DNA of 64,000 bases from Petasospora fabianii (Eukaryota; Ascomycota; Saccharomycetes; Phaffomycetales; Wickerhamomycetaceae). The notes beneath the pieces were generated by a model that saw nothing but the letters and a program-made list of their open reading frames with translations, was not told the DNA's origin and made no database searches. The stretch lies in assembly GCA_022641835.1 (NCBI GenBank), contig CP048717.1, positions 1,302,001 to 1,366,000 on the forward strand. Reading direction: 5' to 3'. Below are positions 1-64,000 of the stretch, in pieces (within the stretch, counting starts at the first letter, position 1; the number at the start of each line of letters is the position of its first letter). The position numbers and the translations under genes are program-made.

Positions 1-286
1 TGTTTGCAAATTTAATCAATTCTTCTCTTTTACTAGGAACTCTAGAGAACTATACACTTCTTTCATTCTACACGCAGTTGCTTCCACCATCCTGCTATCT
101 TTTCTATCCTTCTCTTTGCTTCCCTATCTCTCCCTGTCTCTCTCTATCCCTCTCTCTTTACCCCTGTCTCAGACCTCTCATACGGTAGGTAAACAACGGG
201 CTTCGTGCACCATCACCATCATCAAAACCATCAACAACCACATCCCACATCCAACAATCATTCACATTCGTTCATCAAGAGTCACA
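1..286 (+). promoter_or_regulatory. 5' region of the WSC-domain gene
   Basis: No gene is visible upstream of the ATG at 287. The stretch from about 95 to 175 is strongly pyrimidine-rich (runs of ctctctc and tctct), typical of a yeast promoter or 5' leader. The reading frame stays open upstream to 116, but the first codons there are low-complexity and precede the signal peptide, so I treat them as leader. Confidence 0.5.
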
Positions 287-1516
287 ATGCTCAAACAAGT
301 GGCTCTCCTTTCGCTTTTTTGGCTCCCATTGAGCTCTGCAGACTCATCCACTTTCTCCACAAGTGGATGCTATTCTCTGTCCTCTCTCAAGTCTTACCTC
401 TCTTCTCAAGGATCTTATACATTCCAAACAAACTCATACTGTGAAGACTTATGTGATAATCAGGGATTCTCAGTTGCTGCTACCCTTGATGGTTCAACAT
501 GCTATTGTGGTAATAAACTACCATCAAACATCGATACTGTTGACAACGATAAATGTTCCTCCACTTGTAACGGTTATGGAACCGAGATCTGTGGTGGTGA
601 TGGCTACTTAACCGTTAACACTAATGGTGAGGAGGACACTTCAGATGAGTCTTCTTCATCTTCTTCTTCTTCTTCTTCTTCTTCGTCATCATCTTCTTCA
701 TCTTCATCTTCTTCAACCACATCCGCATCCGAGTCTTCAACAACTTCGTCAACGTCAACGACTTCATCTTCTTCTTCTTCTTCTTCTTCTTCTTCTTCAT
801 CTTCTTCAACTCCTTCCACCTCATCCTCATCATCTTCCTCCCCCACTTCCTCCTCCCAATCAAGCATATCTTCAAAATCTTCATCGAGCACAACCTCTCC
901 ATCCTCTTCCGCACCTTCGACCTCTGTGATTACATCCATCATCACAGCGTCTAACAGTGGAGCCACTACAACAATGACCGCAACACAGTCATCACCAACT
1001 TCTACATCAACATCCGGTGCAAAGACCTCAACAGATACCAATAAAAATGATGATGACAACGGATCTAATGGTCTCAGTAAAGGTGCTATTGCTGGTATTG
1101 CCGTTGGTGCAGTCTTGGGTGTCTTAGCGCTCTTTGCCATCATTATCTTCTTCTTCCTCCGTCATCGTCGTAATAATGACGACGATGATGAAGATCATTA
1201 CTCTGATAAACATACTCCTCCACCGGTCCATAATGACTTTGCACCATCCCAGGGAGCTACTGGTGGTTATGGATTTAATGGTTATGGTGCTCAGGATCCA
1301 TTCCAAACTGTACCACCAGTGCCGTTCTACGCCACAGAAAATGGTAGAAAAAGACTCAGTAATGGTTCTTTACCAGATGCAAGACATGAGAAGACATTAA
1401 GAGTGGTGAATCCAGATGAAACAATGAATGATACAACACTCCATGATCAAAGTTATTCAGACGATGATGATGACGACAACGACTATAACGATACCCCAGA
1501 GAAGTACAGATCGTAA
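287..1516 (+). CDS. WSC-domain cell-wall stress sensor (Slg1/Wsc type)
   Basis: A 409-residue type I membrane protein. Residues 1-19 form a hydrophobic signal peptide starting MLKQVALLSLFWLPLSS. Residues about 25-113 are a WSC domain with the expected cysteine pattern (GCYSL, CEDLC, CYCGN, CSSTC, EICGG). A mucin-like Ser/Thr region of about 140 residues follows, encoded partly by (TCT)n repeats. A single membrane span lies at about 266-290, then a basic stop-transfer RHRR and an acidic cytoplasmic tail. Known family members (Wsc1-3) sense cell-wall stress and signal through Rom2/Rho1 to the integrity MAPK pathway. I chose the ATG at 287 because it begins the signal peptide; an upstream open stretch has no such feature. 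Which Wsc paralogue it matches cannot be told, so no symbol is given. Confidence 0.85.
   Translation: MLKQVALLSLFWLPLSSADSSTFSTSGCYSLSSLKSYLSSQGSYTFQTNSYCEDLCDNQGFSVAATLDGSTCYCGNKLPSNIDTVDNDKCSSTCNGYGTEICGGDGYLTVNTNGEEDTSDESSSSSSSSSSSSSSSSSSSSSSTTSASESSTTSSTSTTSSSSSSSSSSSSSSSTPSTSSSSSSSPTSSSQSSISSKSSSSTTSPSSSAPSTSVITSIITASNSGATTTMTATQSSPTSTSTSGAKTSTDTNKNDDDNGSNGLSKGAIAGIAVGAVLGVLALFAIIIFFFLRHRRNNDDDDEDHYSDKHTPPPVHNDFAPSQGATGGYGFNGYGAQDPFQTVPPVPFYATENGRKRLSNGSLPDARHEKTLRVVNPDETMNDTTLHDQSYSDDDDDDNDYNDTPEKYRS
649..809 (+). repeat. (TCT)n trinucleotide runs inside the WSC gene
   Basis: Two runs of TCT/TCA codons encode the poly-serine stalk of the sensor. Such runs vary in length between strains in yeast cell-surface genes. 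The complementary strand shows a long acidic open frame that is only a shadow of this repeat. Confidence 0.8.
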
Positions 1517-1638
1517 GGTCATGTGCCCTCCTAGTTCTTTTGCAAATATACTAAATTATAGAAGACAATTGACATTGTAAAATCATAAATAAAGACTTAA
1601 AAGGGAGTAGTAACATTAAGTGGATCCATAGCTGGTAA

Positions 1639-1686
1639 TCACGTGACTTGTGTTTTCTGGTTCGCGCACACTATCAATAAACGCGT
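1639..1686 (+). promoter_or_regulatory. CHL4 promoter: TCACGTGA E-box and ACGCGT box
   Basis: TCACGTGA lies at 1639-1646, a perfect Cbf1-type E-box palindrome. ACGCGT lies at 1681-1686, a MluI cell-cycle box of the type bound by MBF at G1/S. TATAAG motifs follow at about 1720-1740, just before the ATG at 1762. Motif matches are seen; occupancy is inferred. Confidence 0.5.
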
Positions 1687-1761
1687 ATTAAACAAAAAAT
1701 GTAAACAAAACGTCTCTCTTATAAGAGCTCTTTATAAGTATAACTCATACAAAGCAAGATA

Positions 1762-3138
1762 ATGGCCCGGTCATTGGGTAATACATTCGTTCCATCTCAG
1801 CCACCGGCTGTGACGGCTCGATTATTGTCTCGACAATCAGTCAATGAGCTTACAAATCTATGTCTTCTCTGGCTGACTATACCATCAACACGACCAAACC
1901 CATCGCTAAAACTGTTAAGATCACTAGGATTTGAATCAAGAGATGATTTCATTAAGGACTGGAAGCAATGGCTTGAACATTTCAAGACTTTAAAGACACA
2001 GAAAAAGAGTAAAGTAATCGATAAGATCCTTTCAGAACAGTATCATTCAGGGTTAAACTTACTTCAACTTGCCCAACTTGACTCTCAATTGCTTGTCTCA
2101 AGACCCACATCTTTCCAATGGAGGGTATTTGAACTTAAAACACCAGAGAACTCATCCCCTATTGCATCGATCCCAGATCCACAAAAGTTTCTTCAATCTA
2201 TCTTAAACACACTCTCTTCACTTTATCAAACACATATCTACATTTCACGTCATCCTCATTATCCACTAATCATAATTCGTATCCAACTGTTTGATATATC
2301 ACATGATCCACACCTCGCATCATCCATCGGTACCGACACCAACGCTAATACCATCATCTCTCGTAAACCGATCTTTATTGGCCTCCCAATGAACTCATCA
2401 CGTCTCCTTATAACCCCACATTCTAACAACTTAACATTAGAACCTGATACATCTTACAATCTCATACTACAATCTCTCACGACGGCATTATCAGATACAA
2501 TGTCACGTGAGGTGCGTATAACCCCTGCAAGTGATATCATTGTTCGCTCATTAGACTCTGCATTCGTTATGGCTGGTAACTCAAGATTTGAAGGATCATT
2601 GGGAGCTTGGGCAGTTTATGCTGCTGGATTGGTGGATATCTCTCCCTTTGACGATGCTAAGAAGCATGATACTTTCAAGACGCCAGAAATGATAAGTGTT
2701 GATGAGAGGAGGAAAAGGATTGCAATGTTGAGGTTTAAAGGTGGTGTGGTGAAGAATAAAGTGAAGTTATATGAAGGTGGACGGAAAAGAAGGAAAGTGG
2801 ATGTCTCTGATATGAACAATGATGAGAAAGACAGTGATGATGATAGCGATGGAAGTGACGATGAAGATTACGTTGAGAATGAATATGAAAGTCTTGTCCC
2901 GGTCCAGAACATTGAGTTCAAACTTACATCAGAATGGAAAGGTGTCAGACCTACGGTGAAGATTAAACTACAGGGGAATGACGTATTTGGTGGACTACAT
3001 GAACTGTGTGATAAGGAAATTGCAGATCCGGAACTAATCCCTGGCTGGCTTACAGGCGAGACCGTTGTGGGTGGTAAGATTGTCGATGGTGTCTTTACAG
3101 AGAGTCGTCCTGAACCTCGTGGTGGTTCACTAATCTAG
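1762..3138 (+). CDS. CHL4: Kinetochore protein Chl4 (CENP-N)
   Basis: A 458-residue protein, the same length as S. cerevisiae Chl4. The N-terminal part has the family features LNLLQLAQLDSQL and a pyrin-like helical region. The C-terminal block from residue about 405 (GNDVFGGLHELCDKEI, then IPGWLTGE) is nearly identical to the yeast protein. An acidic, basic-flanked linker (GGRKRRKVD followed by Asp/Ser/Glu runs) lies at about 340-370 and could hold a nuclear signal. Chl4 forms a heterodimer with Iml3 in the Ctf19/CCAN inner kinetochore and supports cohesin loading at centromeres. The gene converges on VPS16 with only about 66 bp between stop codons. Assignment is firm. Confidence 0.96.
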   Translation: MARSLGNTFVPSQPPAVTARLLSRQSVNELTNLCLLWLTIPSTRPNPSLKLLRSLGFESRDDFIKDWKQWLEHFKTLKTQKKSKVIDKILSEQYHSGLNLLQLAQLDSQLLVSRPTSFQWRVFELKTPENSSPIASIPDPQKFLQSILNTLSSLYQTHIYISRHPHYPLIIIRIQLFDISHDPHLASSIGTDTNANTIISRKPIFIGLPMNSSRLLITPHSNNLTLEPDTSYNLILQSLTTALSDTMSREVRITPASDIIVRSLDSAFVMAGNSRFEGSLGAWAVYAAGLVDISPFDDAKKHDTFKTPEMISVDERRKRIAMLRFKGGVVKNKVKLYEGGRKRRKVDVSDMNNDEKDSDDDSDGSDDEDYVENEYESLVPVQNIEFKLTSEWKGVRPTVKIKLQGNDVFGGLHELCDKEIADPELIPGWLTGETVVGGKIVDGVFTESRPEPRGGSLI

Positions 3139-3204
3139 TGTTCCGAGAATAATGAATTGATGATCATAAAGACATTGTAGTATTGATAGCACATACATTT
3201 CGAC

Positions 3205-5610
3205 TCAAAAGAATCTTGAACTTGCACCGATCCTACTTCTAGCCTCGTTTACCTCTGCCTCAACAGCACCACCACTAACCTCTGCAACATGTTCAATTAA
3301 GGCCCCATCTCTCTTCTTTACAGCCTCTTCAATAACCTGTTTCCATTCTTTCAATTGTAGCAACAGGCTTGTCTTTTGCTCATATGACAACTTCCCCCTC
3401 TGCAACAGTCTCAATGCCAATCTCTTCTCGTCAGCCTTGATACATCTCTCCACAATTGGTTCGAGACCAATAGATGGTTTCTCATTGATAGCCCATTGAT
3501 ACAGCTCGTCAAATCGTTGTGTTATAACAAAGTGTTCAAGTTTGAGATATCCCAACTTGCGTTCAGGGAACTTGAACTCTTTGACTAACTGGAGAGCACG
3601 AGTCTGTTGAGAAAGGGTTAGAAGTTTTAAGATCGTCTCAGACAATGAAAGATTGGTAAAGTCAACGTTAAATTCAGTGGTAAGCTCTTCTTGGTGATTC
3701 ATCAGTTTGGACTGTTTGTCGAGTTGTGATGTGATGGCAGTGTTGCGTGTATTGTAAGTCGTTATTGCTGTCTTAACGCTTGCGGGGGAGAAGTTCGAAG
3801 TTGAGAGTTCATAATTGGCAAGATCTATAGGTCTATCAGCCTGGTTGTAGAAATCATGAATGATCTGTGAGTTTGTACGGTAGAAGTATTCAAAGACGTT
3901 AGAGCTTGGTTTGGATGAGTTGAGCAGCTTGAAGAATTGTGGATATGAAAGTGTCGACTTAAGGATGAGAATAGTTTCCAAGATTAGGTCAATATTTTGG
4001 GACTCAATGGATTTTTGAAGGGCAAGTTCATTCTCTTCCATGGTTAGTAATAATGGGATTTGTTTCTCAAAGAGTGATTCAAAGTTGATCAATACCTTTG
4101 CCAGATTTAGACGACCTTCTTGGAAGGCAACCTCTGCAACACGAGCGAAAGAGATGTATTTACCTCCACTCAATTGCTGGAATCTTCCCAGGAGTGCTTG
4201 TGAAAGTTCCTCATCTCCAGAAGTGGAGTATTTGATCTTACAACATGCCCAAGAAACGAAAACAGCATCCAATGGTAACTTCAAGAACTTGGAAATCTGG
4301 AATGCTTCAGCAAACTTTTGTCTCTTGACCAACAGTTCGACAACTCTTGTGACACCTAACTTCTTAAAAGTGGAGTAAGTCAAGAAGAGGCCGATATCAC
4401 GATCCCTTATCAGGTTTAGGATACGAAGTTCATCACATACTTTGACGAATCTGATAGCAATGTCACTCTCACCATTACGCATCTCAAGCTCTGCCTTACC
4501 AAAAGATGCAGCTTTCAAGAGCTTTTTTTGCCAATATGGATCAAACTCTTCGAGAGCAGCATCTAAGGAGTCATTAATTGCCTGTAAGAGTCCATCACCA
4601 ATGATTTGAAGGTTTTCATTAGCCTTTGGAGAATGTCTTGTAAGCTTATCGACTGCATCCATGAGGATGGCAGCCTTAGCTCTGGATCCAATCTTGAAAC
4701 AGTCAACAGTGGCATTACCAACTTTTGCCAGGATCTCTATACTTGTTGTAGTCAATATTGTGAGAGAGTCAGGTTCTCCCTGTGCAACGTAACCATCGTA
4801 GAAGAACTCTAACTCACCACCGGGAGCAACAATCTTGAGTGTTTCTTCGTATTGAAGGGCAACAGCATCACTTCCACACCACATCATATCACGTGGTCTT
4901 GGACAGTTCCATGTCATGATGACCCTGTCAAATGTACTAGTCACAATGGCCAAACCTTTGTCCAAGCTCCACAATGCAATCAATCTTCCATCAGAACTTG
5001 CACACATAATCTCAAATGGTCCATCAACGGAGCACCTCACGCAGTCTCTCGAGGTCACTTTGTAAACTTCTGTCTCCATGGAAACATAAATATCACTTTC
5101 GATGATACACCAACTATGGAATTCACCACGGTCTTTCATATCTCTAACCAATGCCGACCTTCCAGATCTCGTTAGTCGCACGATACGATTATCCTGGAGC
5201 AATACAACAATTCCTCTTCTTTCCAACTTCCAAGTACGCACTCCAATGACATTTGCATTTTGTCCAATTGAATATTCATCAAAATCACCTTCAAAATTGT
5301 AGTACCACCTTACTCTACCGTTATTTAGCACAACAACTAGTTCCTCATTATGAGTCCATCCAAGCCCAGCAACGCGACCATTCATATGATAATTCCATTG
5401 AATACTTGTAATGAGCTCACCTGATGCCGTATAGATATCAATACTATCTGTATCATGAGCATTGGATGCATATGTAGCGATTGTATGTGTCAATGGGGCA
5501 AGAGCCGTTAGCAAAGTGAGGGTATCGATATCCCATGAGAGAGAGTATAGTTCACGTGTACGGTAATAAACGTCCCGAAGACGTTCCCATCCGAGAGAAG
5601 GTGTAGACAT
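3205..5610 (-). CDS. VPS16: Vacuolar sorting protein Vps16 (HOPS/CORVET core subunit)
   Basis: An 801-residue protein. The N-terminus (TPSLGWERLRDVYYRTREL) matches the start of yeast Vps16 (PSFDWERLKDVFYRSR), which fixes the initiator at 5610; upstream in-frame codons have no ATG. Residues 1-400 should form the beta-propeller (Vps16_N), and residues about 480-790 an alpha-solenoid (Vps16_C). Family knowledge: Vps16 binds the SM protein Vps33 and, with Vps11 and Vps18, forms the core of the CORVET and HOPS tethering complexes at endosome and vacuole. Another gene in this window, IVY1, encodes a protein known to bind Vps33 and Ypt7. No frameshift or intron is apparent. Confidence 0.95.
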   Translation of the reverse strand: MSTPSLGWERLRDVYYRTRELYSLSWDIDTLTLLTALAPLTHTIATYASNAHDTDSIDIYTASGELITSIQWNYHMNGRVAGLGWTHNEELVVVLNNGRVRWYYNFEGDFDEYSIGQNANVIGVRTWKLERRGIVVLLQDNRIVRLTRSGRSALVRDMKDRGEFHSWCIIESDIYVSMETEVYKVTSRDCVRCSVDGPFEIMCASSDGRLIALWSLDKGLAIVTSTFDRVIMTWNCPRPRDMMWCGSDAVALQYEETLKIVAPGGELEFFYDGYVAQGEPDSLTILTTTSIEILAKVGNATVDCFKIGSRAKAAILMDAVDKLTRHSPKANENLQIIGDGLLQAINDSLDAALEEFDPYWQKKLLKAASFGKAELEMRNGESDIAIRFVKVCDELRILNLIRDRDIGLFLTYSTFKKLGVTRVVELLVKRQKFAEAFQISKFLKLPLDAVFVSWACCKIKYSTSGDEELSQALLGRFQQLSGGKYISFARVAEVAFQEGRLNLAKVLINFESLFEKQIPLLLTMEENELALQKSIESQNIDLILETILILKSTLSYPQFFKLLNSSKPSSNVFEYFYRTNSQIIHDFYNQADRPIDLANYELSTSNFSPASVKTAITTYNTRNTAITSQLDKQSKLMNHQEELTTEFNVDFTNLSLSETILKLLTLSQQTRALQLVKEFKFPERKLGYLKLEHFVITQRFDELYQWAINEKPSIGLEPIVERCIKADEKRLALRLLQRGKLSYEQKTSLLLQLKEWKQVIEEAVKKRDGALIEHVAEVSGGAVEAEVNEARSRIGASSRFF

Positions 5611-5774
5611 GGTCTGTGTATAATGCAGTGCCTTCAATTGACTGTATCAGTATTAGTATTGTATGGTATTGTATTGTTTTGTATTGTGTTGTATTACTGA
5701 TATTGATGTACGGGTTATCTTCAAAAGGTAGGGTAATTTTTTGTAATGTTTGGATGTCTAGATGTCTGGGTGTT

Positions 5775-5809
<35 letters not shown>

Positions 5810-6182
5810 TTTTTTTATTTATCAGTTTATTTAATGGTGTTCGGATGTGTCTATTTTTCGCGAAACAGTTTGCGCTATCTAATGGGGTGGTAGGGGCCAC
5901 AATAAAAACAAAGGGAATTTTATAGAGAGAGCCCAATTTTGGGGTGAGGTGAACCGCAAATTTCATGTTTGCCTAATTTACCGGAAAGGTCTTTGAAGAT
6001 TACTTGTTCCTTGTAATTGAAGTCTTTAAGGATATAACAAAAAGCAATGGGTATATTTGATCGCAAAACAAAAGTGGGTGGTTTCGTCTTGTCTTGTCTT
6101 GTCTTTCCCCATTGGCCTTGGGCCCCAATGGCACATGGGTGGAACGGCATGTCTCTAAATGCAGAGTAGTACTAACCATTAG
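5611..6182. other. Divergent gap between VPS16 and the EPO1-like gene, with an (ATTT)n microsatellite
   Basis: A perfect (TTTA)n tract of about 11 units runs at 5774-5823. The rest is AT-rich with a few G-runs (5881-5950). It must hold both promoters and, if the downstream gene is spliced as argued below, its short first exon. Confidence 0.6.
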
Positions 6183-6185
6183 CAG
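6170..6185 (+). other. Probable branch site and 3' splice site of a 5' intron
   Basis: TACTAAC, the invariant yeast branch motif, lies at 6170-6176. It is followed by AGs at 6181-6182 and 6184-6185. The downstream frame is open from 6183 with no ATG until 6366, yet its residues (Ser/Gln/Asn-rich, with RTHSLTSGSYN echoing the later RTMSLTSQPNY) look coding. The 5' exon is unresolved. One candidate is ATGG at 6047-6050 followed by GTATAT at 6051, which would need the AG at 6200-6201 to keep frame. Weaker candidates lie near 5706-5733. Confidence 0.6.
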
Positions 6186-7880
6186 AAACACAGGGTTCCA
6201 GACCTTAGCAGGTACTCACAGTACAATCAGCAGTCCGATAGAGACTCTCTTATCTCTACAGGTGCTGCTGCTAGTGCTTTACGGACCCACTCTCTTACTA
6301 GTGGGTCATACAATCCACATAGTAGTTTGAACCCATATCAACAACAACGCCAGCAACAACGTACAATGTCTCTCACATCACAACCTAACTATCGATCGAA
6401 CTCCTTATCTGCCCTTAATGGCCGATCCAATTCTCTCACGAGTAATTCATCCCGTTTATCCCAGCAACCCGAGAAGATTATCATACGTACTACTAAGACT
6501 AAAGACCAATACGGTCGTACTACATCAATCACAACAGAAACGATAAGACACATGGGTAGTTACGAGCTTGTTAAGAAAGAAGTTAAGGATGTGTCATTAC
6601 AACCACCACCTATGACGCATCATCATACTGGTGCCTTTGGTGGAAGTCCACTTGATAACGAATTGGGAAGTATCTTGGAAGAAGAAGATGGTGTTAGTGA
6701 TGGTGAGAATCTTGGTATTGATTACTCATCTCAATCTCAATCTCAGAGTAAACGTGGTGCAAGATTTGTGGAACCACAAGAGGAAGGTAGGGTTGCTCGT
6801 CAATCATTAAGACCACCATCAATAACTGAAGGTGTTACTGGAGGGATTGAAAGATCCAAGTCACCTGTGAGAAGTATCTTAAAGAATGGTAATAAGAGAA
6901 GTGCCTCTAAAGAGAAACGTGTGACTCTTATTGGTGATGATGAAGAAGTTAGTGATGGTGGAAGTGTCTATTCGGATGCTCTTGACATGTTACCACAATC
7001 TCATAGAACTGTTCGAATGAAGGGAAGTAATAGTACTTTGGATAACGTTAAGGTATCCGAAGATACTAGATTTGCTCCAAGGGTTAAACATACTGATGAA
7101 TCACCACCACTCGAAGAGTCTACTTCAAAACCTATGAGTGAAGAAGATATGTATCAAATGGCATATCAAGTTGCCCTAAAGAAAGTTTATGGTGAGAAAG
7201 GTGAATCTAGTATACCAGAACAAAAGAAGAGTGGGTTTAAGACATATTCACTTAGAGGTGAGAGGCCAAAGAGTAAAACTTCACCAAGAATAAGTACTTC
7301 AAGAACTAGTTCATTGACATCAATGACAAGACCACAGGTATTCTCTACAACATCACCTATTGATTCAAATGTTTCAACACCAATTCAAAATCCAACACGC
7401 TCACCAGAAATGGAACCAACTCCTCAGTTTGGGGATAGGGTGTCAGATATCTCTATGGCGTCTGTATCACCACCACTACCACCACCACCAACAACAACAG
7501 GTCTCGGTATACAAGAAACTGACTCTACACAACCAAATGACACCAAGACAGAGAAGAAGATCCGTCGCAAGACATCAATCTCCCAATTCTTTGGACATCC
7601 ATCATTAAAGTATCAAAATGTTCCAGAAGTTAACAATACAACTTTTAAAAAGCATACACTTCGTTCGTCATCTGCAAATACTACTCCATCTACAAAGAAT
7701 TATAACTATCAGATTAACAATAAGTTTACACCTGAAGGGGTGACTTCTGATCATTCGATCACAATGCCTGTTGTTCAGGATGATCCTACTGTTGGTGAAG
7801 CTGTTAAGTCTAAGAAAGAAAAGAAGAAGTTTAGTTTTGGTGGGTTGTTTAAGAGAAAGGGAAGTGCGGTTAAGGTTTAG
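6183..7880 (+). CDS. Ser/Thr-rich cortical protein, possibly EPO1/YMR124W-like; 5' exon not resolved
   Basis: The frame from 6183 encodes about 565 residues; without splicing the first in-frame ATG is 6366 (504 residues). Visible features are an N-terminal low-complexity region with repeated NSL(T/S) motifs, the segment IIIRTTKTKDQYGRTTSITT, many SP/TP sites, a proline run near the middle, and a basic end KKKFSFGGLFKRKGSAVKV that could bind membrane or be amphipathic. The RTTKTKDxxGRTxSI segment reminds me of the yeast Epo1 (YMR124W) family, a polarisome/cortical-ER tethering protein at sites of growth. That likeness is from memory and is weak. The strong TACTAAC upstream argues for a spliced first exon. 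Confidence 0.55.
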   Translation, partial: QKHRVPDLSRYSQYNQQSDRDSLISTGAAASALRTHSLTSGSYNPHSSLNPYQQQRQQQRTMSLTSQPNYRSNSLSALNGRSNSLTSNSSRLSQQPEKIIIRTTKTKDQYGRTTSITTETIRHMGSYELVKKEVKDVSLQPPPMTHHHTGAFGGSPLDNELGSILEEEDGVSDGENLGIDYSSQSQSQSKRGARFVEPQEEGRVARQSLRPPSITEGVTGGIERSKSPVRSILKNGNKRSASKEKRVTLIGDDEEVSDGGSVYSDALDMLPQSHRTVRMKGSNSTLDNVKVSEDTRFAPRVKHTDESPPLEESTSKPMSEEDMYQMAYQVALKKVYGEKGESSIPEQKKSGFKTYSLRGERPKSKTSPRISTSRTSSLTSMTRPQVFSTTSPIDSNVSTPIQNPTRSPEMEPTPQFGDRVSDISMASVSPPLPPPPTTTGLGIQETDSTQPNDTKTEKKIRRKTSISQFFGHPSLKYQNVPEVNNTTFKKHTLRSSSANTTPSTKNYNYQINNKFTPEGVTSDHSITMPVVQDDPTVGEAVKSKKEKKKFSFGGLFKRKGSAVKV

Positions 7881-8464
7881 TCAGTAGGGTAATACATGTT
7901 GGTTATAGTTTGATAATTATGTAGATTTGACTGTCATATGATTATATGGTTATATATTAGTTTATGATCTATTAATACATTTTTTTATATTTAACTATTA
8001 AACTCAATATATTAAAATGGATTTTATATATAACCAATAAGGTACATTTTAATAGACACAACTTAAGTTATATACCCCACGTCACTACAATATACAAAAA
8101 ACATATTCATATTCATAATCTATATATCATAACTTCAAGCACTATATCTATTAGTTCTTGGGTCGCCATATAAACATATAAAATCAACCCTATAAAATCA
8201 CTTTATAACTGAAGAAAAGAAACAAATGGTGTTCGGGTTTGTGTACCTGGTTCATGTCCGGGTGTCAAAGTGCACTATAATGAACTACTATACTAAAACA
8301 ATTAACAGATGAGTTTAGTATTAGAGTATTGACTCTCTATTGATGACTCAGTCTCCATTGATGACTAATAAAGACTTAGCTATAAAGACATAGCCATCTA
8401 TTAAAGAGTAATGTAGACCTAAACCAATATAGTGGTAACTTTATATTATGCAGATCTATCGGTG

Positions 8465-8480
8465 TCCGATCGGAGACGGA
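8465..8480. promoter_or_regulatory. CGG-triplet palindrome (Zn2Cys6-type site)
   Basis: TCCGATCGGA is a perfect palindrome at 8465-8474, followed by a further CGGA at 8477. Paired CCG/CGG triplets are the usual target of fungal Zn2Cys6 factors. More CCG/CGG triplets lie at 8867-8905. The binding factor is unknown. Confidence 0.35.
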
Positions 8481-8708
8481 CATTTGCGCCTATGATTAAT
8501 TAACTATATCATTAAAAGGAAATATTAAGAGATTTGTTGAGTTATATGTTGGCCCTGAACATATAACGGAAGTAATAAAACACTCGAGTACTTTTCCAAG
8601 TTGGTTCATTAAATGTGTATAAAGGAGAAGGGTTGTTGCGGGGAGCCGAGAGAGCGGGGAAATTCTTTGTTGAGTACAATTATGCCGATTAAGTGGTAGG
8701 CTGTTTTT

Positions 8709-8824
8709 CATATAGTAGACCGTATCATATAGTATTGTGTCATATAGTATAGTATCATATAGTATTGAAATACTATATAGTACAGTACTATATAGTATTA
8801 GTTATATAGTATGTAGTTATATAG
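8709..8824. repeat. ATATAGTA short-repeat array
   Basis: About nine copies of ATATAGTA or its complement TACTATAT occur in 116 bp, in both orientations, including the palindromic core GAAATACTATATAGTA. It lies about 220-335 bp upstream of the ATG at 9044. It could be a simple repeat, an A/T-rich core promoter or a multi-site operator. Confidence 0.7.
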
Positions 8825-9043
8825 CTACGTATATTGATTTAATATAACCACCTGGAGTGGTGGAGTCCGAAGCCGGCGGCGAATTGTGCAGCTCCGCAGT
8901 CCGACAACCCGCATCTCGCAGATGGGCAGAGTACATCAACTGATTTATCCCCACTGCTTATATAGTGGCTTATGCCACATTCTATTACTTAGACATATAT
9001 TATCTATTGGAAGAATAGGAATAAGGAATAAGAGGAAGAAGAT

Positions 9044-11224
9044 ATGCCCACACAACGTCGTTATATTTGTTCATTTTGTGCAAGAGCATTCTCTCGTTCA
9101 GAACATAGGGCAAGACATGAAAGATCACATACAAGAGAGAAACCTTTTTCATGTGAAAAATGTCCTTCGGCTTTTGTTAGAAGAGATCTACTCCAAAGAC
9201 ATATGCGTACGGTTCATTCGAAAGATAAGACTTCACCTATCTCATCACCCGATGTCTTCAAACAGTCAAATCCTTTGTTTCATACTCATAACTCCAATCA
9301 TCATCATCAGCATCAGCAGCAGTCTTCTATAGTCCCAGCCACATCAATGGTTAACATCGATACCCCACGATACAAGTTCAATGAGAAGAATATAATCTCT
9401 CTGTTAACTCTATCAAAGAAGTTTAACAAGTTAGCATACCTTGATCTCAACTCTAAAGTCTCTTCACTATTCTTAGTCTGGGGTACTATGTCAAACTTAC
9501 ATCTACCTATTGTTAAGAATGATCAAATCCCTTCACTAGATGAACACTCATCTTTGTTATATGCAATCTTGGCATTTGGTGCTTCATATTCAGATCAATT
9601 TGAAGATTGTATTAAGCTCTTGAACAAATCATGGATTCTTATACTCAAGTCCAATTCAAATCCAATGGAGATCATTCAATCTCTTACTATACTTTCACAT
9701 ATCTATCTCATTAACTATCATACCTTAAAGAGACTTAACTCAGAGCAAGAGTTGATACCAATAGAGATAATCATGGATTATCTCGATAAGACGACATGTT
9801 CTTTGATGCAATCATCAACAGATGTCCCTCTCTTCAACTACTGGTTTATCTTTCTTATACTTTCAGCTTTTTCAATGTCATCCAATAGGAAACCACCATC
9901 ATGTCATAAGTTATTCCTATCCAAACCTGTCCCATATTCATCCAATACAACACTCTTAGAAGATCTGATACAACTCTCTAAATCACCATCACTTCCAATC
10001 AATACCGAGTTGTCATCACAATGTCTCATTATGGGTCTATCAAACGAGTTACAAACTATCAAATCACATGAAAGTTGTTCATTGAATCGTAACTCGATTC
10101 ATAATGCAATCATAATGGCAAACAAATCTTTCATCTTATCATCATCATTATCTAATCTTCCATCATTGATTGAGGATATAGAGACAGAAGGTGATGAAGA
10201 TCTACTTGAAACTGATGTTGTTAAGAACTTGATAATGATCTCAAAGAGAAGTTTATTACTAAGTTGTCCTCTAAAGTTTCAAGACCTGGTTGTGGATTAT
10301 ATCACTCCTCCAACTACTAAACATCATTGGAACATGTTGAGTCTTACACTGAAGGAGTTTTGCATTGATCAGCATCAAACATTGCACAATCTATTAGAAC
10401 TGGCAACACAAGAAGAAGTGACTTCTGCTACTATATCATATATGAACTCATTGTCAATCCCAGAGGTTAATAACAACTTGGGTCTAACTTCATTACCATT
10501 GCTTTTCTTGGGTTTCATTGCTCATCCACCTTTGCAGAACTCATTTCAATCATATCTTAACCTCCCAAGAAACTTCTCCATTCCAATCATTGAAACATAC
10601 CTTTTCCTTTTGAAGGTACTCCTTACAACACATTGTCAACACCTTGATAACCCCATCATTCAATCCATTGTGTATCTCATTTCAGAAATGGGTACCACAA
10701 CTCCATCTCATATTCAATCAGAGATAAATAACATGGTACACTCTTCAAGCACTACACTTTCAACTGCTTCAATCAACTATCTTATAACTAATATTCTGTC
10801 AAATCTACAAACTTGGCTCTCATTGACTTCAACCAAACCTCACATCTTTGAAGGTATCTCTCTCTCTATCCCATCAACATCAATGACCCTCCCACCACCA
10901 CTTGAACAATCACAATCACAATCACAAGCACCACCTTCAATCCAACAATCGCATTCTCCACTCTCTTCATACCCACCATCACCAGATGAACACAAGTTTA
11001 TATCCTTAACACCACCATCACATCATCTTGCAATTCCAGATCGTATAAAACTCCCACCAATCCAATTAAAACCAAGAGATGTAAACAATGTAAACAACAT
11101 GAGAACAGATGAAAGAATATCACAAACTACAACAAACTTTATGAATAGTAAACAGTTACTACCGGCTCCAAGAGGTATGACAAGTGCTGGACCAACTGTT
11201 AATGCATTTAGATATGGGACTTAA
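9044..11224 (+). CDS. C2H2 zinc-finger transcription factor, YGR067C/ADR1-like
   Basis: A 726-residue protein with two adjacent C2H2 fingers at the extreme N-terminus: C9-C12-H25-H29 and C37-C40-H53-H58. The sequence ICSFCARAFSRSEH, then FVRRDLLQRHMRTVH, is close to yeast YGR067C and resembles the fingers of Adr1, Usv1 and Rgm1. These regulators bind CCCCT-like elements and act in carbon-source and stress control. The rest is a long helical region (about 110-600), probably a fungal-type regulatory domain, and a C-terminal tail with Ser/Gln/Pro runs (QSQSQSQ). The ATG at 9044 comes nine codons before the first zinc ligand. Target genes cannot be told from sequence. Confidence 0.8.
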   Translation: MPTQRRYICSFCARAFSRSEHRARHERSHTREKPFSCEKCPSAFVRRDLLQRHMRTVHSKDKTSPISSPDVFKQSNPLFHTHNSNHHHQHQQQSSIVPATSMVNIDTPRYKFNEKNIISLLTLSKKFNKLAYLDLNSKVSSLFLVWGTMSNLHLPIVKNDQIPSLDEHSSLLYAILAFGASYSDQFEDCIKLLNKSWILILKSNSNPMEIIQSLTILSHIYLINYHTLKRLNSEQELIPIEIIMDYLDKTTCSLMQSSTDVPLFNYWFIFLILSAFSMSSNRKPPSCHKLFLSKPVPYSSNTTLLEDLIQLSKSPSLPINTELSSQCLIMGLSNELQTIKSHESCSLNRNSIHNAIIMANKSFILSSSLSNLPSLIEDIETEGDEDLLETDVVKNLIMISKRSLLLSCPLKFQDLVVDYITPPTTKHHWNMLSLTLKEFCIDQHQTLHNLLELATQEEVTSATISYMNSLSIPEVNNNLGLTSLPLLFLGFIAHPPLQNSFQSYLNLPRNFSIPIIETYLFLLKVLLTTHCQHLDNPIIQSIVYLISEMGTTTPSHIQSEINNMVHSSSTTLSTASINYLITNILSNLQTWLSLTSTKPHIFEGISLSIPSTSMTLPPPLEQSQSQSQAPPSIQQSHSPLSSYPPSPDEHKFISLTPPSHHLAIPDRIKLPPIQLKPRDVNNVNNMRTDERISQTTTNFMNSKQLLPAPRGMTSAGPTVNAFRYGT

Positions 11225-11510
11225 TCAATCATCAATGGAGTATTATTGATTATGACTTAGTAGAAATATACTCATTTAACTATTTTAACAAGGTTTAATT
11301 CCTCTTTATTGATGATTATAGTATAAATGAAGTAGTGTTGTTAGTAATGGTTACCATAGCAACACACATATACACACAGACACCCAGACACACCCACACA
11401 CCACAAAATACAAACTCCCCCTCAAAACGTAAACAAAGAAGTAACGTATACTACTACTACTTTATAAAGAGATTATACTGGTATAACTTGGATATTTAGT
11501 TGGATTAATC
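11225..11510. other. Promoter of the coiled-coil gene: X-box and CA-rich tract
   Basis: Includes the X-box at 11350-11363 and a C/A-only tract at 11361-11404 built from acacac, cacccag and cacccaca words, which looks like yeast C1-3A DNA or overlapping Rap1-like sites. Repeated TACTAC lies at about 11450. Confidence 0.5.
11350..11363. promoter_or_regulatory. RFX-type X-box
   Basis: GTTACCATAGCAAC fits the RFX consensus GTNRCC-N2-RGYAAC and is close to the Crt1/Rfx1 operator known in yeast. It lies about 150 bp upstream of the ATG at 11511, a normal distance for a repressor site. In ascomycetes, RFX proteins control DNA-damage and cell-division genes. Confidence 0.6.
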
Positions 11511-12554
11511 ATGTCAAGACACGATCCAGACTCTGATCTTTCAACATTGACCAATATTCGTCTTAATACTCGTCGTGCAAAGTCTCGTCTTTATAGAGAA
11601 GCTCTTAATGACTCAAGCCACCAAGGGAACATTCATATGGATTTTAATGATGAAAGTACAATGTCACCGATAAAGCCATGGATTAGTACAAAGATGTCAT
11701 CATCATTGGAAAATGATAAAAATGGGTCTTTACCTAGGTCGAGAGGTGATCTAATTGGGGCTCAAAACTCAAGAGATGTTGATACGAGTCTCTTAGATGT
11801 CGAGAATCTGAGATATTTGGATGATTCATCATATGATAAGGATATCAAGATCAATAATGAAAAAAGACATAGATTCTTAAGAGACATTGTGACATCTCCA
11901 TCACCAAACAATTCATCAAAGTTTAAACTCGGAAGGGAAGGACACTCAAGGAATTCTCGTGTCATGTCTCCAATGAAGAGCCTAGGATTTAGGTCAAGAG
12001 ATATTCCTGATCTGAGACCCCCAAACTCTGATATGAGTCCATTGATAAGATCTAGGAGAAGTCCCACTTCTCCATTGAAGAAAAGATCACCAAAGAAAGA
12101 TGAATTTGATGATTTCGAACAACTTATCAACAAGTATAACCTCAAGAATGAAACAGAATACACCCTTGATAAGAAGAAGTCAGGAACTATGGACTTAGAG
12201 CTCAGCTCTTTAAGATCTAAAGTGAAGAAAATGGAATCACAACTTGAACATTATCATGAACTAATCGACTCCAAATCATCCTCATACAAAGATGAAGATT
12301 TATATAAGGAGAACGCTTTATTAGTCTCTGAGACAAGAAAACTGAAACAATTCATTGAGTTTATGGATACTAGTTTCAGTGATATGTATCAAAAATGGAG
12401 GGCAGATAAGGAAGAGAAAGAAAAGCTTCAAAAAATGGTTGATAAGATGAATAAGGTAAAGTTGGATGATACACCAAGACCAAAGACATGGAAGACTAAT
12501 ACTATCAAAACGAATGATGACGACTCTACGGAAAAGCTTCTTAACTTCCTCTAA
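11511..12554 (+). CDS. Unrecognised protein with C-terminal coiled coil
   Basis: A 347-residue protein that I do not recognise. The first 200 residues are polar and rich in SP/TP-type phosphorylation sites (MSPIKPW, TSPSPNN, MSPMKS, TSPLKK, RSPKK). Residues about 225-325 form a predicted coiled coil (ELSSLRSKVKKMESQLEHYH, then ENALLVSETRKLKQF and a Lys/Glu-rich heptad run). The mix of CDK-like sites, basic patches and a terminal coiled coil is typical of small spindle-pole-body or cytokinesis proteins, but no named family can be assigned. The X-box upstream would fit cell-cycle control. It converges on RNY1 with about 60 bp between stop codons. Confidence 0.7.
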   Translation: MSRHDPDSDLSTLTNIRLNTRRAKSRLYREALNDSSHQGNIHMDFNDESTMSPIKPWISTKMSSSLENDKNGSLPRSRGDLIGAQNSRDVDTSLLDVENLRYLDDSSYDKDIKINNEKRHRFLRDIVTSPSPNNSSKFKLGREGHSRNSRVMSPMKSLGFRSRDIPDLRPPNSDMSPLIRSRRSPTSPLKKRSPKKDEFDDFEQLINKYNLKNETEYTLDKKKSGTMDLELSSLRSKVKKMESQLEHYHELIDSKSSSYKDEDLYKENALLVSETRKLKQFIEFMDTSFSDMYQKWRADKEEKEKLQKMVDKMNKVKLDDTPRPKTWKTNTIKTNDDDSTEKLLNFL

Positions 12555-12613
12555 TGAATATGAGTATGAACTTATCTAATGAGTAGTTGTGTTGATAGAT
12601 TATAAGCACATGA

Positions 12614-13909
12614 TTAGTTCATACTAAACTTCAGATTAAAATCAATCTGACCATGTCCAAGCATGATCTTCTGTTGGACTCTACCTCTTGGAATAGCATC
12701 AGCAGAGAATGTACTCTGTCCATTAGCACTAATGATCCCAGTCTCTTGATCATATTCAAACTCAAATGGTTGAACATTAGAAGCACATATGAATCCACCT
12801 TCATGAATAGTACAATATCCACCTGAGCTTTTCAAATTAACTGAACCAGTTTCAAGTTGAATGAGTGAATATCCGGCACATGCACCAGACGTGTACCAAT
12901 GTCCATTTCTGATAAGACAACCTTGTTGACCACTAAGTCTAATATGACCCTTAACTGTTGGGTCAGTTGGAGAAGGACCAGGAACCGTATGGGTCTGTGT
13001 TGGATTCAGACCTGGGACTTTTGGTGGGAACCTAATACCGTCAGATCTGCAACGAGACGTGGTAAGTGTATCAATTGGAAGGTAGTCTCCACCAACTAGT
13101 GATCCACGAAGGTGATGGAAGTACCAAACTTCCTGGAGGGCATTAGTGGTATCACAACGTATATATGGTTCAGCACCGAATTTAGAGGTGAGAGCCTCAA
13201 GGATCTGTGATTTGGTGTAAGTTGCAGTCTCTGAAGGAGTGATCCCAGCCTCAACTAGCCAGTCATATGTAGGTAGTGAGGTGAAAAGAGCCACGGATTG
13301 GTTAAAGTAATCAACAACGTTGTTGTAAGCGGACATCTGATTACCATAACAAGAAGGTTTAAGAGTAGAATAACAAGTTCCATGCTTATTCCATTCATGT
13401 TTCCATAGATATGCGTCATTACCTTTGAAATCCTTCCAATACTTGTGCATAGTGTCTAGCAAGTCCCGATCGTGTTGTTCAATGATACTAACCGGGTCTG
13501 AGATCTCCATCGAGTTATCACAGAATTGCTCAAAAGATCCATCACAGTTATCTGGCCATAGACCATGGAGTGTAAATGAATCATTTGGACCCGTGGCAGG
13601 TTTATAATCCCAAAATTGGGTTTGTAACACGACACCACCTGGGTACTCAAAGCAACATAGATCAACATCCATATCGGTGGTATTGGTACATGAGAACGGG
13701 AGATCAAGAGGACATTGTTGACGTGAGGAGAAGATTGGTCCTGAAGATAATGATGACGCGTCGTGATAAGATGTTTCAACTAGTTCAGGAGAAGAAGAGA
13801 GTTGAGAGGAGTCAAAGAGACCCATACCCGTGAGACCAAGGGAGCCGATTAGGGCTAGAACTCTCTGACTGAGTCGACTCTGGATGATGTCCTTGTTTAA
13901 TGGGGGCAT
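12614..13909 (-). CDS. RNY1: Ribonuclease T2 (Rny1)
   Basis: A 431-residue protein, close to the 434 of yeast Rny1. Both catalytic segments are present: CAS I FTLHGLWPDNCDG with His115 and CAS II KHEWNKHGTC with His171, Glu172 and His176. Many cysteines suit a secreted or vacuolar disulfide-bonded enzyme. The N-terminus (IIQSRLSQRVLALIGSLGLTGMGL) holds a weak hydrophobic segment that may be a signal anchor. The last ~110 residues form the extra C-terminal domain found in fungal Rny1. RNase T2 cleaves single-stranded RNA through a 2',3'-cyclic intermediate; in yeast it acts in the vacuole on bulk RNA and cuts tRNA in stress. Confidence 0.95.
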   Translation of the reverse strand: MPPLNKDIIQSRLSQRVLALIGSLGLTGMGLFDSSQLSSSPELVETSYHDASSLSSGPIFSSRQQCPLDLPFSCTNTTDMDVDLCCFEYPGGVVLQTQFWDYKPATGPNDSFTLHGLWPDNCDGSFEQFCDNSMEISDPVSIIEQHDRDLLDTMHKYWKDFKGNDAYLWKHEWNKHGTCYSTLKPSCYGNQMSAYNNVVDYFNQSVALFTSLPTYDWLVEAGITPSETATYTKSQILEALTSKFGAEPYIRCDTTNALQEVWYFHHLRGSLVGGDYLPIDTLTTSRCRSDGIRFPPKVPGLNPTQTHTVPGPSPTDPTVKGHIRLSGQQGCLIRNGHWYTSGACAGYSLIQLETGSVNLKSSGGYCTIHEGGFICASNVQPFEFEYDQETGIISANGQSTFSADAIPRGRVQQKIMLGHGQIDFNLKFSMN

Positions 13910-14214
13910 AAGTGAGTCTGTGTATACGTGTATATCTGTTTATGAGATTGAAAGAAGAGAAGAAGAACGCGTGGGCTATAAATACGTGGGGAAGTGCTCT
14001 CGAGATGTCTTATCGCGTTATCTCAGTGGCGGGGGGCTGGAGTGTGTGGTCCGTACCATTATCTCTTCTCTTCATATATACAGTATAATTGGGCTTCCAG
14101 AGCTTCTATAGTGTTTGTCTTGTTAACATTAATCATAAATGTCCATTCTTCGTTGCATATTAGACAGTAGATACGTTTAAAGTAACGACATGTGTCTTTG
14201 TCATAACCAGAGAA
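13910..14214. other. RNY1 upstream region
   Basis: A 305-bp gap between the RNY1 start and the IVY1 stop, both on the minus strand. It has an ACGCGT at about 13968 and a G-run (GGCGGGGGGC) near 14030. No gene is visible. Confidence 0.5.
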
Positions 14215-15687
14215 TTATCCACCATCTTCACTATCACCATCGTCTCTCCATTCATTCTGTACAGGGAAATGATCTAATTTTGCACTTGGTGCAAGTCCCT
14301 CTCTTTTTTCTTCTTCCTCCTCTGATCCTTTTCCCTCCGCTTCTTCTTCGTCTTCACCTGCATTAGCTTCCTCGGTATTCTCAATGATACCACCATTCAA
14401 GACATCGGCACCAACTGAACTCTTTTGACTCTGAGTATCCTCTTTCTTCACTCTAGCAGACCCGGGAACAGGTAATGAAAACGAATTATCATCCATTGTT
14501 ATGGTCCTGTCTTGTTCGTCTTCACGGTTCGATGACTTTGGTGACATCATAATTGGGGTACTTGCGATTAATGGATCACTTGTCTTAAAAGTTTGGATTG
14601 ATTGTTGATGACTTAAGATAGGTTTCGTGGCAAAGACACCTCTGTTGAAACTTAGACCGTGATCATCTGCTCGTACCTCAGATTCCTTCTTGATTGTAGA
14701 GTTAGATGTATGTGTTGATGATGTAGATGATGCATGGATGGATTGGTGTGCATTTTCATTATTCTTCTGACTTTCATCTTCATTAACTGCTTCTTCATCT
14801 TCATCATCATCTTCATCATCAGCAATGGTAAATGGATCTGGACATTGAGCAATTAACTCATCGAGTCCACCACCGGACCAACCTTTTCTTGCGATTCCTT
14901 CATATATCTCCACCTGTGCTCTAACGACAGATCCAACTTGCATTAGGACATTATTTGAAGTATCTTGAACCAGGTCAAATGCTGATTGGTAATATTCATG
15001 CTTTAATTTATCAATTTCATCAATGTGTGATGTCAATTGCATGAGTTTAGTTCTGTATGCAACGAGATTTCTCGTCTTAGATTTACTCAACTTAGCATTC
15101 TCCTTTTCTTGTTGTTTCAACTCTTTAACACGATCTTTAATCTCTGTCTTGAAAGATTCATCATTTTTCATAGATTGCTCTTTAAATTTCCCAACTTGTT
15201 GCCTCACTGGTTTTTCAAATGTTTCTCCAACGCTGTGTGCAAGCAATTGTTGATGATTAGCCACGAGGAAGAACAATCCACCAGCGTTTAAGAGTCCATC
15301 AGCAGCGGATCCTGCTCCTTTACACTTAGCAGTTTTCTCTAATGCTGCACCAAAGTCTCCAGCGGCTTCAGCAACGAGTAGCAATGCCCTTCTATACTTA
15401 TCTGACGCGGCCAAGAGTTCTTCAAATGATTCACTTGTATGGGAAATTTCCGTCTTTGTCACCAGACTTCTAAAGTCAAGAGTCGAAGGTGTGAAAGATG
15501 TATAGGAGCTCAATGACTGTTTACGTGAATGCAAACCGGAAGCTGGGTATTGTTGTGATGTTTCATTAGTCGTGGTGTATGGTTGGGACAAGGTACCTCC
15601 ATTCAGGTAAGGATAGAATTCCGTAAGGTGTGTTGCCTTAGAGTATCGTGAGGGCGATGTGACCTTGGAAGGTTGGTCTTCGGCCAT
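14215..15687 (-). CDS. IVY1: Ivy1-like I-BAR phospholipid-binding protein
   Basis: A 490-residue protein (yeast Ivy1 is about 453). A disordered N-terminus of about 75 residues precedes a helical domain at about 78-285 (SFEELLAASDKYRRALLLVA to GIARKGWSGGGLDELIAQCP), which fits the inverse-BAR fold described for Ivy1. The C-terminal 200 residues are acidic and disordered, ending in an Asp/Gly-rich tail. Known role: Ivy1 binds phosphoinositides, Ypt7 and Vps33 at the vacuole and negatively regulates vacuole fusion and EGO/TORC1 signalling. VPS16, whose product partners Vps33, is also in the window. PCF11 and COX20, neighbours of IVY1 in S. cerevisiae, are here too. Confidence 0.85.
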   Translation of the reverse strand: MAEDQPSKVTSPSRYSKATHLTEFYPYLNGGTLSQPYTTTNETSQQYPASGLHSRKQSLSSYTSFTPSTLDFRSLVTKTEISHTSESFEELLAASDKYRRALLLVAEAAGDFGAALEKTAKCKGAGSAADGLLNAGGLFFLVANHQQLLAHSVGETFEKPVRQQVGKFKEQSMKNDESFKTEIKDRVKELKQQEKENAKLSKSKTRNLVAYRTKLMQLTSHIDEIDKLKHEYYQSAFDLVQDTSNNVLMQVGSVVRAQVEIYEGIARKGWSGGGLDELIAQCPDPFTIADDEDDDEDEEAVNEDESQKNNENAHQSIHASSTSSTHTSNSTIKKESEVRADDHGLSFNRGVFATKPILSHQQSIQTFKTSDPLIASTPIMMSPKSSNREDEQDRTITMDDNSFSLPVPGSARVKKEDTQSQKSSVGADVLNGGIIENTEEANAGEDEEEAEGKGSEEEEEKREGLAPSAKLDHFPVQNEWRDDGDSEDGG

Positions 15688-16120
15688 TTGTTCGGTATGT
15701 ATTGACCTTAGAGTTCCTGCAAATGATGATGATGAAATTAAAATGATGATGATGAGTTAACTAGACCAAGGTGGATGTGCGTGTCGTTGCGGAGAACTGG
15801 GCGGGGGGAATTCAACAGCAGCTCAGTCTCAGCGCAAGGTTTTCTTGAGATTAAACACGGCGGTAAGCTTGGGTATGAATAGCGACTATAAAGGTCACCA
15901 AGGCGACAACTTTCAATGAGGCGGTAGATCTAACGAGTGGATTGCTCTACTTTGTTATGTTTTGATAAGCAAAAAGATGTTAGGAGGAAATTATATTGGC
16001 GGGTGGGTGGTGGTGTTCGGGTTTATCGCGACTTTTGGATTTCAACGTTGAGGAAATTTTCAGTTGAAGGACGGCAGTTGAACTCCGGAGTTCTATCTAT
16101 TGGATCTATCAGTTATCATT
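15688..16120. promoter_or_regulatory. Divergent promoter between IVY1 and MRPL11
   Basis: A 433-bp divergent gap. Two GATGATGATGA words lie at about 15723-15755 and a GGCGGGGGG run at about 15803. No gene or RNA is visible. Confidence 0.5.
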
Positions 16121-16852
16121 ATGTTTAAACTTGGAAAACTTCCATATGTGGTGAGCCCCGTGAGACTATATGCTACGGCAGGCGCTGCGACATCCGCTAA
16201 GGCTGTTCCAAAGGGTGTTACTCCAGTGCAATACCTTAAGGATCCTTTGTCGAGAAAGACATACCTCATCAACAGATACAACACATTACTCTCCGATGCT
16301 CAGATAGTACTTTTCCTTCATCACAACAATCTCGTCAAGACTGAGATCAACACATACAGAGATCAGATTAGATCATTTGGTGCCGATATGACAGTTGTGA
16401 GAAATCATCTGTTTAAAGCCTACCTCAGATCCGAACATGAATCTGAACCTGCTAGTGTTGAAGCATACAAGAGAAACAGATCTGTTAAACATTCCCTTGC
16501 ACCATTGTTGAATGGACCAACGGCAATTGTTACAGTGAAGGAGAATGATCCACAAGTTGTTGCTAAGATTCTCAAGTTCACTAACACAACTAATGAAAAG
16601 TTATTTATCGTTGGTGCTCGTATTGAGAACAATTTGTTTGATATTAACCAGATTAAGCAATTTAAGGATCTTCCGACAAAAGAGCAACTTCATTCACAAC
16701 TTGCCGGTATGCTTACGATGCTTAGCGGTGCTGGTCTCGTTCAGACATTACAGGCTTCATCACAACATCTTTACCTTACACTTGAATCACACAGAAAGAA
16801 TAACGATCCAAGTGAGAAGAAAGAGGAGGAGAGTGGAAGTGAAGAGCAGTGA
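16121..16852 (+). CDS. MRPL11: Mitochondrial ribosomal protein uL10m (Mrpl11)
   Basis: A 243-residue protein (yeast Mrpl11 is 249). The N-terminal ~35 residues are basic and Ala/Ser-rich (FKLGKLPYVVSPVRLYATAG), a clear mitochondrial presequence. The remainder follows the L10 pattern: SRKTYLINRYNTLLSDAQIV, NLVKTEINTYRDQIRSFG, NHLFKAYLRS, then the variable C-terminal part and an acidic tail. The protein is the stalk-base subunit of the mitochondrial large ribosomal subunit. The start at 16121 is the first ATG in frame; an earlier open stretch lacks one. Confidence 0.92.
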   Translation: MFKLGKLPYVVSPVRLYATAGAATSAKAVPKGVTPVQYLKDPLSRKTYLINRYNTLLSDAQIVLFLHHNNLVKTEINTYRDQIRSFGADMTVVRNHLFKAYLRSEHESEPASVEAYKRNRSVKHSLAPLLNGPTAIVTVKENDPQVVAKILKFTNTTNEKLFIVGARIENNLFDINQIKQFKDLPTKEQLHSQLAGMLTMLSGAGLVQTLQASSQHLYLTLESHRKNNDPSEKKEEESGSEEQ

Positions 16853-18728
16853 TGATGGGGAAGCTATAAAATGTACATAATAGTGGGTTAACCCACAGTT
16901 CTCGCATATATGCAAAGTCCACTGGGGTCTTCATTACCTGGAAAGGACAGTTGATGTTACGATAGTTGTTTATGTAGAAGTCAGGTACTCTGTCTATGTC
17001 GACGCGTGCCTAGATCGACGCGTATCAGGCGCTTAATTTAACCTCATCCAGTCCAATGAAGTTCATTGAGCAATCCCTCCGACTTCGATAAATATAACTT
17101 GAGGTTATATTTACTTTAACAAATGATTGGTTATGTTGTCTCGGCGGCTGAGCTATGGCGAGAGCCGACCACGCCATCATCGGTTGTTCTGCATCATAAC
17201 ATGTTAACTAAAATTAAGACAGGTGTCATCGTTGAGATGCTATTTTCCGATCAATTGATGTTGTTAGTAAGACTTTAGTACAGGAGGATGTAGAAGACTC
17301 CAGTACAAGAGGATAATAAAAGCTACTATTAGAACCATATCAACTTAAAAGTTTCAAAGCCATAAGAAGCCTCAAGAACAACGGACACGGACATGGCCCC
17401 TTAAACAAGTATGTCGAGAGACTAATTAATCATTACCGTGTTCTCGTATGATAAGAAAACACACAGGAAATAACATAAATATGGTTCTAGATCGAATGGA
17501 TAGGTACACTACTGTCTTGCTTTACACCAAGAGTTATCCACTTAGTCTAATGACCAAGTGATATATTTCCAATGTAGGAATAACTGACATCACATGAAGA
17601 GCCGATAGGCCAGCAGAGTTGACAGCTACACGTGACGTGCCCATATCACCGTGATGATGTAAGACCGAGGTTATGTCAACAGAAAGGCACCTCATCTTGC
17701 ATCTGCAACAGTTAAGATATCAGTACTTTGGGTCAATTGAGTGATGTGACGACGCAGATGAAAGTTGCTGATGTCATTCTGGTTAACTGAAGAAGACCTA
17801 CTGAATATTTTGTAGTGGGGTTAGTTGGTTGCCTGAAAACTTGAAAGTAAGGAGGGGGCATCGAATATGATGCTTATGTGTACAATGGGTTCTTTATGCT
17901 GCTTGGAAGTGTTCTAGAAGGGGATACTGCTAACACCTTTTATGTACAGTTTATATGTATTTATGGATGTGGCTAAAAAAAGTACGATGCGAAACGACAG
18001 TGTCGCATCAAAAGGATATCTACCTGCTAGAAGATGAGGGAACATCATTTCATAATTGCATATGATACAAGTCATAAGACAGTGTGTAATAGAAGATATC
18101 AAGTCGGCTTGCGCCTCCCGCGGGTTATGACGTTTCTTTTTTCGGCAACGCACCAATGGCGTCATTAGACGTGGATAGAATTTTAAATGCCGGAAGGCAA
18201 AATCTAGAACGTCAATTTTTTTTTTTTTTAAGCTTAGGCAGGACTCGGGGGGAAGCTTGGCAGATCACTCTAGGCAGAACTCTGCCTAGACTTCGCCTAG
18301 AGGGCTCTGCCTAGCCCTGCCTACGGTGTCTGACTATTCGGGGGGCGGTCACCCCGGTACCGGCGCCACCGGTGACATGCTGCAAAGCTCCGCCTGGCGA
18401 CAAAAATAACATCCCGAATTACGCATTTGAGAGGCTGGACAGGTCCAGAAAAGCCGGGGGGCGGCTAAGACAGCACTAGTGTAAAATCAAAACAAAGTCT
18501 GACACCTTCCTTCTTATTCCTTCCTCATCCCTTCTTCATCCCTTTCACTTCCTTCATATTACTTTCAACACAGCCCTCCACAGGTCCTCATAAACGGATC
18601 TTGCAGTCCTTAAAGCAATCTTCTCTCTCCTCATCTCATCTCGCTTGCCTTTGTTTTGGATTTGAAGCTTACCCGCTATATACACACACACACATCAACA
18701 CGCCCACATTAACCGCCACATAACATCA
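16853..18728. other. 1.9-kb gene-poor gap before PTP2
   Basis: No credible gene is seen. Two TCGACGCGT words 16 bp apart lie at about 16998-17021 (MCB-like). A partial direct repeat AGTACA-(A)GAGGAT lies at about 17277-17312. A T12 tract near 18219 is followed by a GC-rich palindromic island at 18230-18470. The last 250 bp before the ATG are a C/T-rich leader (ttccttcttattccttcc). An 83-codon minus-strand frame at 17914-18165 looks random. Confidence 0.6.
18230..18470. repeat. GC-rich palindromic island with CTGCCTA/TAGGCAG repeats
   Basis: CTAGGCAG-AACT-CTGCCTAG (18270-18289) is a perfect 8-bp hairpin. Further CGCCTAG, CTGCCTAG and CTGCCTAC copies follow within 40 bp, and AGGGC/GCCCT brackets one of them. 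Next come GGTCACC paired with GGTGACA-type DNA around CCGGTACCGGCGCC, and a later GCCGGGGGGCGGC. The composition contrasts with the AT-rich surroundings. It could be a regulatory island of the PTP2 promoter or a structured RNA. Confidence 0.6.
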
Positions 18729-20882
18729 ATGGCAACCTCAGCAGAAACATCACCCTGTCTGCCCACAGACCACTGCTACTTTGGCTTCGATAAGAGCAGC
18801 TCATCATCTACCGCCAGCGGAGGAAGTCCTTGTACGCGTGCCGCCGTGACGTATAACTCATCCAATGCCTCACCAGCCGCCAGCGGCTTATCCAAACTAG
18901 TATCAAACTCGCCACCATCGGCGTCATCGGCACCATCAGCATCATCTACATCTACATCTAAGAAGATGCTTGACAGCAGTAAACCACTACCGGCTTTGCC
19001 CGTCATGCCCGCCATGCCCCAGATAAGTATCACGGTGAGTCCACCATCAAGTCCTTTCAACTCGCAGGACCTGCAGAAGAAAATATCAAGATTACCACAT
19101 CAACTTAATGTCGCTCATGCTCATAGTAAATTCACAGATATGGCAAACATGGGGATTGGTTCAATCAAGTCTACAGAGGAATTCAAGGCATTGACTCAAA
19201 ACATTGGTGATGCTATCGATGTTGTTATCCTTGACTTAAGACCTTTCAATCAGTATAACGTGTCACGTGTAAAGGATTCACTTAGTATATGTGTTCCAAC
19301 AACACTTTTGAAACGGTCATCTTTCCATTTAAGTAACATCTTTAAGACAATGGTGGCTTCTCAAGAGCAAATACTTCAATCCAAGCTTGAAAGTCAACGT
19401 GATCTTCGTGTGATTTTCTACGACTCTTCATCAAACCTCAAACATTGTTCTTTACATCTACATCAAATCATCAAAAAGTTCCAAGATTCCATTAATGACT
19501 ATGACAAAAACATTGATCTTTACATCGTTGATGAAGGATTCTCCATGTTTGAAAAATCTGAGATGGGGTCCACTGAGCATCATTTCATTGACAATACCAA
19601 GTTCAAAGAACCAGGAATGCAAGACACAACTGAATCCGGTGGTGCATTTGCCAGTTTTGTTCTTCCATCTGCAGACCCAGCATCTACTTTTATCATGTCT
19701 TTGAAGAACAACAGTGCATTCCCAGATACAAAGGGTACAGTGCTAAGAGCACCAACTTTTAAAGATCCTAACGAACTTCCAATTTGGTTACAACGTTATT
19801 CTAAACCAGATGCAGTCAATTCAATTATAAGCAATTTCATGAACATTGAAAATTTGGAAAATGCCCGCATTGGAGCTTCAGTCAAGAGAAAATCTATAAG
19901 CACTGGGTCCAATAGATCACCAGCATCATCTATCCAATCTCCAGGTGACCACATTACACTCAATGGTTCCGAATACGGGTTTAAGAACAGATATCCAAAT
20001 ATTTTGCCATATGAACACTCAAGAGTCAAACTTATGCCATCACCAATGTCTGGTGCCAATACACCATTTGGAAACCCTGGATCTCTCACAGTAAAGCCTA
20101 CATCATCATCTGTCTCACCTAACGCTAGTGTCTCAACATCTTCCAACAATAGTGCAACTTCTAAGCGTACCGATGATTATTTCAACGCTAACTTCTTAAG
20201 CGTTCCACAAGTTAACTCTGATGCTAAATACATTGCTACACAGGCTCCACTACCGGCAACCATTAATGATTTCTGGAAAGTGGTATGGTCAAATAATGTT
20301 GAACTTGTGATTTCATTAACGAATCTCGCTGAGAATGGTATGAAGAAGTCTGATGTCTATTGGCAAGAGAGCTCTATGGTTCATCTTGTCAGTGAAGAAG
20401 ATAATTTCCAAGGAGTTGAAAACTTGACTGTGAGAACCATTGAACTTACAAAACGTGGTCAGACCCGTACTGTTCATCAACTTCATCTTAAATGTTGGCC
20501 AGATTTTGGTACAGTCAAGTATTCTGAACTTCATAATTTGATCCGTGTGAGAGATTTCTTCTCAAAGGATAAGAAGACACCTATTGTTGTTCATTGTTCT
20601 GCTGGATGTGGAAGAACAGGGGTATTTATCACCATTGATATCCTTATTGAAGCTTTCAAGAAGTTGCAAATGAAAAGACTTTCAGAAGATGATAAAATGA
20701 CTGATTCTAACATCATCGACATTTGGAGAACAGACGAAGATCTGATTTACTTGACTGTGCAACAATTACGCAAACAAAGAATCTCAATGGTTCAAAGCTT
20801 GGATCAATTTGTCTTCTGCTATGAATCCATATTGGAATATTTTGCCTCTATGCAAAAGGAGAATACCGATCAGACTCATTAA
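18729..20882 (+). CDS. PTP2: Protein tyrosine phosphatase, Ptp2/Ptp3 type
   Basis: A 717-residue protein. A disordered Ser/Ala/Pro N-terminus precedes a rhodanese/Cdc25-homology region at about 150-240 (VVILDLRPFNQYNVSRVKDS), a regulatory domain seen in Ptp2 and Ptp3. The catalytic domain spans about 400-710. It has the WPDFG loop with general acid Asp592 and the signature HCSAGCGRTG with Cys623 and Arg629, so it should be active. Known role: dephosphorylation of the MAP kinases Hog1 and Fus3/Slt2. The neighbouring NOC2 matches the YOR206W-YOR208W order of S. cerevisiae, which favours PTP2 over PTP3. The long GC-rich promoter may carry stress elements. Confidence 0.88.
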   Translation: MATSAETSPCLPTDHCYFGFDKSSSSSTASGGSPCTRAAVTYNSSNASPAASGLSKLVSNSPPSASSAPSASSTSTSKKMLDSSKPLPALPVMPAMPQISITVSPPSSPFNSQDLQKKISRLPHQLNVAHAHSKFTDMANMGIGSIKSTEEFKALTQNIGDAIDVVILDLRPFNQYNVSRVKDSLSICVPTTLLKRSSFHLSNIFKTMVASQEQILQSKLESQRDLRVIFYDSSSNLKHCSLHLHQIIKKFQDSINDYDKNIDLYIVDEGFSMFEKSEMGSTEHHFIDNTKFKEPGMQDTTESGGAFASFVLPSADPASTFIMSLKNNSAFPDTKGTVLRAPTFKDPNELPIWLQRYSKPDAVNSIISNFMNIENLENARIGASVKRKSISTGSNRSPASSIQSPGDHITLNGSEYGFKNRYPNILPYEHSRVKLMPSPMSGANTPFGNPGSLTVKPTSSSVSPNASVSTSSNNSATSKRTDDYFNANFLSVPQVNSDAKYIATQAPLPATINDFWKVVWSNNVELVISLTNLAENGMKKSDVYWQESSMVHLVSEEDNFQGVENLTVRTIELTKRGQTRTVHQLHLKCWPDFGTVKYSELHNLIRVRDFFSKDKKTPIVVHCSAGCGRTGVFITIDILIEAFKKLQMKRLSEDDKMTDSNIIDIWRTDEDLIYLTVQQLRKQRISMVQSLDQFVFCYESILEYFASMQKENTDQTH

Positions 20883-21045
20883 CTTACGATACCCATAAAC
20901 ACAAGAATGTCATTAGCTTATGTTTAATACCATGCATGATCAATCTTCGATTTGTAGGGTCGGCTACAAGCAAGCAATTTCAAACAGAATGTACAATATT
21001 ACGTTAACGTATTGATCAATTATGCAAATGATATGCCGACTTTTT

Positions 21046-23181
21046 TTACTCTTCATCATCATCATCAGCTTCACTCATCTCCTCATCATCATCACCATCA
21101 TCTTCATCAGCACTTTCACCATCAATCTTTGCCTCTTTTGCTCTCTTTCTCTCCTCATCTTCTTCAGCAAGGGATTCTCTCAAGATTCTCATCTTCTCTT
21201 CCTTAACATCTCTTTGAACAACGACATAAGCACCAAGTGGTGTCTTTTCCCAACTTAAATCCTGTAAGAATCTATTCACTTCAACTCTATTAGTTGGTCC
21301 AAATTCGACATTTGCCCTCTTTTGCTCAATAAACTTAGCATTTTGGTTAAGTTTCTCAACAAGATTGGACAACTGTTTGTTGAACTTGACATTCTTACTC
21401 TGCTTGATGTATCTTCTTAAGGAGATTGTCACTGGAGTAGCTAATTCTGGGAATGAGATAGACTTGGAGTAGAGAACAAAGAATTCACCAGTTAGTTCAA
21501 CAAATTGTTCACAAACACCCTGTTGATAAACACGGGTACCCAAATATGCCGAGTTAGCCTTAATGTTGTGTTCAAAGTCAAAAGCTGTAAGGTTTGTGTT
21601 CTTTGGGTTACGTGTAAGAGTTGTAGAGTTTAGGATCTCTTGAAGCAATGGGAAAACAGGGATGAAGACACCAGTGTTTTGTGAAAGACGCAAAAGAGAT
21701 CTAATCAAATAGAATCTCAATGGGAAATATTGAGCAGTTGGAATAAGACGAGTAGCTCCAAGAGTCACTTGAACCAATGGATAGATGAGTTGACGAAGTG
21801 GAGATTCCTTTTTACCTTCTCTTTCAGAATTGCATTGAACTGCAAGGACACGAGACCAAAAATCAAGAGAATGGGTGTATTGCCAATTGTAAATTGTCTT
21901 ATAACCATCCTTAGTGTTATTGATAGAGTTTCTTAAGTGGATTGCCAATTGACGAACGTAATCGAATCCAATTTGATAGGACAATGTTTGATCGATACCA
22001 AAGAGTTCAGCTGCAGAGTTCTTTTGGAAGTTAATCATTGGCATTGTATGAACGTTTGTCTGACGACAATTCTTGATAAATGTCGAATAAGTCTGCTTAA
22101 GAATGGACTCAAGACATGATTTGGAGAATTCTCTAGCGGCATTGTTCAAGAAGGCAAAGGAGGCAATTTGTGTCTCAACGTCTGGGGTAGTAGACCACAC
22201 TGTCACAATAGCTGAAATGATCTGTTTCAAGAGTCTTCTAAAAGAGATGAAATATGGCAAGAGTTCCTGAACAGAAGAAAGAACAAGGGCAGCAGTCTCA
22301 GTGTTGGTGATATCCTGAAGCAAAGTGAGCAATGAAGCAGCATGAGATTTGAGAATGGTGTTCAATTGTTTCACTTTGGTGTTATTTGGAACGGTTCTTG
22401 TGCCCTTGACAACTTTATAGGAGACAATTTTCTGAACAGCGATTGGCAACTGTTTAAGACCGAGAAGAATCAATTGTTGGAATGCCTTTGGATCAGTAAC
22501 AGCATACTTGTACTCATCAGAGTCCCTGTTGACATTAACGGCAGCTTTGAAAGCCATAACAATGTTCTTAATAAGCTTAAGTTGTGGATCCTGAAGTTTC
22601 TTAGCCCAATCTTTGACCATTGCAGTAGTGACTTCGATCTTGTCGGCATCAACCTGGTCATCCTCTTGAGCCTGTGGTTGACCTTCTTGTTCCTCATCAT
22701 CTTCATCATCACTAATGGCATCGAGAGGGTTCACAGGGTCAAAATCAAGTAAACCTTTATCATTTTCCTGAAGATACTTGTAGAACTCTGGATCCTTCTC
22801 AGCAAGCTTCTCAAGATCATGCTGATGCTCCAAGATTTCCTCTTCATCAGAGGAACTTTCATCATCATCATCATCATCATCACTCTGTTCTTTCTGTTTC
22901 TTGGAGCCCTTCTTCTCCTTTGGAACATCAAAACCCTTCTCAAAGAACTCCTCGACATTCATATCATCAAATATCTCCTCTTTCTTCTTCTGAGCAGCTT
23001 GTTTAGCTTCAGTAACAGCTTCAGAACCAACATAAGCAGCAGTATCTCTATCTCCTCCCTTCTTTGTAGACTTGTGTTTAGCGAGCATCTGATTGTGCTT
23101 CTTGACCTCCTTACGGTGGTCAAGCGTATGCTTGAGATGTTTCGACTGGAACTTCTTGGTGGCCTTAGACACTTTACCCAT
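21046..23181 (-). CDS. NOC2: Nucleolar complex protein Noc2
   Basis: A 711-residue protein (yeast Noc2 is 710). The N-terminus is the typical [20 protein letters not shown] with a Lys-rich nucleolar signal, followed by several acidic runs ([15 protein letters not shown]). The central and C-terminal alpha-helical HEAT-like region (about 190-640) holds the family motifs around [27 protein letters not shown] second acidic tail ends the protein. Noc2 pairs with Mak21/Noc1 and then Noc3 to escort pre-60S particles from nucleolus to nucleoplasm. It converges on the PTP2-like gene with about 160 bp between stop codons. Confidence 0.96.
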
Positions 23182-23425
23182 ATTGATGTCTTAAACACTG
23201 TTAACTAAGAGATATAAGAGAGAGAGAGATATAAGAGAGAAATGCTTAAGAGAGAAAAGTATCAGACGAAGCAGAGGAGAAAAAAAAAATTCGCGATGAG
23301 CCTGGTAGGGCCACTCTTAGGGGGGGTCGAGGACGGGAGGAGGATTAATTCTTTTCCAAAGGTTTTTAACTGGGTGGATGGAGAGCATTTATATGAGTTA
23401 ATCATAAGGATAAAACGGTAAAGAG

Positions 23426-24043
23426 ATGGTTTGGCCATTTAGTTCATCTGGTGAGACACAGACACAGACACAGACACCAAATACGACACCTCGGAGATCA
23501 TCGGAGCGTGTTAGAACTGTGCCTGTAGAGTTCGACACATCATCATCATCATCATCATCATCTTCTTCTTCATCTTCTTTACCATCACCATCTTCACCAT
23601 CACCATCAAAACCACTTCTTCTTGAAGATACAGAGCCACGTTTTAACAATGGTGCAGCTAAACCAGATCTTCCCATTAAAGAAGCAGTGAGTCGGATTTC
23701 ATTCGACGACTTCCGTTTCTCTTCACTAGTAAAGATGCCATGTTTCCGTGAAGCTGGACTCACAGGATTCTCAGCACTTGGTGTCCTTGGAGCTGCTGTC
23801 TTCTTGGCACAGAAATCTCCAGCAAAGGCTGCTAATTGGGCCGTTGGTGGGTTTTTAGTCGGTTCAACCGTTGCATGGGAACAATGTCGTTCACAAAGAC
23901 GTAAAGAGATGGCATTTGCTCAACAAGCTAAACAAACTGTTGCTAATAAGGAACGTCCAATGATGAAACAACAAAGTGAGACGATTGATGAGAAGGTTAA
24001 GGAGACAAGAGAAGAGGTGAAGAGTTGGTGGAAGCGTTCATGA
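23426..24043 (+). CDS. COX20: Cytochrome oxidase assembly chaperone Cox20
   Basis: A 205-residue protein, the same length as yeast Cox20. The conserved core is ISFDDFRFSSLVKMPCFRE, followed by the first membrane span (GLTGFSALGVLGAAVFLAQ), a short loop KSPAKA, and the second span (NWAVGGFLVGSTVAWEQCR). The N-terminal half carries a Ser-rich insertion encoded by (TCA)n codons, so conservation begins only at about residue 65. Cox20 is an inner-membrane chaperone for Cox2: it presents the precursor to the Imp peptidase and helps copper insertion. Confidence 0.92.
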   Translation: MVWPFSSSGETQTQTQTPNTTPRRSSERVRTVPVEFDTSSSSSSSSSSSSSLPSPSSPSPSKPLLLEDTEPRFNNGAAKPDLPIKEAVSRISFDDFRFSSLVKMPCFREAGLTGFSALGVLGAAVFLAQKSPAKAANWAVGGFLVGSTVAWEQCRSQRRKEMAFAQQAKQTVANKERPMMKQQSETIDEKVKETREEVKSWWKRS

Positions 24044-24126
24044 GGTGCATAACCTGTATATAACTAACATGATGCTATTGACGACCTTGTATTATACATC
24101 CAATAACCTAGCTATCTACGAACAAG

Positions 24127-25221
24127 TCATAGCTTAAGGAAGCCACCCTCATACTCACCAAACTGGTAGACACCCCAACCAAGTGAGAGTTTAGCACTGT
24201 TGTAAAGTTCCCTAGCTGGTTCGTCATTAGCAGCACCGGCAGCGACAACTATTGGCATAAAATGTTCAATAGTTGGATGAGCTTGTCTTAAAAGAGTATT
24301 ATGTTCTGTCTTGAGTGACTCAAGCTCATTAAATCTCTCTTCACCTGTTTTCTTGAGGATCTTAGTCAAGAGTGAGTTGAATGGAGCAACGTATGGTAAA
24401 GCTTCACCATCAAATGACAATGCTTTCCCCAATTCTCTTAAGTTGTGAACAGACATACCAGAGCATACTACAACACCTCCAAGCTCACGGTATTGAGACA
24501 ATACTTCACCTAGTCTTCTATGGATGTCAAAATCCTCCGTCTTCTTTAAAGACACTTGAATAAGTGGAACATCAATGTCCCAATAAGAACCTTCAGGTTT
24601 GCTTGTAGAGAAGGCAACTTTAAATGGCACCCACACTCCATGATCAAGTCCTCTATTAGTAGTCTTTGCATTAACACCTTGTCCTTTGAGTCTGTTTCTA
24701 ATGTCTTCAGCAAGCTCAATAGAATTACGTGTATGGAACTTCTCCTGATACATGTAATCTGGGAAGTTGTAAAAGTCATAAATCAACTCATTCTCAAGGG
24801 TTTCATTACCTCCTTCGAATAACTGCTTGACAGACTCAGGAATACCAATCTCAATGGCATTAGAACCTTCCCAATGAGCACTCACGACAATAACAAACTG
24901 TGGTTTGATTGTGTCTCTGATATATTTACCAACTTTAGAGACGGCTCTATAGGCTCCAGGTTCACCTCTAGCGTCGTCTGGGTACATGAACGTTGGTCCA
25001 CCATGGCTTAGAAAGAACACAGGGGTCTTTGGCTTAGTGGAGTCAAACAAGTATGAAGCTGGAGATGAAGATGTAGGTGTAGTAGTCGTTGGCATGATAG
25101 TCGAGTTATTACGGACAATAGCAGTGGAGAACAGCTTAAGCTGAAAGAAGGAGAACTTTGGGATGAGCAAAGCGAATATGGCAACGAGAACAACAATCAA
25201 CAATGAAGTCTGTGGATGCAT
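24127..25221 (-). CDS. Extradiol dioxygenase, DODA/LigB (YgiD) family
   Basis: A 364-residue protein. From about residue 66 it follows the class III extradiol ring-cleavage dioxygenase pattern: FFLSHGGPTFMY with His73, VVSAHWEGS with His116, RGLDHGVWVPFK, and near the C-terminus HPTIEHFMPIVVAAGAAND. These histidines and acidic residues fit the metal site (Fe or Zn). The family includes plant DOPA 4,5-dioxygenase and bacterial YgiD; the natural substrate in yeasts is not known. The N-terminus (TSLLIVVLVAIFALLIP) is a clear hydrophobic segment, so the long form may be membrane-anchored or secreted. An internal ATG (residue 43, at 25095) would give a soluble form. Confidence 0.85.
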   Translation of the reverse strand: MHPQTSLLIVVLVAIFALLIPKFSFFQLKLFSTAIVRNNSTIMPTTTTPTSSSPASYLFDSTKPKTPVFFLSHGGPTFMYPDDARGEPGAYRAVSKVGKYIRDTIKPQFVIVVSAHWEGSNAIEIGIPESVKQLFEGGNETLENELIYDFYNFPDYMYQEKFHTRNSIELAEDIRNRLKGQGVNAKTTNRGLDHGVWVPFKVAFSTSKPEGSYWDIDVPLIQVSLKKTEDFDIHRRLGEVLSQYRELGGVVVCSGMSVHNLRELGKALSFDGEALPYVAPFNSLLTKILKKTGEERFNELESLKTEHNTLLRQAHPTIEHFMPIVVAAGAANDEPARELYNSAKLSLGWGVYQFGEYEGGFLKL

Positions 25222-25598
25222 TCGTTTGTATGATGATTCATACCACTAATAAGACTTGGATCAAGGGCAAGCTTATATGGTTTTATGCGTAGATAGTAAC
25301 AAAAACCGTGGCGGAGTGCGGGTGATTAAATTTAGTGCTTCTCGCAGTCATCCGACAGTTCGACAAGCCACAGTTTTCTCCACATTCTTATTGGATGATC
25401 TGCTGCTCTAACACAAGCCCTATTGTCCTGTCTTTGTCTTCTCTTTGTCTTTGTCTTAGTCTTCATTGTCCCCGCTAATGGTCCAATTGTCTGCTGATTA
25501 AACCCCGAACAAAATGTAGACTCGTGGCATATAATGACGTCATATCTATCTACATCAAACTCATAACATTAACCGTGTCATTGTATCATTAAACCATA
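25222..25598. other. Gap between the dioxygenase gene and the HER1/GIP3-like gene
   Basis: A 377-bp promoter region for the minus-strand dioxygenase gene, also holding the 3' end of the next minus-strand gene. A TTGTCTTCTCTTTGTCTTTGTC pyrimidine repeat (partly shown) lies near 25430. No gene is visible. Confidence 0.5.
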
Positions 25599-28415
25599 TT
25601 AACCAAATCTATCTTTCAATCTACCACCAAGACTCCATTTCTTCGAAGTGCTCTGTCCACCACCGTTTCCCATAACATTCATCATCCTTGTGTTCTTTTC
25701 CGGATAAACAACTTTACCAGTCTTAACATCAAATTGTCCCCTCTTAATACTTGAGAAAGTCATACGCTCCTGATGTACTAGTGCCTGTGCAGCATATGAT
25801 AAAGATGTTGGTTGTTGTTTCGTTTTCATCAGGGGAAGCTTTGGAGGATTAATCCAACCTTTACGCTTAGGTTTACTCTCTTCAGGAAGGTCAGGTACAC
25901 CAGTAAAGCGAACCTTCTTAATGATCTTCTTTGGTGGTGGTGGTGATGATGGAGAAGACGGGGAAGCAATATATGTCTCCTGGATACTTGTACGATTGTC
26001 CTCAGTGTCCGACGTGTCAATGGAAGACTCTCCAGAGGTTGTTTCACGAGTATTGCTTAGTTCAGGCACTGGACTGGCATCACTAGTTGCTGATGGATCA
26101 AGTGTACGAGTTGGCTGTTTCAAAGAAGACTTGAGACGTGGAGGAGGAGCATTAGCAGAAGTTGTTGTGGTCTTGGATGGGGTATTGAAATACTCATCAG
26201 ACTCATCAGCGATTGTAGACGAAGGAGTAATGTTTCCTGACATGTCTTCCTGATGATCTGAAGGAGGTGGAGCAATTGTAATCTCTGGTGTAGTCAATTT
26301 CGAACCTGTTGAACGAGGTGGTGTTTTCATCACATCATCAGTGATGGAAAGCTCATTAATATCTGGTAGATAGTGATCAGTGGTATTGTTACTCATCTTC
26401 AACGATGAAGGGGATCTCCTTTGAGTTGATCCAGATGTCTGCTGTTGTGACACATGTACACGATTCATCTCAGAGTTGGACTTTAATGAAGAATGTCTCT
26501 CTTGCTTCAAAGCAGCAGCAGCAGCACCAGCAGCATGTTGAGCACTGTTTCTTGGAGAACGATTCGTTGGAAGCGATGGTGTTCTCTTTAAAGATGAATT
26601 ATGAGGTGGTGATAACAACGGGGACCCAGCAGACGATGCAGTAGTTGTCGAAGCAGCTGCTGCTTTTGCTCTTTCTTGTCTCTTCAATTCACTTCTAATG
26701 TCAAATGCCGGACTTGACATGTATGCAGACACTGGTCTTCTAACTTGTAATGATGGTGAACGAGAGATTGAAGATGGTGATCTCTGAGATGGTCTCACTG
26801 ACCCTGTCAATGAGTTAGTTCTCATACTGTTCAAGACAGAAGAGTTACTCGAGTTTGAAGTTGTCGATGCATTACTTCCAGATCTTTGTCTCGTGACGAT
26901 TGGAGCAGAAGGTCTTGATATTGATGAATTAGAGGCATTACTACCAGAGCGTTGTCTTGATTTCATCAATGAACCTGAACGTGAAACTTGAGGAGACGTT
27001 CTATCCTTGGTTAACTCACCACGGAGTTTCCTTTCTCTTTCCTCCATTCTTCTCTTGGATTTGATATCTTCAACAGTTTGTCTTTCTCTCTCAATTCTCT
27101 CCCTTTCAGCACGTTCCTCAGTGAACTTACGCTCACGATCTCTCTGCTGCTTAGCAACCATCTCCTGAGACAACTTCTCCTTACTTGGATCAAACAATAA
27201 ACTCATTCTTCTGCTTTCAGACTCTGGGGACAATGGTGAAGTGGATCTAACACGAGCCTTATCGTTATGGGCCTTAGTCTCTAAAGAAAGCTTTGAACGT
27301 CTCTCTAATGTATCAGCAATTTCCCAATTCGTAACAAATTCAGAGATGGTGGATATGATACTATTATCCAATTGAATAGCTTGGTCTAATGGCTGTAAGA
27401 AGGATAACACCACATCTCGTTTCAATTGGAACATGGAACCCTGTCGTGTTGACCTTGTGAGCATAAACATAATGTTTTCATTCTTTCGAGAGGACTTTAG
27501 GAATTCATCACATCTTTGCAATGCAAGTTCAAGCTTAACATTCTTATGAAGAAGTTTTGGACTGTGTAATTGATCAAACACGGGGAGGTAGAGATCTCTA
27601 CCAAATTTCCTCAAGATGTTATAAAGTTCACCAAGTTTGACAAAGCATGCAAAGAGTCTATGATTTGTGTGTTGCCACTCGGGTAGTCTCTTGAAGATGG
27701 CCTCAGTGGTTCGCTTTTTGTATTGAGACAGTTGATCTCGGTACTTTGTAATGTTTTGTATCGTGGTGGTGATGGCTCCTAGGATTATGGGGGAAATCTT
27801 GAATTGGTATGTCGTGGCTTGGGTCCTTAACGTCACAAGTTTTGAAAGAGTGAGGATCTCATGTGGCTCCAAGAGGTCCTTGAAGGCATTTGGATCGAGT
27901 GGAATCGGTTTATGATTGGCATCGGGCCTTCTGTGGGCATCTCTTTCGATAACACACTGTTTAAGTCTTTGTTGATAGATACCGATCGAGTTTTCAATGA
28001 TGGCAAGCAAGCCCGTGAAAAGAGCTGGATAATCCACATCTGTACGCGTATAATCAGGAATCACTGATTCCAATGTTTCATCTACTTCAAAATTGATAGC
28101 GTTGGTGGAAACTTGTGGAGAAACCTTCTTCATATCGGGGACTTCGAGACGAGCCACTTGGTCGAGTCTCTTCTTCAGCGTCTCGTGGGCATTGGCAATC
28201 CAAGGACCACTCAGAGTGACAATGTAGTGAAGTAGAGGCACAGTATCATGTTGAGAACGAACTTTGATGTGAACTGCCCTCGTATGAGTGGCGAGTAACT
28301 CGAGCTTGCGGAGGGCACAGTGGTACTCCACAATACGAGCATCAAAGCTATCGAGGTGAACACCACCTTTAAAGCTCGGAGTCGAGGCAGCAGCTGCAGC
28401 ACTAGCAGGGTTCAT
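25599..28415 (-). CDS. Large helical/disordered protein with a PP1-docking motif, HER1/GIP3-like
   Basis: A 938-residue protein. Residues about 25-370 are predicted helical and well conserved in character (EYHCALRKLELLATHTRAVH, then RRLPEWQH-like and KFGRDLYLPVFDQLHSP segments). Residues about 400-470 are a charged helix rich in Arg/Glu, and the rest is Ser/Pro/Thr-rich. The C-terminus has KKVRFTGVP at 833-841, a good RVxF-type docking site for protein phosphatase 1, then KRKGWINPPKLP. This end reminds me of yeast Her1 (YOR227W) and Gip3, a Glc7 regulator. The presence of MCP1 (YOR228C in yeast) in the window fits. Identification from memory only, so the symbol is left blank. Confidence 0.6.
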   Translation of the reverse strand: MNPASAAAAASTPSFKGGVHLDSFDARIVEYHCALRKLELLATHTRAVHIKVRSQHDTVPLLHYIVTLSGPWIANAHETLKKRLDQVARLEVPDMKKVSPQVSTNAINFEVDETLESVIPDYTRTDVDYPALFTGLLAIIENSIGIYQQRLKQCVIERDAHRRPDANHKPIPLDPNAFKDLLEPHEILTLSKLVTLRTQATTYQFKISPIILGAITTTIQNITKYRDQLSQYKKRTTEAIFKRLPEWQHTNHRLFACFVKLGELYNILRKFGRDLYLPVFDQLHSPKLLHKNVKLELALQRCDEFLKSSRKNENIMFMLTRSTRQGSMFQLKRDVVLSFLQPLDQAIQLDNSIISTISEFVTNWEIADTLERRSKLSLETKAHNDKARVRSTSPLSPESESRRMSLLFDPSKEKLSQEMVAKQQRDRERKFTEERAERERIERERQTVEDIKSKRRMEERERKLRGELTKDRTSPQVSRSGSLMKSRQRSGSNASNSSISRPSAPIVTRQRSGSNASTTSNSSNSSVLNSMRTNSLTGSVRPSQRSPSSISRSPSLQVRRPVSAYMSSPAFDIRSELKRQERAKAAAASTTTASSAGSPLLSPPHNSSLKRTPSLPTNRSPRNSAQHAAGAAAAALKQERHSSLKSNSEMNRVHVSQQQTSGSTQRRSPSSLKMSNNTTDHYLPDINELSITDDVMKTPPRSTGSKLTTPEITIAPPPSDHQEDMSGNITPSSTIADESDEYFNTPSKTTTTSANAPPPRLKSSLKQPTRTLDPSATSDASPVPELSNTRETTSGESSIDTSDTEDNRTSIQETYIASPSSPSSPPPPKKIIKKVRFTGVPDLPEESKPKRKGWINPPKLPLMKTKQQPTSLSYAAQALVHQERMTFSSIKRGQFDVKTGKVVYPEKNTRMMNVMGNGGGQSTSKKWSLGGRLKDRFG

Positions 28416-29000
28416 CTGCAGAGATTGGGAGTTGGGAGGTTACGTCACCAGTGGTCCTCTCTCTAGTATTGTAATAGTTGTTTGTGCCAGATAAGGCAAA
28501 GAGTCAACGCGTCAATGAGGGGGAGCAAAGGCGAGACACCGACGAAGTAATGCGCTAAGAAAGCGCTATGAGGGGAACAAAGACGAGTGAAAGAGAAGAC
28601 TCAAAGGAATAAACAACACAGTAACACAACAGATACACAACAAAGAGTTTAAATGGTCTTTAAACTCCACTTAAAGGTCATAAATACGCGTTATATAATC
28701 AAAGATTAAACCTAATGGAATACATTTTCGCGGAAAAAACACCCGGACATCTCCCCATATACTAAAAACTTAAGCTCTTTTTTGATATATGAATGGTTTA
28801 TATACATAGTAGTAGTTTATACTGTTTATTACCCTTTATTTAAGATCTAGAGTGGGTCATTTGAGCCCTTGATCCATCATATACATCGTCATATACATCT
28901 ATTGACCGATATAAACGACAGCCTTTCCAACAGAGAGACCACTTAGCAGATCTAATACTCTACAGTTGCCACAAGCTCATCGAACTCATCGAACCCATTA
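28416..29000. promoter_or_regulatory. Divergent promoter between the HER1/GIP3-like gene and MRS2
   Basis: A 585-bp divergent gap. ACGCGT lies near 28507 and again CGCGTTATATAA at about 28687. AT-rich DNA dominates 28720-28860. No gene or RNA is visible. Confidence 0.5.
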
Positions 29001-30386
29001 ATGTCACTTAGTCTACTCACAAGAACACGGATAAGTCCCAGATTGGTGCGTGTGAATGTGTCCTTCGTACGGCCAGTGATAACTCCATATCTCCACTCAT
29101 ACCACAATCAGTACCGTCTAATATCGTCAAGGGCACCCAAACCACCAGCAATCACACCTCCACCACAACTAAAGTCTCCGCTTGATTTCAACGCTAATGA
29201 CACTTTCCCAGTCGATCTTACTAAGATTGTTAAACCCATAACACCAAACGATGCATATGTCAGTTGCACAGTCTTTGATATTAAGGGAAACGTTGTGGCT
29301 GTCTCGAAACACTTCCCCAAGATGAAATTTCTTCAGGAACATGGACTATACCCTCGTGATCTTCGTAAGATTGACACTTCAGCCGTTGACGTTGTGCCAT
29401 CCATCGTGATTAGAGATAACTGCATCCTCGTTAACTTACTCCATATCAAGGCACTTGTCACCGCTGATAAAGTTATGATCTTTGACACAAGCGACCCAAG
29501 AGCCGCATCGAGACTTGGACTGTTTGTATATGACCTTGAGGCAAAACTTAAGGCACAGAACCACGGATGGATCCAACAATATGAACATAGGGCACTTGAA
29601 TCTATCTTGATCAACGTTATGACAGGGCTTGATACAGAACTGCGACAGCACTTAAAATCTTGTGGATTGATCCTTGCTGAACTCGAAGACCAACTCGATC
29701 GTGATAAGCTTCAATCTCTCTTGGTTAAGTCCAAGGCCCTATCAGCCTTCTATCAAAAGGCATTGTTGATTAGAAACGTTCTCGATGAAGTGCTGGACCA
29801 CGATGAGGATCTTCTAGGGATGTACTTGACAGATAAACTTGAGAAGAAGAACACTAAGGAGGAGAGAACAGATTTTGGTGAAGTGGAGATGTTGTTCGAG
29901 GCATACTATAAACAGTGTGATGAATTCGTTCAACAGTCCGAGTCCCTAATCAGTGATATCAAGAGCACAGAGGAGATTGTTAACATCATCTTGGACGCAA
30001 ACAGAAACGCACTGATGTTATTTGAACTGAAAGTGACTATTTACACCTTAGGGTTCACAGTTGCTACTCTTCTCCCAGCATTCTATGGTATGAACTTGAA
30101 AAACTTCATCGAGGAATCAAATTTTGGATTTGGAGGAGTTATGGTGATATCTGTGATGATGGCACTATTCATCACTGCTGCAAACTTCAAGACATTACGT
30201 GGAGTACAGAAATTGACCCTCATGAACCCAGGTCAAAGATCAAGACACGCAAGGGCAAGAAAAGATGCAATGAGTAATAAGTGGTTCTTCCAGAGATGGA
30301 GAAATATTGCTAGAAAGAAGAAACTGGCAGATCATGGACAGAGAGAAGTGGTTTGGAAGTGGTTGATTGATGAAAAGAAAAAGTGA
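29001..30386 (+). CDS. MRS2: Mitochondrial inner-membrane magnesium channel Mrs2 (CorA family)
   Basis: A 461-residue protein (yeast Mrs2 is 470). The N-terminus is an Arg/Ser-rich mitochondrial presequence. A soluble matrix domain follows with long coiled-coil helices (about 240-335). The two membrane spans lie at about 340-362 and 376-396, joined by a loop starting with the invariant G363-M364-N365 motif. Segment LFELKVTIYTLGFTVATLLP is almost identical to yeast, and its CTG codons sit at conserved leucines. Known role: pentameric Mg2+ influx channel needed for group II intron splicing. Lpe10 is a close relative and cannot be excluded, but length and synteny (next to MIP1 and VMA4) favour MRS2. 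Confidence 0.93.
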   Translation: MSLSLLTRTRISPRLVRVNVSFVRPVITPYLHSYHNQYRLISSRAPKPPAITPPPQLKSPLDFNANDTFPVDLTKIVKPITPNDAYVSCTVFDIKGNVVAVSKHFPKMKFLQEHGLYPRDLRKIDTSAVDVVPSIVIRDNCILVNLLHIKALVTADKVMIFDTSDPRAASRLGLFVYDLEAKLKAQNHGWIQQYEHRALESILINVMTGLDTELRQHLKSCGLILAELEDQLDRDKLQSLLVKSKALSAFYQKALLIRNVLDEVLDHDEDLLGMYLTDKLEKKNTKEERTDFGEVEMLFEAYYKQCDEFVQQSESLISDIKSTEEIVNIILDANRNALMLFELKVTIYTLGFTVATLLPAFYGMNLKNFIEESNFGFGGVMVISVMMALFITAANFKTLRGVQKLTLMNPGQRSRHARARKDAMSNKWFFQRWRNIARKKKLADHGQREVVWKWLIDEKKK

Positions 30387-30539
30387 AGGCTACTGGTTCA
30401 CCTCTTTGTACATATAGACAAGGTGATAGTCAAGCTTTGCATAGACGACGAAACGACGTTTATAATAACAACCAAAATAGATCTTACACTATAGTATCAT
30501 CATAATCATAACGGCATTAATAAACTTTCTATAAATTAC

Positions 30540-33500
30540 TTAGAGACCCCCAATGGTACCACGAGGAGCTTGTTGACGAGCCCAGAATGAAGCAGAAGCA
30601 GACTCACCTTTACGATCAAACCCCTTTGGCTTGTTTCTCAATGGTACTGTAACCTCATTGATCGGGAACTCATAAAATCTCGATTGATCATTGGCCTCCT
30701 CCCATGATAGTTGGTTGTACAGCTCAAGATTTATATCGTCAGTCATGTCAATAGATTCCAAAAGATCTGTTTGATCAATTGAGGTGTCAAAGTTCTCTTT
30801 ATTGGCGAACTTCTTAGATTTGGCCTTGGAAGATGTCTTGGTGGACTTTGCAGTCGACTTTGAAGACTTGGAAGAACCCTTGGAGGATCCCTTGACAACA
30901 TTTTCAGTCTTTGGTGTCGCTAACTTGGACTTAGTTGAGATCTTGTCCTTTGGAGCTTTGGAAACATTTGTCTTAGTCTTAGACGTGGAAGCCTTAGTAT
31001 TCTTCTTGACAGTTGTCTCTTTAATCACATCGTGGTAGTCACTGCGAAAGATATCAGAGTCAGCCAACAAGGATCTTGAATTCTTCTTGTAAGCGGAAAA
31101 AATTGACTTGAACTCCTTTTCAGTGGTGACGGTCTGCATCTTCAAATAAGTTTCCTTCCAAATTGGATTGCTCAATGAGAATTTCAAGTCAGCAGGAGTT
31201 GCATGAACAACGTCAACATCTTCAACATCATTGGCTGGTTTTTCTAAGGCAATGTTCTTCTTTAGACGTAGCATCTTGCCCCTTAACAACTTTGCACCAG
31301 GATGTTCCAACAACTGAGCAATATTCAAGGACTCACCTGGCTCAACTGCAGTCTTGTTGGAAGGCGTTATACAATCCATATCAACCTCTTTTCTTAGGAT
31401 GTGGTCAATATCAACAGCAGAGAAGAATGCACATGACTGAGGTAGATCTTTCATACCCAAATTCTCAGAGAAGATGGCCCTTGTCCAGATATTACTGATT
31501 TGTAAAGCCATAGCAGCACGATACTTATCCTCTTCTTTGACCAAGTATCTGATTTCATCATGGACACTCAAACTCAATCTAGCATGAATACCATACTTTT
31601 TAATCAAGTAGTTCATGGAGACACAGAGCAAGTGCAAATAATCAACACCAGACGACTGGATGGCCCAGTTAACCCTAGAAGTGAGGAAGGAATTGGCATT
31701 CAAGTTTTTCTTCATCAAGGCTCTTGTGATACTAGCACCTAGCACCGGTGTCTTTGGATGCTCCTGATGGGCAATTCTTTCCAATTCGTTGAAAAGAACA
31801 GACTCAGAACCACCATACCAGATCTTGTGGGACTTACCGTTGGCATGGTAGTATCCAGCCTGACCCTTGGTCTCAATATAAAGGGCCTTAGCTCTCTGAG
31901 TACATTCATCGTCGGTTAATTCTGGGTTGAATTTCTTAAGCAATGAAGTGGCAAATTTCACACCAGCACCGTAGATACGACCATAATTGAAAATCTTGGC
32001 CTCATTTCTTGAAATACCCAAGATATTAGCAGTCTTGGAATGCAAATCCGTACCTTCACTCTTGGAACCTTCGAGTGTCATCCAACCAATGGCTGTACCA
32101 CCATGAATGCCAAACAAAGAATCACCAACCAAGGAAGCAATCCACAGTTCCTCGGAATCAACATCAGCACCAACGAAGCAATATCCTGGTGGAGCAATGA
32201 CTTTACTCTTCAACTCGGAACCGATTCTCGATTTTTTAGCATTGGAAGCTGTCAACCATGTCTTTTCAACAGCACGACGAGTGACAGTTCCCATAGTGAC
32301 AACTTGTGGAAGAATGAATGAACAAGGTGAGTCTTCATTCTTAACGACAAATTGAGACATGATACGCTCACGAGCACTTATCCAATAACTGCAACTAGCA
32401 TTCATGGAGAGTGCCTCTTGTGCAACTGGGTTATCAGATTTTAGAAGACCTTTCTCGAAGCAGTTAGTGAATGATTTGGCCAGAAGGAGAGTGGTCCTAT
32501 GCAACGGACCCACAGAGTTTGGGATCCGGAAGTATATTGATTCAGGGAGGTCTGTTTCGAAAAAGGCATCAATGGCCTTCTCCTGTCGAGTGATGAGTTC
32601 GAGTTGCTCATGTTCTTCAAGCTTTTCATAATCTCCTTCCTTCTCAGCTTTTTCAAGTTGTGACTTGGTTAGCTTTTTCTTCCCTAAGGTTGCTTCAAAC
32701 GCTGGAACAAGAACATAGTTCTTGGCCTTGAGTCTTTCGTATTCCGAAGAAGGTGCCTTAAAACACCAACCATACATATCATGCCAGACGACTGGACAAT
32801 CTTCCCATGTTAATTTCAACAAGATTGGTGTGATACGGGCCCTGATGGTGATATCAAGTCTGTTCTCTTTGGCAATGTAGAGTTCTTTATACCATTCTGG
32901 ATACCCTGGAAGTTTCTGATTCTTGTAAGGTTCACCTTTCTTTGTTAACTTAAGTGGTGTTGAGGACCAATCTAGTTGACTCAACCATGGGTCACTTTGG
33001 TACTTCTCTGGTGTGTCTCTTAGTGCAACAGCGGTTTCTGCTAATTCACAAAGAGATTTTTCAATCTTGGCTCTGCTCTCCTGGTACATGGTCTCAGCGC
33101 TGTGGATATAATCGTCCCATTGCTCATTGGTAGGTAAGATACCGGCACCCATGAATCTGAGGGCAGCAAATGATACAGGATGAGGAGATTCTTTTAGGAA
33201 TTCCGGTAGAACTTTGCTGTAGACCCTATGGGTGGCAAAGACATCATTAGCACAGTAAGATACCAAGTTTTGAAAATCATTTCTTAGCTCGTCAATGTCT
33301 TCTGTGGTGAAAGAATCTCTAACTCCCTTGTCCAGTTTCTCTTCAAAATAAAATTGTGCAACATCAGCTAAAGAGTTTGGACTAGAAGACTTGACCCAAG
33401 GGTCACTCACTTCGAACTCCTCTAATTCATCAGCACTTGTGTCATCATCGTTCTTGAGCTTACGATGTTCCATCCAGCGAGCCCTCTGTCGTGAGCACAT

Positions 33501-34310
33501 TCCGGAGACAGCAATATGAAGCGACATAGTATCCAAGAAGAAAGCCTTTGTCTCAGCCAAGTTATATTCTTCAGCGACTCTTGCCCTGTCATATCCGACA
33601 TTATGACCAACGATAACCTTCTCATCTTGTAGTGTGTTCATGGGGATCAAATGATCGTAAGAGTCAGATTCACCGGTCAGCTTGGGCGATACCCAGACGT
33701 ACCAGGCGTCTTTCGAAGCAGCCACGGCCATAAGAGCATATTTGGATACTTTATACTGGGTCTCAACGTCAAAGACTAGTGCGTTAGAATCTGGATAATC
33801 AACTTTGATAGGTTTCTTGCCACCCTGTGTGTATTTCATCCAACCCGAGACGAATTCAAACTTTTGTGGACGTGGTGGAAGCTCGGAATGAGCTAGGGAA
33901 AGAGCACCATCGATATATGGTTCTGAGGCAAAGATTGCTAATCGGCGGAAATGGTCATCGAGCGTATCTCCTTCAAGATCTGGCATCTTGAAGTTTAATG
34001 GAGTAGTGATATCGGTTTTCTTCCCCAGAAGTCCATGCTGATTGAGATATGCCCTTGATATATCTGTCAGGGCATCTGTAGAGCTCTGTGACTTGTCATT
34101 ACGACTCCCAAGAGATTTAGAGGGGAACACCTGCTTGTCAAGACCACGAGAAAGGTATTGGATACCTACTGGGTTAATACGCGGCGGTTCCGCTGTGCCA
34201 GATGAGGCGGCAGAGACAGAAGAGACAGCAGATGTTGATTTAAACCTAGTAAAGGAGTCCCATGCCCAGCGGAAGCCACCAGCGGTTCGTGTTGATCGAC
34301 ACCTTTGCAT
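30540..34310 (-). CDS. MIP1: Mitochondrial DNA polymerase gamma (Mip1)
   Basis: A 1256-residue protein (yeast Mip1 is 1254). It has an Arg/Ser mitochondrial presequence at about 1-35. The exonuclease motif I VFDVETQ has D181 and E183, and a second exonuclease segment lies at GHNVGYDRARV. The polymerase motifs are present: motif A GADVDSEELWIASL, motif B NEAKIFNYGRIYGAG, and motif C LSVHDEIRYL. The C-terminal extension of about 250 residues is Lys/Ser-rich, as in fungal Mip1. The enzyme replicates and proofreads mtDNA. It is divergent from VMA4 and convergent with MRS2, as I recall from the S. cerevisiae YOR330C-YOR334W region. Confidence 0.97.
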   Translation of the reverse strand: MQRCRSTRTAGGFRWAWDSFTRFKSTSAVSSVSAASSGTAEPPRINPVGIQYLSRGLDKQVFPSKSLGSRNDKSQSSTDALTDISRAYLNQHGLLGKKTDITTPLNFKMPDLEGDTLDDHFRRLAIFASEPYIDGALSLAHSELPPRPQKFEFVSGWMKYTQGGKKPIKVDYPDSNALVFDVETQYKVSKYALMAVAASKDAWYVWVSPKLTGESDSYDHLIPMNTLQDEKVIVGHNVGYDRARVAEEYNLAETKAFFLDTMSLHIAVSGMCSRQRARWMEHRKLKNDDDTSADELEEFEVSDPWVKSSSPNSLADVAQFYFEEKLDKGVRDSFTTEDIDELRNDFQNLVSYCANDVFATHRVYSKVLPEFLKESPHPVSFAALRFMGAGILPTNEQWDDYIHSAETMYQESRAKIEKSLCELAETAVALRDTPEKYQSDPWLSQLDWSSTPLKLTKKGEPYKNQKLPGYPEWYKELYIAKENRLDITIRARITPILLKLTWEDCPVVWHDMYGWCFKAPSSEYERLKAKNYVLVPAFEATLGKKKLTKSQLEKAEKEGDYEKLEEHEQLELITRQEKAIDAFFETDLPESIYFRIPNSVGPLHRTTLLLAKSFTNCFEKGLLKSDNPVAQEALSMNASCSYWISARERIMSQFVVKNEDSPCSFILPQVVTMGTVTRRAVEKTWLTASNAKKSRIGSELKSKVIAPPGYCFVGADVDSEELWIASLVGDSLFGIHGGTAIGWMTLEGSKSEGTDLHSKTANILGISRNEAKIFNYGRIYGAGVKFATSLLKKFNPELTDDECTQRAKALYIETKGQAGYYHANGKSHKIWYGGSESVLFNELERIAHQEHPKTPVLGASITRALMKKNLNANSFLTSRVNWAIQSSGVDYLHLLCVSMNYLIKKYGIHARLSLSVHDEIRYLVKEEDKYRAAMALQISNIWTRAIFSENLGMKDLPQSCAFFSAVDIDHILRKEVDMDCITPSNKTAVEPGESLNIAQLLEHPGAKLLRGKMLRLKKNIALEKPANDVEDVDVVHATPADLKFSLSNPIWKETYLKMQTVTTEKEFKSIFSAYKKNSRSLLADSDIFRSDYHDVIKETTVKKNTKASTSKTKTNVSKAPKDKISTKSKLATPKTENVVKGSSKGSSKSSKSTAKSTKTSSKAKSKKFANKENFDTSIDQTDLLESIDMTDDINLELYNQLSWEEANDQSRFYEFPINEVTVPLRNKPKGFDRKGESASASFWARQQAPRGTIGGL

Positions 34311-34696
34311 GTATGGAGATAAGTGATGATGGCGTATGATGGAAGTGAGGCGGTAACCTGATAGACTTCAATTGTTTCAAGAAAAAGACAAAGCAAAACA
34401 AATACCAATGTAGAGACTTCACAGAAACACTGTGTACACTCCTCACACAACACTGTTGTTGTTATTGTATCTCTTTAATAAAGATATAAAACAAAGAGAG
34501 AAGAGAAGAAAAAATTACCCTTTTTGGAACATTACATTTGTTTTGGTTACACTCAGCATAACCGTCTCGTCGCCGTCAGTATTCATTGAGGGTTATGCTC
34601 GCGCTTTGAGAGGTTCGAAGATAAAGAGAGAGAGCAGCCACATGTCCAAACTACTTATCTCTTTTTGTATCACATCAACTTACACAATTGTCAATC
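34311..34696. promoter_or_regulatory. Divergent promoter between MIP1 and VMA4
   Basis: A 386-bp divergent promoter. It holds the inverted repeat AGCATAACC (34555-34563) and GGTTATGCT (34591-34599), a perfect 9-bp dyad with a 27-bp spacer, about 100 bp before the VMA4 ATG. A GA-rich tract lies at about 34622-34635. Confidence 0.55.
34555..34599. promoter_or_regulatory. Inverted repeat AGCATAACC/GGTTATGCT in the VMA4 promoter
   Basis: Two perfect complementary 9-mers separated by 27 bp. A very similar pair, GCATAA and TTATGC, occurs with like spacing upstream of NDUFA2 at 42361-42396. This suggests a shared activator with half-site GCATAAC. Confidence 0.45.
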
Positions 34697-35620
34697 ATGT
34701 CATCCCGTGCTCTCAGTGACTCTCAGGTATGTTCACTGGTATGACTTGGGAGGGTGGATATTTCAATTGGGTGCTCTGTGTGGAGTGTCGTTAACTAATG
34801 TCACTCCCCTTAGCAGCCTAGTTTCATACTCCCGTGTTATCATTGGAAACATGTACTAACATCAATCACCCCAGGTGGCCGATGAGCTCAAGAAGATGGA
34901 GTCCTTCATTAAGAAGGAGGCTGAGGAGAAGGCCAAGGAGATTCAGCTTAAGGTGAGTTATCTTTAATCATTCTTTTGGTGGTGGTTTCATTTGAACTTC
35001 AATTTGTGACGTTTGTACTAACTATGCTTTTAAAACAGGCCGATGAGGAGTATGAGATTGAAAAATCAAGCATCTTCCGCTCAGAGACCGCTGCTATCGA
35101 TGCCCTTCATGAACAAAAGTTGAAGAAGGCTTCTCTTGCTCAGCAAATCACCAAGTCTACCATTGCTAACAAGACCAGACTTAAAATCCTTTCACAGAGA
35201 GAAACTGTTCTCGATGAAATCTTTGCCGATGCTGAAAAGGCTTTGAAAGAGATCTCTAAGAAGAAGAATGAGTATAAGCCGGTCCTTGCAGGTTTGATCG
35301 AAGAAGGTCTCTTGTCTCTTATGGAGAAGGATGTTACCGTCAAGGTTCGTAAACAAGATGTCGAAATTGCCAAAGAGGCTGCCCAGGAGGCTGCTAAGGC
35401 ATTTGAAGAGAAGGCCAAGTTCGAAACCAAGGTCACTGTCGACGAAGAGTCCTTCCTCAACGCCGAGGCTGCCGGTGGTGTCATCTTGACTAATGCTAAT
35501 GGTAAGATTGAAGTCAACAACACATTGGAAGAAAGACTTAAGTTGCTCTCTGAAGAGTCCCTTCCAGCCATCAGACTTGAGTTGTTTGGTCCTTCCTTGA
35601 CAAGAAAGTTCTTCGACTAA
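34697..35620 (+). CDS. VMA4: V-ATPase subunit E (Vma4), three exons
   Basis: Exons 34697-34726, 34875-34952 and 35039-35620 encode 229 residues (yeast Vma4 is 233). Exon 1 gives MSSRALSDSQ. Exon 2 gives VADELKKMESFIKKEAEEKA and onward to QLK. Exon 3 resumes at ADEEYEIEK; the join matches the yeast sequence QLKADQEYEIEK exactly in register. The C-terminus EERLKLLSEESLPAIRLELF then GPSLTRKFFD is the family hallmark. Both introns have TACTAAC branch sites. Subunit E forms a peripheral stalk with subunit G that links V1 to V0 in the proton pump of vacuole and Golgi. It was found by splicing; the unspliced track shows only exon 3. Confidence 0.97.
34727..34874 (+). other. VMA4 intron 1
   Basis: A 148-nt intron: 5' splice site GTATGT at 34727, branch TACTAAC at 34854-34860, and 3' CCCCAG ending at 34874. 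It falls after codon 10 in phase 0. Confidence 0.93.
34953..35038 (+). other. VMA4 intron 2
   Basis: An 86-nt intron: 5' splice site GTGAGT at 34953, branch TACTAAC at 35016-35022, and 3' AAACAG ending at 35038. It is in phase 0, between QLK and ADEEY. Confidence 0.94.
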
Positions 35621-36178
35621 GCGGGGATTAGTTGTGATACACTATATTGAGTTGGAATAACATGATGTTAGAGCTTGATTTATTGTAGATTAGTGGACTA
35701 GCTTCGTAGTTATAGCGTAAAACCATGCATATATCTCAACACTAATCGACTTCTATGGCCACATCCATACCTTTAATAGCCACTAAAGACTCTTTATAAC
35801 CAGACCCTAAACAACTTTTAAACTACCACTGAGAGCGTTATGAGCCCTGGCGAGGGCCTTATAATAGTGCGCGTACCAAATTTCATACGGCTCTGTCAAA
35901 AAAACCTGCCACGTTCAAAAGGCTTTTCAACTTTTATTGGATAAAACTCAACCAATTGCGCATATTGAGAGGATTACTAACTCGCAGTGCATTCCCTGTA
36001 CACTGGTTGTAACAGGAGATTGGAGATTTGTTATTACTCGAGAAAAACAAGCTTTTCAACCTCAGTCTAGCCTCAGTTTATCCTTTTCTTTTCCCCTGTT
36101 CAGCTTTGTCTCTTCTGGGTAACCTCATCCCGGTTCCAAAAGTACATCACTACAAGACAAAACACAACTAGCAAAACC
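35621..36178. other. Gap between VMA4 and VTS1
   Basis: A 558-bp tandem gap with the VMA4 terminator and the VTS1 promoter. CCAAT boxes occur near 35937 (ATTGG) and 35951 (CCAAT). A pyrimidine-rich leader (tttatccttttcttttcccc) precedes the VTS1 ATG. No gene is visible. Confidence 0.5.
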
Positions 36179-36622
36179 ATGTCTGAGGAGAGTGAGATGG
36201 AGAAGAGGTTCGAGGAGGGTGTCTTGGGAACCATTACATCGTCATCCCCACCACCGTCGGGTAATAACAGCGTGAGCAACGTATCCAACAGACAACACCC
36301 AGGTGCCGCTCTCTTGTCTCCACAAGTCCAGGCTTCTAATACTCCTTCGATTCTTATGTCACCACAACCATTTGCACAATCTGGTGGCCAAATTAGTGGT
36401 TTACTTTCCCCATCGGGATCTCGTTACAAATTTGAGTCCGAAGAACCAGAGATCTTAGCTCCACGTCCAATGTCACCAATCATCGATACATCAATGTCGG
36501 GATTCAACAATCGACCACTTAGTGCTCAGGATTTCAATAGTAGCTTTGGATCTAACACGTTTGATGCCTTTAGACCGTTCTCTGCTCAGCCAGTTCAGTC
36601 TGAATACCAGCAGCAACATCAT

Positions 36623-36657
<35 letters not shown>

Positions 36658-37987
36658 TCAACAGCAGCATCAGAATCAGCATCAGCATCAGCAACAACAG
36701 CAGCAACAACCATTAGGAGTCCCTGAAAGACCTATGAGTGCTATGGAGATTGACTCGTTCACGTTCAAGAACGACGTTAGTAATCTAGTTAACTGGCTTG
36801 GTTCACTCAATTCGAACCAACAACGTTCAGTTATTGATAACCTCTTGTCTAACCTTCCAGAGGACATCTTAGCTTATGCTAGAACAAAAGTGGAAGATTT
36901 GACATACCAGAAGCAGTCGGAGCAGAGCCATATTGTTGCCCCACAACCATTGTATCAGTCATCATCGATGCATGAACCAGCAACACTTGACTCTATCTTG
37001 AATGGTAGTCAACAACCATGGTCACCACCAACAGCAGCATCAAATCTTCAAAGGGCATTATCACCAAACTTTGTCTCCCCAATGGATCGCAGTAGTGTCC
37101 TTGTGCATGAGGCTGCTATGTTGAACAGACCACGCAGTGCTGATCCATATAGCAAGACTCCATCTAAAAACCGTGGTTACCAATACGGTCATAACAATGA
37201 AAATGTTAACTATTACGCCAATAACCAATCTGGTCAACAACAAGGTGGTCAAGGTCAACGTGCATTTGACATTACGAATCTTGCCCAGCAGTTAACTGCT
37301 CAACAGCTCGGTAGTGGTGGCAGCAACAGCACTAGCAGTAACAGCAATAACAACAGTAACAATGGTAACAATAACAACACTAACAATAACACCAACAACA
37401 ATAGTAATTCTGGTATGGATTACAACAACATGAATGCATTGAAGCTCAGTGCTCTCTCGACAATCAATTCACGTGTGCAACTGGACTCTGGTAAGAACAG
37501 AAAGCACACTGATGATCGTGGTAGACACTTGACAAACGATGATTACAATCGTACTTCATCTGTTCCACCACCACAACGTGTTAATTATTACGAATCGTTA
37601 CACAATCAGGGCAAGGACCTTTCCAAGATGGCATCTCTAAACTCTGCTACCAAGGGCCTTACGCTTGATGATTCAAACTCGTTGACACCTCTTAAATCCC
37701 CACAGAGTCCAACATCTGGTCAACCAAAATCACCAGCTATTAACCCAAAGCAAATCACAAATCCAAAACTATTGGCAGACATTCCATCTTGGCTCAAGAC
37801 TCTTAGATTGCACAAGTATACACCATGTCTCCAAGATACTCCATGGAAGGAACTCATCTATTTCGATGATGAAAAACTCACTCAGAAGGGTGTTACAGCA
37901 ATGGGTGCTAGAGGTAAGCTTTTAAAGGCATTTGAAGTTGTGAGGCAGTACTACGAGGATGGACTTATCCCCTCTGCATCTGCTTGA
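36179..37987 (+). CDS. VTS1: SAM-domain RNA-binding protein Vts1 (Smaug family)
   Basis: A 602-residue protein (yeast Vts1 is 523). The C-terminal SAM domain (about 528-595) reads IPSWLKTLRLHKYTPCLQD, then WKELIYFDDEKLTQKGVTAM and GARGKLLKAFEVVRQYY, nearly the yeast sequence. This domain binds the CNGG loop of Smaug recognition hairpins and recruits Ccr4-Not for mRNA deadenylation. The N-terminal half is disordered with a Gln/His run (about 140-180) and an Asn/Ser run (about 380-420), typical of prion-like proteins. Vts1 forms a heritable assembly in yeast. A conserved helical segment (NDVSNLVNWLGSLNSNQQRS) lies near 195-250. Confidence 0.95.
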
Positions 37988-38344
37988 TCAACATCGCTTC
38001 AAATCATAAGATCTACACCGCCCCAAGTCATATGGATCTACACCAAACTCATCTACTTATAGAGATCGCGGGCTTGACGTCCTCGATCTAACCTTGTCAT
38101 ACACAACAGTACTCTTAGTCAGATATTTGTAGTTTATAGTAAGAGCTAATAGTCTTTATGTCTCGCCCGTTGTTTCCGAGAGATGGGACTTTATCGCGAC
38201 GTGCACGTGACACATTAACGGAGTTTATCAATATATCTTATTTGACATAAAAGCTTAGGAAACTATTGAACTACTTCTGTAAATCAGTCACACTACACAT
38301 AGTGCGAGTCCAAACCCTACAGATAAACCAAGAAAGAAAAGATC
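37988..38344. other. Gap between VTS1 and the F-box-like gene
   Basis: A 357-bp tandem gap. A CACGTGAC E-box lies at about 38204-38211. Two copies of TCTACACC(G/A) words with CATATGGATCTACACC occur at 38010-38050. No gene is visible. Confidence 0.45.
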
Positions 38345-39925
38345 ATGTCAGAGTTCTGGGATAATTTGCCCAACGAAATGGTGGTGGAGATACTACGTTG
38401 TCTTGATGTCGAGACTATTAACACTCTTCACTTGATCCCGGAGATCAGACAGAGAATTGAAGTGTTCGTATGTCTCTTTACCGATTCATTGACTGGGCCG
38501 AGACATAAGAACTTCACCAACGTGTTCAAGTTTACTCCAGACCCAGGTTCGGGCTACGATGACGATGATGGAGAGAGCAATGATGATAGTGAGCAAGAAG
38601 AAGATGAGCAAGAGGAAGAGGAACACGAACACGAACAGGAAGAGGAAGACGACGACGACCCTGAGTTTGTGCCTATTGCAGAGGAGGATGATGTTCAAAT
38701 CATTGAAGCTGGTGGAAGCGATGACGAAGTGGGTGATATATACGTGGATGACTACTATGGTGAGGATGCGGATTATGTGATGGGTGACGGTTCTGATAGT
38801 GAGGAAGATACCGCATTCTCATACCATGTTCGAGCCCGTAAACCCTCACAATCAACAGATGAGCCAGAGACAAGACACCTGAAGTATCTCGTGGTATGTC
38901 TTGAACTTAGTGTCGACTCTCTCGGGTGGAGTGGTCCAACAAGATGTGGCAGAAGTGTCAAGGCCATAACAACGGCGAGAGACTCGCATCTAACAGTGGA
39001 TTGGGAGAACGTTGGTTACGTTCCAACCTCACAGATGTGGCCCTATCTTGGGCCTCGTGTCTGCTCATTGGAATTACCTGAATTACAGAAGCTCCAAGTC
39101 TTTGAAAACTTTGGATTACCAATAGATATGCTCAGATTGCCCGATGTGGACATGCTCCTATTCAGAGACCTTAAGAAAGATCCAATCAGACACAAGAGTG
39201 GAATCATCCATGCACCAATCTGGGACCATGCTATACTCAGTAACGTTCAGAAACCCGTTAGAGCGTCTATCATCTCTCACTTACCGGAAGATGTTATTCT
39301 GGAAGTTGTTCGTTGCCCTGAGTTCCAAATTACAGAGCTCGAGAATGCCAATGGTGTTGAGGCCATCGTTACAATGACTGGTGAGTTAAAGCTCAAGGAC
39401 CCGATCTCCCTAAGACTCACAGGTTTGCATCTCATGTTCACTGCAACTCGTGAGATACCAACTCATTCATTCATATGTAACTTGGATTTGCCATTATGTA
39501 CAAAGATACATCTTGAGGTCCAGACAAAGAACTTTGAATTAACTGATATAAATGCTCCACATCTTCTCAGTCTCAAACTCATCACTTACATGTCAGCACA
39601 ATCCACACAGCTTAAAGTTAGCCCGCTAACACTTAAAAATCTGTCTTTCCCAGTGTTGGAGGACCTGGAGCTCGGAGGTGAGATCTCGGAGGAATCCAGT
39701 GACGATGTCCAGGCACTATTTGCCTCTGTGGATCAATTGAAACTCCTTGATTCATATCGTTCGAGCTTCTTGAAGTTTAAGTCCCATTCGGGTGTCTTGA
39801 AGCCTGTGGAGTCTACCCGTAGAATGATGGACTCTGATTGGATTGAACATCATGAGGAGATGGTGAAACGTTTGGGGTTACAAGATTGTTTTGAACCATT
39901 GGCAAACAAACTTGGTGAGTTGTGA
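38345..39925 (+). CDS. F-box-like protein with acidic insert, function unknown
   Basis: A 526-residue protein I cannot name. The first 45 residues (LPNEMVVEILRCLDVETINT) look like an F-box, so it may be a Skp1-Cullin-F-box adaptor. Immediately after it lies a very acidic insert (about 75-160) made of Asp/Glu runs with His. The C-terminal 330 residues alternate short beta-strand-like and Leu-rich segments (TKIHLEVQTKNFELTDINAP, then LSFPVLEDLELGG) like irregular leucine-rich repeats. A second gene of the same layout lies at 60660-62399, so this may be a lineage-expanded family. It converges on PCF11. Confidence 0.65.
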   Translation: MSEFWDNLPNEMVVEILRCLDVETINTLHLIPEIRQRIEVFVCLFTDSLTGPRHKNFTNVFKFTPDPGSGYDDDDGESNDDSEQEEDEQEEEEHEHEQEEEDDDDPEFVPIAEEDDVQIIEAGGSDDEVGDIYVDDYYGEDADYVMGDGSDSEEDTAFSYHVRARKPSQSTDEPETRHLKYLVVCLELSVDSLGWSGPTRCGRSVKAITTARDSHLTVDWENVGYVPTSQMWPYLGPRVCSLELPELQKLQVFENFGLPIDMLRLPDVDMLLFRDLKKDPIRHKSGIIHAPIWDHAILSNVQKPVRASIISHLPEDVILEVVRCPEFQITELENANGVEAIVTMTGELKLKDPISLRLTGLHLMFTATREIPTHSFICNLDLPLCTKIHLEVQTKNFELTDINAPHLLSLKLITYMSAQSTQLKVSPLTLKNLSFPVLEDLELGGEISEESSDDVQALFASVDQLKLLDSYRSSFLKFKSHSGVLKPVESTRRMMDSDWIEHHEEMVKRLGLQDCFEPLANKLGEL

Positions 39926-40032
39926 TTATAAATAGTACTACTGATAATATGATAATGCTTCTCTACATAATGTTTAATAAGACGAGACAAGTCTTTTATT
40001 ATATTAGCCGAAGGTACTACAGAACAAGTCAT

Positions 40033-41986
40033 CTAATTACTTTCCGACTTGACTCTTTTACCATTGTTTAAGATATTACTCAAGAGATTGAAATCAACAC
40101 CTGGTTTTTCATCCCTAACTCTCTTCATATCAAGTCCCTGAGCTTCTTCAAAGCAAGTTTGATGGAAAACTTTACCATTATTCATAACAGCACCATCCCA
40201 GATCCATTCACCAAGATCATCATCAAATTTAGCCTTCATAACTTCTTTACAAATACCACAAACACATGACATCTCACTACTTTCATCACTTGGAACCACA
40301 ACATATTTCCTCTCTTTCTTAACTTTTTTAACCTCTTTAACACCATCATCAGTGGCTCCAATGACTTCATCATCTCTAAATGCAACAAATTCCTCATCAT
40401 CCAAGAACCAATTACGACTAGATGCACCCGATCCATCACGTAACTTTTTATTAACACGGAAATGCCAATCGAGATGTGAACGATACTTCACTTGACCCGT
40501 GGCGGTATTAGTGAATCGTTTACCACATGTACCACACTTGTTTGGTCTATCGGTGATAAAAAGTGTTGTGAATGTGGCTGAGGGGTCCAATGTAAGGAAC
40601 TTGGCTGTGATTTCGAATTGTGAGAAGTAGGAAGAGAGCGAGGTGTTACTGTTTGAGGTGTCAATGGATGTTTGAGGTGGTGGTGTTGGTGTTGCCGTTT
40701 GCGGCTGTGACGTTGGTGTTGACGTCTTTTGCAGGATTGATCCCAGCAGAGACATGTTTGGGATCGATGGTTTAGGGGATGCAGTCTTTGGTCTGATGAC
40801 ACCCTTTTGAGAAAGAGTTGAAAGTATACTAGCTAAGTTTGCTGGCGGTGTAGGCTTTGCTGGTGGTGCTGAGACTGAAGCTTGAACTGGTGGAGTTGGT
40901 GTTGAACCTGGTCTCAAGTTGATTAAATTATTCAGATTACCCATACCCAAGAGATTTCCCTGTGGTATTGGTGGTGCAGTCTTTGAAGTTGGCAATGGAG
41001 CTGAAGCTGGGATAGGAGCAGGAGCAGTTTGCTGCTGCTGTTGCTGCGGGTATGGTTGTGGTGGTGGGGCATTAGCACTCTGCAAGAGATTGTTCAAGTT
41101 TGGAACTGGTTGAGCCAAAGCTGGAGATTTAATCGGAGGTGTATTTCTCAATAGATGTTCCTCTTGTCTTGTCATTTCATCTAATTGGGTCTTAGCACCA
41201 GCTAGACTCTGTGGATCGAGTTGCTCAGCCTGGATTGCAATCTTTAACTGATTAATGATCTGAAGTTTTTGAAGAATCTTATCATCACCTGGAGTCAAAT
41301 TTCTTCTCTGTTCGGTGAGATAGAGCAGTCTGTCAATGATTGGAATCAGTGTTTGTGAATTGACAAGTATTTGTTGCTGTTGTGGTTGTTGCTGTTGTGG
41401 TTGATGCTGTTGTGGTGGTGGAGTAAAATGTTGTTGTTGGGGTGTTGATGAGAATTGTTGTTGATACAAAGTAGAAGCCTTGATCAAGAATTGTTCAATC
41501 TTGTTGATTGGTTCATCTGGGAACACTGGTAACCCACTTGATGTACGAGCAGTTTTCCAAGTTCTAAAAAGATCAATCAGTTTCTTCCTTGTTGGATCAT
41601 CGACAAGAAGGTATGCTCGTGTAAAAGTCTGGAACAATTTTTGACCAAAGAGAAGAGAATAAGGCGATCCAACATTTTTGCAAATAGAATCAAGCAAATA
41701 TATGGCAAATAGCTTATGAGTTGGAATGGCCTGTGTATAGTGTTAGTATTAGGGTTCTAGTAGGAGTAAAGAGTAAAGTGTCAAGAGTAGGACGTATAGG
41801 GGTGAGACGAAGACATACCTTGTCAATTCTCTGTTCTACAGCAGTAGTGATCTGTTCAGCAGCATTGATATTCTCCTGGGCAATCATGGTCAGAGTAGTG
41901 ATGATGGGTTTCGAGTTGAAAGTCAAGTCTTGAAGAGAGACAGCAAAGTCTTCTCCAATTTGCTCAAGATCCTGATCAGGATCCAT
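40033..41986 (-). CDS. PCF11: mRNA cleavage factor IA subunit Pcf11, two exons
   Basis: Exon 1 is 41819-41986 (56 codons) and exon 2 is 40033-41730, giving 621 residues (yeast Pcf11 is 626). The joined N-terminus forms the CTD-interacting domain: DLTFNSKPIITTLTMIAQEN in exon 1, then AIPTHKLFAIYLLDSICKNV in exon 2, with VGSPYSLLFGQ following. A Gln/Pro-rich middle precedes two zinc-binding regions, CGTCGKRF with distal histidines (about 450-480) and CVCGICKEV to FHQTCF (about 540-590), which flank the Clp1-binding part in the family. Pcf11 binds Ser2-phosphorylated RNA polymerase II CTD and drives 3'-end processing and termination. The join restores a domain that neither exon has alone. Confidence 0.95.
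41731..41818 (-). other. PCF11 intron
   Basis: An 88-nt intron on the minus strand: 5' splice site GTATGT starting at 41818, branch TACTAAC at 41748-41742, and 3' ACACAG ending at 41731. It is in phase 0, after RIDK. Confidence 0.95.
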
Positions 41987-42527
41987 TGTGGGGTGAGTGA
42001 AGAAGTGTCAAAAGGCAAAGGGGAAAAGTATTATCAGAGCAGTCAGAAAAGACAATGCAATTCAATAAAAAGAAGTATGTATATACGATTGAAAGAAAAT
42101 TCCAGAGCTGATGTAGTCGACTCGGTGGCGGCGGCTAATGATACAACAACAAGAAACACACAACTTGGTGGATACCGCCGTGGTCAAAAAAGCAAATAAG
42201 ACGCCAGAGAGTGAGAACAGAGCACCAGGATAGATGCACACAAGAAAGTCTTAGCAAAAAGGAAAGTTTCCCTACTTTTATGTAGTGGAGTTCTTAGTTG
42301 ATCTTAGTTGAAGAGCCGCCGAATCCAATTGTCCTTTCAGAAAAAAACAAGGCTGGTTCAGCATAAACGCGATGTTGCGCGACGCGACGGTTATGCCAAA
42401 AGAGTCTGCCAATAGTTTACGTGTCATTAGGCTACAACTTCAACCCACCCCACTTTTATCAACCTAGAACATATCAAGATGTACGCTACCTCCACATAGT
42501 CCAGCAACTCTAGCACCCAATTACACC
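41987..42527. promoter_or_regulatory. Divergent promoter between PCF11 and NDUFA2
   Basis: A 541-bp divergent gap. GCATAA (42361-42366) and TTATGC (42391-42396) form an inverted pair around GCGCGACGCGACGG. A CCAAT box lies at 42324-42328, which would fit control by the Hap2/3/4/5 complex (HAP5 lies at the right end of this window). Positions are seen; regulation is inferred. Confidence 0.5.
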
Positions 42528-42870
42528 ATGTCCAAGTTCGTTATTGGAAGTGCTGTTAAGGAGATCAGATTCCATCTCTCGCAGGCCGCAGAGTCGTCGA
42601 CTGCTCTCAGGTAGGTTACCCCTCTCTCTCCCGACTTAGACGTATAACTCTTCTCTTACTAACCCACTTATCACCAGATCGTTCATCACGAGCTCCTATC
42701 CGACACTATCGAAGGCTAATCCTGAGCTTCCAATTTTGATTCGTGAGGCTTCCTTCGCTAGGCCAACTGTGTTTGTTAGATTTGAGAAAGGTCAGGAGGT
42801 TAAGAAGAGTTTAGAGGGATTGGACAAGACACAGATTGAAACGGAGATTAAGAATCTATTGGGCTTTTAA
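42528..42870 (+). CDS. Complex I accessory subunit NDUFA2/B8 (NI8M), two exons
   Basis: Exons 42528-42610 and 42678-42870 encode 91 residues, too short and split to show as a single open frame. The product starts MSKFVIGSAVKEIRFHLSQ and continues RSFITSSYPTLSKANPELP, then ILIREASFARPTVFVRFEKG and ends in LLGF. This matches the thioredoxin-like 10.5-kDa subunit (NDUFA2) of NADH:ubiquinone oxidoreductase: EIRxHLCQ, FIxxxYxxLKxANPxLPILIREC. It sits in the matrix arm of mitochondrial complex I. Its presence shows that this yeast has a proton-pumping complex I, lost in Saccharomyces. Confidence 0.93.
42611..42677 (+). other. NDUFA2 intron
   Basis: A 67-nt intron: 5' splice site GTAGGT at 42611 (a variant of GTATGT), branch TACTAAC at 42657-42663, and 3' CACCAG ending at 42677. 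It is in phase 2, splitting an arginine codon. Confidence 0.92.
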
Positions 42871-43287
42871 TTAGCCTTTTTATTTATCAGCTGTATCTGA
42901 TAGATACAGCTCTATTTATTCTATTTATTGCTTTCAGTCCAAGGCATCAAATGTACCTACTTTATTGACCCTTGTGTACTACGTAGATACATACCACTCC
43001 ACAGAAAAGAAGGTTTAAAGCCTTTAAAGACTTTTAGATACGTACTTTAGTCACAACCAATACCAATCTAAACTTCTTCAAGTAGATTTAATGAACTCCA
43101 ATGGCCCGATCTCATCTGTCATTCCTGCACGTGCCACTAACCAAAGACCCCATTTCGCGTGGACGTGGCAGAAACTGTTCAATGTGAACACTTTAATCAC
43201 TTTCAAACTCCTTAAACAAACACAAGGAAAGCTCGATTTCTTGTTTTTCTTCCTGACTGTTCAATTAGAAACTAAGATCAGTCATCG
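42871..43287. other. Gap between NDUFA2 and SEC63, with a long upstream ORF
   Basis: A 417-bp tandem gap. A hairpin AGCTGTATC-TGA-TAGATACAGCT (42889-42911, close to perfect) follows the NDUFA2 stop and may serve in 3'-end formation. An ATG at 43091 opens a 66-codon frame whose TGA overlaps the SEC63 ATG (ATGA at 43288-43291). Confidence 0.5.
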
Positions 43288-45195
43288 ATGAACTCTAGTT
43301 ACGAGTACGACGGTGCTAGCCAAATTTGGCCGGCCTTTGCCCTTTCCATCGCCACAGTCACCGTGGTCCCCGTCACGGCTCATGCCATTTACAAGACATT
43401 TGCCTCACCCGAGAACACAGCTGACGCATCCAATGGTCAGATCCCTCAGAAGTCTATCCCAAAGGATGTGAGCATTTACAAGACACACAAGAAGCGCAGA
43501 TCTTCACTATTCTCTAAGAAGACGGCTTTCCTCCTGATTGGATGGATACTCATCGCATACCTCATCTACGTCATCCGCACAACCGAGACCATCACCGTTG
43601 GTCAAAGCTTTGATCCATATGAGCTCTTGGGAATTGAGTACGGTGCCTCCGATAAGGATATCAAATCCGTCTACAAGAAGCTTTCCATCAAGTTCCATCC
43701 CGACAAGATTAGAAACAAGTCCGAAGAGGAAATGCTCGAGATTGAACAAAAGTTTGTCCTCATCACAAAGGCATACAAGGCACTCACTGACGATGTCATC
43801 AAGGAAAACTATGAGAAATATGGTAACCCAGATGGTCCACAAACAACTACACATGGAATTGCCCTACCAAAATGGCTTGTTGAAGGTGCCTCATCCCCAC
43901 TCCTTATCGTCGCATACATTCTCTTGATTTGTTTCGTGTTGCCATTACTCATTAGCAACGCCTGGAACAACTCCAAAAAGATCACAAAGAAAGGTATCTA
44001 CTCCACCACTGCCACGTTGTTCACCGAGAGATTGCTTAACCAGAAAAACACAGAGATCATTACACCAAGCGTCATCATGTCTTTCATCGCACAGGCCGAT
44101 GAATACAAGACCTTGTTGCCAGGAAAGACACCAGAACAGATAATCTCTTTGTATAAGGCATACCTTAACAGAGACATCACTACAGACTGTCTCACCGCTG
44201 TCTCGATTGTTCCAACATTGATCAATGGTCTCGTTGACATTGCAGCCACTTTTAGAAACACCGATATGTCTCTCGTTGCCACTACAACACTTAAGCATTT
44301 CATCCAGGCTGTTCCTGAGGCTCAGAAGCCAGAGCTTCTTCAACTCCCACATGTTGATCCTAGTGCCATTGCTCAGTCCAAGATCGTCAGACTTGGTAAG
44401 CTCTTCACACTGCCACGTGATGAGATTAAGAGTGTCTTGGGGATCCAAGATGATGCCAAGCTTGAAGAGGCGATCTCTGTAGGTTCACAGATCCCAAGAC
44501 TCGATGTCGTACATGCTGAATTCAAGGTCCCTGGTGATACCGTCGTTACACCACAATCTCAGGCTCATATCTCCATTAAGGTTCTTGTTAGATCTCCAAA
44601 GCATCACGGTGTTGCTAAGATTGAGGCCAGCAAGCTTAAAGAGGAGGAAACCCATGAGAACTTGTCTGATCCAATCAAAGTGATGTTTGAACAACCTCAA
44701 TTGCCTATTGCCCACGCTCCTTACTTCCCAGAGGAGAGACAATCTGGATACATTGCATTCGTCGTGTTGCAAAAGGATGGTAAGATCTGTGAATCTCCAG
44801 TGATTATAAAGAACTTGTCGTTGGAGAACTTGGCCCTCGAGGAATCCGAGTTTAAGGATGGTACAAAGCTACAAGTGGGGACTTTTAAGATCCCACTAAC
44901 ACAACCAACCCCAAAGGAGACTGGTCATTTCCAATTCCGCGTCATTATCAAATCCTTGGACTACTTCACTACAGACATTGATGTTCCAGTGAATATGCAC
45001 GTTCAAAACCCACCAAAGGTTGAAGAAGTGGACTATGACATTCCAACGCCGAAGGAGGATTCCATTGCTGGTGCAATGGCTGGTCTTAGAGGTGAGGATG
45101 TTGGTGCTATCGACAGTGATGAGGATGATAGTGAATTTGAAGAGGATGAGGACTTTACAGATATCGACTCTGACACTGATGCGGAGCAGGATTAA
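43288..45195 (+). CDS. SEC63: ER translocon J-protein Sec63
   Basis: A 635-residue protein (yeast Sec63 is 663). Membrane spans lie at about 14-35, 79-97 and 205-228. A luminal J domain at about 108-175 (FDPYELLGIEYGASDKDIKS) keeps the HPD triad at 137-139. The cytosolic Brl (Sec63) domain covers about 260-560, and a strongly acidic tail ends the protein. Sec63 recruits and activates the Hsp70 Kar2 at the Sec61 channel for post-translational import. No KDEL or unusual insert is present. The reading frame is intact, and high G/C at third positions suggests strong expression. Confidence 0.97.
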   Translation: MNSSYEYDGASQIWPAFALSIATVTVVPVTAHAIYKTFASPENTADASNGQIPQKSIPKDVSIYKTHKKRRSSLFSKKTAFLLIGWILIAYLIYVIRTTETITVGQSFDPYELLGIEYGASDKDIKSVYKKLSIKFHPDKIRNKSEEEMLEIEQKFVLITKAYKALTDDVIKENYEKYGNPDGPQTTTHGIALPKWLVEGASSPLLIVAYILLICFVLPLLISNAWNNSKKITKKGIYSTTATLFTERLLNQKNTEIITPSVIMSFIAQADEYKTLLPGKTPEQIISLYKAYLNRDITTDCLTAVSIVPTLINGLVDIAATFRNTDMSLVATTTLKHFIQAVPEAQKPELLQLPHVDPSAIAQSKIVRLGKLFTLPRDEIKSVLGIQDDAKLEEAISVGSQIPRLDVVHAEFKVPGDTVVTPQSQAHISIKVLVRSPKHHGVAKIEASKLKEEETHENLSDPIKVMFEQPQLPIAHAPYFPEERQSGYIAFVVLQKDGKICESPVIIKNLSLENLALEESEFKDGTKLQVGTFKIPLTQPTPKETGHFQFRVIIKSLDYFTTDIDVPVNMHVQNPPKVEEVDYDIPTPKEDSIAGAMAGLRGEDVGAIDSDEDDSEFEEDEDFTDIDSDTDAEQD

Positions 45196-45315
45196 GGTGA
45201 GTGCAAGTGCAGTATATGTATACTAGTGATCCCGGGATTTTGCTAATCAATAGACATGTTCACCTAATCTATAGTAAAAGTTTATAAGCTGGTCATTATC
45301 ATTTCATTATATCAA

Positions 45316-46644
45316 TCACATAAGATTTGTGTTGATGGCTTGCAATGTAGCCCTACTTGGATTAACTTTCTTCTTTTCCAAAATCTTGGCTAATTGCCTC
45401 TTTATCACATCCTTAGTGACTATAATACCGTCTTTTAGTTGCCATTCGAGGTCATAACGAGAGGCAAGAACGGCAAGTGCCACACCGATACTAAGGTCGG
45501 TACCGTTATCACATAAAATAAGACATCTTTTCTCAGATTTGATGGTGTTCATTATCAAGGGAAGATGCTTTCGAAGTTCATTTGATCCCTTCTTGTTTGA
45601 AGGGCAGGCAAAATGGAGCCTTGTGAGTTTCTCATTAGGTTTTTCAAATGTGTGGTGCCCACTGAGTATAATTACTGTTGGGTACATCTTGATTTGTGAT
45701 TCAGAGACACATGATGTAACCGTACCAACATCGAGGGTGCTTGTGAAGCTCACAACATCTTTCAAACTAGATACATTTCCATCTTGAGCTGCCTCTTTCT
45801 GTGATGATACCTTTTCAATGAGTGTCTCCATCTCCTCAGCACTCAACTTTGGGTTTGTGAGCTCCTTGAAGTTTTTCCAGAAAAGTTCCGGACTCAACGC
45901 TGCTGCCCAGAGTTCATGATCATCTGCAGCTCCTTGCACGTAGGTATAGTTCGTTCCATCTGCCCTCATCTGTTTTGAACCATCATCGGCCCTTTCAGAT
46001 GCAACACAACAGATCACAGGTATAAAGTTCTCATACTCCGGAACCTCAAATGGTAATGAGAGACCAGGGTACACCCATAGTGGCCTTAGAATCTTGCCAC
46101 CGAGTTTCTCTCGGATGGATTGTGGTGAGATAAGCCCCAGGTCCATCACCATGTGTGCAAACTGTGGAATCAGCTTAATAATGGAGTTGGCCTCATTGGC
46201 GGAGATTGTCTGTCTCGGCCAAAAGAAGTAGTTGTGCTCTGGGAGAATATCCACTTGTCCGTAGTTCATGATGTAGTTGATAACAGCACACCAGATAGGC
46301 ACCGTCTTCGATAAGGCATCAGGCATGGTCTTACCCCTCCTTGTTGAGTCGACAATGATGGCGCCGTTGTTCTTCGCCATGAGATCCAGCAGGTGGAAGT
46401 TGAGTCTTCTCGTCGAGAACCCCCACTCACCAGTGTGCCCGTCTGTACTCTTGAAGTAACACGTCTCCCCTCTATCATCAGGAGCGACATACCACAACCC
46501 ACATCGCTCATTAGGGACGAGAGGCCTCTCCAGGCCATAGGCTTCATGAACCTCTTCGACCCACTGCACGTCATGTGCAATCGACAGAAGTCGGTTCCGA
46601 GGCTGACGATGAGCCTTGGCACTGCTGCGGGCCAGAGAGTCCAT
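45316..46644 (-). CDS. RIT1: Initiator tRNA 2'-O-ribosyl phosphate transferase (Rit1)
   Basis: A 442-residue protein (yeast Rit1 is 513). Key stretches are NRLLSIAHDVQWVEEVHEAY, ERCGLWYVAPDDRGETCYFK, STDGHTGEWGFSTRRLNFHL and GAIIVDSTRRGKTMPDALSK, all close to yeast. The C-terminal 120 residues have the DUSP-like domain of the family (LILCDNGTDLSIGVALAVLA). Rit1 transfers 5-phosphoribosyl to A64 of initiator tRNA-Met so that it is not used in elongation. The first in-frame ATG is at 46644; the frame is open further upstream but only with a GTG. The protein is shorter at the N-terminus than yeast Rit1, so a missed upstream exon is possible. Confidence 0.94.
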   Translation of the reverse strand: MDSLARSSAKAHRQPRNRLLSIAHDVQWVEEVHEAYGLERPLVPNERCGLWYVAPDDRGETCYFKSTDGHTGEWGFSTRRLNFHLLDLMAKNNGAIIVDSTRRGKTMPDALSKTVPIWCAVINYIMNYGQVDILPEHNYFFWPRQTISANEANSIIKLIPQFAHMVMDLGLISPQSIREKLGGKILRPLWVYPGLSLPFEVPEYENFIPVICCVASERADDGSKQMRADGTNYTYVQGAADDHELWAAALSPELFWKNFKELTNPKLSAEEMETLIEKVSSQKEAAQDGNVSSLKDVVSFTSTLDVGTVTSCVSESQIKMYPTVIILSGHHTFEKPNEKLTRLHFACPSNKKGSNELRKHLPLIMNTIKSEKRCLILCDNGTDLSIGVALAVLASRYDLEWQLKDGIIVTKDVIKRQLAKILEKKKVNPSRATLQAINTNLM

Positions 46645-46974
46645 TCCAGTCCTGTGCACTAACTGTCTTCTCGCTTCACTCGGAAGATATGTTCATCTCT
46701 GGATTAGTTTGGTCATGGTTTTAAAGTTATGTCCGATACAAATGTATGGTGATCACGTGATTATCACGTGCGTACTGCATTATTTAACGGAACTAACAGT
46801 TTAAAAGTGGAACCATAGAGACGCACTAGCGGAGAATACGTTGACAAGTTAGGGCTCGACAGTTGTCTGGGAATTGGTATAAAGAGCAGCGATGATGTCC
46901 CCGATAGCACCGGTCTGGAATGTGCTGTGATGTTGTAATCATCACTACATTCAACACAATATCATCTGCCCATA
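46645..46974. promoter_or_regulatory. Divergent promoter between RIT1 and YHB1 with paired E-boxes
   Basis: TCACGTGA at 46753-46760 and TCACGTGC at 46764-46771 put two CACGTG cores 11 bp apart, on the same face of the helix. The site is about 110 bp from the RIT1 ATG and 205 bp from the YHB1 ATG. In yeast such boxes bind Cbf1 or Pho4. Confidence 0.6.
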
Positions 46975-48204
46975 ATGCCCCTCACAGAAGACCAGAAGGC
47001 CATCATCTCCGCCTCCGTACCAGTTCTCGAAGAGCATGGTGTCACTCTGACATCTAACTTCTACGCCTACATGTTGGAAAACCATCCAGAAGTGCGTCCT
47101 TTCTTCAACAAGGCCCATCAGATCACCAAGTCCCAGCCAAAGATTCTCGCCTTTGCCCTCGTTGCCTACGCTAAGAACATCAACGACTTGACTCCTCTCT
47201 TGGGATTCGTTCGCCAGATTGTTGAGAAGCACGTTGGTCTTCAAGTTCAGCCAGAGCATTATAACATTGTTGGTTCATGTCTCTTGCACACACTCAAGGA
47301 CATGCTCGGAGACGCTGCTACTCCGGAGTTCATGGAGGCTTGGAAAGTTGCATACTTTGACCTTGCCAACATTCTCATTGATCTCGAAAAGGCAAGATAT
47401 GAAGAAGTAATCACAACGGAGAAAGGCTGGGAAGGTTTCAAACCGGCCAAGGTTGTCAAGCTCGTCAAGGAGAACGACCTCGTGCAGAGTGTCTACTTCA
47501 AGACTGAAGATGGTGAGTTCGCTACACCATTCCCTGGTCAATACATCTGTATCCGTTTCAAGGTTGATGGTAATATTCAGAGCAGAGAATACTCTCTTTC
47601 AAATAATTTGAGTGACAAGTATGACTACTATAGAATCTCTGTCAAGAAGATACAGGGTGGTGCTGTCTCCAACTTCATCCACAATAAGTTGGCAGTTGGT
47701 GACACTGTTGAGATCTCTTCACCATACGGTAAGTTGTTAGAACCAGCTTTGAAGTCCATTAAGAATGGTGATGAGGACCACAAGAAGCCAGTTATGATGT
47801 TTGTTGCTGGAATCGGTGTCACTCCATCCTTGTCTATTGCTGAGTACTTTGCCAAGAGAGGTAACAAGGTCAGCATCTTCCTTTCGTTCTCCAACCTTGA
47901 AAGTACTGTGTTCCAAAAGGACTTCCAAGATCTTTCACTCAAGTATCCAAACGTCGTCCTCTATCAGTTCCTTTCTCGTCTTCCAACAACTGATGCTATC
48001 ACAAGCTCCACTAATTTCAAGATTTTCAATAGAAGACCTGTCATCACCGATTTGGATCTCGTCAACGAGAGTAATGCCAACGACTTCCAGTACTTCATGA
48101 TTGGTCCACTGTCTTATATGGAGGCAATGACGTCCTTCTTGTCACAGAAAGGTGTTGACGTTGCAAAGGTTAACTCTGAACAGTTTGGTCCTGTCCACGT
48201 CTGA
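46975..48204 (+). CDS. YHB1: Flavohemoglobin, nitric oxide dioxygenase (Yhb1)
   Basis: A 409-residue protein (yeast Yhb1 is 399). The globin domain (1-145) has Tyr30 at B10 and the proximal His86 in EKHVGLQVQPEHY. The FAD-binding part (about 155-265) has REYSLSNN, and the NAD-binding part (about 275-405) has FVAGIGVTPSLSIAEYF and ends EQFGPVHV. The enzyme turns NO and O2 into nitrate with NAD(P)H and protects against nitrosative stress. Codon use is strongly biased (AAG, GTC, ATC), suggesting high expression. It borders the 3.2-kb gene desert. Confidence 0.97.
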   Translation: MPLTEDQKAIISASVPVLEEHGVTLTSNFYAYMLENHPEVRPFFNKAHQITKSQPKILAFALVAYAKNINDLTPLLGFVRQIVEKHVGLQVQPEHYNIVGSCLLHTLKDMLGDAATPEFMEAWKVAYFDLANILIDLEKARYEEVITTEKGWEGFKPAKVVKLVKENDLVQSVYFKTEDGEFATPFPGQYICIRFKVDGNIQSREYSLSNNLSDKYDYYRISVKKIQGGAVSNFIHNKLAVGDTVEISSPYGKLLEPALKSIKNGDEDHKKPVMMFVAGIGVTPSLSIAEYFAKRGNKVSIFLSFSNLESTVFQKDFQDLSLKYPNVVLYQFLSRLPTTDAITSSTNFKIFNRRPVITDLDLVNESNANDFQYFMIGPLSYMEAMTSFLSQKGVDVAKVNSEQFGPVHV

Positions 48205-48506
48205 GAGGTTGACCGGCTTTACGTTATTTATTTTGAGCGGTGTATATATCCAACTTGTCCGTTTGAGTGCTTTTTCCTACATATATATACTTAATCCACG
48301 ATATAGAGATAACCAAGTATCCTTAGATCTAACATATTGCTTGGAGCACAGCCTCTATAAAGCTCAGAAAACCTAGGAAATAGGTAAAAGTGATACCGTT
48401 AGGTATTGCTCACCTGAGATGGATGTACATAGTTGTCTTAAAGCATAGCTTCGATGTTCCACTTCTTCAAAGTCTATACACTCATTTGAGCTTAAGATGG
48501 AATTGG

Positions 48507-48603
48507 TTATGCATACTTATGCACTCAAACGTCTAAATCGGCATAATTTAAACTTATGCATATTTATACGAAGATTGTGCATAGTCTTCGCGAAATGTGC
48601 ATA
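48507..48603. repeat. Cluster of six TTATGC/GCATA words
   Basis: TTATGCATA at 48507, TTATGCA at 48517, GCATAA at 48541, TTATGCATA at 48554, GTGCATA at 48577 and GTGCATA at 48597. The words occur on both strands with about 10-24-bp steps. The half-site GCATAA is the one that forms the paired dyads upstream of VMA4 and NDUFA2. Confidence 0.55.
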
Positions 48604-48932
48604 TATTATTGAGAAAAAGACCACATTTTAAACATCGTCATACGCACAGATACTAAGTGTTCCACTCCGGTCAAAAGCCGTATAATGGTGCCCTGGCTTC
48701 GAGTTTCCATTTGGTATAGCCCAGTAGCTACTATGCAAGCTGGTGGTTTAGGTTGATGGAGCCACATCCAGCTGATATGAGCTCCCCGTGCCAACAGGTG
48801 CTTCTGGTACGTATTACAATCATATACAACGACGAACGAAGGTTAGAGCCTTAAAGAGCCTATACCGGATAGAGAGTGAGCTCATGTACTCTACCAGTAG
48901 CTTGTATGCTTTGCAAATTGTACTTACATCGT

Positions 48933-49007
48933 GTATGATCGTCTGTAGTTTCTGACGTCTAGAGCATCGAATGTGGCAAGTTTGCAGTATCTATTACACG
49001 ATCATAC
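48933..49007. repeat. Perfect 10-bp inverted repeat with 55-bp spacer
   Basis: GTATGATCGT (48933-48942) is the exact complement of ACGATCATAC (48998-49007). A smaller GGTAT/ATACC hairpin follows at about 49014-49030. Confidence 0.7.
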
Positions 49008-49569
49008 TCGATGGTATCGCTACAATACCACGCTTACCTACATGAATTGTACTCAGGTGGCTCACTTCTATCATTCTACATGCTCTGCTTCCCAAGTTAG
49101 CCGCGCATGGCATGAATATATTCAAATCAGTGGTCTTGAGCTTCTGACCAGGTAACGCGTCCAGCTACAACAAAGCCTTAACTGAAGCTGTGTATCCATG
49201 CAAAGTCATTTTAAATACCTCAGTTCATGGCTTATCACTCCAACAACAGTAGTGAGACATTAATCACCCTTGTAAAGCCAGACTATGGACGATTATCAAA
49301 GATAGTTCACAGTATGGGCCCATGACGCGCATCCCTACACTACCTCACCTGGCTTTTTTGGCAATAACTCAACCAGCGCAGTAAATACAGCTACAAAAAG
49401 GGCTTTATACTGTTACTAGGTAGCTAGTACACACGTCTATGTGCTTCATTCACGCATAGAAGGCTAGGTTGTGTCTCCAGCGCCTTCTACAACATAGTGA
49501 GCCATAGCCCTTTACCTACGAAAAATCGGACATGCCCCCGCTCTTCCATGATTACCCAACATTTTTGAC

Positions 49570-50350
49570 CCCACTGGGACCATTAATATAGCAAGGAAGG
49601 GCCTCTTGCTTTAATGGTGGCCTCTACGTTGAAACTACAGGTTGTGTGCAAAGAGTTGGGCCCCGGTGAATTTGTCCGATGCCTCACTATGGTGAGGCAT
49701 CACCTCACTGCCTATGACGATTCATGGCCACCTGAGTATCCCCACCTGGGGGAAGAACAACACCACCGGGGTATCATCCATCACTCTGTCCACCCTGTCT
49801 ATGTTCAACGTTAGTACCTCTTCCCAGGGGCCGCGGATCTACTTTTGGGTCAGCGTAAGGCTTATCCCACTGCCAGGGACTATTCGGGATAGTCGTGTCC
49901 AGAGACCACCAATTCCTTCCTATTCCATCCTAGGTGGCACTCTGACGACCATCTCCGTAGTCTTTACCTGGGGGGAGAAGTGTCCGACATCCTGGGATGA
50001 CCCTCCAGGATTTCTCCACCTGTCTGCGAGGGACACCACCTAGGGTTTGCCGACTTCCCCCGTTCGGGTTGCCAGGCACAGGGGAATCCGGAGCCTACTA
50101 TTGAGGTGCACACGAGCCCCCATGTCACTGTCCCAAGAAGGAAGCTCACACCCCGATGACTGTCGTGGTAGGTCTAGTCCACCGTCATGTGCGAGGCCAT
50201 ACTGGCTTCCCCCTCGTTAGGTGGGGCCAGCGGGAGGTGTACGGAGTCCTTCAACTAAGAGGTATAACACCGACCTCCATGCAGACACTGACCCAGAAGA
50301 AGCACTGGCCCTTAGGGCACCCTAGACATGTATTATATACAAGCTGGGTG
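49570..50350. ncRNA. Candidate structured RNA core (strand unknown, family unknown)
   Basis: A GC-rich block without coding sense but with many perfect stems. GATGCCTCAC/GTGAGGCATC closes a TATG tetraloop (49678-49701). GACTAT/ATAGTC closes a 5-nt loop (49878-49894). A nested domain has CCTAGGTGG (49929-49937) with CCACCTAGG (50036-50044), inside it GTGTCC (49980-49985) with GGACAC (50031-50036, one shared base), and inside that ATCCTGG/CCAGGAT (49989-50011). ATGAC-GTGG pairs with CCAC-GTCAT (50156-50188). CGAGG/CCTCG encloses GCCA/TGGC (50192-50216). No Rfam family is recognised by eye; SRP RNA and RNase P/MRP RNA should be tested. Confidence 0.45.
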
Positions 50351-50534
50351 TGATATAAGGCAACGGACTCCTCCCTGCTCGCAGCTCTTCTTTGGCTGGG
50401 CATTCTTCAACTCCGACTTTCAAATAGTAACCAAATGTGGACGATTCCCCTGAGACCAATCCACCTCTCTGAGAAGCTGTCAACTGACAGCTCAAGTTAT
50501 ATTCTATTTAGGCAGTAGGGTTATAGGTGCTCAG

Positions 50535-51040
50535 TATCTTGTCAGAGTGCGGTAGTAATGAATGAAGGCAGTTAGCTCATCAGCCTCGTCAAACGAGGAC
50601 ACATGTGAAGACACATGGGTAAACATTACTTCCAGCAACTCTGAGTCAACACGTGAACATTCAACAGCACAGTGGTCCGGAGAACCCTGTAAGGGATCAT
50701 AGCTTCAGTGCTTTGCCAAGACAAGATACTGGAATGGAGGCAGCTAGCTCACTTGCCTTGACTTATAGATAGTCAAAAGACGTATCATGCAAGGACACAC
50801 ATGTATACATGTGTTAAACCTGTTACTTATCAGACGCATCACCGGAGGACCATAGTGTCCATTGACCCACACCTTCAGAAAGATGGAGAGGCCGAAGTCT
50901 TGCCAGAGTGTGAGAGTGGTGAATGAAGAGCACTTAAGCTCTTCTCCTCGACCTATAGATAGGAGTACCGCAACACTCCTAAAATGCGAGTTCACACGTA
51001 TGAAATACGTGGTAAGACACCACTCTCAACCCCAACTGAC
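50535..51040. repeat. Three diverged tandem units with the same hairpin plan
   Basis: Units align at CTTG (50538, 50712, 50899), with periods of 174 and 187 bp. Each has a 5' block (TCTTGYCAGAGTG in units 1 and 3), then (R)ATGRAGG, hairpin a (loop with TAGCTCA in units 1 and 2), hairpin b, hairpin c and a closing 3' strand. Outer stems: unit 1 AGTAATG/CATTACT plus TCAGAGT/ACTCTGA; unit 3 TGAGAGTGGTG/CACCACTCTCA; unit 2 weak. Hairpin b: CCTCGT/ACGAGG, TTGACT/AGTCAA, CTCCT/AGGAG. Hairpin c: CATGTG/CACATG, ACACATG/CATGTGT, CACGTAT/ATACGTG. Primary sequence changes while pairing is kept. A more diverged fourth unit may lie at 50422-50509. Confidence 0.7.
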
Positions 51041-51268
51041 CCACCTTGAGGCATGGCAAGTGCCCCATTCAGCTCCTCATATCTCCATGGTATCGAATAA
51101 TACGGATGCTCCAAAGCTTGTGATTTATAAAGCATTTGTGTAAGTCGAAAGCCTCAAAGTTTACACAAAAGCCGAACTCCGTATCGTTGCCCCGCAAAAT
51201 ATGCGCCTGTACGCGCGCGCGTTGGAAATGCCCCTGATAACTCGGTTAGCGCACTACAGCGGACTAAA

Positions 51269-51306
51269 ATAAAATAAAAAATAAAAAAAAAATAAAAAAA
51301 ATAAAA
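51269..51306 (+). repeat. A-rich tract (AAAAT repeats)
   Basis: A 38-bp run of A with single T interruptions, about 115 bp upstream of the YND1 ATG; a likely nucleosome-excluding poly(dA:dT) promoter element. Confidence 0.75.
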
Positions 51307-51422
51307 CATCCGTACACCTCATTTTAATCCTGATCGTGGGGAATTGGACGAATCATCCGACGCGTGTTAATCTTTTATCTCTCTTTGTTAGCCCTGTGAC
51401 TGTATTTTGACACAAAGAAGCA

Positions 51423-53369
51423 ATGGGGAAGAAGACAGGACCGTCTGTGGATGAATTAGGAAACCCCTACGACTACATAGTCGTCATTGATGCGGGATCA
51501 AAGGGATCCAGAGCCCATCTCTACCGTGCGAAGCAATACACCGGGGAATCGCAATCTCTGTCATTTTCAGCGTCTGGGGATGACAGTGATAGTGACGATG
51601 AGGATTATGATGAGAAGAAGGGCTCCACATGGGCTGATATCGATTCAATTGATGATTCAACGCCCAGGGATTACCCCTTGATTGAACTTGTAAGAAGAAA
51701 GAAGGTAAAGCCCGGGATTGCCGAGTTTGCCAACAATCCAAAGAAGCTTGGGTCGAAGTACGTGGGGAAGATGCTACATGATATGGAGAAATACATCCCA
51801 AAGGATCAAATCACGCGAACACCGGTGTTCCTCCATGCCACTGGTGGAATGAGGTTGTTGAAACCAGAAGACCAGGAGAAGATTCTCTCGGAAATCTGCA
51901 CTTATATCCAGAAGCACAGTGATTTCTATCTTCCAGATTGTCAGTCCCACGTGAACATTATATCTGGGGAAGTTGAAGGGTTGTACTCTTGGATTGGCCT
52001 CAACTACAAATATGGCATGTTTGACACAACGGTAGAGGACAAGTCAACGTATGGTGCTCTTGATATGGGTGGTGTCTCCTCACAGATGGCTTTCGAACCT
52101 TCAAATGTCAAGGATGAGCACGTTGATTACTTGTTCAAAGTTGATCTTAACTATGCTGATCCATCGGATGAATCACGTTTCAACTACAAGGTCTTCTCCG
52201 AGTCTTTCCTCGGTGGTATGAGCCGAGCACACACCAAGTATGAGGAATGGCTTATACAAAACAATCAGTTAGTGGACCCATGTTTGCCCGATGGATACAT
52301 CAAGACGGTCACATCGAAGAATGGTGAAAAAGTTGATATTCAAGGATCTTCAGACTTTACTGAGTGCTTAAAATCGTTATACAGCGTCCTCAATGAAGTT
52401 TCCATTGACAAGTTTTGTGATCCGGATGCCGAGATGCAGACCACTTCATGTCTCCTCTCTGACTCACTGCCAAAGATGGAATTCAACGTGAAGAAATTCG
52501 TCGGTATCAACGAGTTCTATTCCAATCTTAAAGAGTTTCTCAACTACAAAGACTGTTATGATCGTGCCCAAAAGTTTTGCTCATACTCATACACGGAGAT
52601 CCTTTCATCAAAGGAGATTTCTGAAGACAATGAACCTGAAAAGACTTCAGAGATCTGTTTCAAATCAGCATGGATCATCAATGTCCTACACCAGGGTGTT
52701 GGATTTCCACGATATGGTATCGATGAGGAGGATGACACCACTTCGAAGCAAGATCAAACCGCATCAGGAACGAGCACAACTCCTGATTTCGCCGTGTTAG
52801 AGGGATTCTCATGGACTTTGGGTCGTGCCGTGCTGTACAACTTCTTTGAGACTGCGTCTAGGCTGCATAATGAGACAGTGCCGAGAATCGGGTACTATGA
52901 ACCTTCTAGTCAGGTGTTTGTCCCTGGTGGTGAAGCTATTGGGATCTCACCAAGACCTTTGTATGTTCAAGATTATTACGGTGATGAGGTTCCATTCACT
53001 GAGAACGACGATGATGATGATACCCACGATGATGGTAATAACGATGATTGGGATGACGTGGAGGATCACAGATTGTGGGGGTCGTTATCGTTCTTGATTA
53101 TCTTGTTCATTGTTGCGTACCTGCTGATGGGGAAGACCAAGAGACAGAATATCGTTGATGCTGTTAAGAGGATGGTGGGCAATAGATTCAAAGGAGGTCT
53201 TTATTCCCCTGTGGAGATTGATAATGAAGACTTGGAGCTTGGTCTCCAGGAGAACGAATTGCTAGATGAGTCGGTGGGTGAGCCAATTCATCAGCAAGAT
53301 GAGGACGAGGAAGAGGGCGAACCTCAACGTCCTGCTACTACTAGGGAGGACAGTTTTGAGATTCAATGA
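51423..53369 (+). CDS. YND1: Golgi apyrase Ynd1 (GDA1/CD39 nucleotidase)
   Basis: A 648-residue protein (yeast Ynd1 is 630). The apyrase conserved regions are present in order: VVIDAGSKGSR (ACR1), FLHATGGMR (ACR2), GEVEGLYSWIGLNY (ACR3), ALDMGGVSSQMAF (ACR4) and FSWTLGRAVLY (ACR5). One membrane span at about 550-570 (LWGSLSFLIILFIVAYLLMG) leaves the catalytic part in the lumen and about 75 residues in the cytosol. That C-terminal anchor separates Ynd1 from Gda1, whose anchor is N-terminal. An acidic insert (GDDSDSDDEDYDEKK) after ACR1 is unusual. The enzyme hydrolyses GDP and UDP to supply the Golgi sugar-nucleotide antiporters. Confidence 0.92.
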   Translation: MGKKTGPSVDELGNPYDYIVVIDAGSKGSRAHLYRAKQYTGESQSLSFSASGDDSDSDDEDYDEKKGSTWADIDSIDDSTPRDYPLIELVRRKKVKPGIAEFANNPKKLGSKYVGKMLHDMEKYIPKDQITRTPVFLHATGGMRLLKPEDQEKILSEICTYIQKHSDFYLPDCQSHVNIISGEVEGLYSWIGLNYKYGMFDTTVEDKSTYGALDMGGVSSQMAFEPSNVKDEHVDYLFKVDLNYADPSDESRFNYKVFSESFLGGMSRAHTKYEEWLIQNNQLVDPCLPDGYIKTVTSKNGEKVDIQGSSDFTECLKSLYSVLNEVSIDKFCDPDAEMQTTSCLLSDSLPKMEFNVKKFVGINEFYSNLKEFLNYKDCYDRAQKFCSYSYTEILSSKEISEDNEPEKTSEICFKSAWIINVLHQGVGFPRYGIDEEDDTTSKQDQTASGTSTTPDFAVLEGFSWTLGRAVLYNFFETASRLHNETVPRIGYYEPSSQVFVPGGEAIGISPRPLYVQDYYGDEVPFTENDDDDDTHDDGNNDDWDDVEDHRLWGSLSFLIILFIVAYLLMGKTKRQNIVDAVKRMVGNRFKGGLYSPVEIDNEDLELGLQENELLDESVGEPIHQQDEDEEEGEPQRPATTREDSFEIQ

Positions 53370-53540
53370 TTGTGAGCATTTGATACCCATGATTTATGTC
53401 TATAATGTAGATCGTTTTAAGCGCTTAGATGTAGGATCATCATAAGATTAAGCCGTATCTCGAAGTGATTACGCTATTAGGCACTTGAGAGTTCGTATAT
53501 ACAGTGACCATATTGTATAAATACTCTAATAAATAAGCGT

Positions 53541-54575
53541 TCAAACAAGCTTGCCGAAGTACAATACGTCCAAGTACTTATCAAACTTCTTCTGGATGAA
53601 ACCAGGAGCAGTGCTCTCCATCTTAGAGACGGTATAAATACTCCACACACCACAAAGACTGATCAATGAGATGACATTAACAGCCACTTTTCTCAATTTA
53701 AGATCCTTGACTCTCAACCAACGAAGCATACCATATATGGTATGATAAGTCGTCATTAGAATCATTGGTGGGTACACAACCCAATTTAAAAGAGGTCTCC
53801 ACAGGCCCTGGGTGGTACCAAAGATATGACTGACATAGTCCATAGTGACATAACTGGAATCTCCGTCGACAAACAGCGGGATCAGTCTCATCTGAGTAAC
53901 ATGGAACAACACAGGTAAGATACTAGCATATCCGGCAAACTGCAGGGGACTCAAACCAAACTTTCTAAAGATCCAGCTCTTCTTTGGCGCAACTCCAGCA
54001 TACCCAGAGACACCACCAGTGAGACCCATCGCATCATCATCCCTCACAATAACTTTCCCATCAGCTTGTGTTTCAATCTCTTGTCTCCCAACGAATGAAG
54101 TGCTTCGCTTGGCCTTTTGGGCACGACGACGACGACGCTCAGCTTTCCCCTCATCGTGATGAATACGGTAGATCCATCCACGTACCAGACGAGCAGAGAG
54201 CCCAGAGAGAACGTGTGCAGTGAGTGATCCGAAGACGAGGAGCTCTTCTAGTCCGGGGGCCTGATAAATGGCACGGCCAAGAGATATGAGTTCGTCTGAG
54301 AAAGAAGGAGAGATTGCCGGGGCGACAAGGACAGAGGCCCCGTGGATGAGAGAGAATACGGTAAAGGAGATAGAAGAGTATTTCTGGATGGAATTAAGAA
54401 TGGGCAGGGACGAGGATAGTCGTTTGGCAAGCGGTGACGGTGGAGGAGGAGCGTCTTCAGGTTCGAGCAAGTCTTCTGATGAGAGATTTATGGGGATCGG
54501 GGCCACCTCGTGAATATCGCTGGGCGTTGGCGAGAGAGCTGTCGGTGTTGACTTGTGGTGATTACCGTGTGACAT
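53541..54575 (-). CDS. MCP1: Mitochondrial outer-membrane protein Mcp1
   Basis: A 344-residue protein with five likely membrane spans, matching the DUF1691-type Mcp1 (YOR228C, 302 residues). The best match is AMGLTGGVSGYAG then FGLSPLQFAGYASILPVLFH, against SIGLTGGISGYLFG and IPPQVISGYILVPVLIYH in yeast. The first 45 residues are Pro/Ser-rich and disordered. A basic loop (AERRRRRAQKAKRS) separates the two halves. Mcp1 is an outer-membrane protein that recruits the lipid-transfer protein Vps13 and suppresses loss of ERMES. It converges on YND1. Confidence 0.88.
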   Translation of the reverse strand: MSHGNHHKSTPTALSPTPSDIHEVAPIPINLSSEDLLEPEDAPPPPSPLAKRLSSSLPILNSIQKYSSISFTVFSLIHGASVLVAPAISPSFSDELISLGRAIYQAPGLEELLVFGSLTAHVLSGLSARLVRGWIYRIHHDEGKAERRRRRAQKAKRSTSFVGRQEIETQADGKVIVRDDDAMGLTGGVSGYAGVAPKKSWIFRKFGLSPLQFAGYASILPVLFHVTQMRLIPLFVDGDSSYVTMDYVSHIFGTTQGLWRPLLNWVVYPPMILMTTYHTIYGMLRWLRVKDLKLRKVAVNVISLISLCGVWSIYTVSKMESTAPGFIQKKFDKYLDVLYFGKLV

Positions 54576-54953
54576 TGGAAGGTTGTTCAGTAGATGAGAG
54601 TGATAGGGTTACTCGTTGTGATCCAAATGAGTGGGATGAATGATCTAGAGACCTTAATGTTTCTTGTTTGTTTCCCGCGATGAGATCTTGTGAGACGTAT
54701 AGAGGTGGAGTTTAGGTGATGATAGTTATTCTTTTTAGTATTTATGAATATTGAAGGGTCAATTGATATACTAAAATCTCATAATTCACCATTAGTCTAA
54801 AGAAAACGGCCCTAACAATAGCAAAATGTGGCCAACCACCATCAAAGGGCCCTGGTCATACTGACTTCGCGCGCTCTGATTGGTCCAATGGGTCTCCATC
54901 TACGAACATCACCCAATCAACAGTCTAATGATTAAATCAGAAGGTATATATGC
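54576..54953. other. Gap between MCP1 and MCA1
   Basis: A 378-bp gap holding the MCP1 promoter and the MCA1 3' end. ATTGGTCCAAT is a near-palindromic CCAAT pair at about 54879-54889. No gene is visible. Confidence 0.45.
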
Positions 54954-56135
54954 TCAGAAAATGAACTGTAAGTTCACATCAATTGGATGGGATGCAGAGA
55001 ATTGTGGCTTTTGGGTGTACTTGTCCACCATGATCTCTCTCATATTCTGCAAAAGAGACAGATATGTCTGTTGTGGAGCCTTGTTCATCACTTTTATGAA
55101 GGCAAAGGACATGGCACCTGTTGGAACACCTCCTTCATTAGCATCTGCAGAAGTCTGATCATCCTTAGATCCAGAGAACATCACAACATCTGCTGGGGCA
55201 GTCTTTGTACGTTTAGTCTTTTCGTATGCATCTTCGTTTGGGCCACCTTTCATCACCATCTCTCCAAGAGCCTTAAGACCCTTAAGCATGTTGGTCTGGT
55301 CGTTGATAATGTAGGACTTGGCAGCCTGGAGAAGTCCCTCACCAACCTCCTTGGCAAGATTTGGCTCCTTTAACACACCTTTGGTAGAGTAAGTGTAAGG
55401 CAAATCAAGGACAGAACCCGAGTGACACGAATCAAACAATGCTGTGAGTCTGACACCTGCTGGTAAAGGTTGGACGAGTCTAGCATGGAGCTCGTCATCA
55501 ATGATCTGGCCACTTGTTTCGTAGTCGAGCGGGACGATCGTCTCATCAATACCATCTTCCTCATCACCATCTTGGTCAGGAACCTGAGATCCGTGTCCCG
55601 AATAATGGAAGAATAGCGAGTCGTTCGGCTGAGCACCATTCACAAGCCATCCGATAGCCTTGATGATGTTGGCACGCATTGGAACCTTCACCATCTGTGT
55701 CTGATCGTCGGTGAGTACCACAATGTCGCCCTCAGCATAACCATGCTGCACGAGGAACTGTTTCACATTGTTCACGTCATTGATGCATCCTTTAAGCTGG
55801 GCCTTGGTACCAATGTAGTTGATTCCGATGAGCAAGGCCTTACGACGACCAGTGCAGTTGGAATACTTGTACTCATAACCCTGTACACCAAAGGACTGTG
55901 GTGCTGTCGTTGGTGCTTGTACATGCTCAGCCTCTTGCACCTTTTGATCAGCAGAACCGTCATCCTCAATGCGGTAGAGCGATTGCGTCTGTGCACACTG
56001 CTCGAGCTCCTGCTGTGTCATTTGCTGGGCAGGGATCGGGGCCTGTGGACGGTTATACCCCTGCTGCTGCTGTTGTTGGAAGAACTGTGGAGGAGCCTGT
56101 TGGTACTGGTTGTTTCTTTGTTGACCAGGGAACAT
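54954..56135 (-). CDS. MCA1: Metacaspase Mca1 (type I)
   Basis: A 393-residue protein. A Gln/Pro-rich prodomain (1-85, MFPGQQRNNQYQQAPPQFFQ) precedes the caspase-like p20 domain. The catalytic dyad is His181 in HYSGHGSQVPD and Cys237 in FDSCHSGS. The acidic loop DQDGDEEDGIDETIVPLD binds calcium in the family. The p10 part ends HPIDVNLQFIF. Metacaspases cut after Arg or Lys, not Asp, and in yeast act in stress-related death and clearance of protein aggregates. The protein is complete and the start is well supported by the prodomain. Confidence 0.96.
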   Translation of the reverse strand: MFPGQQRNNQYQQAPPQFFQQQQQQGYNRPQAPIPAQQMTQQELEQCAQTQSLYRIEDDGSADQKVQEAEHVQAPTTAPQSFGVQGYEYKYSNCTGRRKALLIGINYIGTKAQLKGCINDVNNVKQFLVQHGYAEGDIVVLTDDQTQMVKVPMRANIIKAIGWLVNGAQPNDSLFFHYSGHGSQVPDQDGDEEDGIDETIVPLDYETSGQIIDDELHARLVQPLPAGVRLTALFDSCHSGSVLDLPYTYSTKGVLKEPNLAKEVGEGLLQAAKSYIINDQTNMLKGLKALGEMVMKGGPNEDAYEKTKRTKTAPADVVMFSGSKDDQTSADANEGGVPTGAMSFAFIKVMNKAPQQTYLSLLQNMREIMVDKYTQKPQFSASHPIDVNLQFIF

Positions 56136-56445
56136 CTTTTAAAGTTTCTTCGTTCGATATCTGAGTTGGAAGGGCACCAACTGATCTGTTTATGTGTAAA
56201 TAAGGCTCTTTCTTCAATCACCACCCGTAATATCCCAACGAACGAGGCTTTGAAGATCAGTGGAGTTTCAGTTGGGCCCGAGAGACACATTCGCGGCAAC
56301 AAAGGCCGAGATCCGAAATGGTGATAGTTCTGGGGGGCATTTCTCTGCTACATTCTCAATATCTCGTATCATATGTTCATCTCTTATCTTAAATCATCAG
56401 GTGCAGACTGAGCCAGCTGAAAAAGGTCAATGGATAAGGAATTGA
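56136..56445. other. Gap between MCA1 and TFS1
   Basis: A 310-bp promoter region for MCA1, also the 3' region of TFS1. No motif stands out and no gene is visible. Confidence 0.45.
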
Positions 56446-57192
56446 TCACCCCTTGTTCTCAGCATAGAAGAAGTTGACTGCCCATGGCTCTAGAGAGTAC
56501 TCCTCACTCCACTTCAACACACCTGTAGCAGGGGACCCATATCCCCAGTTAGGTCTATCCTTTGGAGCCTGTGGTGAGACACCAGCCTGCTTATATAACA
56601 AAAACACATAACGATGTTTACCAGTACCCGCTGGTGGAGCTGGTCCAACGTACTCGAGAAGCTCTTTACCTTGTGCACCTAGATCAATCTCAGCAGCGAG
56701 GAAATCGGCACCAGCATCAGCTGTGTTCTTCAAAGAGATGTCAGAGGCAATGAAATGGGCATACTCAGACCATTTCTTATCAGTTCTAGATGGAGCATCT
56801 GGGTCTGTAAGCACCAAGGTGAAACGGTCCTGTTCAGTGATGTTGACACCTTCTTCACTTGAATTGGTTGGTGCATCAAGCACAAACTGAACCTTTGGCT
56901 TGGATTGGGTTTCAGCAACCGAAAGAGTGTTACCTAGGGCAACTTCATTATTACCCCCATATGAAACTTGAAGTAATCCCTTTGGTGTAAATTGTGGCAA
57001 AACATCTTCAAAGATCTCCTCCTTCTTCAATGACTCGAGAATCGAGTTCGAGATGGTGAGCAATGGTCTCAATGGCATTGTGATATTATATGGTGTTTGT
57101 CTTAGGGCTAAAACTGGTCTTGTAGTTGTAGTGCGGAGTCGAAGAGTATTACGGACAGACAGCAGTGAAACAGCACTTCTCTTATGGAACAT
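56446..57192 (-). CDS. TFS1: PEBP-family carboxypeptidase Y inhibitor Tfs1, with an N-terminal extension
   Basis: A 248-residue protein; yeast Tfs1 is 219. From Met39 the sequence follows Tfs1: ISNSILESLKKEEIFEDVLP, TDPDAPSRTDKKWSEYAHFI, GPAPPAGTGKHRYVFLLYKQ and NFFYAENKG. The two PEBP motifs that form the anion pocket are intact. Residues 1-38 are Arg/Ser/Thr-rich with no acidic residue (FHKRSAVSLLSVRNTLRLRT), like a mitochondrial presequence. The ATG at 57192 and the one at 57078 both have A at -3, so two isoforms with different locations are possible. Known roles: inhibition of carboxypeptidase Y and of the Ras GAP Ira2. Confidence 0.9.
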   Translation of the reverse strand: MFHKRSAVSLLSVRNTLRLRTTTTRPVLALRQTPYNITMPLRPLLTISNSILESLKKEEIFEDVLPQFTPKGLLQVSYGGNNEVALGNTLSVAETQSKPKVQFVLDAPTNSSEEGVNITEQDRFTLVLTDPDAPSRTDKKWSEYAHFIASDISLKNTADAGADFLAAEIDLGAQGKELLEYVGPAPPAGTGKHRYVFLLYKQAGVSPQAPKDRPNWGYGSPATGVLKWSEEYSLEPWAVNFFYAENKG

Positions 57193-57540
57193 GCTCTAGA
57201 CCAAAAACTTTTTTTAGTCCTTGGTGTAGGTCAATGGCCTGTGGCAAACGTGAGTTGTCTTATGTAACCGAGCAACAGCAAGCAAACCAACTAATAAGGG
57301 GATTTATAAGGAGAAATGGGATGCGCAAACATGTGAGAGATTCCAGCGAAAGGGGGTTGTGGTGTTCGGGTGTGGCGTGGGGTATTATCTTCCTTTGGTA
57401 GAGTATAATTAATATTATGTTTGCCTAATGAGGAAGTCAAGTGGTACTACGCTTCCATTCTATACCCATTAATCATCAATATTTTGTGTAGCATCATTAG
57501 CAGAAAAGTAGATATCTTGATATATCTTGATACTGACCGG
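57193..57540. other. Gap between TFS1 and the SUMO-like/zinc-finger factor
   Basis: A 348-bp gap with the TFS1 promoter. A TATCTTGATATATCTTGATA direct repeat lies at about 57511-57530, close to the stop of the next minus-strand gene. No gene is visible. Confidence 0.45.
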
Positions 57541-60045
57541 TCACTTCTTGGACTTCATCTGAACAAACCTTAGGGAGTGTGGTGAAGCATCCAATGGTCT
57601 CATCCGTCCATGTCTCTCAGCATATAGTCCACATGCATTACACAACTTCTCTCCCTCTGCTCCGTTTCTCCATTGACTCGACTGACTCGTACCACAATGA
57701 GCACAGAGACGTGGTTGACGAGGTAAGGAAAGCACTTGCTCATAGGGGCTTGATGTATGTGTTGTACTTGTTGAGGTTATATTGTGCAATTCGTTGCGTT
57801 GGTTATCCATCAGAAGAACGTCATGGATATCTGAAAGGGAACCTGAAGATCTTGTTCGATGTCTTTTAGAGAGCATGATGGGGGATGAAATAGAACGTGT
57901 TGGGGACGAATGTCGCTTTGGGTGTGTTGTTGGTGATGATTTCGTTTGCTGTGTCGATGTCCTTCTGGTCCTAATACCTGTAGTAGGTCCATTATTGTCC
58001 TTAGGTGAAGATTGTGGACGATTCTCATTGTGATCATCATCAAAATCTGACTCCTCCATATCAAGTGCAACACTCGACAATGCATCCAATTGTGTCGTAG
58101 ATCCAGGTCTTGGAGATGCAGTAACTCCAATAGGAGAAGACTCAACATCAACACTAGCACCATACTCCGGAGACAATGATGAAGCATTCCTCGTGACATC
58201 CGTATCTAAAGCAATTCCATTTGATGCTGGAGGAATCTTCAAGCCTCTAACATGTGCCAAAAAACTAGACAACCCGGCATCAACCATCTCTTGTATACCT
58301 TCCTTAGCACGAATATGTTTACCCAAATGTTGATTTCTGTTGTCCTTACGTGTAAATGCACGATTACAACCATTGACAGGACATGTGTAAAACTTGGAAG
58401 CTGAATGCTTTGAATGGAAATGCCTCTTTAAATGCTCTGACCTTTTGAAATCCATACCGCATTTAGGGTATTGACAAACATATGGACGATCTGGATTAGA
58501 AAGTTTCTTAAGCTTTTGTGATTTGACATTAACTTCGGCACCTGTTGTTGAGCTTCTCTTCATTGGGATACCATGCTTATTATCAACAGCATCCGTCTTT
58601 TGACCATGGGCTTTCTTCTTATGATCCGCTAGTTGACTTCTCTTTGCAAATATTTCACCACAACCATTACACGTGAAAGTTGGCTCAATCATAGTATGTG
58701 GCTCTTGATCTTGTTCTTCCTGGTTTTTCTTTTGTCTCCATTCAGCCATGTACTCTTCAATTGCACTATCACCTCTTAAAAACACCTTAATTCGATCACC
58801 AGTGGCAATCCCAGCTTCCATTGCAGTTTGATCCTTATTCAACAAGTCACCATTATGGACAAAGATATATCGTCTCAGTGATATGATTCCATCAGAACGT
58901 TGATCTAAGTACTTGTGGAATGCATCTTCAAGTTTCTCATCCGGTTCAATACTGTATGAGATTGGCTTGTTTGTGTATCCATTCTGATGTTTCTGGAAGT
59001 GTACGATGATATCGCTGTTGTTGGGTGATTCTTCTTTGATAATGGGATTTGAGATTCTGGGATTTATTGGGATACCCTGTGGAACACTGTGGGAGTTATT
59101 GGAATGCTCTGTAGTGGTGAGGTCCCCCATTGTGATTGGGTCTGATGTGGAGTTTAATGATTTCATCTGTACAGGTGGTGAAGACGGGATCATATGTTGG
59201 CTTGAGTATTGATTGATAAATTTGGTCTGTGGGGTGAAAAGACCTGTACCTTCCGTGATCTGTGTTGAGGGTGATGAATGTTGATGTCCTGTAGATGGTA
59301 TTGGAACGATAGGTGTAGTTATGGATGATCGAGGGGTATTGAAAGATGCGAACGAAGGCTGCTGCTCCAGTACAGATCTGTTGAGAATGGGACTAAGCTT
59401 TGTTGGAGCCTGTAGGTGTAAATTAGATGAATCTCGTGAAATACTTGCAAGTTCCATGAGTCCTGAGATGACTTGATGTTGTGCCATGTGTGCCTCCAAT
59501 TCAACTTCTAAAGTGAAAACTAGAGGACACTTGGGATCAGGACAGTAGAAAAGACCCTGTGTGTTATAATGGACATTCATATGCCTAAGTAATTCATCAG
59601 AATTCTCCTTAAAGACTAAACCGCAACCCCGATGATTACACTTAAAGAGTCCCCTGGAGGGGGACGAAGTACCAATAAGCTGTGCAAGTGTCGGAACGTA
59701 ATCACCAGCCTGATTAACACGTATGACGTCCCCTTGTTCCATATTGAGAGATGTGGGACTCCTCAGCGGTTGGATCGGTGAATCAAGGAGTGAAAATTGT
59801 AATCCATGAAGACTTGCCGGGAGTCCCATATAACCTGCGTAGAATTGGAAGGCACGACCAATGGGTTGTCTATGTGTCATCTGCAAAAGAACACGATGCT
59901 CAGGTCCAGCCAGTGATCCAAAAAGCAGCTCAAGTTGAATAATAAGCACATCACACGCTGGTGGTTCCGTGACAGGCGACTGCTGCTTATCTCTTGTGCA
60001 ACTATCCCTATAGTAAGGGGTTGGTCCAGAGATATGGCTGTCCAT
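57541..60045 (-). CDS. Putative transcription factor with two SUMO-like domains, five C2H2 fingers and a GATA finger
   Basis: An 834-residue protein I cannot match to a named gene. Order: SUMO/Rad60-SLD-like domain 1 at about 31-112 (GRAFQFYAGYMGLPASLHGL, then SLNMEQGDVIRV); C2H2 fingers C136-C141-H155-H159 and C168-C173-H186-H190; a Ser/Pro linker with an IIKEES SUMO-acceptor-like site at about 335; SUMO-like domain 2 at about 345-425 (ISYSIEPDEKLEDAFHKYLD, then GIATGDRIKVF); fingers C459-C462-H475-H480, C524-C529-H542-H547 and C555-C560-H573-H577; and a GATA finger C781-C784-X17-C802-C805 (WRNG, LCNACGLY). Neither SUMO-like domain ends in Gly-Gly, so they are built-in modules, not conjugated modifiers. 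The ATG at 60045 is the first in frame. Likely nuclear; targets unknown. Confidence 0.8.
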   Translation of the reverse strand: MDSHISGPTPYYRDSCTRDKQQSPVTEPPACDVLIIQLELLFGSLAGPEHRVLLQMTHRQPIGRAFQFYAGYMGLPASLHGLQFSLLDSPIQPLRSPTSLNMEQGDVIRVNQAGDYVPTLAQLIGTSSPSRGLFKCNHRGCGLVFKENSDELLRHMNVHYNTQGLFYCPDPKCPLVFTLEVELEAHMAQHQVISGLMELASISRDSSNLHLQAPTKLSPILNRSVLEQQPSFASFNTPRSSITTPIVPIPSTGHQHSSPSTQITEGTGLFTPQTKFINQYSSQHMIPSSPPVQMKSLNSTSDPITMGDLTTTEHSNNSHSVPQGIPINPRISNPIIKEESPNNSDIIVHFQKHQNGYTNKPISYSIEPDEKLEDAFHKYLDQRSDGIISLRRYIFVHNGDLLNKDQTAMEAGIATGDRIKVFLRGDSAIEEYMAEWRQKKNQEEQDQEPHTMIEPTFTCNGCGEIFAKRSQLADHKKKAHGQKTDAVDNKHGIPMKRSSTTGAEVNVKSQKLKKLSNPDRPYVCQYPKCGMDFKRSEHLKRHFHSKHSASKFYTCPVNGCNRAFTRKDNRNQHLGKHIRAKEGIQEMVDAGLSSFLAHVRGLKIPPASNGIALDTDVTRNASSLSPEYGASVDVESSPIGVTASPRPGSTTQLDALSSVALDMEESDFDDDHNENRPQSSPKDNNGPTTGIRTRRTSTQQTKSSPTTHPKRHSSPTRSISSPIMLSKRHRTRSSGSLSDIHDVLLMDNQRNELHNITSTSTTHTSSPYEQVLSLPRQPRLCAHCGTSQSSQWRNGAEGEKLCNACGLYAERHGRMRPLDASPHSLRFVQMKSKK

Positions 60046-60659
60046 GACGAATAGAATATGGGGTCGTGGGGGTCCAGTGATCCGGATACCACTCAGCTCT
60101 TCCCTTTGCAAGATCACAGTGTCTGTCTGTTACTGCTCTCGTTTATCTCTAAAGATCTCAGATCTGCTATGTGTTTTAAGGGGCCGATTCAACTCGCCTC
60201 CTCAAGAGACACCGCGCAGTTGCGGGGGATCTCGGAGCTTACGGGAATCGTTATCGGCAAGTCATTTAGGTTTAATAATGGATTATACATAAGTTTTAGT
60301 TGACATCTATGTTATTCTGTGCTCTATATTTCATTTAATGTACTAAGATAAGTCACTTGCACTACTCCAAAGGACTCATTTGCGTATCTGATCCCCTAAC
60401 GCGCTAAAGCAGGATGTTGGCCCTACCAATCCCCTTGATATGCACACGACGCATCCATGCGTAGACTTCCTAATGAAGTAGTCTTATCTAAATATAGACT
60501 ATATATTGAATAGACCCCTCGCGAACGACTATCTTTGGATCTATGAGCCATAAACAATATCTCTATCTCTATCACTATCAATATATCTATATCGCTCTCT
60601 ATCACTCTGTATCATCTGTCTGAGTGACAATTGAATCGTTCTTAGGAACACCATGTCAG
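60046..60659. promoter_or_regulatory. Divergent promoter between the SUMO-like/zinc-finger factor and the second F-box-like gene
   Basis: A 614-bp divergent gap. CTATCTCTATCACTATCAATA-type pyrimidine repeats occupy about 60560-60615 just before the plus-strand gene. A CGCGCAGTTGCGGGGG patch lies near 60210. No gene is visible. Confidence 0.5.
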
Positions 60660-62399
60660 ATGACCACCATATTCTGCAATCTACCGAACGAAATATGGCT
60701 CTCTATCATTGATAAGCTCTGGCCAGAGGACATCCATAACCTCTGTATCGCATCTTATATCCTCAAGGATCGGCTAAAGAGTCTCGTTGGACTCTTTAGT
60801 GATGTTGATCTATCGATTGATTCCGAATTTAACCATATTGAAACGAAATTTATCATACCACTGGACCATAAGATCCCCTCAGAGATCATATCTAAGGCGA
60901 AGAAGCTACCATATCTCATTGTCGAGTTGCACTATAAAGATAACCGCACTGAGCTATCTAAAGCATTGAGAAGCTTTTCTAATGTACACATATCGATCCG
61001 TGATGTGCCCCATGTGTTTCACTCCTCACGTATCAATGATATGATTGATATCACGATGCCCAACACAAGTCAATCATGGGATGATATCTATGATGAGCAG
61101 TATAATGAGGAATGGGATCGATTTCATGTGAAATCCATTACATTTAAAGATGTCACATCTATAATACTGGACTCTGATCCCGTAGCGAGACTTCCACTAT
61201 TGAGATTCCCCCATGCAATCTCGATTCAATCCAAGGATGATTTTAGAGATCATGGGGCAATGAAATTGGAACTAAGTTCATTGAAGACGATTCGTGTCTC
61301 CGGGACAATGTGGAGTATAAAGAGAATTGTAAACTTTGACACTGTTCCTGCTACTCAAGTCATTGTGAAACATATCCAAGATGTTACTGCATGGCATAAT
61401 CTGACATGGCCAAAAGTGGAAGTCATTACTTGGGATTCATCTTTAAGTCAATTGCACAATGCTACGTTGTTAACAGTACATATGACGAATGCTAGATTTG
61501 AACGATTGAAAGAGTTAAGACTTCATGATATCGGTATAATCCAAGGTCTCTATTCCCCATTGTTGGAGACACTCTGTGCTGATAATTTTGATTCAAATCA
61601 TGATATTGATATCGAGAGACTTTATACCCCAAACTTGAAACATATCGAGCTTAGTGGAACCTGTTTGAAACGTTTTATGCCTCAAAAAGAGTTGAACAAA
61701 GTCCAAAGTGCAGTGCTTCGTTTTTCCCATGTTGAGTTTGGTGAATCAAAGGTCAATTTATCCTTCTTAAGCAACGTTGAAGAACTTGACATTGGACATT
61801 GTACAAACTTTCTCAAACTTGCAACAAAGATCAAGACACTCAGATGTCTTGATCCATTGGGCAGCAGACCTTCAGCTCCAGAGGGTTACTACAACTTACC
61901 ACATCTGACCAGTCTTTCGTTGAATTGCAGTAGAGGAAAGCTCATCGTGCCATCAAGAGAGTTGATTTCACTACAAACATTGAGACTACATCACATCCAG
62001 AGTGACCTCAACTTGATAAGTGACTCAATATCTACAATGTTCCCAAACATTATCAATCTTGAACTACATACCACGATACCTCAACCATTACGTGGATTGA
62101 AACACTATAAGATTGAGTCATTGGAAGTAACGTCCTCTTCTAAGGGACCATTAGAGATCATTGAGTTTGAACTACCTAGACTCAAATCATTTATCGCTAG
62201 TGTTGTTGATGAGCCTTATAAACCTTTGAGACCATCAAGGAATCAAAGTCCAAGTGTTGTATGTTTAGGATCGAACAAGATTGAAAAGTTTCAAGTTAAT
62301 GGGTTTAACCCAATAACTGGAGAAGAGTTTGATGAGAGTACACGAAGAGTCAAGCGTGTACGTCGTGCTGAATTGGTCACGATTGGACCATCGAGGTGA
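60660..62399 (+). CDS. F-box-like leucine-rich protein, function unknown
   Basis: A 579-residue protein from the first in-frame ATG at 60660 (the frame is open earlier but only from a GTG). Residues 5-45 (CNLPNEIWLSIIDKLWPEDI) resemble an F-box. The rest is a series of short strands with Leu/Ile spacing (NVEELDIGHCTNFLKLATKI, LTSLSLNCSRGKLIVPS, IINLELHTTIPQPLRGLKHY) like irregular leucine-rich repeats. The layout and size match the gene at 38345-39925, but this protein lacks the acidic insert. A substrate-binding F-box protein of an SCF ubiquitin ligase is the best guess; no orthologue is known to me. Confidence 0.7.
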   Translation: MTTIFCNLPNEIWLSIIDKLWPEDIHNLCIASYILKDRLKSLVGLFSDVDLSIDSEFNHIETKFIIPLDHKIPSEIISKAKKLPYLIVELHYKDNRTELSKALRSFSNVHISIRDVPHVFHSSRINDMIDITMPNTSQSWDDIYDEQYNEEWDRFHVKSITFKDVTSIILDSDPVARLPLLRFPHAISIQSKDDFRDHGAMKLELSSLKTIRVSGTMWSIKRIVNFDTVPATQVIVKHIQDVTAWHNLTWPKVEVITWDSSLSQLHNATLLTVHMTNARFERLKELRLHDIGIIQGLYSPLLETLCADNFDSNHDIDIERLYTPNLKHIELSGTCLKRFMPQKELNKVQSAVLRFSHVEFGESKVNLSFLSNVEELDIGHCTNFLKLATKIKTLRCLDPLGSRPSAPEGYYNLPHLTSLSLNCSRGKLIVPSRELISLQTLRLHHIQSDLNLISDSISTMFPNIINLELHTTIPQPLRGLKHYKIESLEVTSSSKGPLEIIEFELPRLKSFIASVVDEPYKPLRPSRNQSPSVVCLGSNKIEKFQVNGFNPITGEEFDESTRRVKRVRRAELVTIGPSR

Positions 62400-62559
62400 T
62401 CAATCTACATATATACAGCAAGTCATGAGACATCAAATAGAAGTAATACAAGAAGAGACAGAGAAATAGACAGAGAAATAGAGAGGAAAACAGACTTAAT
62501 TAGACAGGCAAAAGACGTAACACATAGGCAAAAGGGTTGAAGGTGGTACATTAGGTACA

Positions 62560-63447
62560 TTAGTACCTGTTTTCATACGGCATGTCGGCATAACCAGGGT
62601 ATTCAGTAGGATCATATCCTCGTTGTGGGGGGTTATTTGTCACTTGTTGAGCTGAGTTTGGGCCTGGTACAGAGTTAGAGGCAGAAGGAGGTTGTTGTTG
62701 TGTTGGCTGTTGTGTTGACTGTTGAGTCGACTGAGGAACTTGCTGGGCAGCTCGCTGAGCAGCTGATGGTTGTGTTGCTATAGACGAAGAAGATGAAGAT
62801 GATGGAGGTTGTGGTTGTCCACTTGATGTGAACCCCATCGAGTTCTGTCTCTCTGAAGTTGAATGTCTCTTGGGTCTATCATCATCACGAGGCACAATAT
62901 CAATGAGGAAGTCAAACATATCAGACTTCTGTAAGGCAGCAGCTATATCACTACGTTGGAGTGTTCTGCGTTTGTTCTCCTCAGCATGGATCCAAGCACG
63001 CATTGTAAGCTCTGTGATGAAGATATCACAACCTTTAGCAAAGAGAATTGGAGCTTCTGCTGAGATCATCCGCACTTCTTCATCTGTCTTCATCACTTTC
63101 TTAATACGTGCAAGCGGAAGTTGATGGTTCTTGAAATCATGATCTTCATGTTCAATAGCATTAATAGTCTCTTGCCAATAAGCCATCATCATGTTACGAT
63201 AATGACCCATGAGTCCAGCACCAACGTTGGCAAACACAGAGTCACCCATCATATCATCACCTTGTTCGACATCGTGCTCGACCTGAACCTGTGGATCATT
63301 CTGTTGTTGTCCTTGTTCTTGTTGCTGTTGCTGCTGCTGTTGTTCCCTTTGCTGTTGTTGTTGTTCCTGTTGTTGTTGGTCTTCGGGGAGTTGGTTATGA
63401 AGCATCATCTGCTCCTCGTTAAGGTAAGTCTCGTATTGATCCTCCAT
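62560..63447 (-). CDS. HAP5: CCAAT-binding factor subunit Hap5 (NF-YC)
   Basis: A 295-residue protein. A Gln-rich stretch (24-50) precedes the conserved region [20 protein letters not shown], which matches the fungal Hap4-recruiting segment. The histone-fold domain follows (about 108-185: [56 protein letters not shown]). The C-terminus is Gln/Pro/Ser-rich. Hap5 pairs with Hap3 and then Hap2 to bind CCAAT and, with Hap4, activates respiratory genes. The adjacent divergent SNX3 is the same neighbour as in S. cerevisiae (YOR357C-YOR358W). Confidence 0.96.
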
Positions 63448-63684
63448 TTTCGCTTGTTTTTTCGAGCAATAAAGAAGTCTGTAACTATTCTAGAGTATCC
63501 AAGTTACCTCTAAGAATGTAAGAGTACAAGATAAGAGTTATGAAGGTGTAAATCCAAGGAGAATGCTGTTTTATGTTGTTTGTTCCTGCGTTTGTCGACG
63601 ACGTTTTGTTTCGCGGGTGTTTCGAAATGACTATTAATGAATGACCTTACTCACTTATATACTACTCTCTATAGACCAAACAAC

Positions 63685-64000
63685 ATGGCTCATAGATTTA
63701 GATCATTTGATACAGAGGCACAGGAGGCCTTGAGTCCAGCTACATCACATCAACATCAGCATCAGTCGCAACAGTCGTCAAAGGACGCTTCGGCAAAGAA
63801 GACTTTTAAAGAACAGACATTTGATGAACTCTATGGAGAACCAGAGAACTTCTTAGAGATTGAAGTGGTTAACCCAAGGACTCATGATTATGGAAGAAAC
63901 ATGTATACAGACTATGAGATTGTTTGCAGGACCAATATCCCTGCTTTTCGTCTAAAACAGAGTTCTGTGAGAAGACGTTATTCAGACTTTGAATCCTTCC
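63685..64000 (+). CDS. SNX3: Sorting nexin Snx3 (Grd19), cut by the window edge
   Basis: The first 105 codons only; the gene runs off the right end. [16 protein letters not shown] is followed by a His/Gln linker and then the PX domain: [36 protein letters not shown] and [13 protein letters not shown], near the yeast sequence ([41 protein letters not shown]). The RRRYSDF motif holds the PI3P-binding arginine. Snx3 recycles cargo such as Kex2 and Fet3-Ftr1 from endosomes to the Golgi with retromer. The gene is partial here only because of the window. Confidence 0.93.

Follow-up and report, generated by a model that had tools for sequence, protein, structure and literature searches.

Tandem cloverleaf modules in a dispersed family of noncoding elements of Petasospora fabianii

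Three tandem units at positions 50535 to 51040 of a 64,000-nucleotide stretch of P. fabianii DNA (the window; assembly GCA_022641835.1, contig CP048717.1, positions 1,302,001 to 1,366,000) were described in an earlier note, made from the letters alone, as cloverleafs whose stems persist while their bases change, with no yeast RNA of three tandem cloverleafs known to its author. To our knowledge, few reports of structured RNAs in budding yeasts go beyond the classic housekeeping families. The locus raises the question of whether these stems are under selection, on which strand they would fold and to what kind of element they belong.

The element and its copies

The cloverleaf array proved to be real, but the three-unit locus is one member of a family of 14 loci. 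When window segment 50500-51100 was searched at the DNA level against its own assembly (12.34 Mb, 16 contigs), 24 matches were obtained, 19 of them long, including the window copy. Flank retrieval and searches with other element parts placed the window units (50535-51040) at one end of a noncoding element of ~2.5 kb (range ~2.5-3.5 kb). The 14 loci are spread over 7 of the 16 contigs, namely C1 (2), C2 (1), C3 (2), C4 (4), C5 (2), C8 (2) and C9 (1). A second array was found in 5 loci, and 19 three-unit arrays were aligned over the 14 loci, 18 of them complete and one (L016_2, not in alignment A1) without unit 3. Copies carried from 3 to ~8 units, with model counts of up to 7 per locus and ~8 including a short partial match. 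The 19-mer GAGCTAACTGCCTYCATTC (up to 3 mismatches, whole genome) occurred 46 times, 44 of them within the 14 loci. With regard to other organisms, one exact pattern searched against IMG/VR and one against GTDB contigs gave 0 matches each, and none of the literature matches listed described the element. The window copy is composed of the following parts:

48503-48650, no strand: left end, a putative promoter-like DNA-binding region (TGCA-type word cluster; alignment of 13 loci)
48633-49014, no strand: four ATCATAC-type sites in both orientations, common to both left-half types (by eye from the alignment and the stem listing; inverted repeat I1)
48650-49473, no strand: left half, of type A in the window copy (type edge ~49474)
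49474-50530, no strand: core, with 89-98% identity to 12 other loci and without coding signal
50545-50640, minus strand: unit 1 module; outer stem 50554-50560/50624-50630, P2 50602-50607/50612-50617, P3 50584-50588/50594-50598 (alignment A3, 19 copies; pair counts; simulations)
50722-50832, minus strand: unit 2 module; outer stem 50728-50732/50819-50823, P2 50797-50803/50808-50814, P3 50756-50760/50790-50794, P4 50739-50743/50753-50757 (alignment A2, 19 copies; pair counts; simulations without P4)
50906-51034, minus strand: unit 3 module; outer stem 50912-50921/51018-51027, P2 50995-51001/51005-51011, inner P3 50960-50966/50975-50981, P4 50925-50931/50938-50944 (alignment A1, 18 copies; pair counts; covariance model; simulations)
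51160-51200, no strand: weak counterpart (by eye) of the right-end module of longer copies, TGCCACARAAAC...GTTRCCCYGG

At the left end, 37 of the 53 spacings between TGCA-type words over the 14 loci were 10, 20 or 21 bp. The 15-mer TTCGCGAAATGTGCA (48587-48601), a TTCGCGAAANGTGCA box, also lies in this region; with up to 1 mismatch allowed, the genome contains it 13 times, and 11 of these sites fall at 10 of the 14 loci (control, 1). Judged by these features, the left end looks like a DNA-binding regulatory region. The whole left half (48503-49473) exists as type A in 7 loci and type B in 6 loci, which are 33-59% alike over 60-column windows, with their motif blocks preserved between the types. 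Locus L021 was excluded from the left-end alignment, the stem listing, the full-alignment site counts and the RNAalifold scan of core and left half. A 15-16-nt inverted repeat at 48926-49014 is preserved in type A copies. Of the left-half windows, this one alone combined a low z on the plus strand in RNAalifold (-7.3) with an energy clearly below zero (-6.3); the repeat may represent paired protein sites.

The core of the C2 copy is shorter and diverged. None of the 32 informative sites of the core split type A from type B, compared to 52 of 158 for the left half. Of 496 site pairs, 157 were incompatible with one tree. Both results indicate that copies exchange sequence. The mosaic core variants show recombination or gene conversion among copies, and such exchange would hold the core nearly identical. 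The L012 core carries an AT-rich insertion of ~50 bp (window ~49784) that was seen in this one copy.

To the right of the array, a conserved stretch was common to the 7 longer copies (7 of the 14 loci aligned), 5 of which contain the module TGCCACAGAAAC...CCC; a relaxed pattern of this module matched 6 of the 14 loci, and the window copy was not among them. At the right ends of L009, L013, L014, L015 and L018, TGCCACAGAAAC is followed by a short variable stretch, which forms an obvious hairpin (by eye) in L013, and then by TTACCC/GTTGCCC words that resemble a Reb1 site.

Preservation of the stems

Unit starts are spaced ~180 bp apart, modules measure roughly 95-130 nt, and direct repeats link units 1 and 3 (31 nt at 81%) and units 2 and 3 (17 nt at 88%). 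Each module follows the same plan of an outer stem with arms P2 and P3, accompanied by a P4 that stands out clearly in unit 3 but is short in the other two units; the middle arm of unit 3 bears an additional inner hairpin. In units 1 and 2, the segment GAGCUAACUGCCUYCAUUC is near-invariant. When the window sequence was compared to dinucleotide shuffles, excess structure was strong for unit 3 (z -6.2 plus, -5.9 minus) and moderate for unit 1 (-3.5 plus, -3.0 minus), and was also obtained for the whole array (-3.0 plus, -4.2 minus), with none in unit 2 (-0.6 plus, -1.3 minus). Chance is therefore unlikely for units 1 and 3 from the window sequence alone, and for unit 2 only through the copies elsewhere.

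All the stem words quoted in the earlier note are present in the window, for hairpin c at 50602/50612, 50797/50808 and 50995/51005, for hairpin b at 50584/50593, 50758/50771 and 50944/50961, and for the outer stems at 50554/50624 and 50915/51018. Among the copies, hairpin c was complete in 16 of 19 (unit 1), 14 of 19 (unit 2) and 16 of 18 (unit 3), as had been proposed, whereas hairpin b needed redrawing. The unit 2 stem TTGACT/AGTCAA is not conserved, being fully Watson-Crick in 2 of 19 copies, and is replaced by CCTTG/CAAGG (18/19). For unit 1 the 6-bp form held in a single copy of 19, but its 5-bp part CCTCG/CGAGG in 17. For unit 3, CTCCT/AGGAG is Watson-Crick in 3 of 18 copies only, and possible in 17 of 18 if minus-strand G-U pairs are counted; the alternative TAGGAGT/ACTCCTA is Watson-Crick in 14 of 18 (17 with G-U) and bears compensatory changes. 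In units 1 and 2, hairpin a is short and has a few bases in common with hairpin b, as the note had seen; in our drawing P4 and P3 of unit 2 overlap by 2 bases.

The AGGAG of unit 3 (window 50944-50981) can pair upstream or downstream, both being possible in 17 of 18 copies with minus-strand G-U. Because CTCCT/AGGAG and TAGGAGT/ACTCCTA compete for the same bases, unit 3 may switch from one fold to the other.

In the 7-bp form first drawn, the outer stem of unit 1 was complete in 3 of 18 copies and that of unit 3 in 2 of 18, rising to 7 and 10 of 18 with minus-strand G-U, so the perfect stems of the window copy are better than the family norm. Counted by single aligned pairs (cells), 90.2% of outer-stem cells were paired in unit 1 and 94.4% in the 10-bp stem of unit 3. 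The outer stem of unit 2 had been called weak because the window copy has one mismatch in it; the family has a conserved 5-bp stem there (ACTGG/CCAGT on the minus strand) with 97.9% of cells paired.

The stems that were tested are words of the window copy, in which all pairs but one are Watson-Crick. In unit 3 (18 copies, minus strand), 97.5% of 630 cells pair and 21 cells are changed on both sides; examples of compensation are CG:10/UA:8, AU:10/GC:8 and, through a GU intermediate, GC:13/AU:3. None of 500 shuffles reached its paired fraction, both-side changes or covariation score (0.183, compared to a maximum of 0.088 for slid structures), and two of the five shuffle measures were unexceptional (37/500 and 365/500). 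Units 2 and 1 (19 copies each) had 98.5 and 95.3% of cells paired with little variation, and their covariation scores were reached by 191 and 174 of 500 shuffles, respectively.

Kinship of the copies was respected in a tree-based null in which stem substitutions were redistributed along the trees in 300 simulations. The observed pairing was reached by 0 of 300 simulations in each of the three units, the simulated means being 91.9% for unit 3, 94.0% for unit 2 and 91.7% for unit 1, whereas both-side changes in units 2 and 1 were reached by 178 and 61 of the 300 simulations. In a pairwise covariation test over the whole array with a tree null, only four linked columns in hairpin c of unit 3 were flagged at E ~0.03, a level at which the largest null value exceeds them and cross pairs score equally. 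These four columns form two haplotypes that require 7 or more changes along the tree, and the changes may reflect gene conversion.

A covariance model built from unit 3 alone detected 61 units (E 3e-40 to 0.008), comprising 18 of unit 3, 19 of unit 2, 19 of unit 1 and 5 others, and recovered units 1 and 2 at 14 of 14 loci; relative to the element, every unit lay on the minus strand. When built from sequence only, a model of the same alignment detected 43 units at E up to 10 (18 of unit 3, 11 of unit 2 and 14 of unit 1), and scored unit 2 at 16-25 bits compared to 26-47 bits with the structure model; these bit scores are only roughly comparable because weighting differs between the models. In the joint alignment of the 61 units (A4), 24 of 35 pairs change on both sides across few unit classes, and scores from A4 lean toward structure since it was fitted to structure. 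Collectively, covariation is clear in unit 3 only, as far as these alignments go, and pair counts and tree simulations show the stems of all three unit classes, outer stem and hairpins alike, to be preserved while bases change, as originally claimed. On this evidence, the cloverleaf looks to be under selection across the 19 array copies. A single genome sufficed to assess the fold, since the family members, with their several unit classes, can be aligned to one another.

Strand, coding potential and known RNAs

The types of pairs allowed us to compare both strands. Read on the minus strand, paired cells included 104 G-U versus 7 A-C (25 versus 7 when counted by pairs), and therefore the minus strand is the likelier RNA strand. 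Hairpin a of unit 3 was complete in 5 of 18 copies on the plus strand and in 16 of 18 on the minus strand, and the outer stem of unit 2 in 7 and 17 of 19 copies, respectively. RNAalifold z values against column shuffles were -7.9 minus and -4.5 plus for unit 3, -3.1 minus and -3.5 plus for unit 2, and -0.5 minus and -3.1 plus for unit 1. The strand evidence is thus mixed in folding energies and clear in pair types. Plus-strand cloverleafs are disfavoured, as several stems would need A-C pairs, yet RNAalifold prefers the plus strand for unit 1. Mutation polarity on the minus strand, counted crudely from major to minor letter, was 22:38 in unpaired positions, 43:45 in the core and 15:15 in the spacer between units 1 and 2, with an excess of wobble-type mutations (24:11) in the spacer between units 2 and 3; stems did not differ from unpaired positions (Fisher p 0.16), and mutation polarity is no general explanation of the G-U excess.

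Among mechanically called ORFs of at least 130 aa, 8 of 12 left neighbours end toward the element (two loci had none in range), as expected with a promoter there. Such a promoter-like region at the left end would drive the plus strand, against a simple minus-strand transcription, and the right end, where a minus-strand promoter is expected, is variable. Convergent transcription would reconcile a left promoter with a minus-strand RNA.

A coding core was rejected, since indels break the frame between copies and no domain was found. The longest stop-to-stop frame wholly inside the element has 115 aa, and a Pfam scan of 10 frames gave 5 matches, all under the curated cut-offs. A 143-aa frame present in some copies had 2 database matches, both without domain, and a core frame (window 49696-50043) was 100% identical, over 38% of the length, to the hypothetical protein BON22_1761 of Cyberlindnera fabianii (the name under which P. 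fabianii, of the Phaffomycetales, was listed before at NCBI), which is probably a spurious gene prediction.

With regard to known RNAs, Rfam 15 at gathering thresholds gave 0 matches in the window. In permissive searches, segment 48200-51430 gave 3 chance-level matches (the best, TarB, with 21.5 bits versus 80 required, E 0.69), and segment 2000-7200 of L014 gave none with E up to 2. ARAGORN, run with its bacterial-code setting, called 0 tRNA genes at the 14 loci. In keeping with the earlier note, the fold data point to a structured RNA outside every family of the RNA library searched. The modules resemble tRNA and tRNA-like cloverleafs in having an outer stem and several arms, and differ from them in their longer arms and in showing no recognisable T-loop (by eye). 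A giant structured RNA over the whole element was unsupported, with RNAalifold z values of +1.8 to -3.0 and no convincing conserved structure in the core; some z values in the left half were larger, mostly at energies near zero.

What the array may do

Regulatory RNAs with tandem modules include roX in flies, the Xist A-repeat in mammals and CsrB in bacteria. Like these RNAs, each of which repeats one structured protein-binding module along a long transcript, the element is predicted to present such a module repeatedly; unlike them, with their single or few loci and known partners, it has 14 dispersed copies and multi-arm modules of ~95-130 nt. Their sequence relation to the element was checked through Rfam, as far as these families are included there. 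We tentatively favour, from the folds and the family structure, a family of long RNAs, dispersed in the genome and built from tandem structured modules, that would serve as a multivalent protein-binding scaffold or sponge. On this view, the window would carry a noncoding RNA element dispersed in 14 copies; a long minus-strand RNA would be made from its array side as a row of modules, each a copy of one putative protein-binding site; GAGCUAACUGCCUYCAUUC is the predicted likeliest protein contact. In a culturable yeast with 14 copies, the role of repeated RNA modules is directly testable.

Several features would suit a non-autonomous mobile element, spread by retrotransposition or another route with proteins made elsewhere, whose modules would be RNA signals recognised by such a protein, although we regard this as somewhat unlikely. 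It would account for 14 copies whose flanking ORFs are mostly dissimilar, for the left end, which by eye breaks off abruptly when closely related type A copies are compared, and for the lack of an evident protein gene inside, and insertion from the 3' end of a minus-strand RNA would fit constant left and variable right ends. A precedent is Ty5.L of the related Wickerhamomyces anomalus, which belongs to the same yeast order and is described as non-autonomous and noncoding, with 2.4 kb between its LTRs (PMC12711049). Ty5.L is located at centromeres and carries a tRNA-iMet primer site besides its two LTRs, whereas the window copy lacks long direct terminal repeats (only short internal direct repeats of up to 31 nt in 48200-51430) and the element is absent from two presumed centromere regions examined. 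The preservation of left-half motif blocks between types that are otherwise 33-59% alike fits long-term function better than dead insertions. Moreover, L013 and L018 (C4, 160 and 214 kb) have a common neighbour gene for a similar 175-aa protein, and because of it this pair is probably a segmental duplication.

That each cloverleaf is cut from a precursor as a separate small RNA of ~95-130 nt, the array being a small-RNA cluster, would be compatible with the mean column identity of the modules (89-92%, versus ~70-84% in spacer windows) and with the variable number of units; no known small-RNA signature was recognised in the ARAGORN and Rfam searches, and we consider this improbable. Lower still do we place the inverted repeats acting as DNA, either as symmetric protein sites or as hairpins that one strand forms when single-stranded. 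Hairpin c is nearly palindromic (CACATG/CACGTA type), single-stranded DNA would also tolerate G-T wobble and the other end of the element is a phased cluster of DNA words, but double-stranded cruciforms would show no strand preference, contrary to the G-U excess over A-C, and long-range outer stems closing a multibranch loop are unexpected for protein sites. Between these last two in probability, and likewise doubtful, stands the possibility that the 14 loci are chromosome landmarks, each making its modular cloverleaf RNA in place and organising chromosomes, for example around centromeres or in meiotic pairing. In seven related species, seven chromosomes each are reported, and the 14 loci are double that number; four of the copies, on C4 and C5, break a simple two-per-chromosome rule.

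Hi-C maps of Phaffomycetales place the centromeres of several species between RER1 and SSL1 and near URM1 (PMC12711049). In the present assembly, Rer1 is encoded at 357 kb of C9 and Urm1 at 170 kb of C8, each gene adjoined by a stretch of ~10 kb without any ORF of more than 150 aa, and we presume these stretches to be centromeres. Dynamin, trehalase and polo kinase genes are further candidate centromere neighbours. Yeast centromere repeats such as the Ty5 clusters of C. sargentensis and the 21-bp arrays of W. anomalus (PMC12711049) are intergenic, homogenised and spread over several chromosomes, as is the element, which has phased short words at one end. Unlike them, element copies, with up to four per contig, share nothing detectable with the two presumed centromeres. 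A centromere sequence was rejected, as the two presumed centromeres (2 of the 7 sites expected from relatives) gave no match to the 14 loci at E 1e-4; the nearest copies lie ~45-115 kb away.

In the copies on C8 at 54 kb (plus), C8 at 214 kb (minus) and C9 at 255 kb (plus), the array side faces the presumed centromere. Four copy pairs are convergent (C1, C3, C4 and C8), and the pairs on C4 (160 and 214 kb) and C5 (930 and 942 kb) are not; the orientation of copies toward centromeres is a lead, not a result. The two presumed centromeres (C9 346.7-356.8 kb and C8 160.8-170 kb; L025-L028) have many repeat blocks in common, for instance 352 bp at 90% and 373 bp at 84% identity, and these repeats may be LTR-like, as in C. 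sargentensis.
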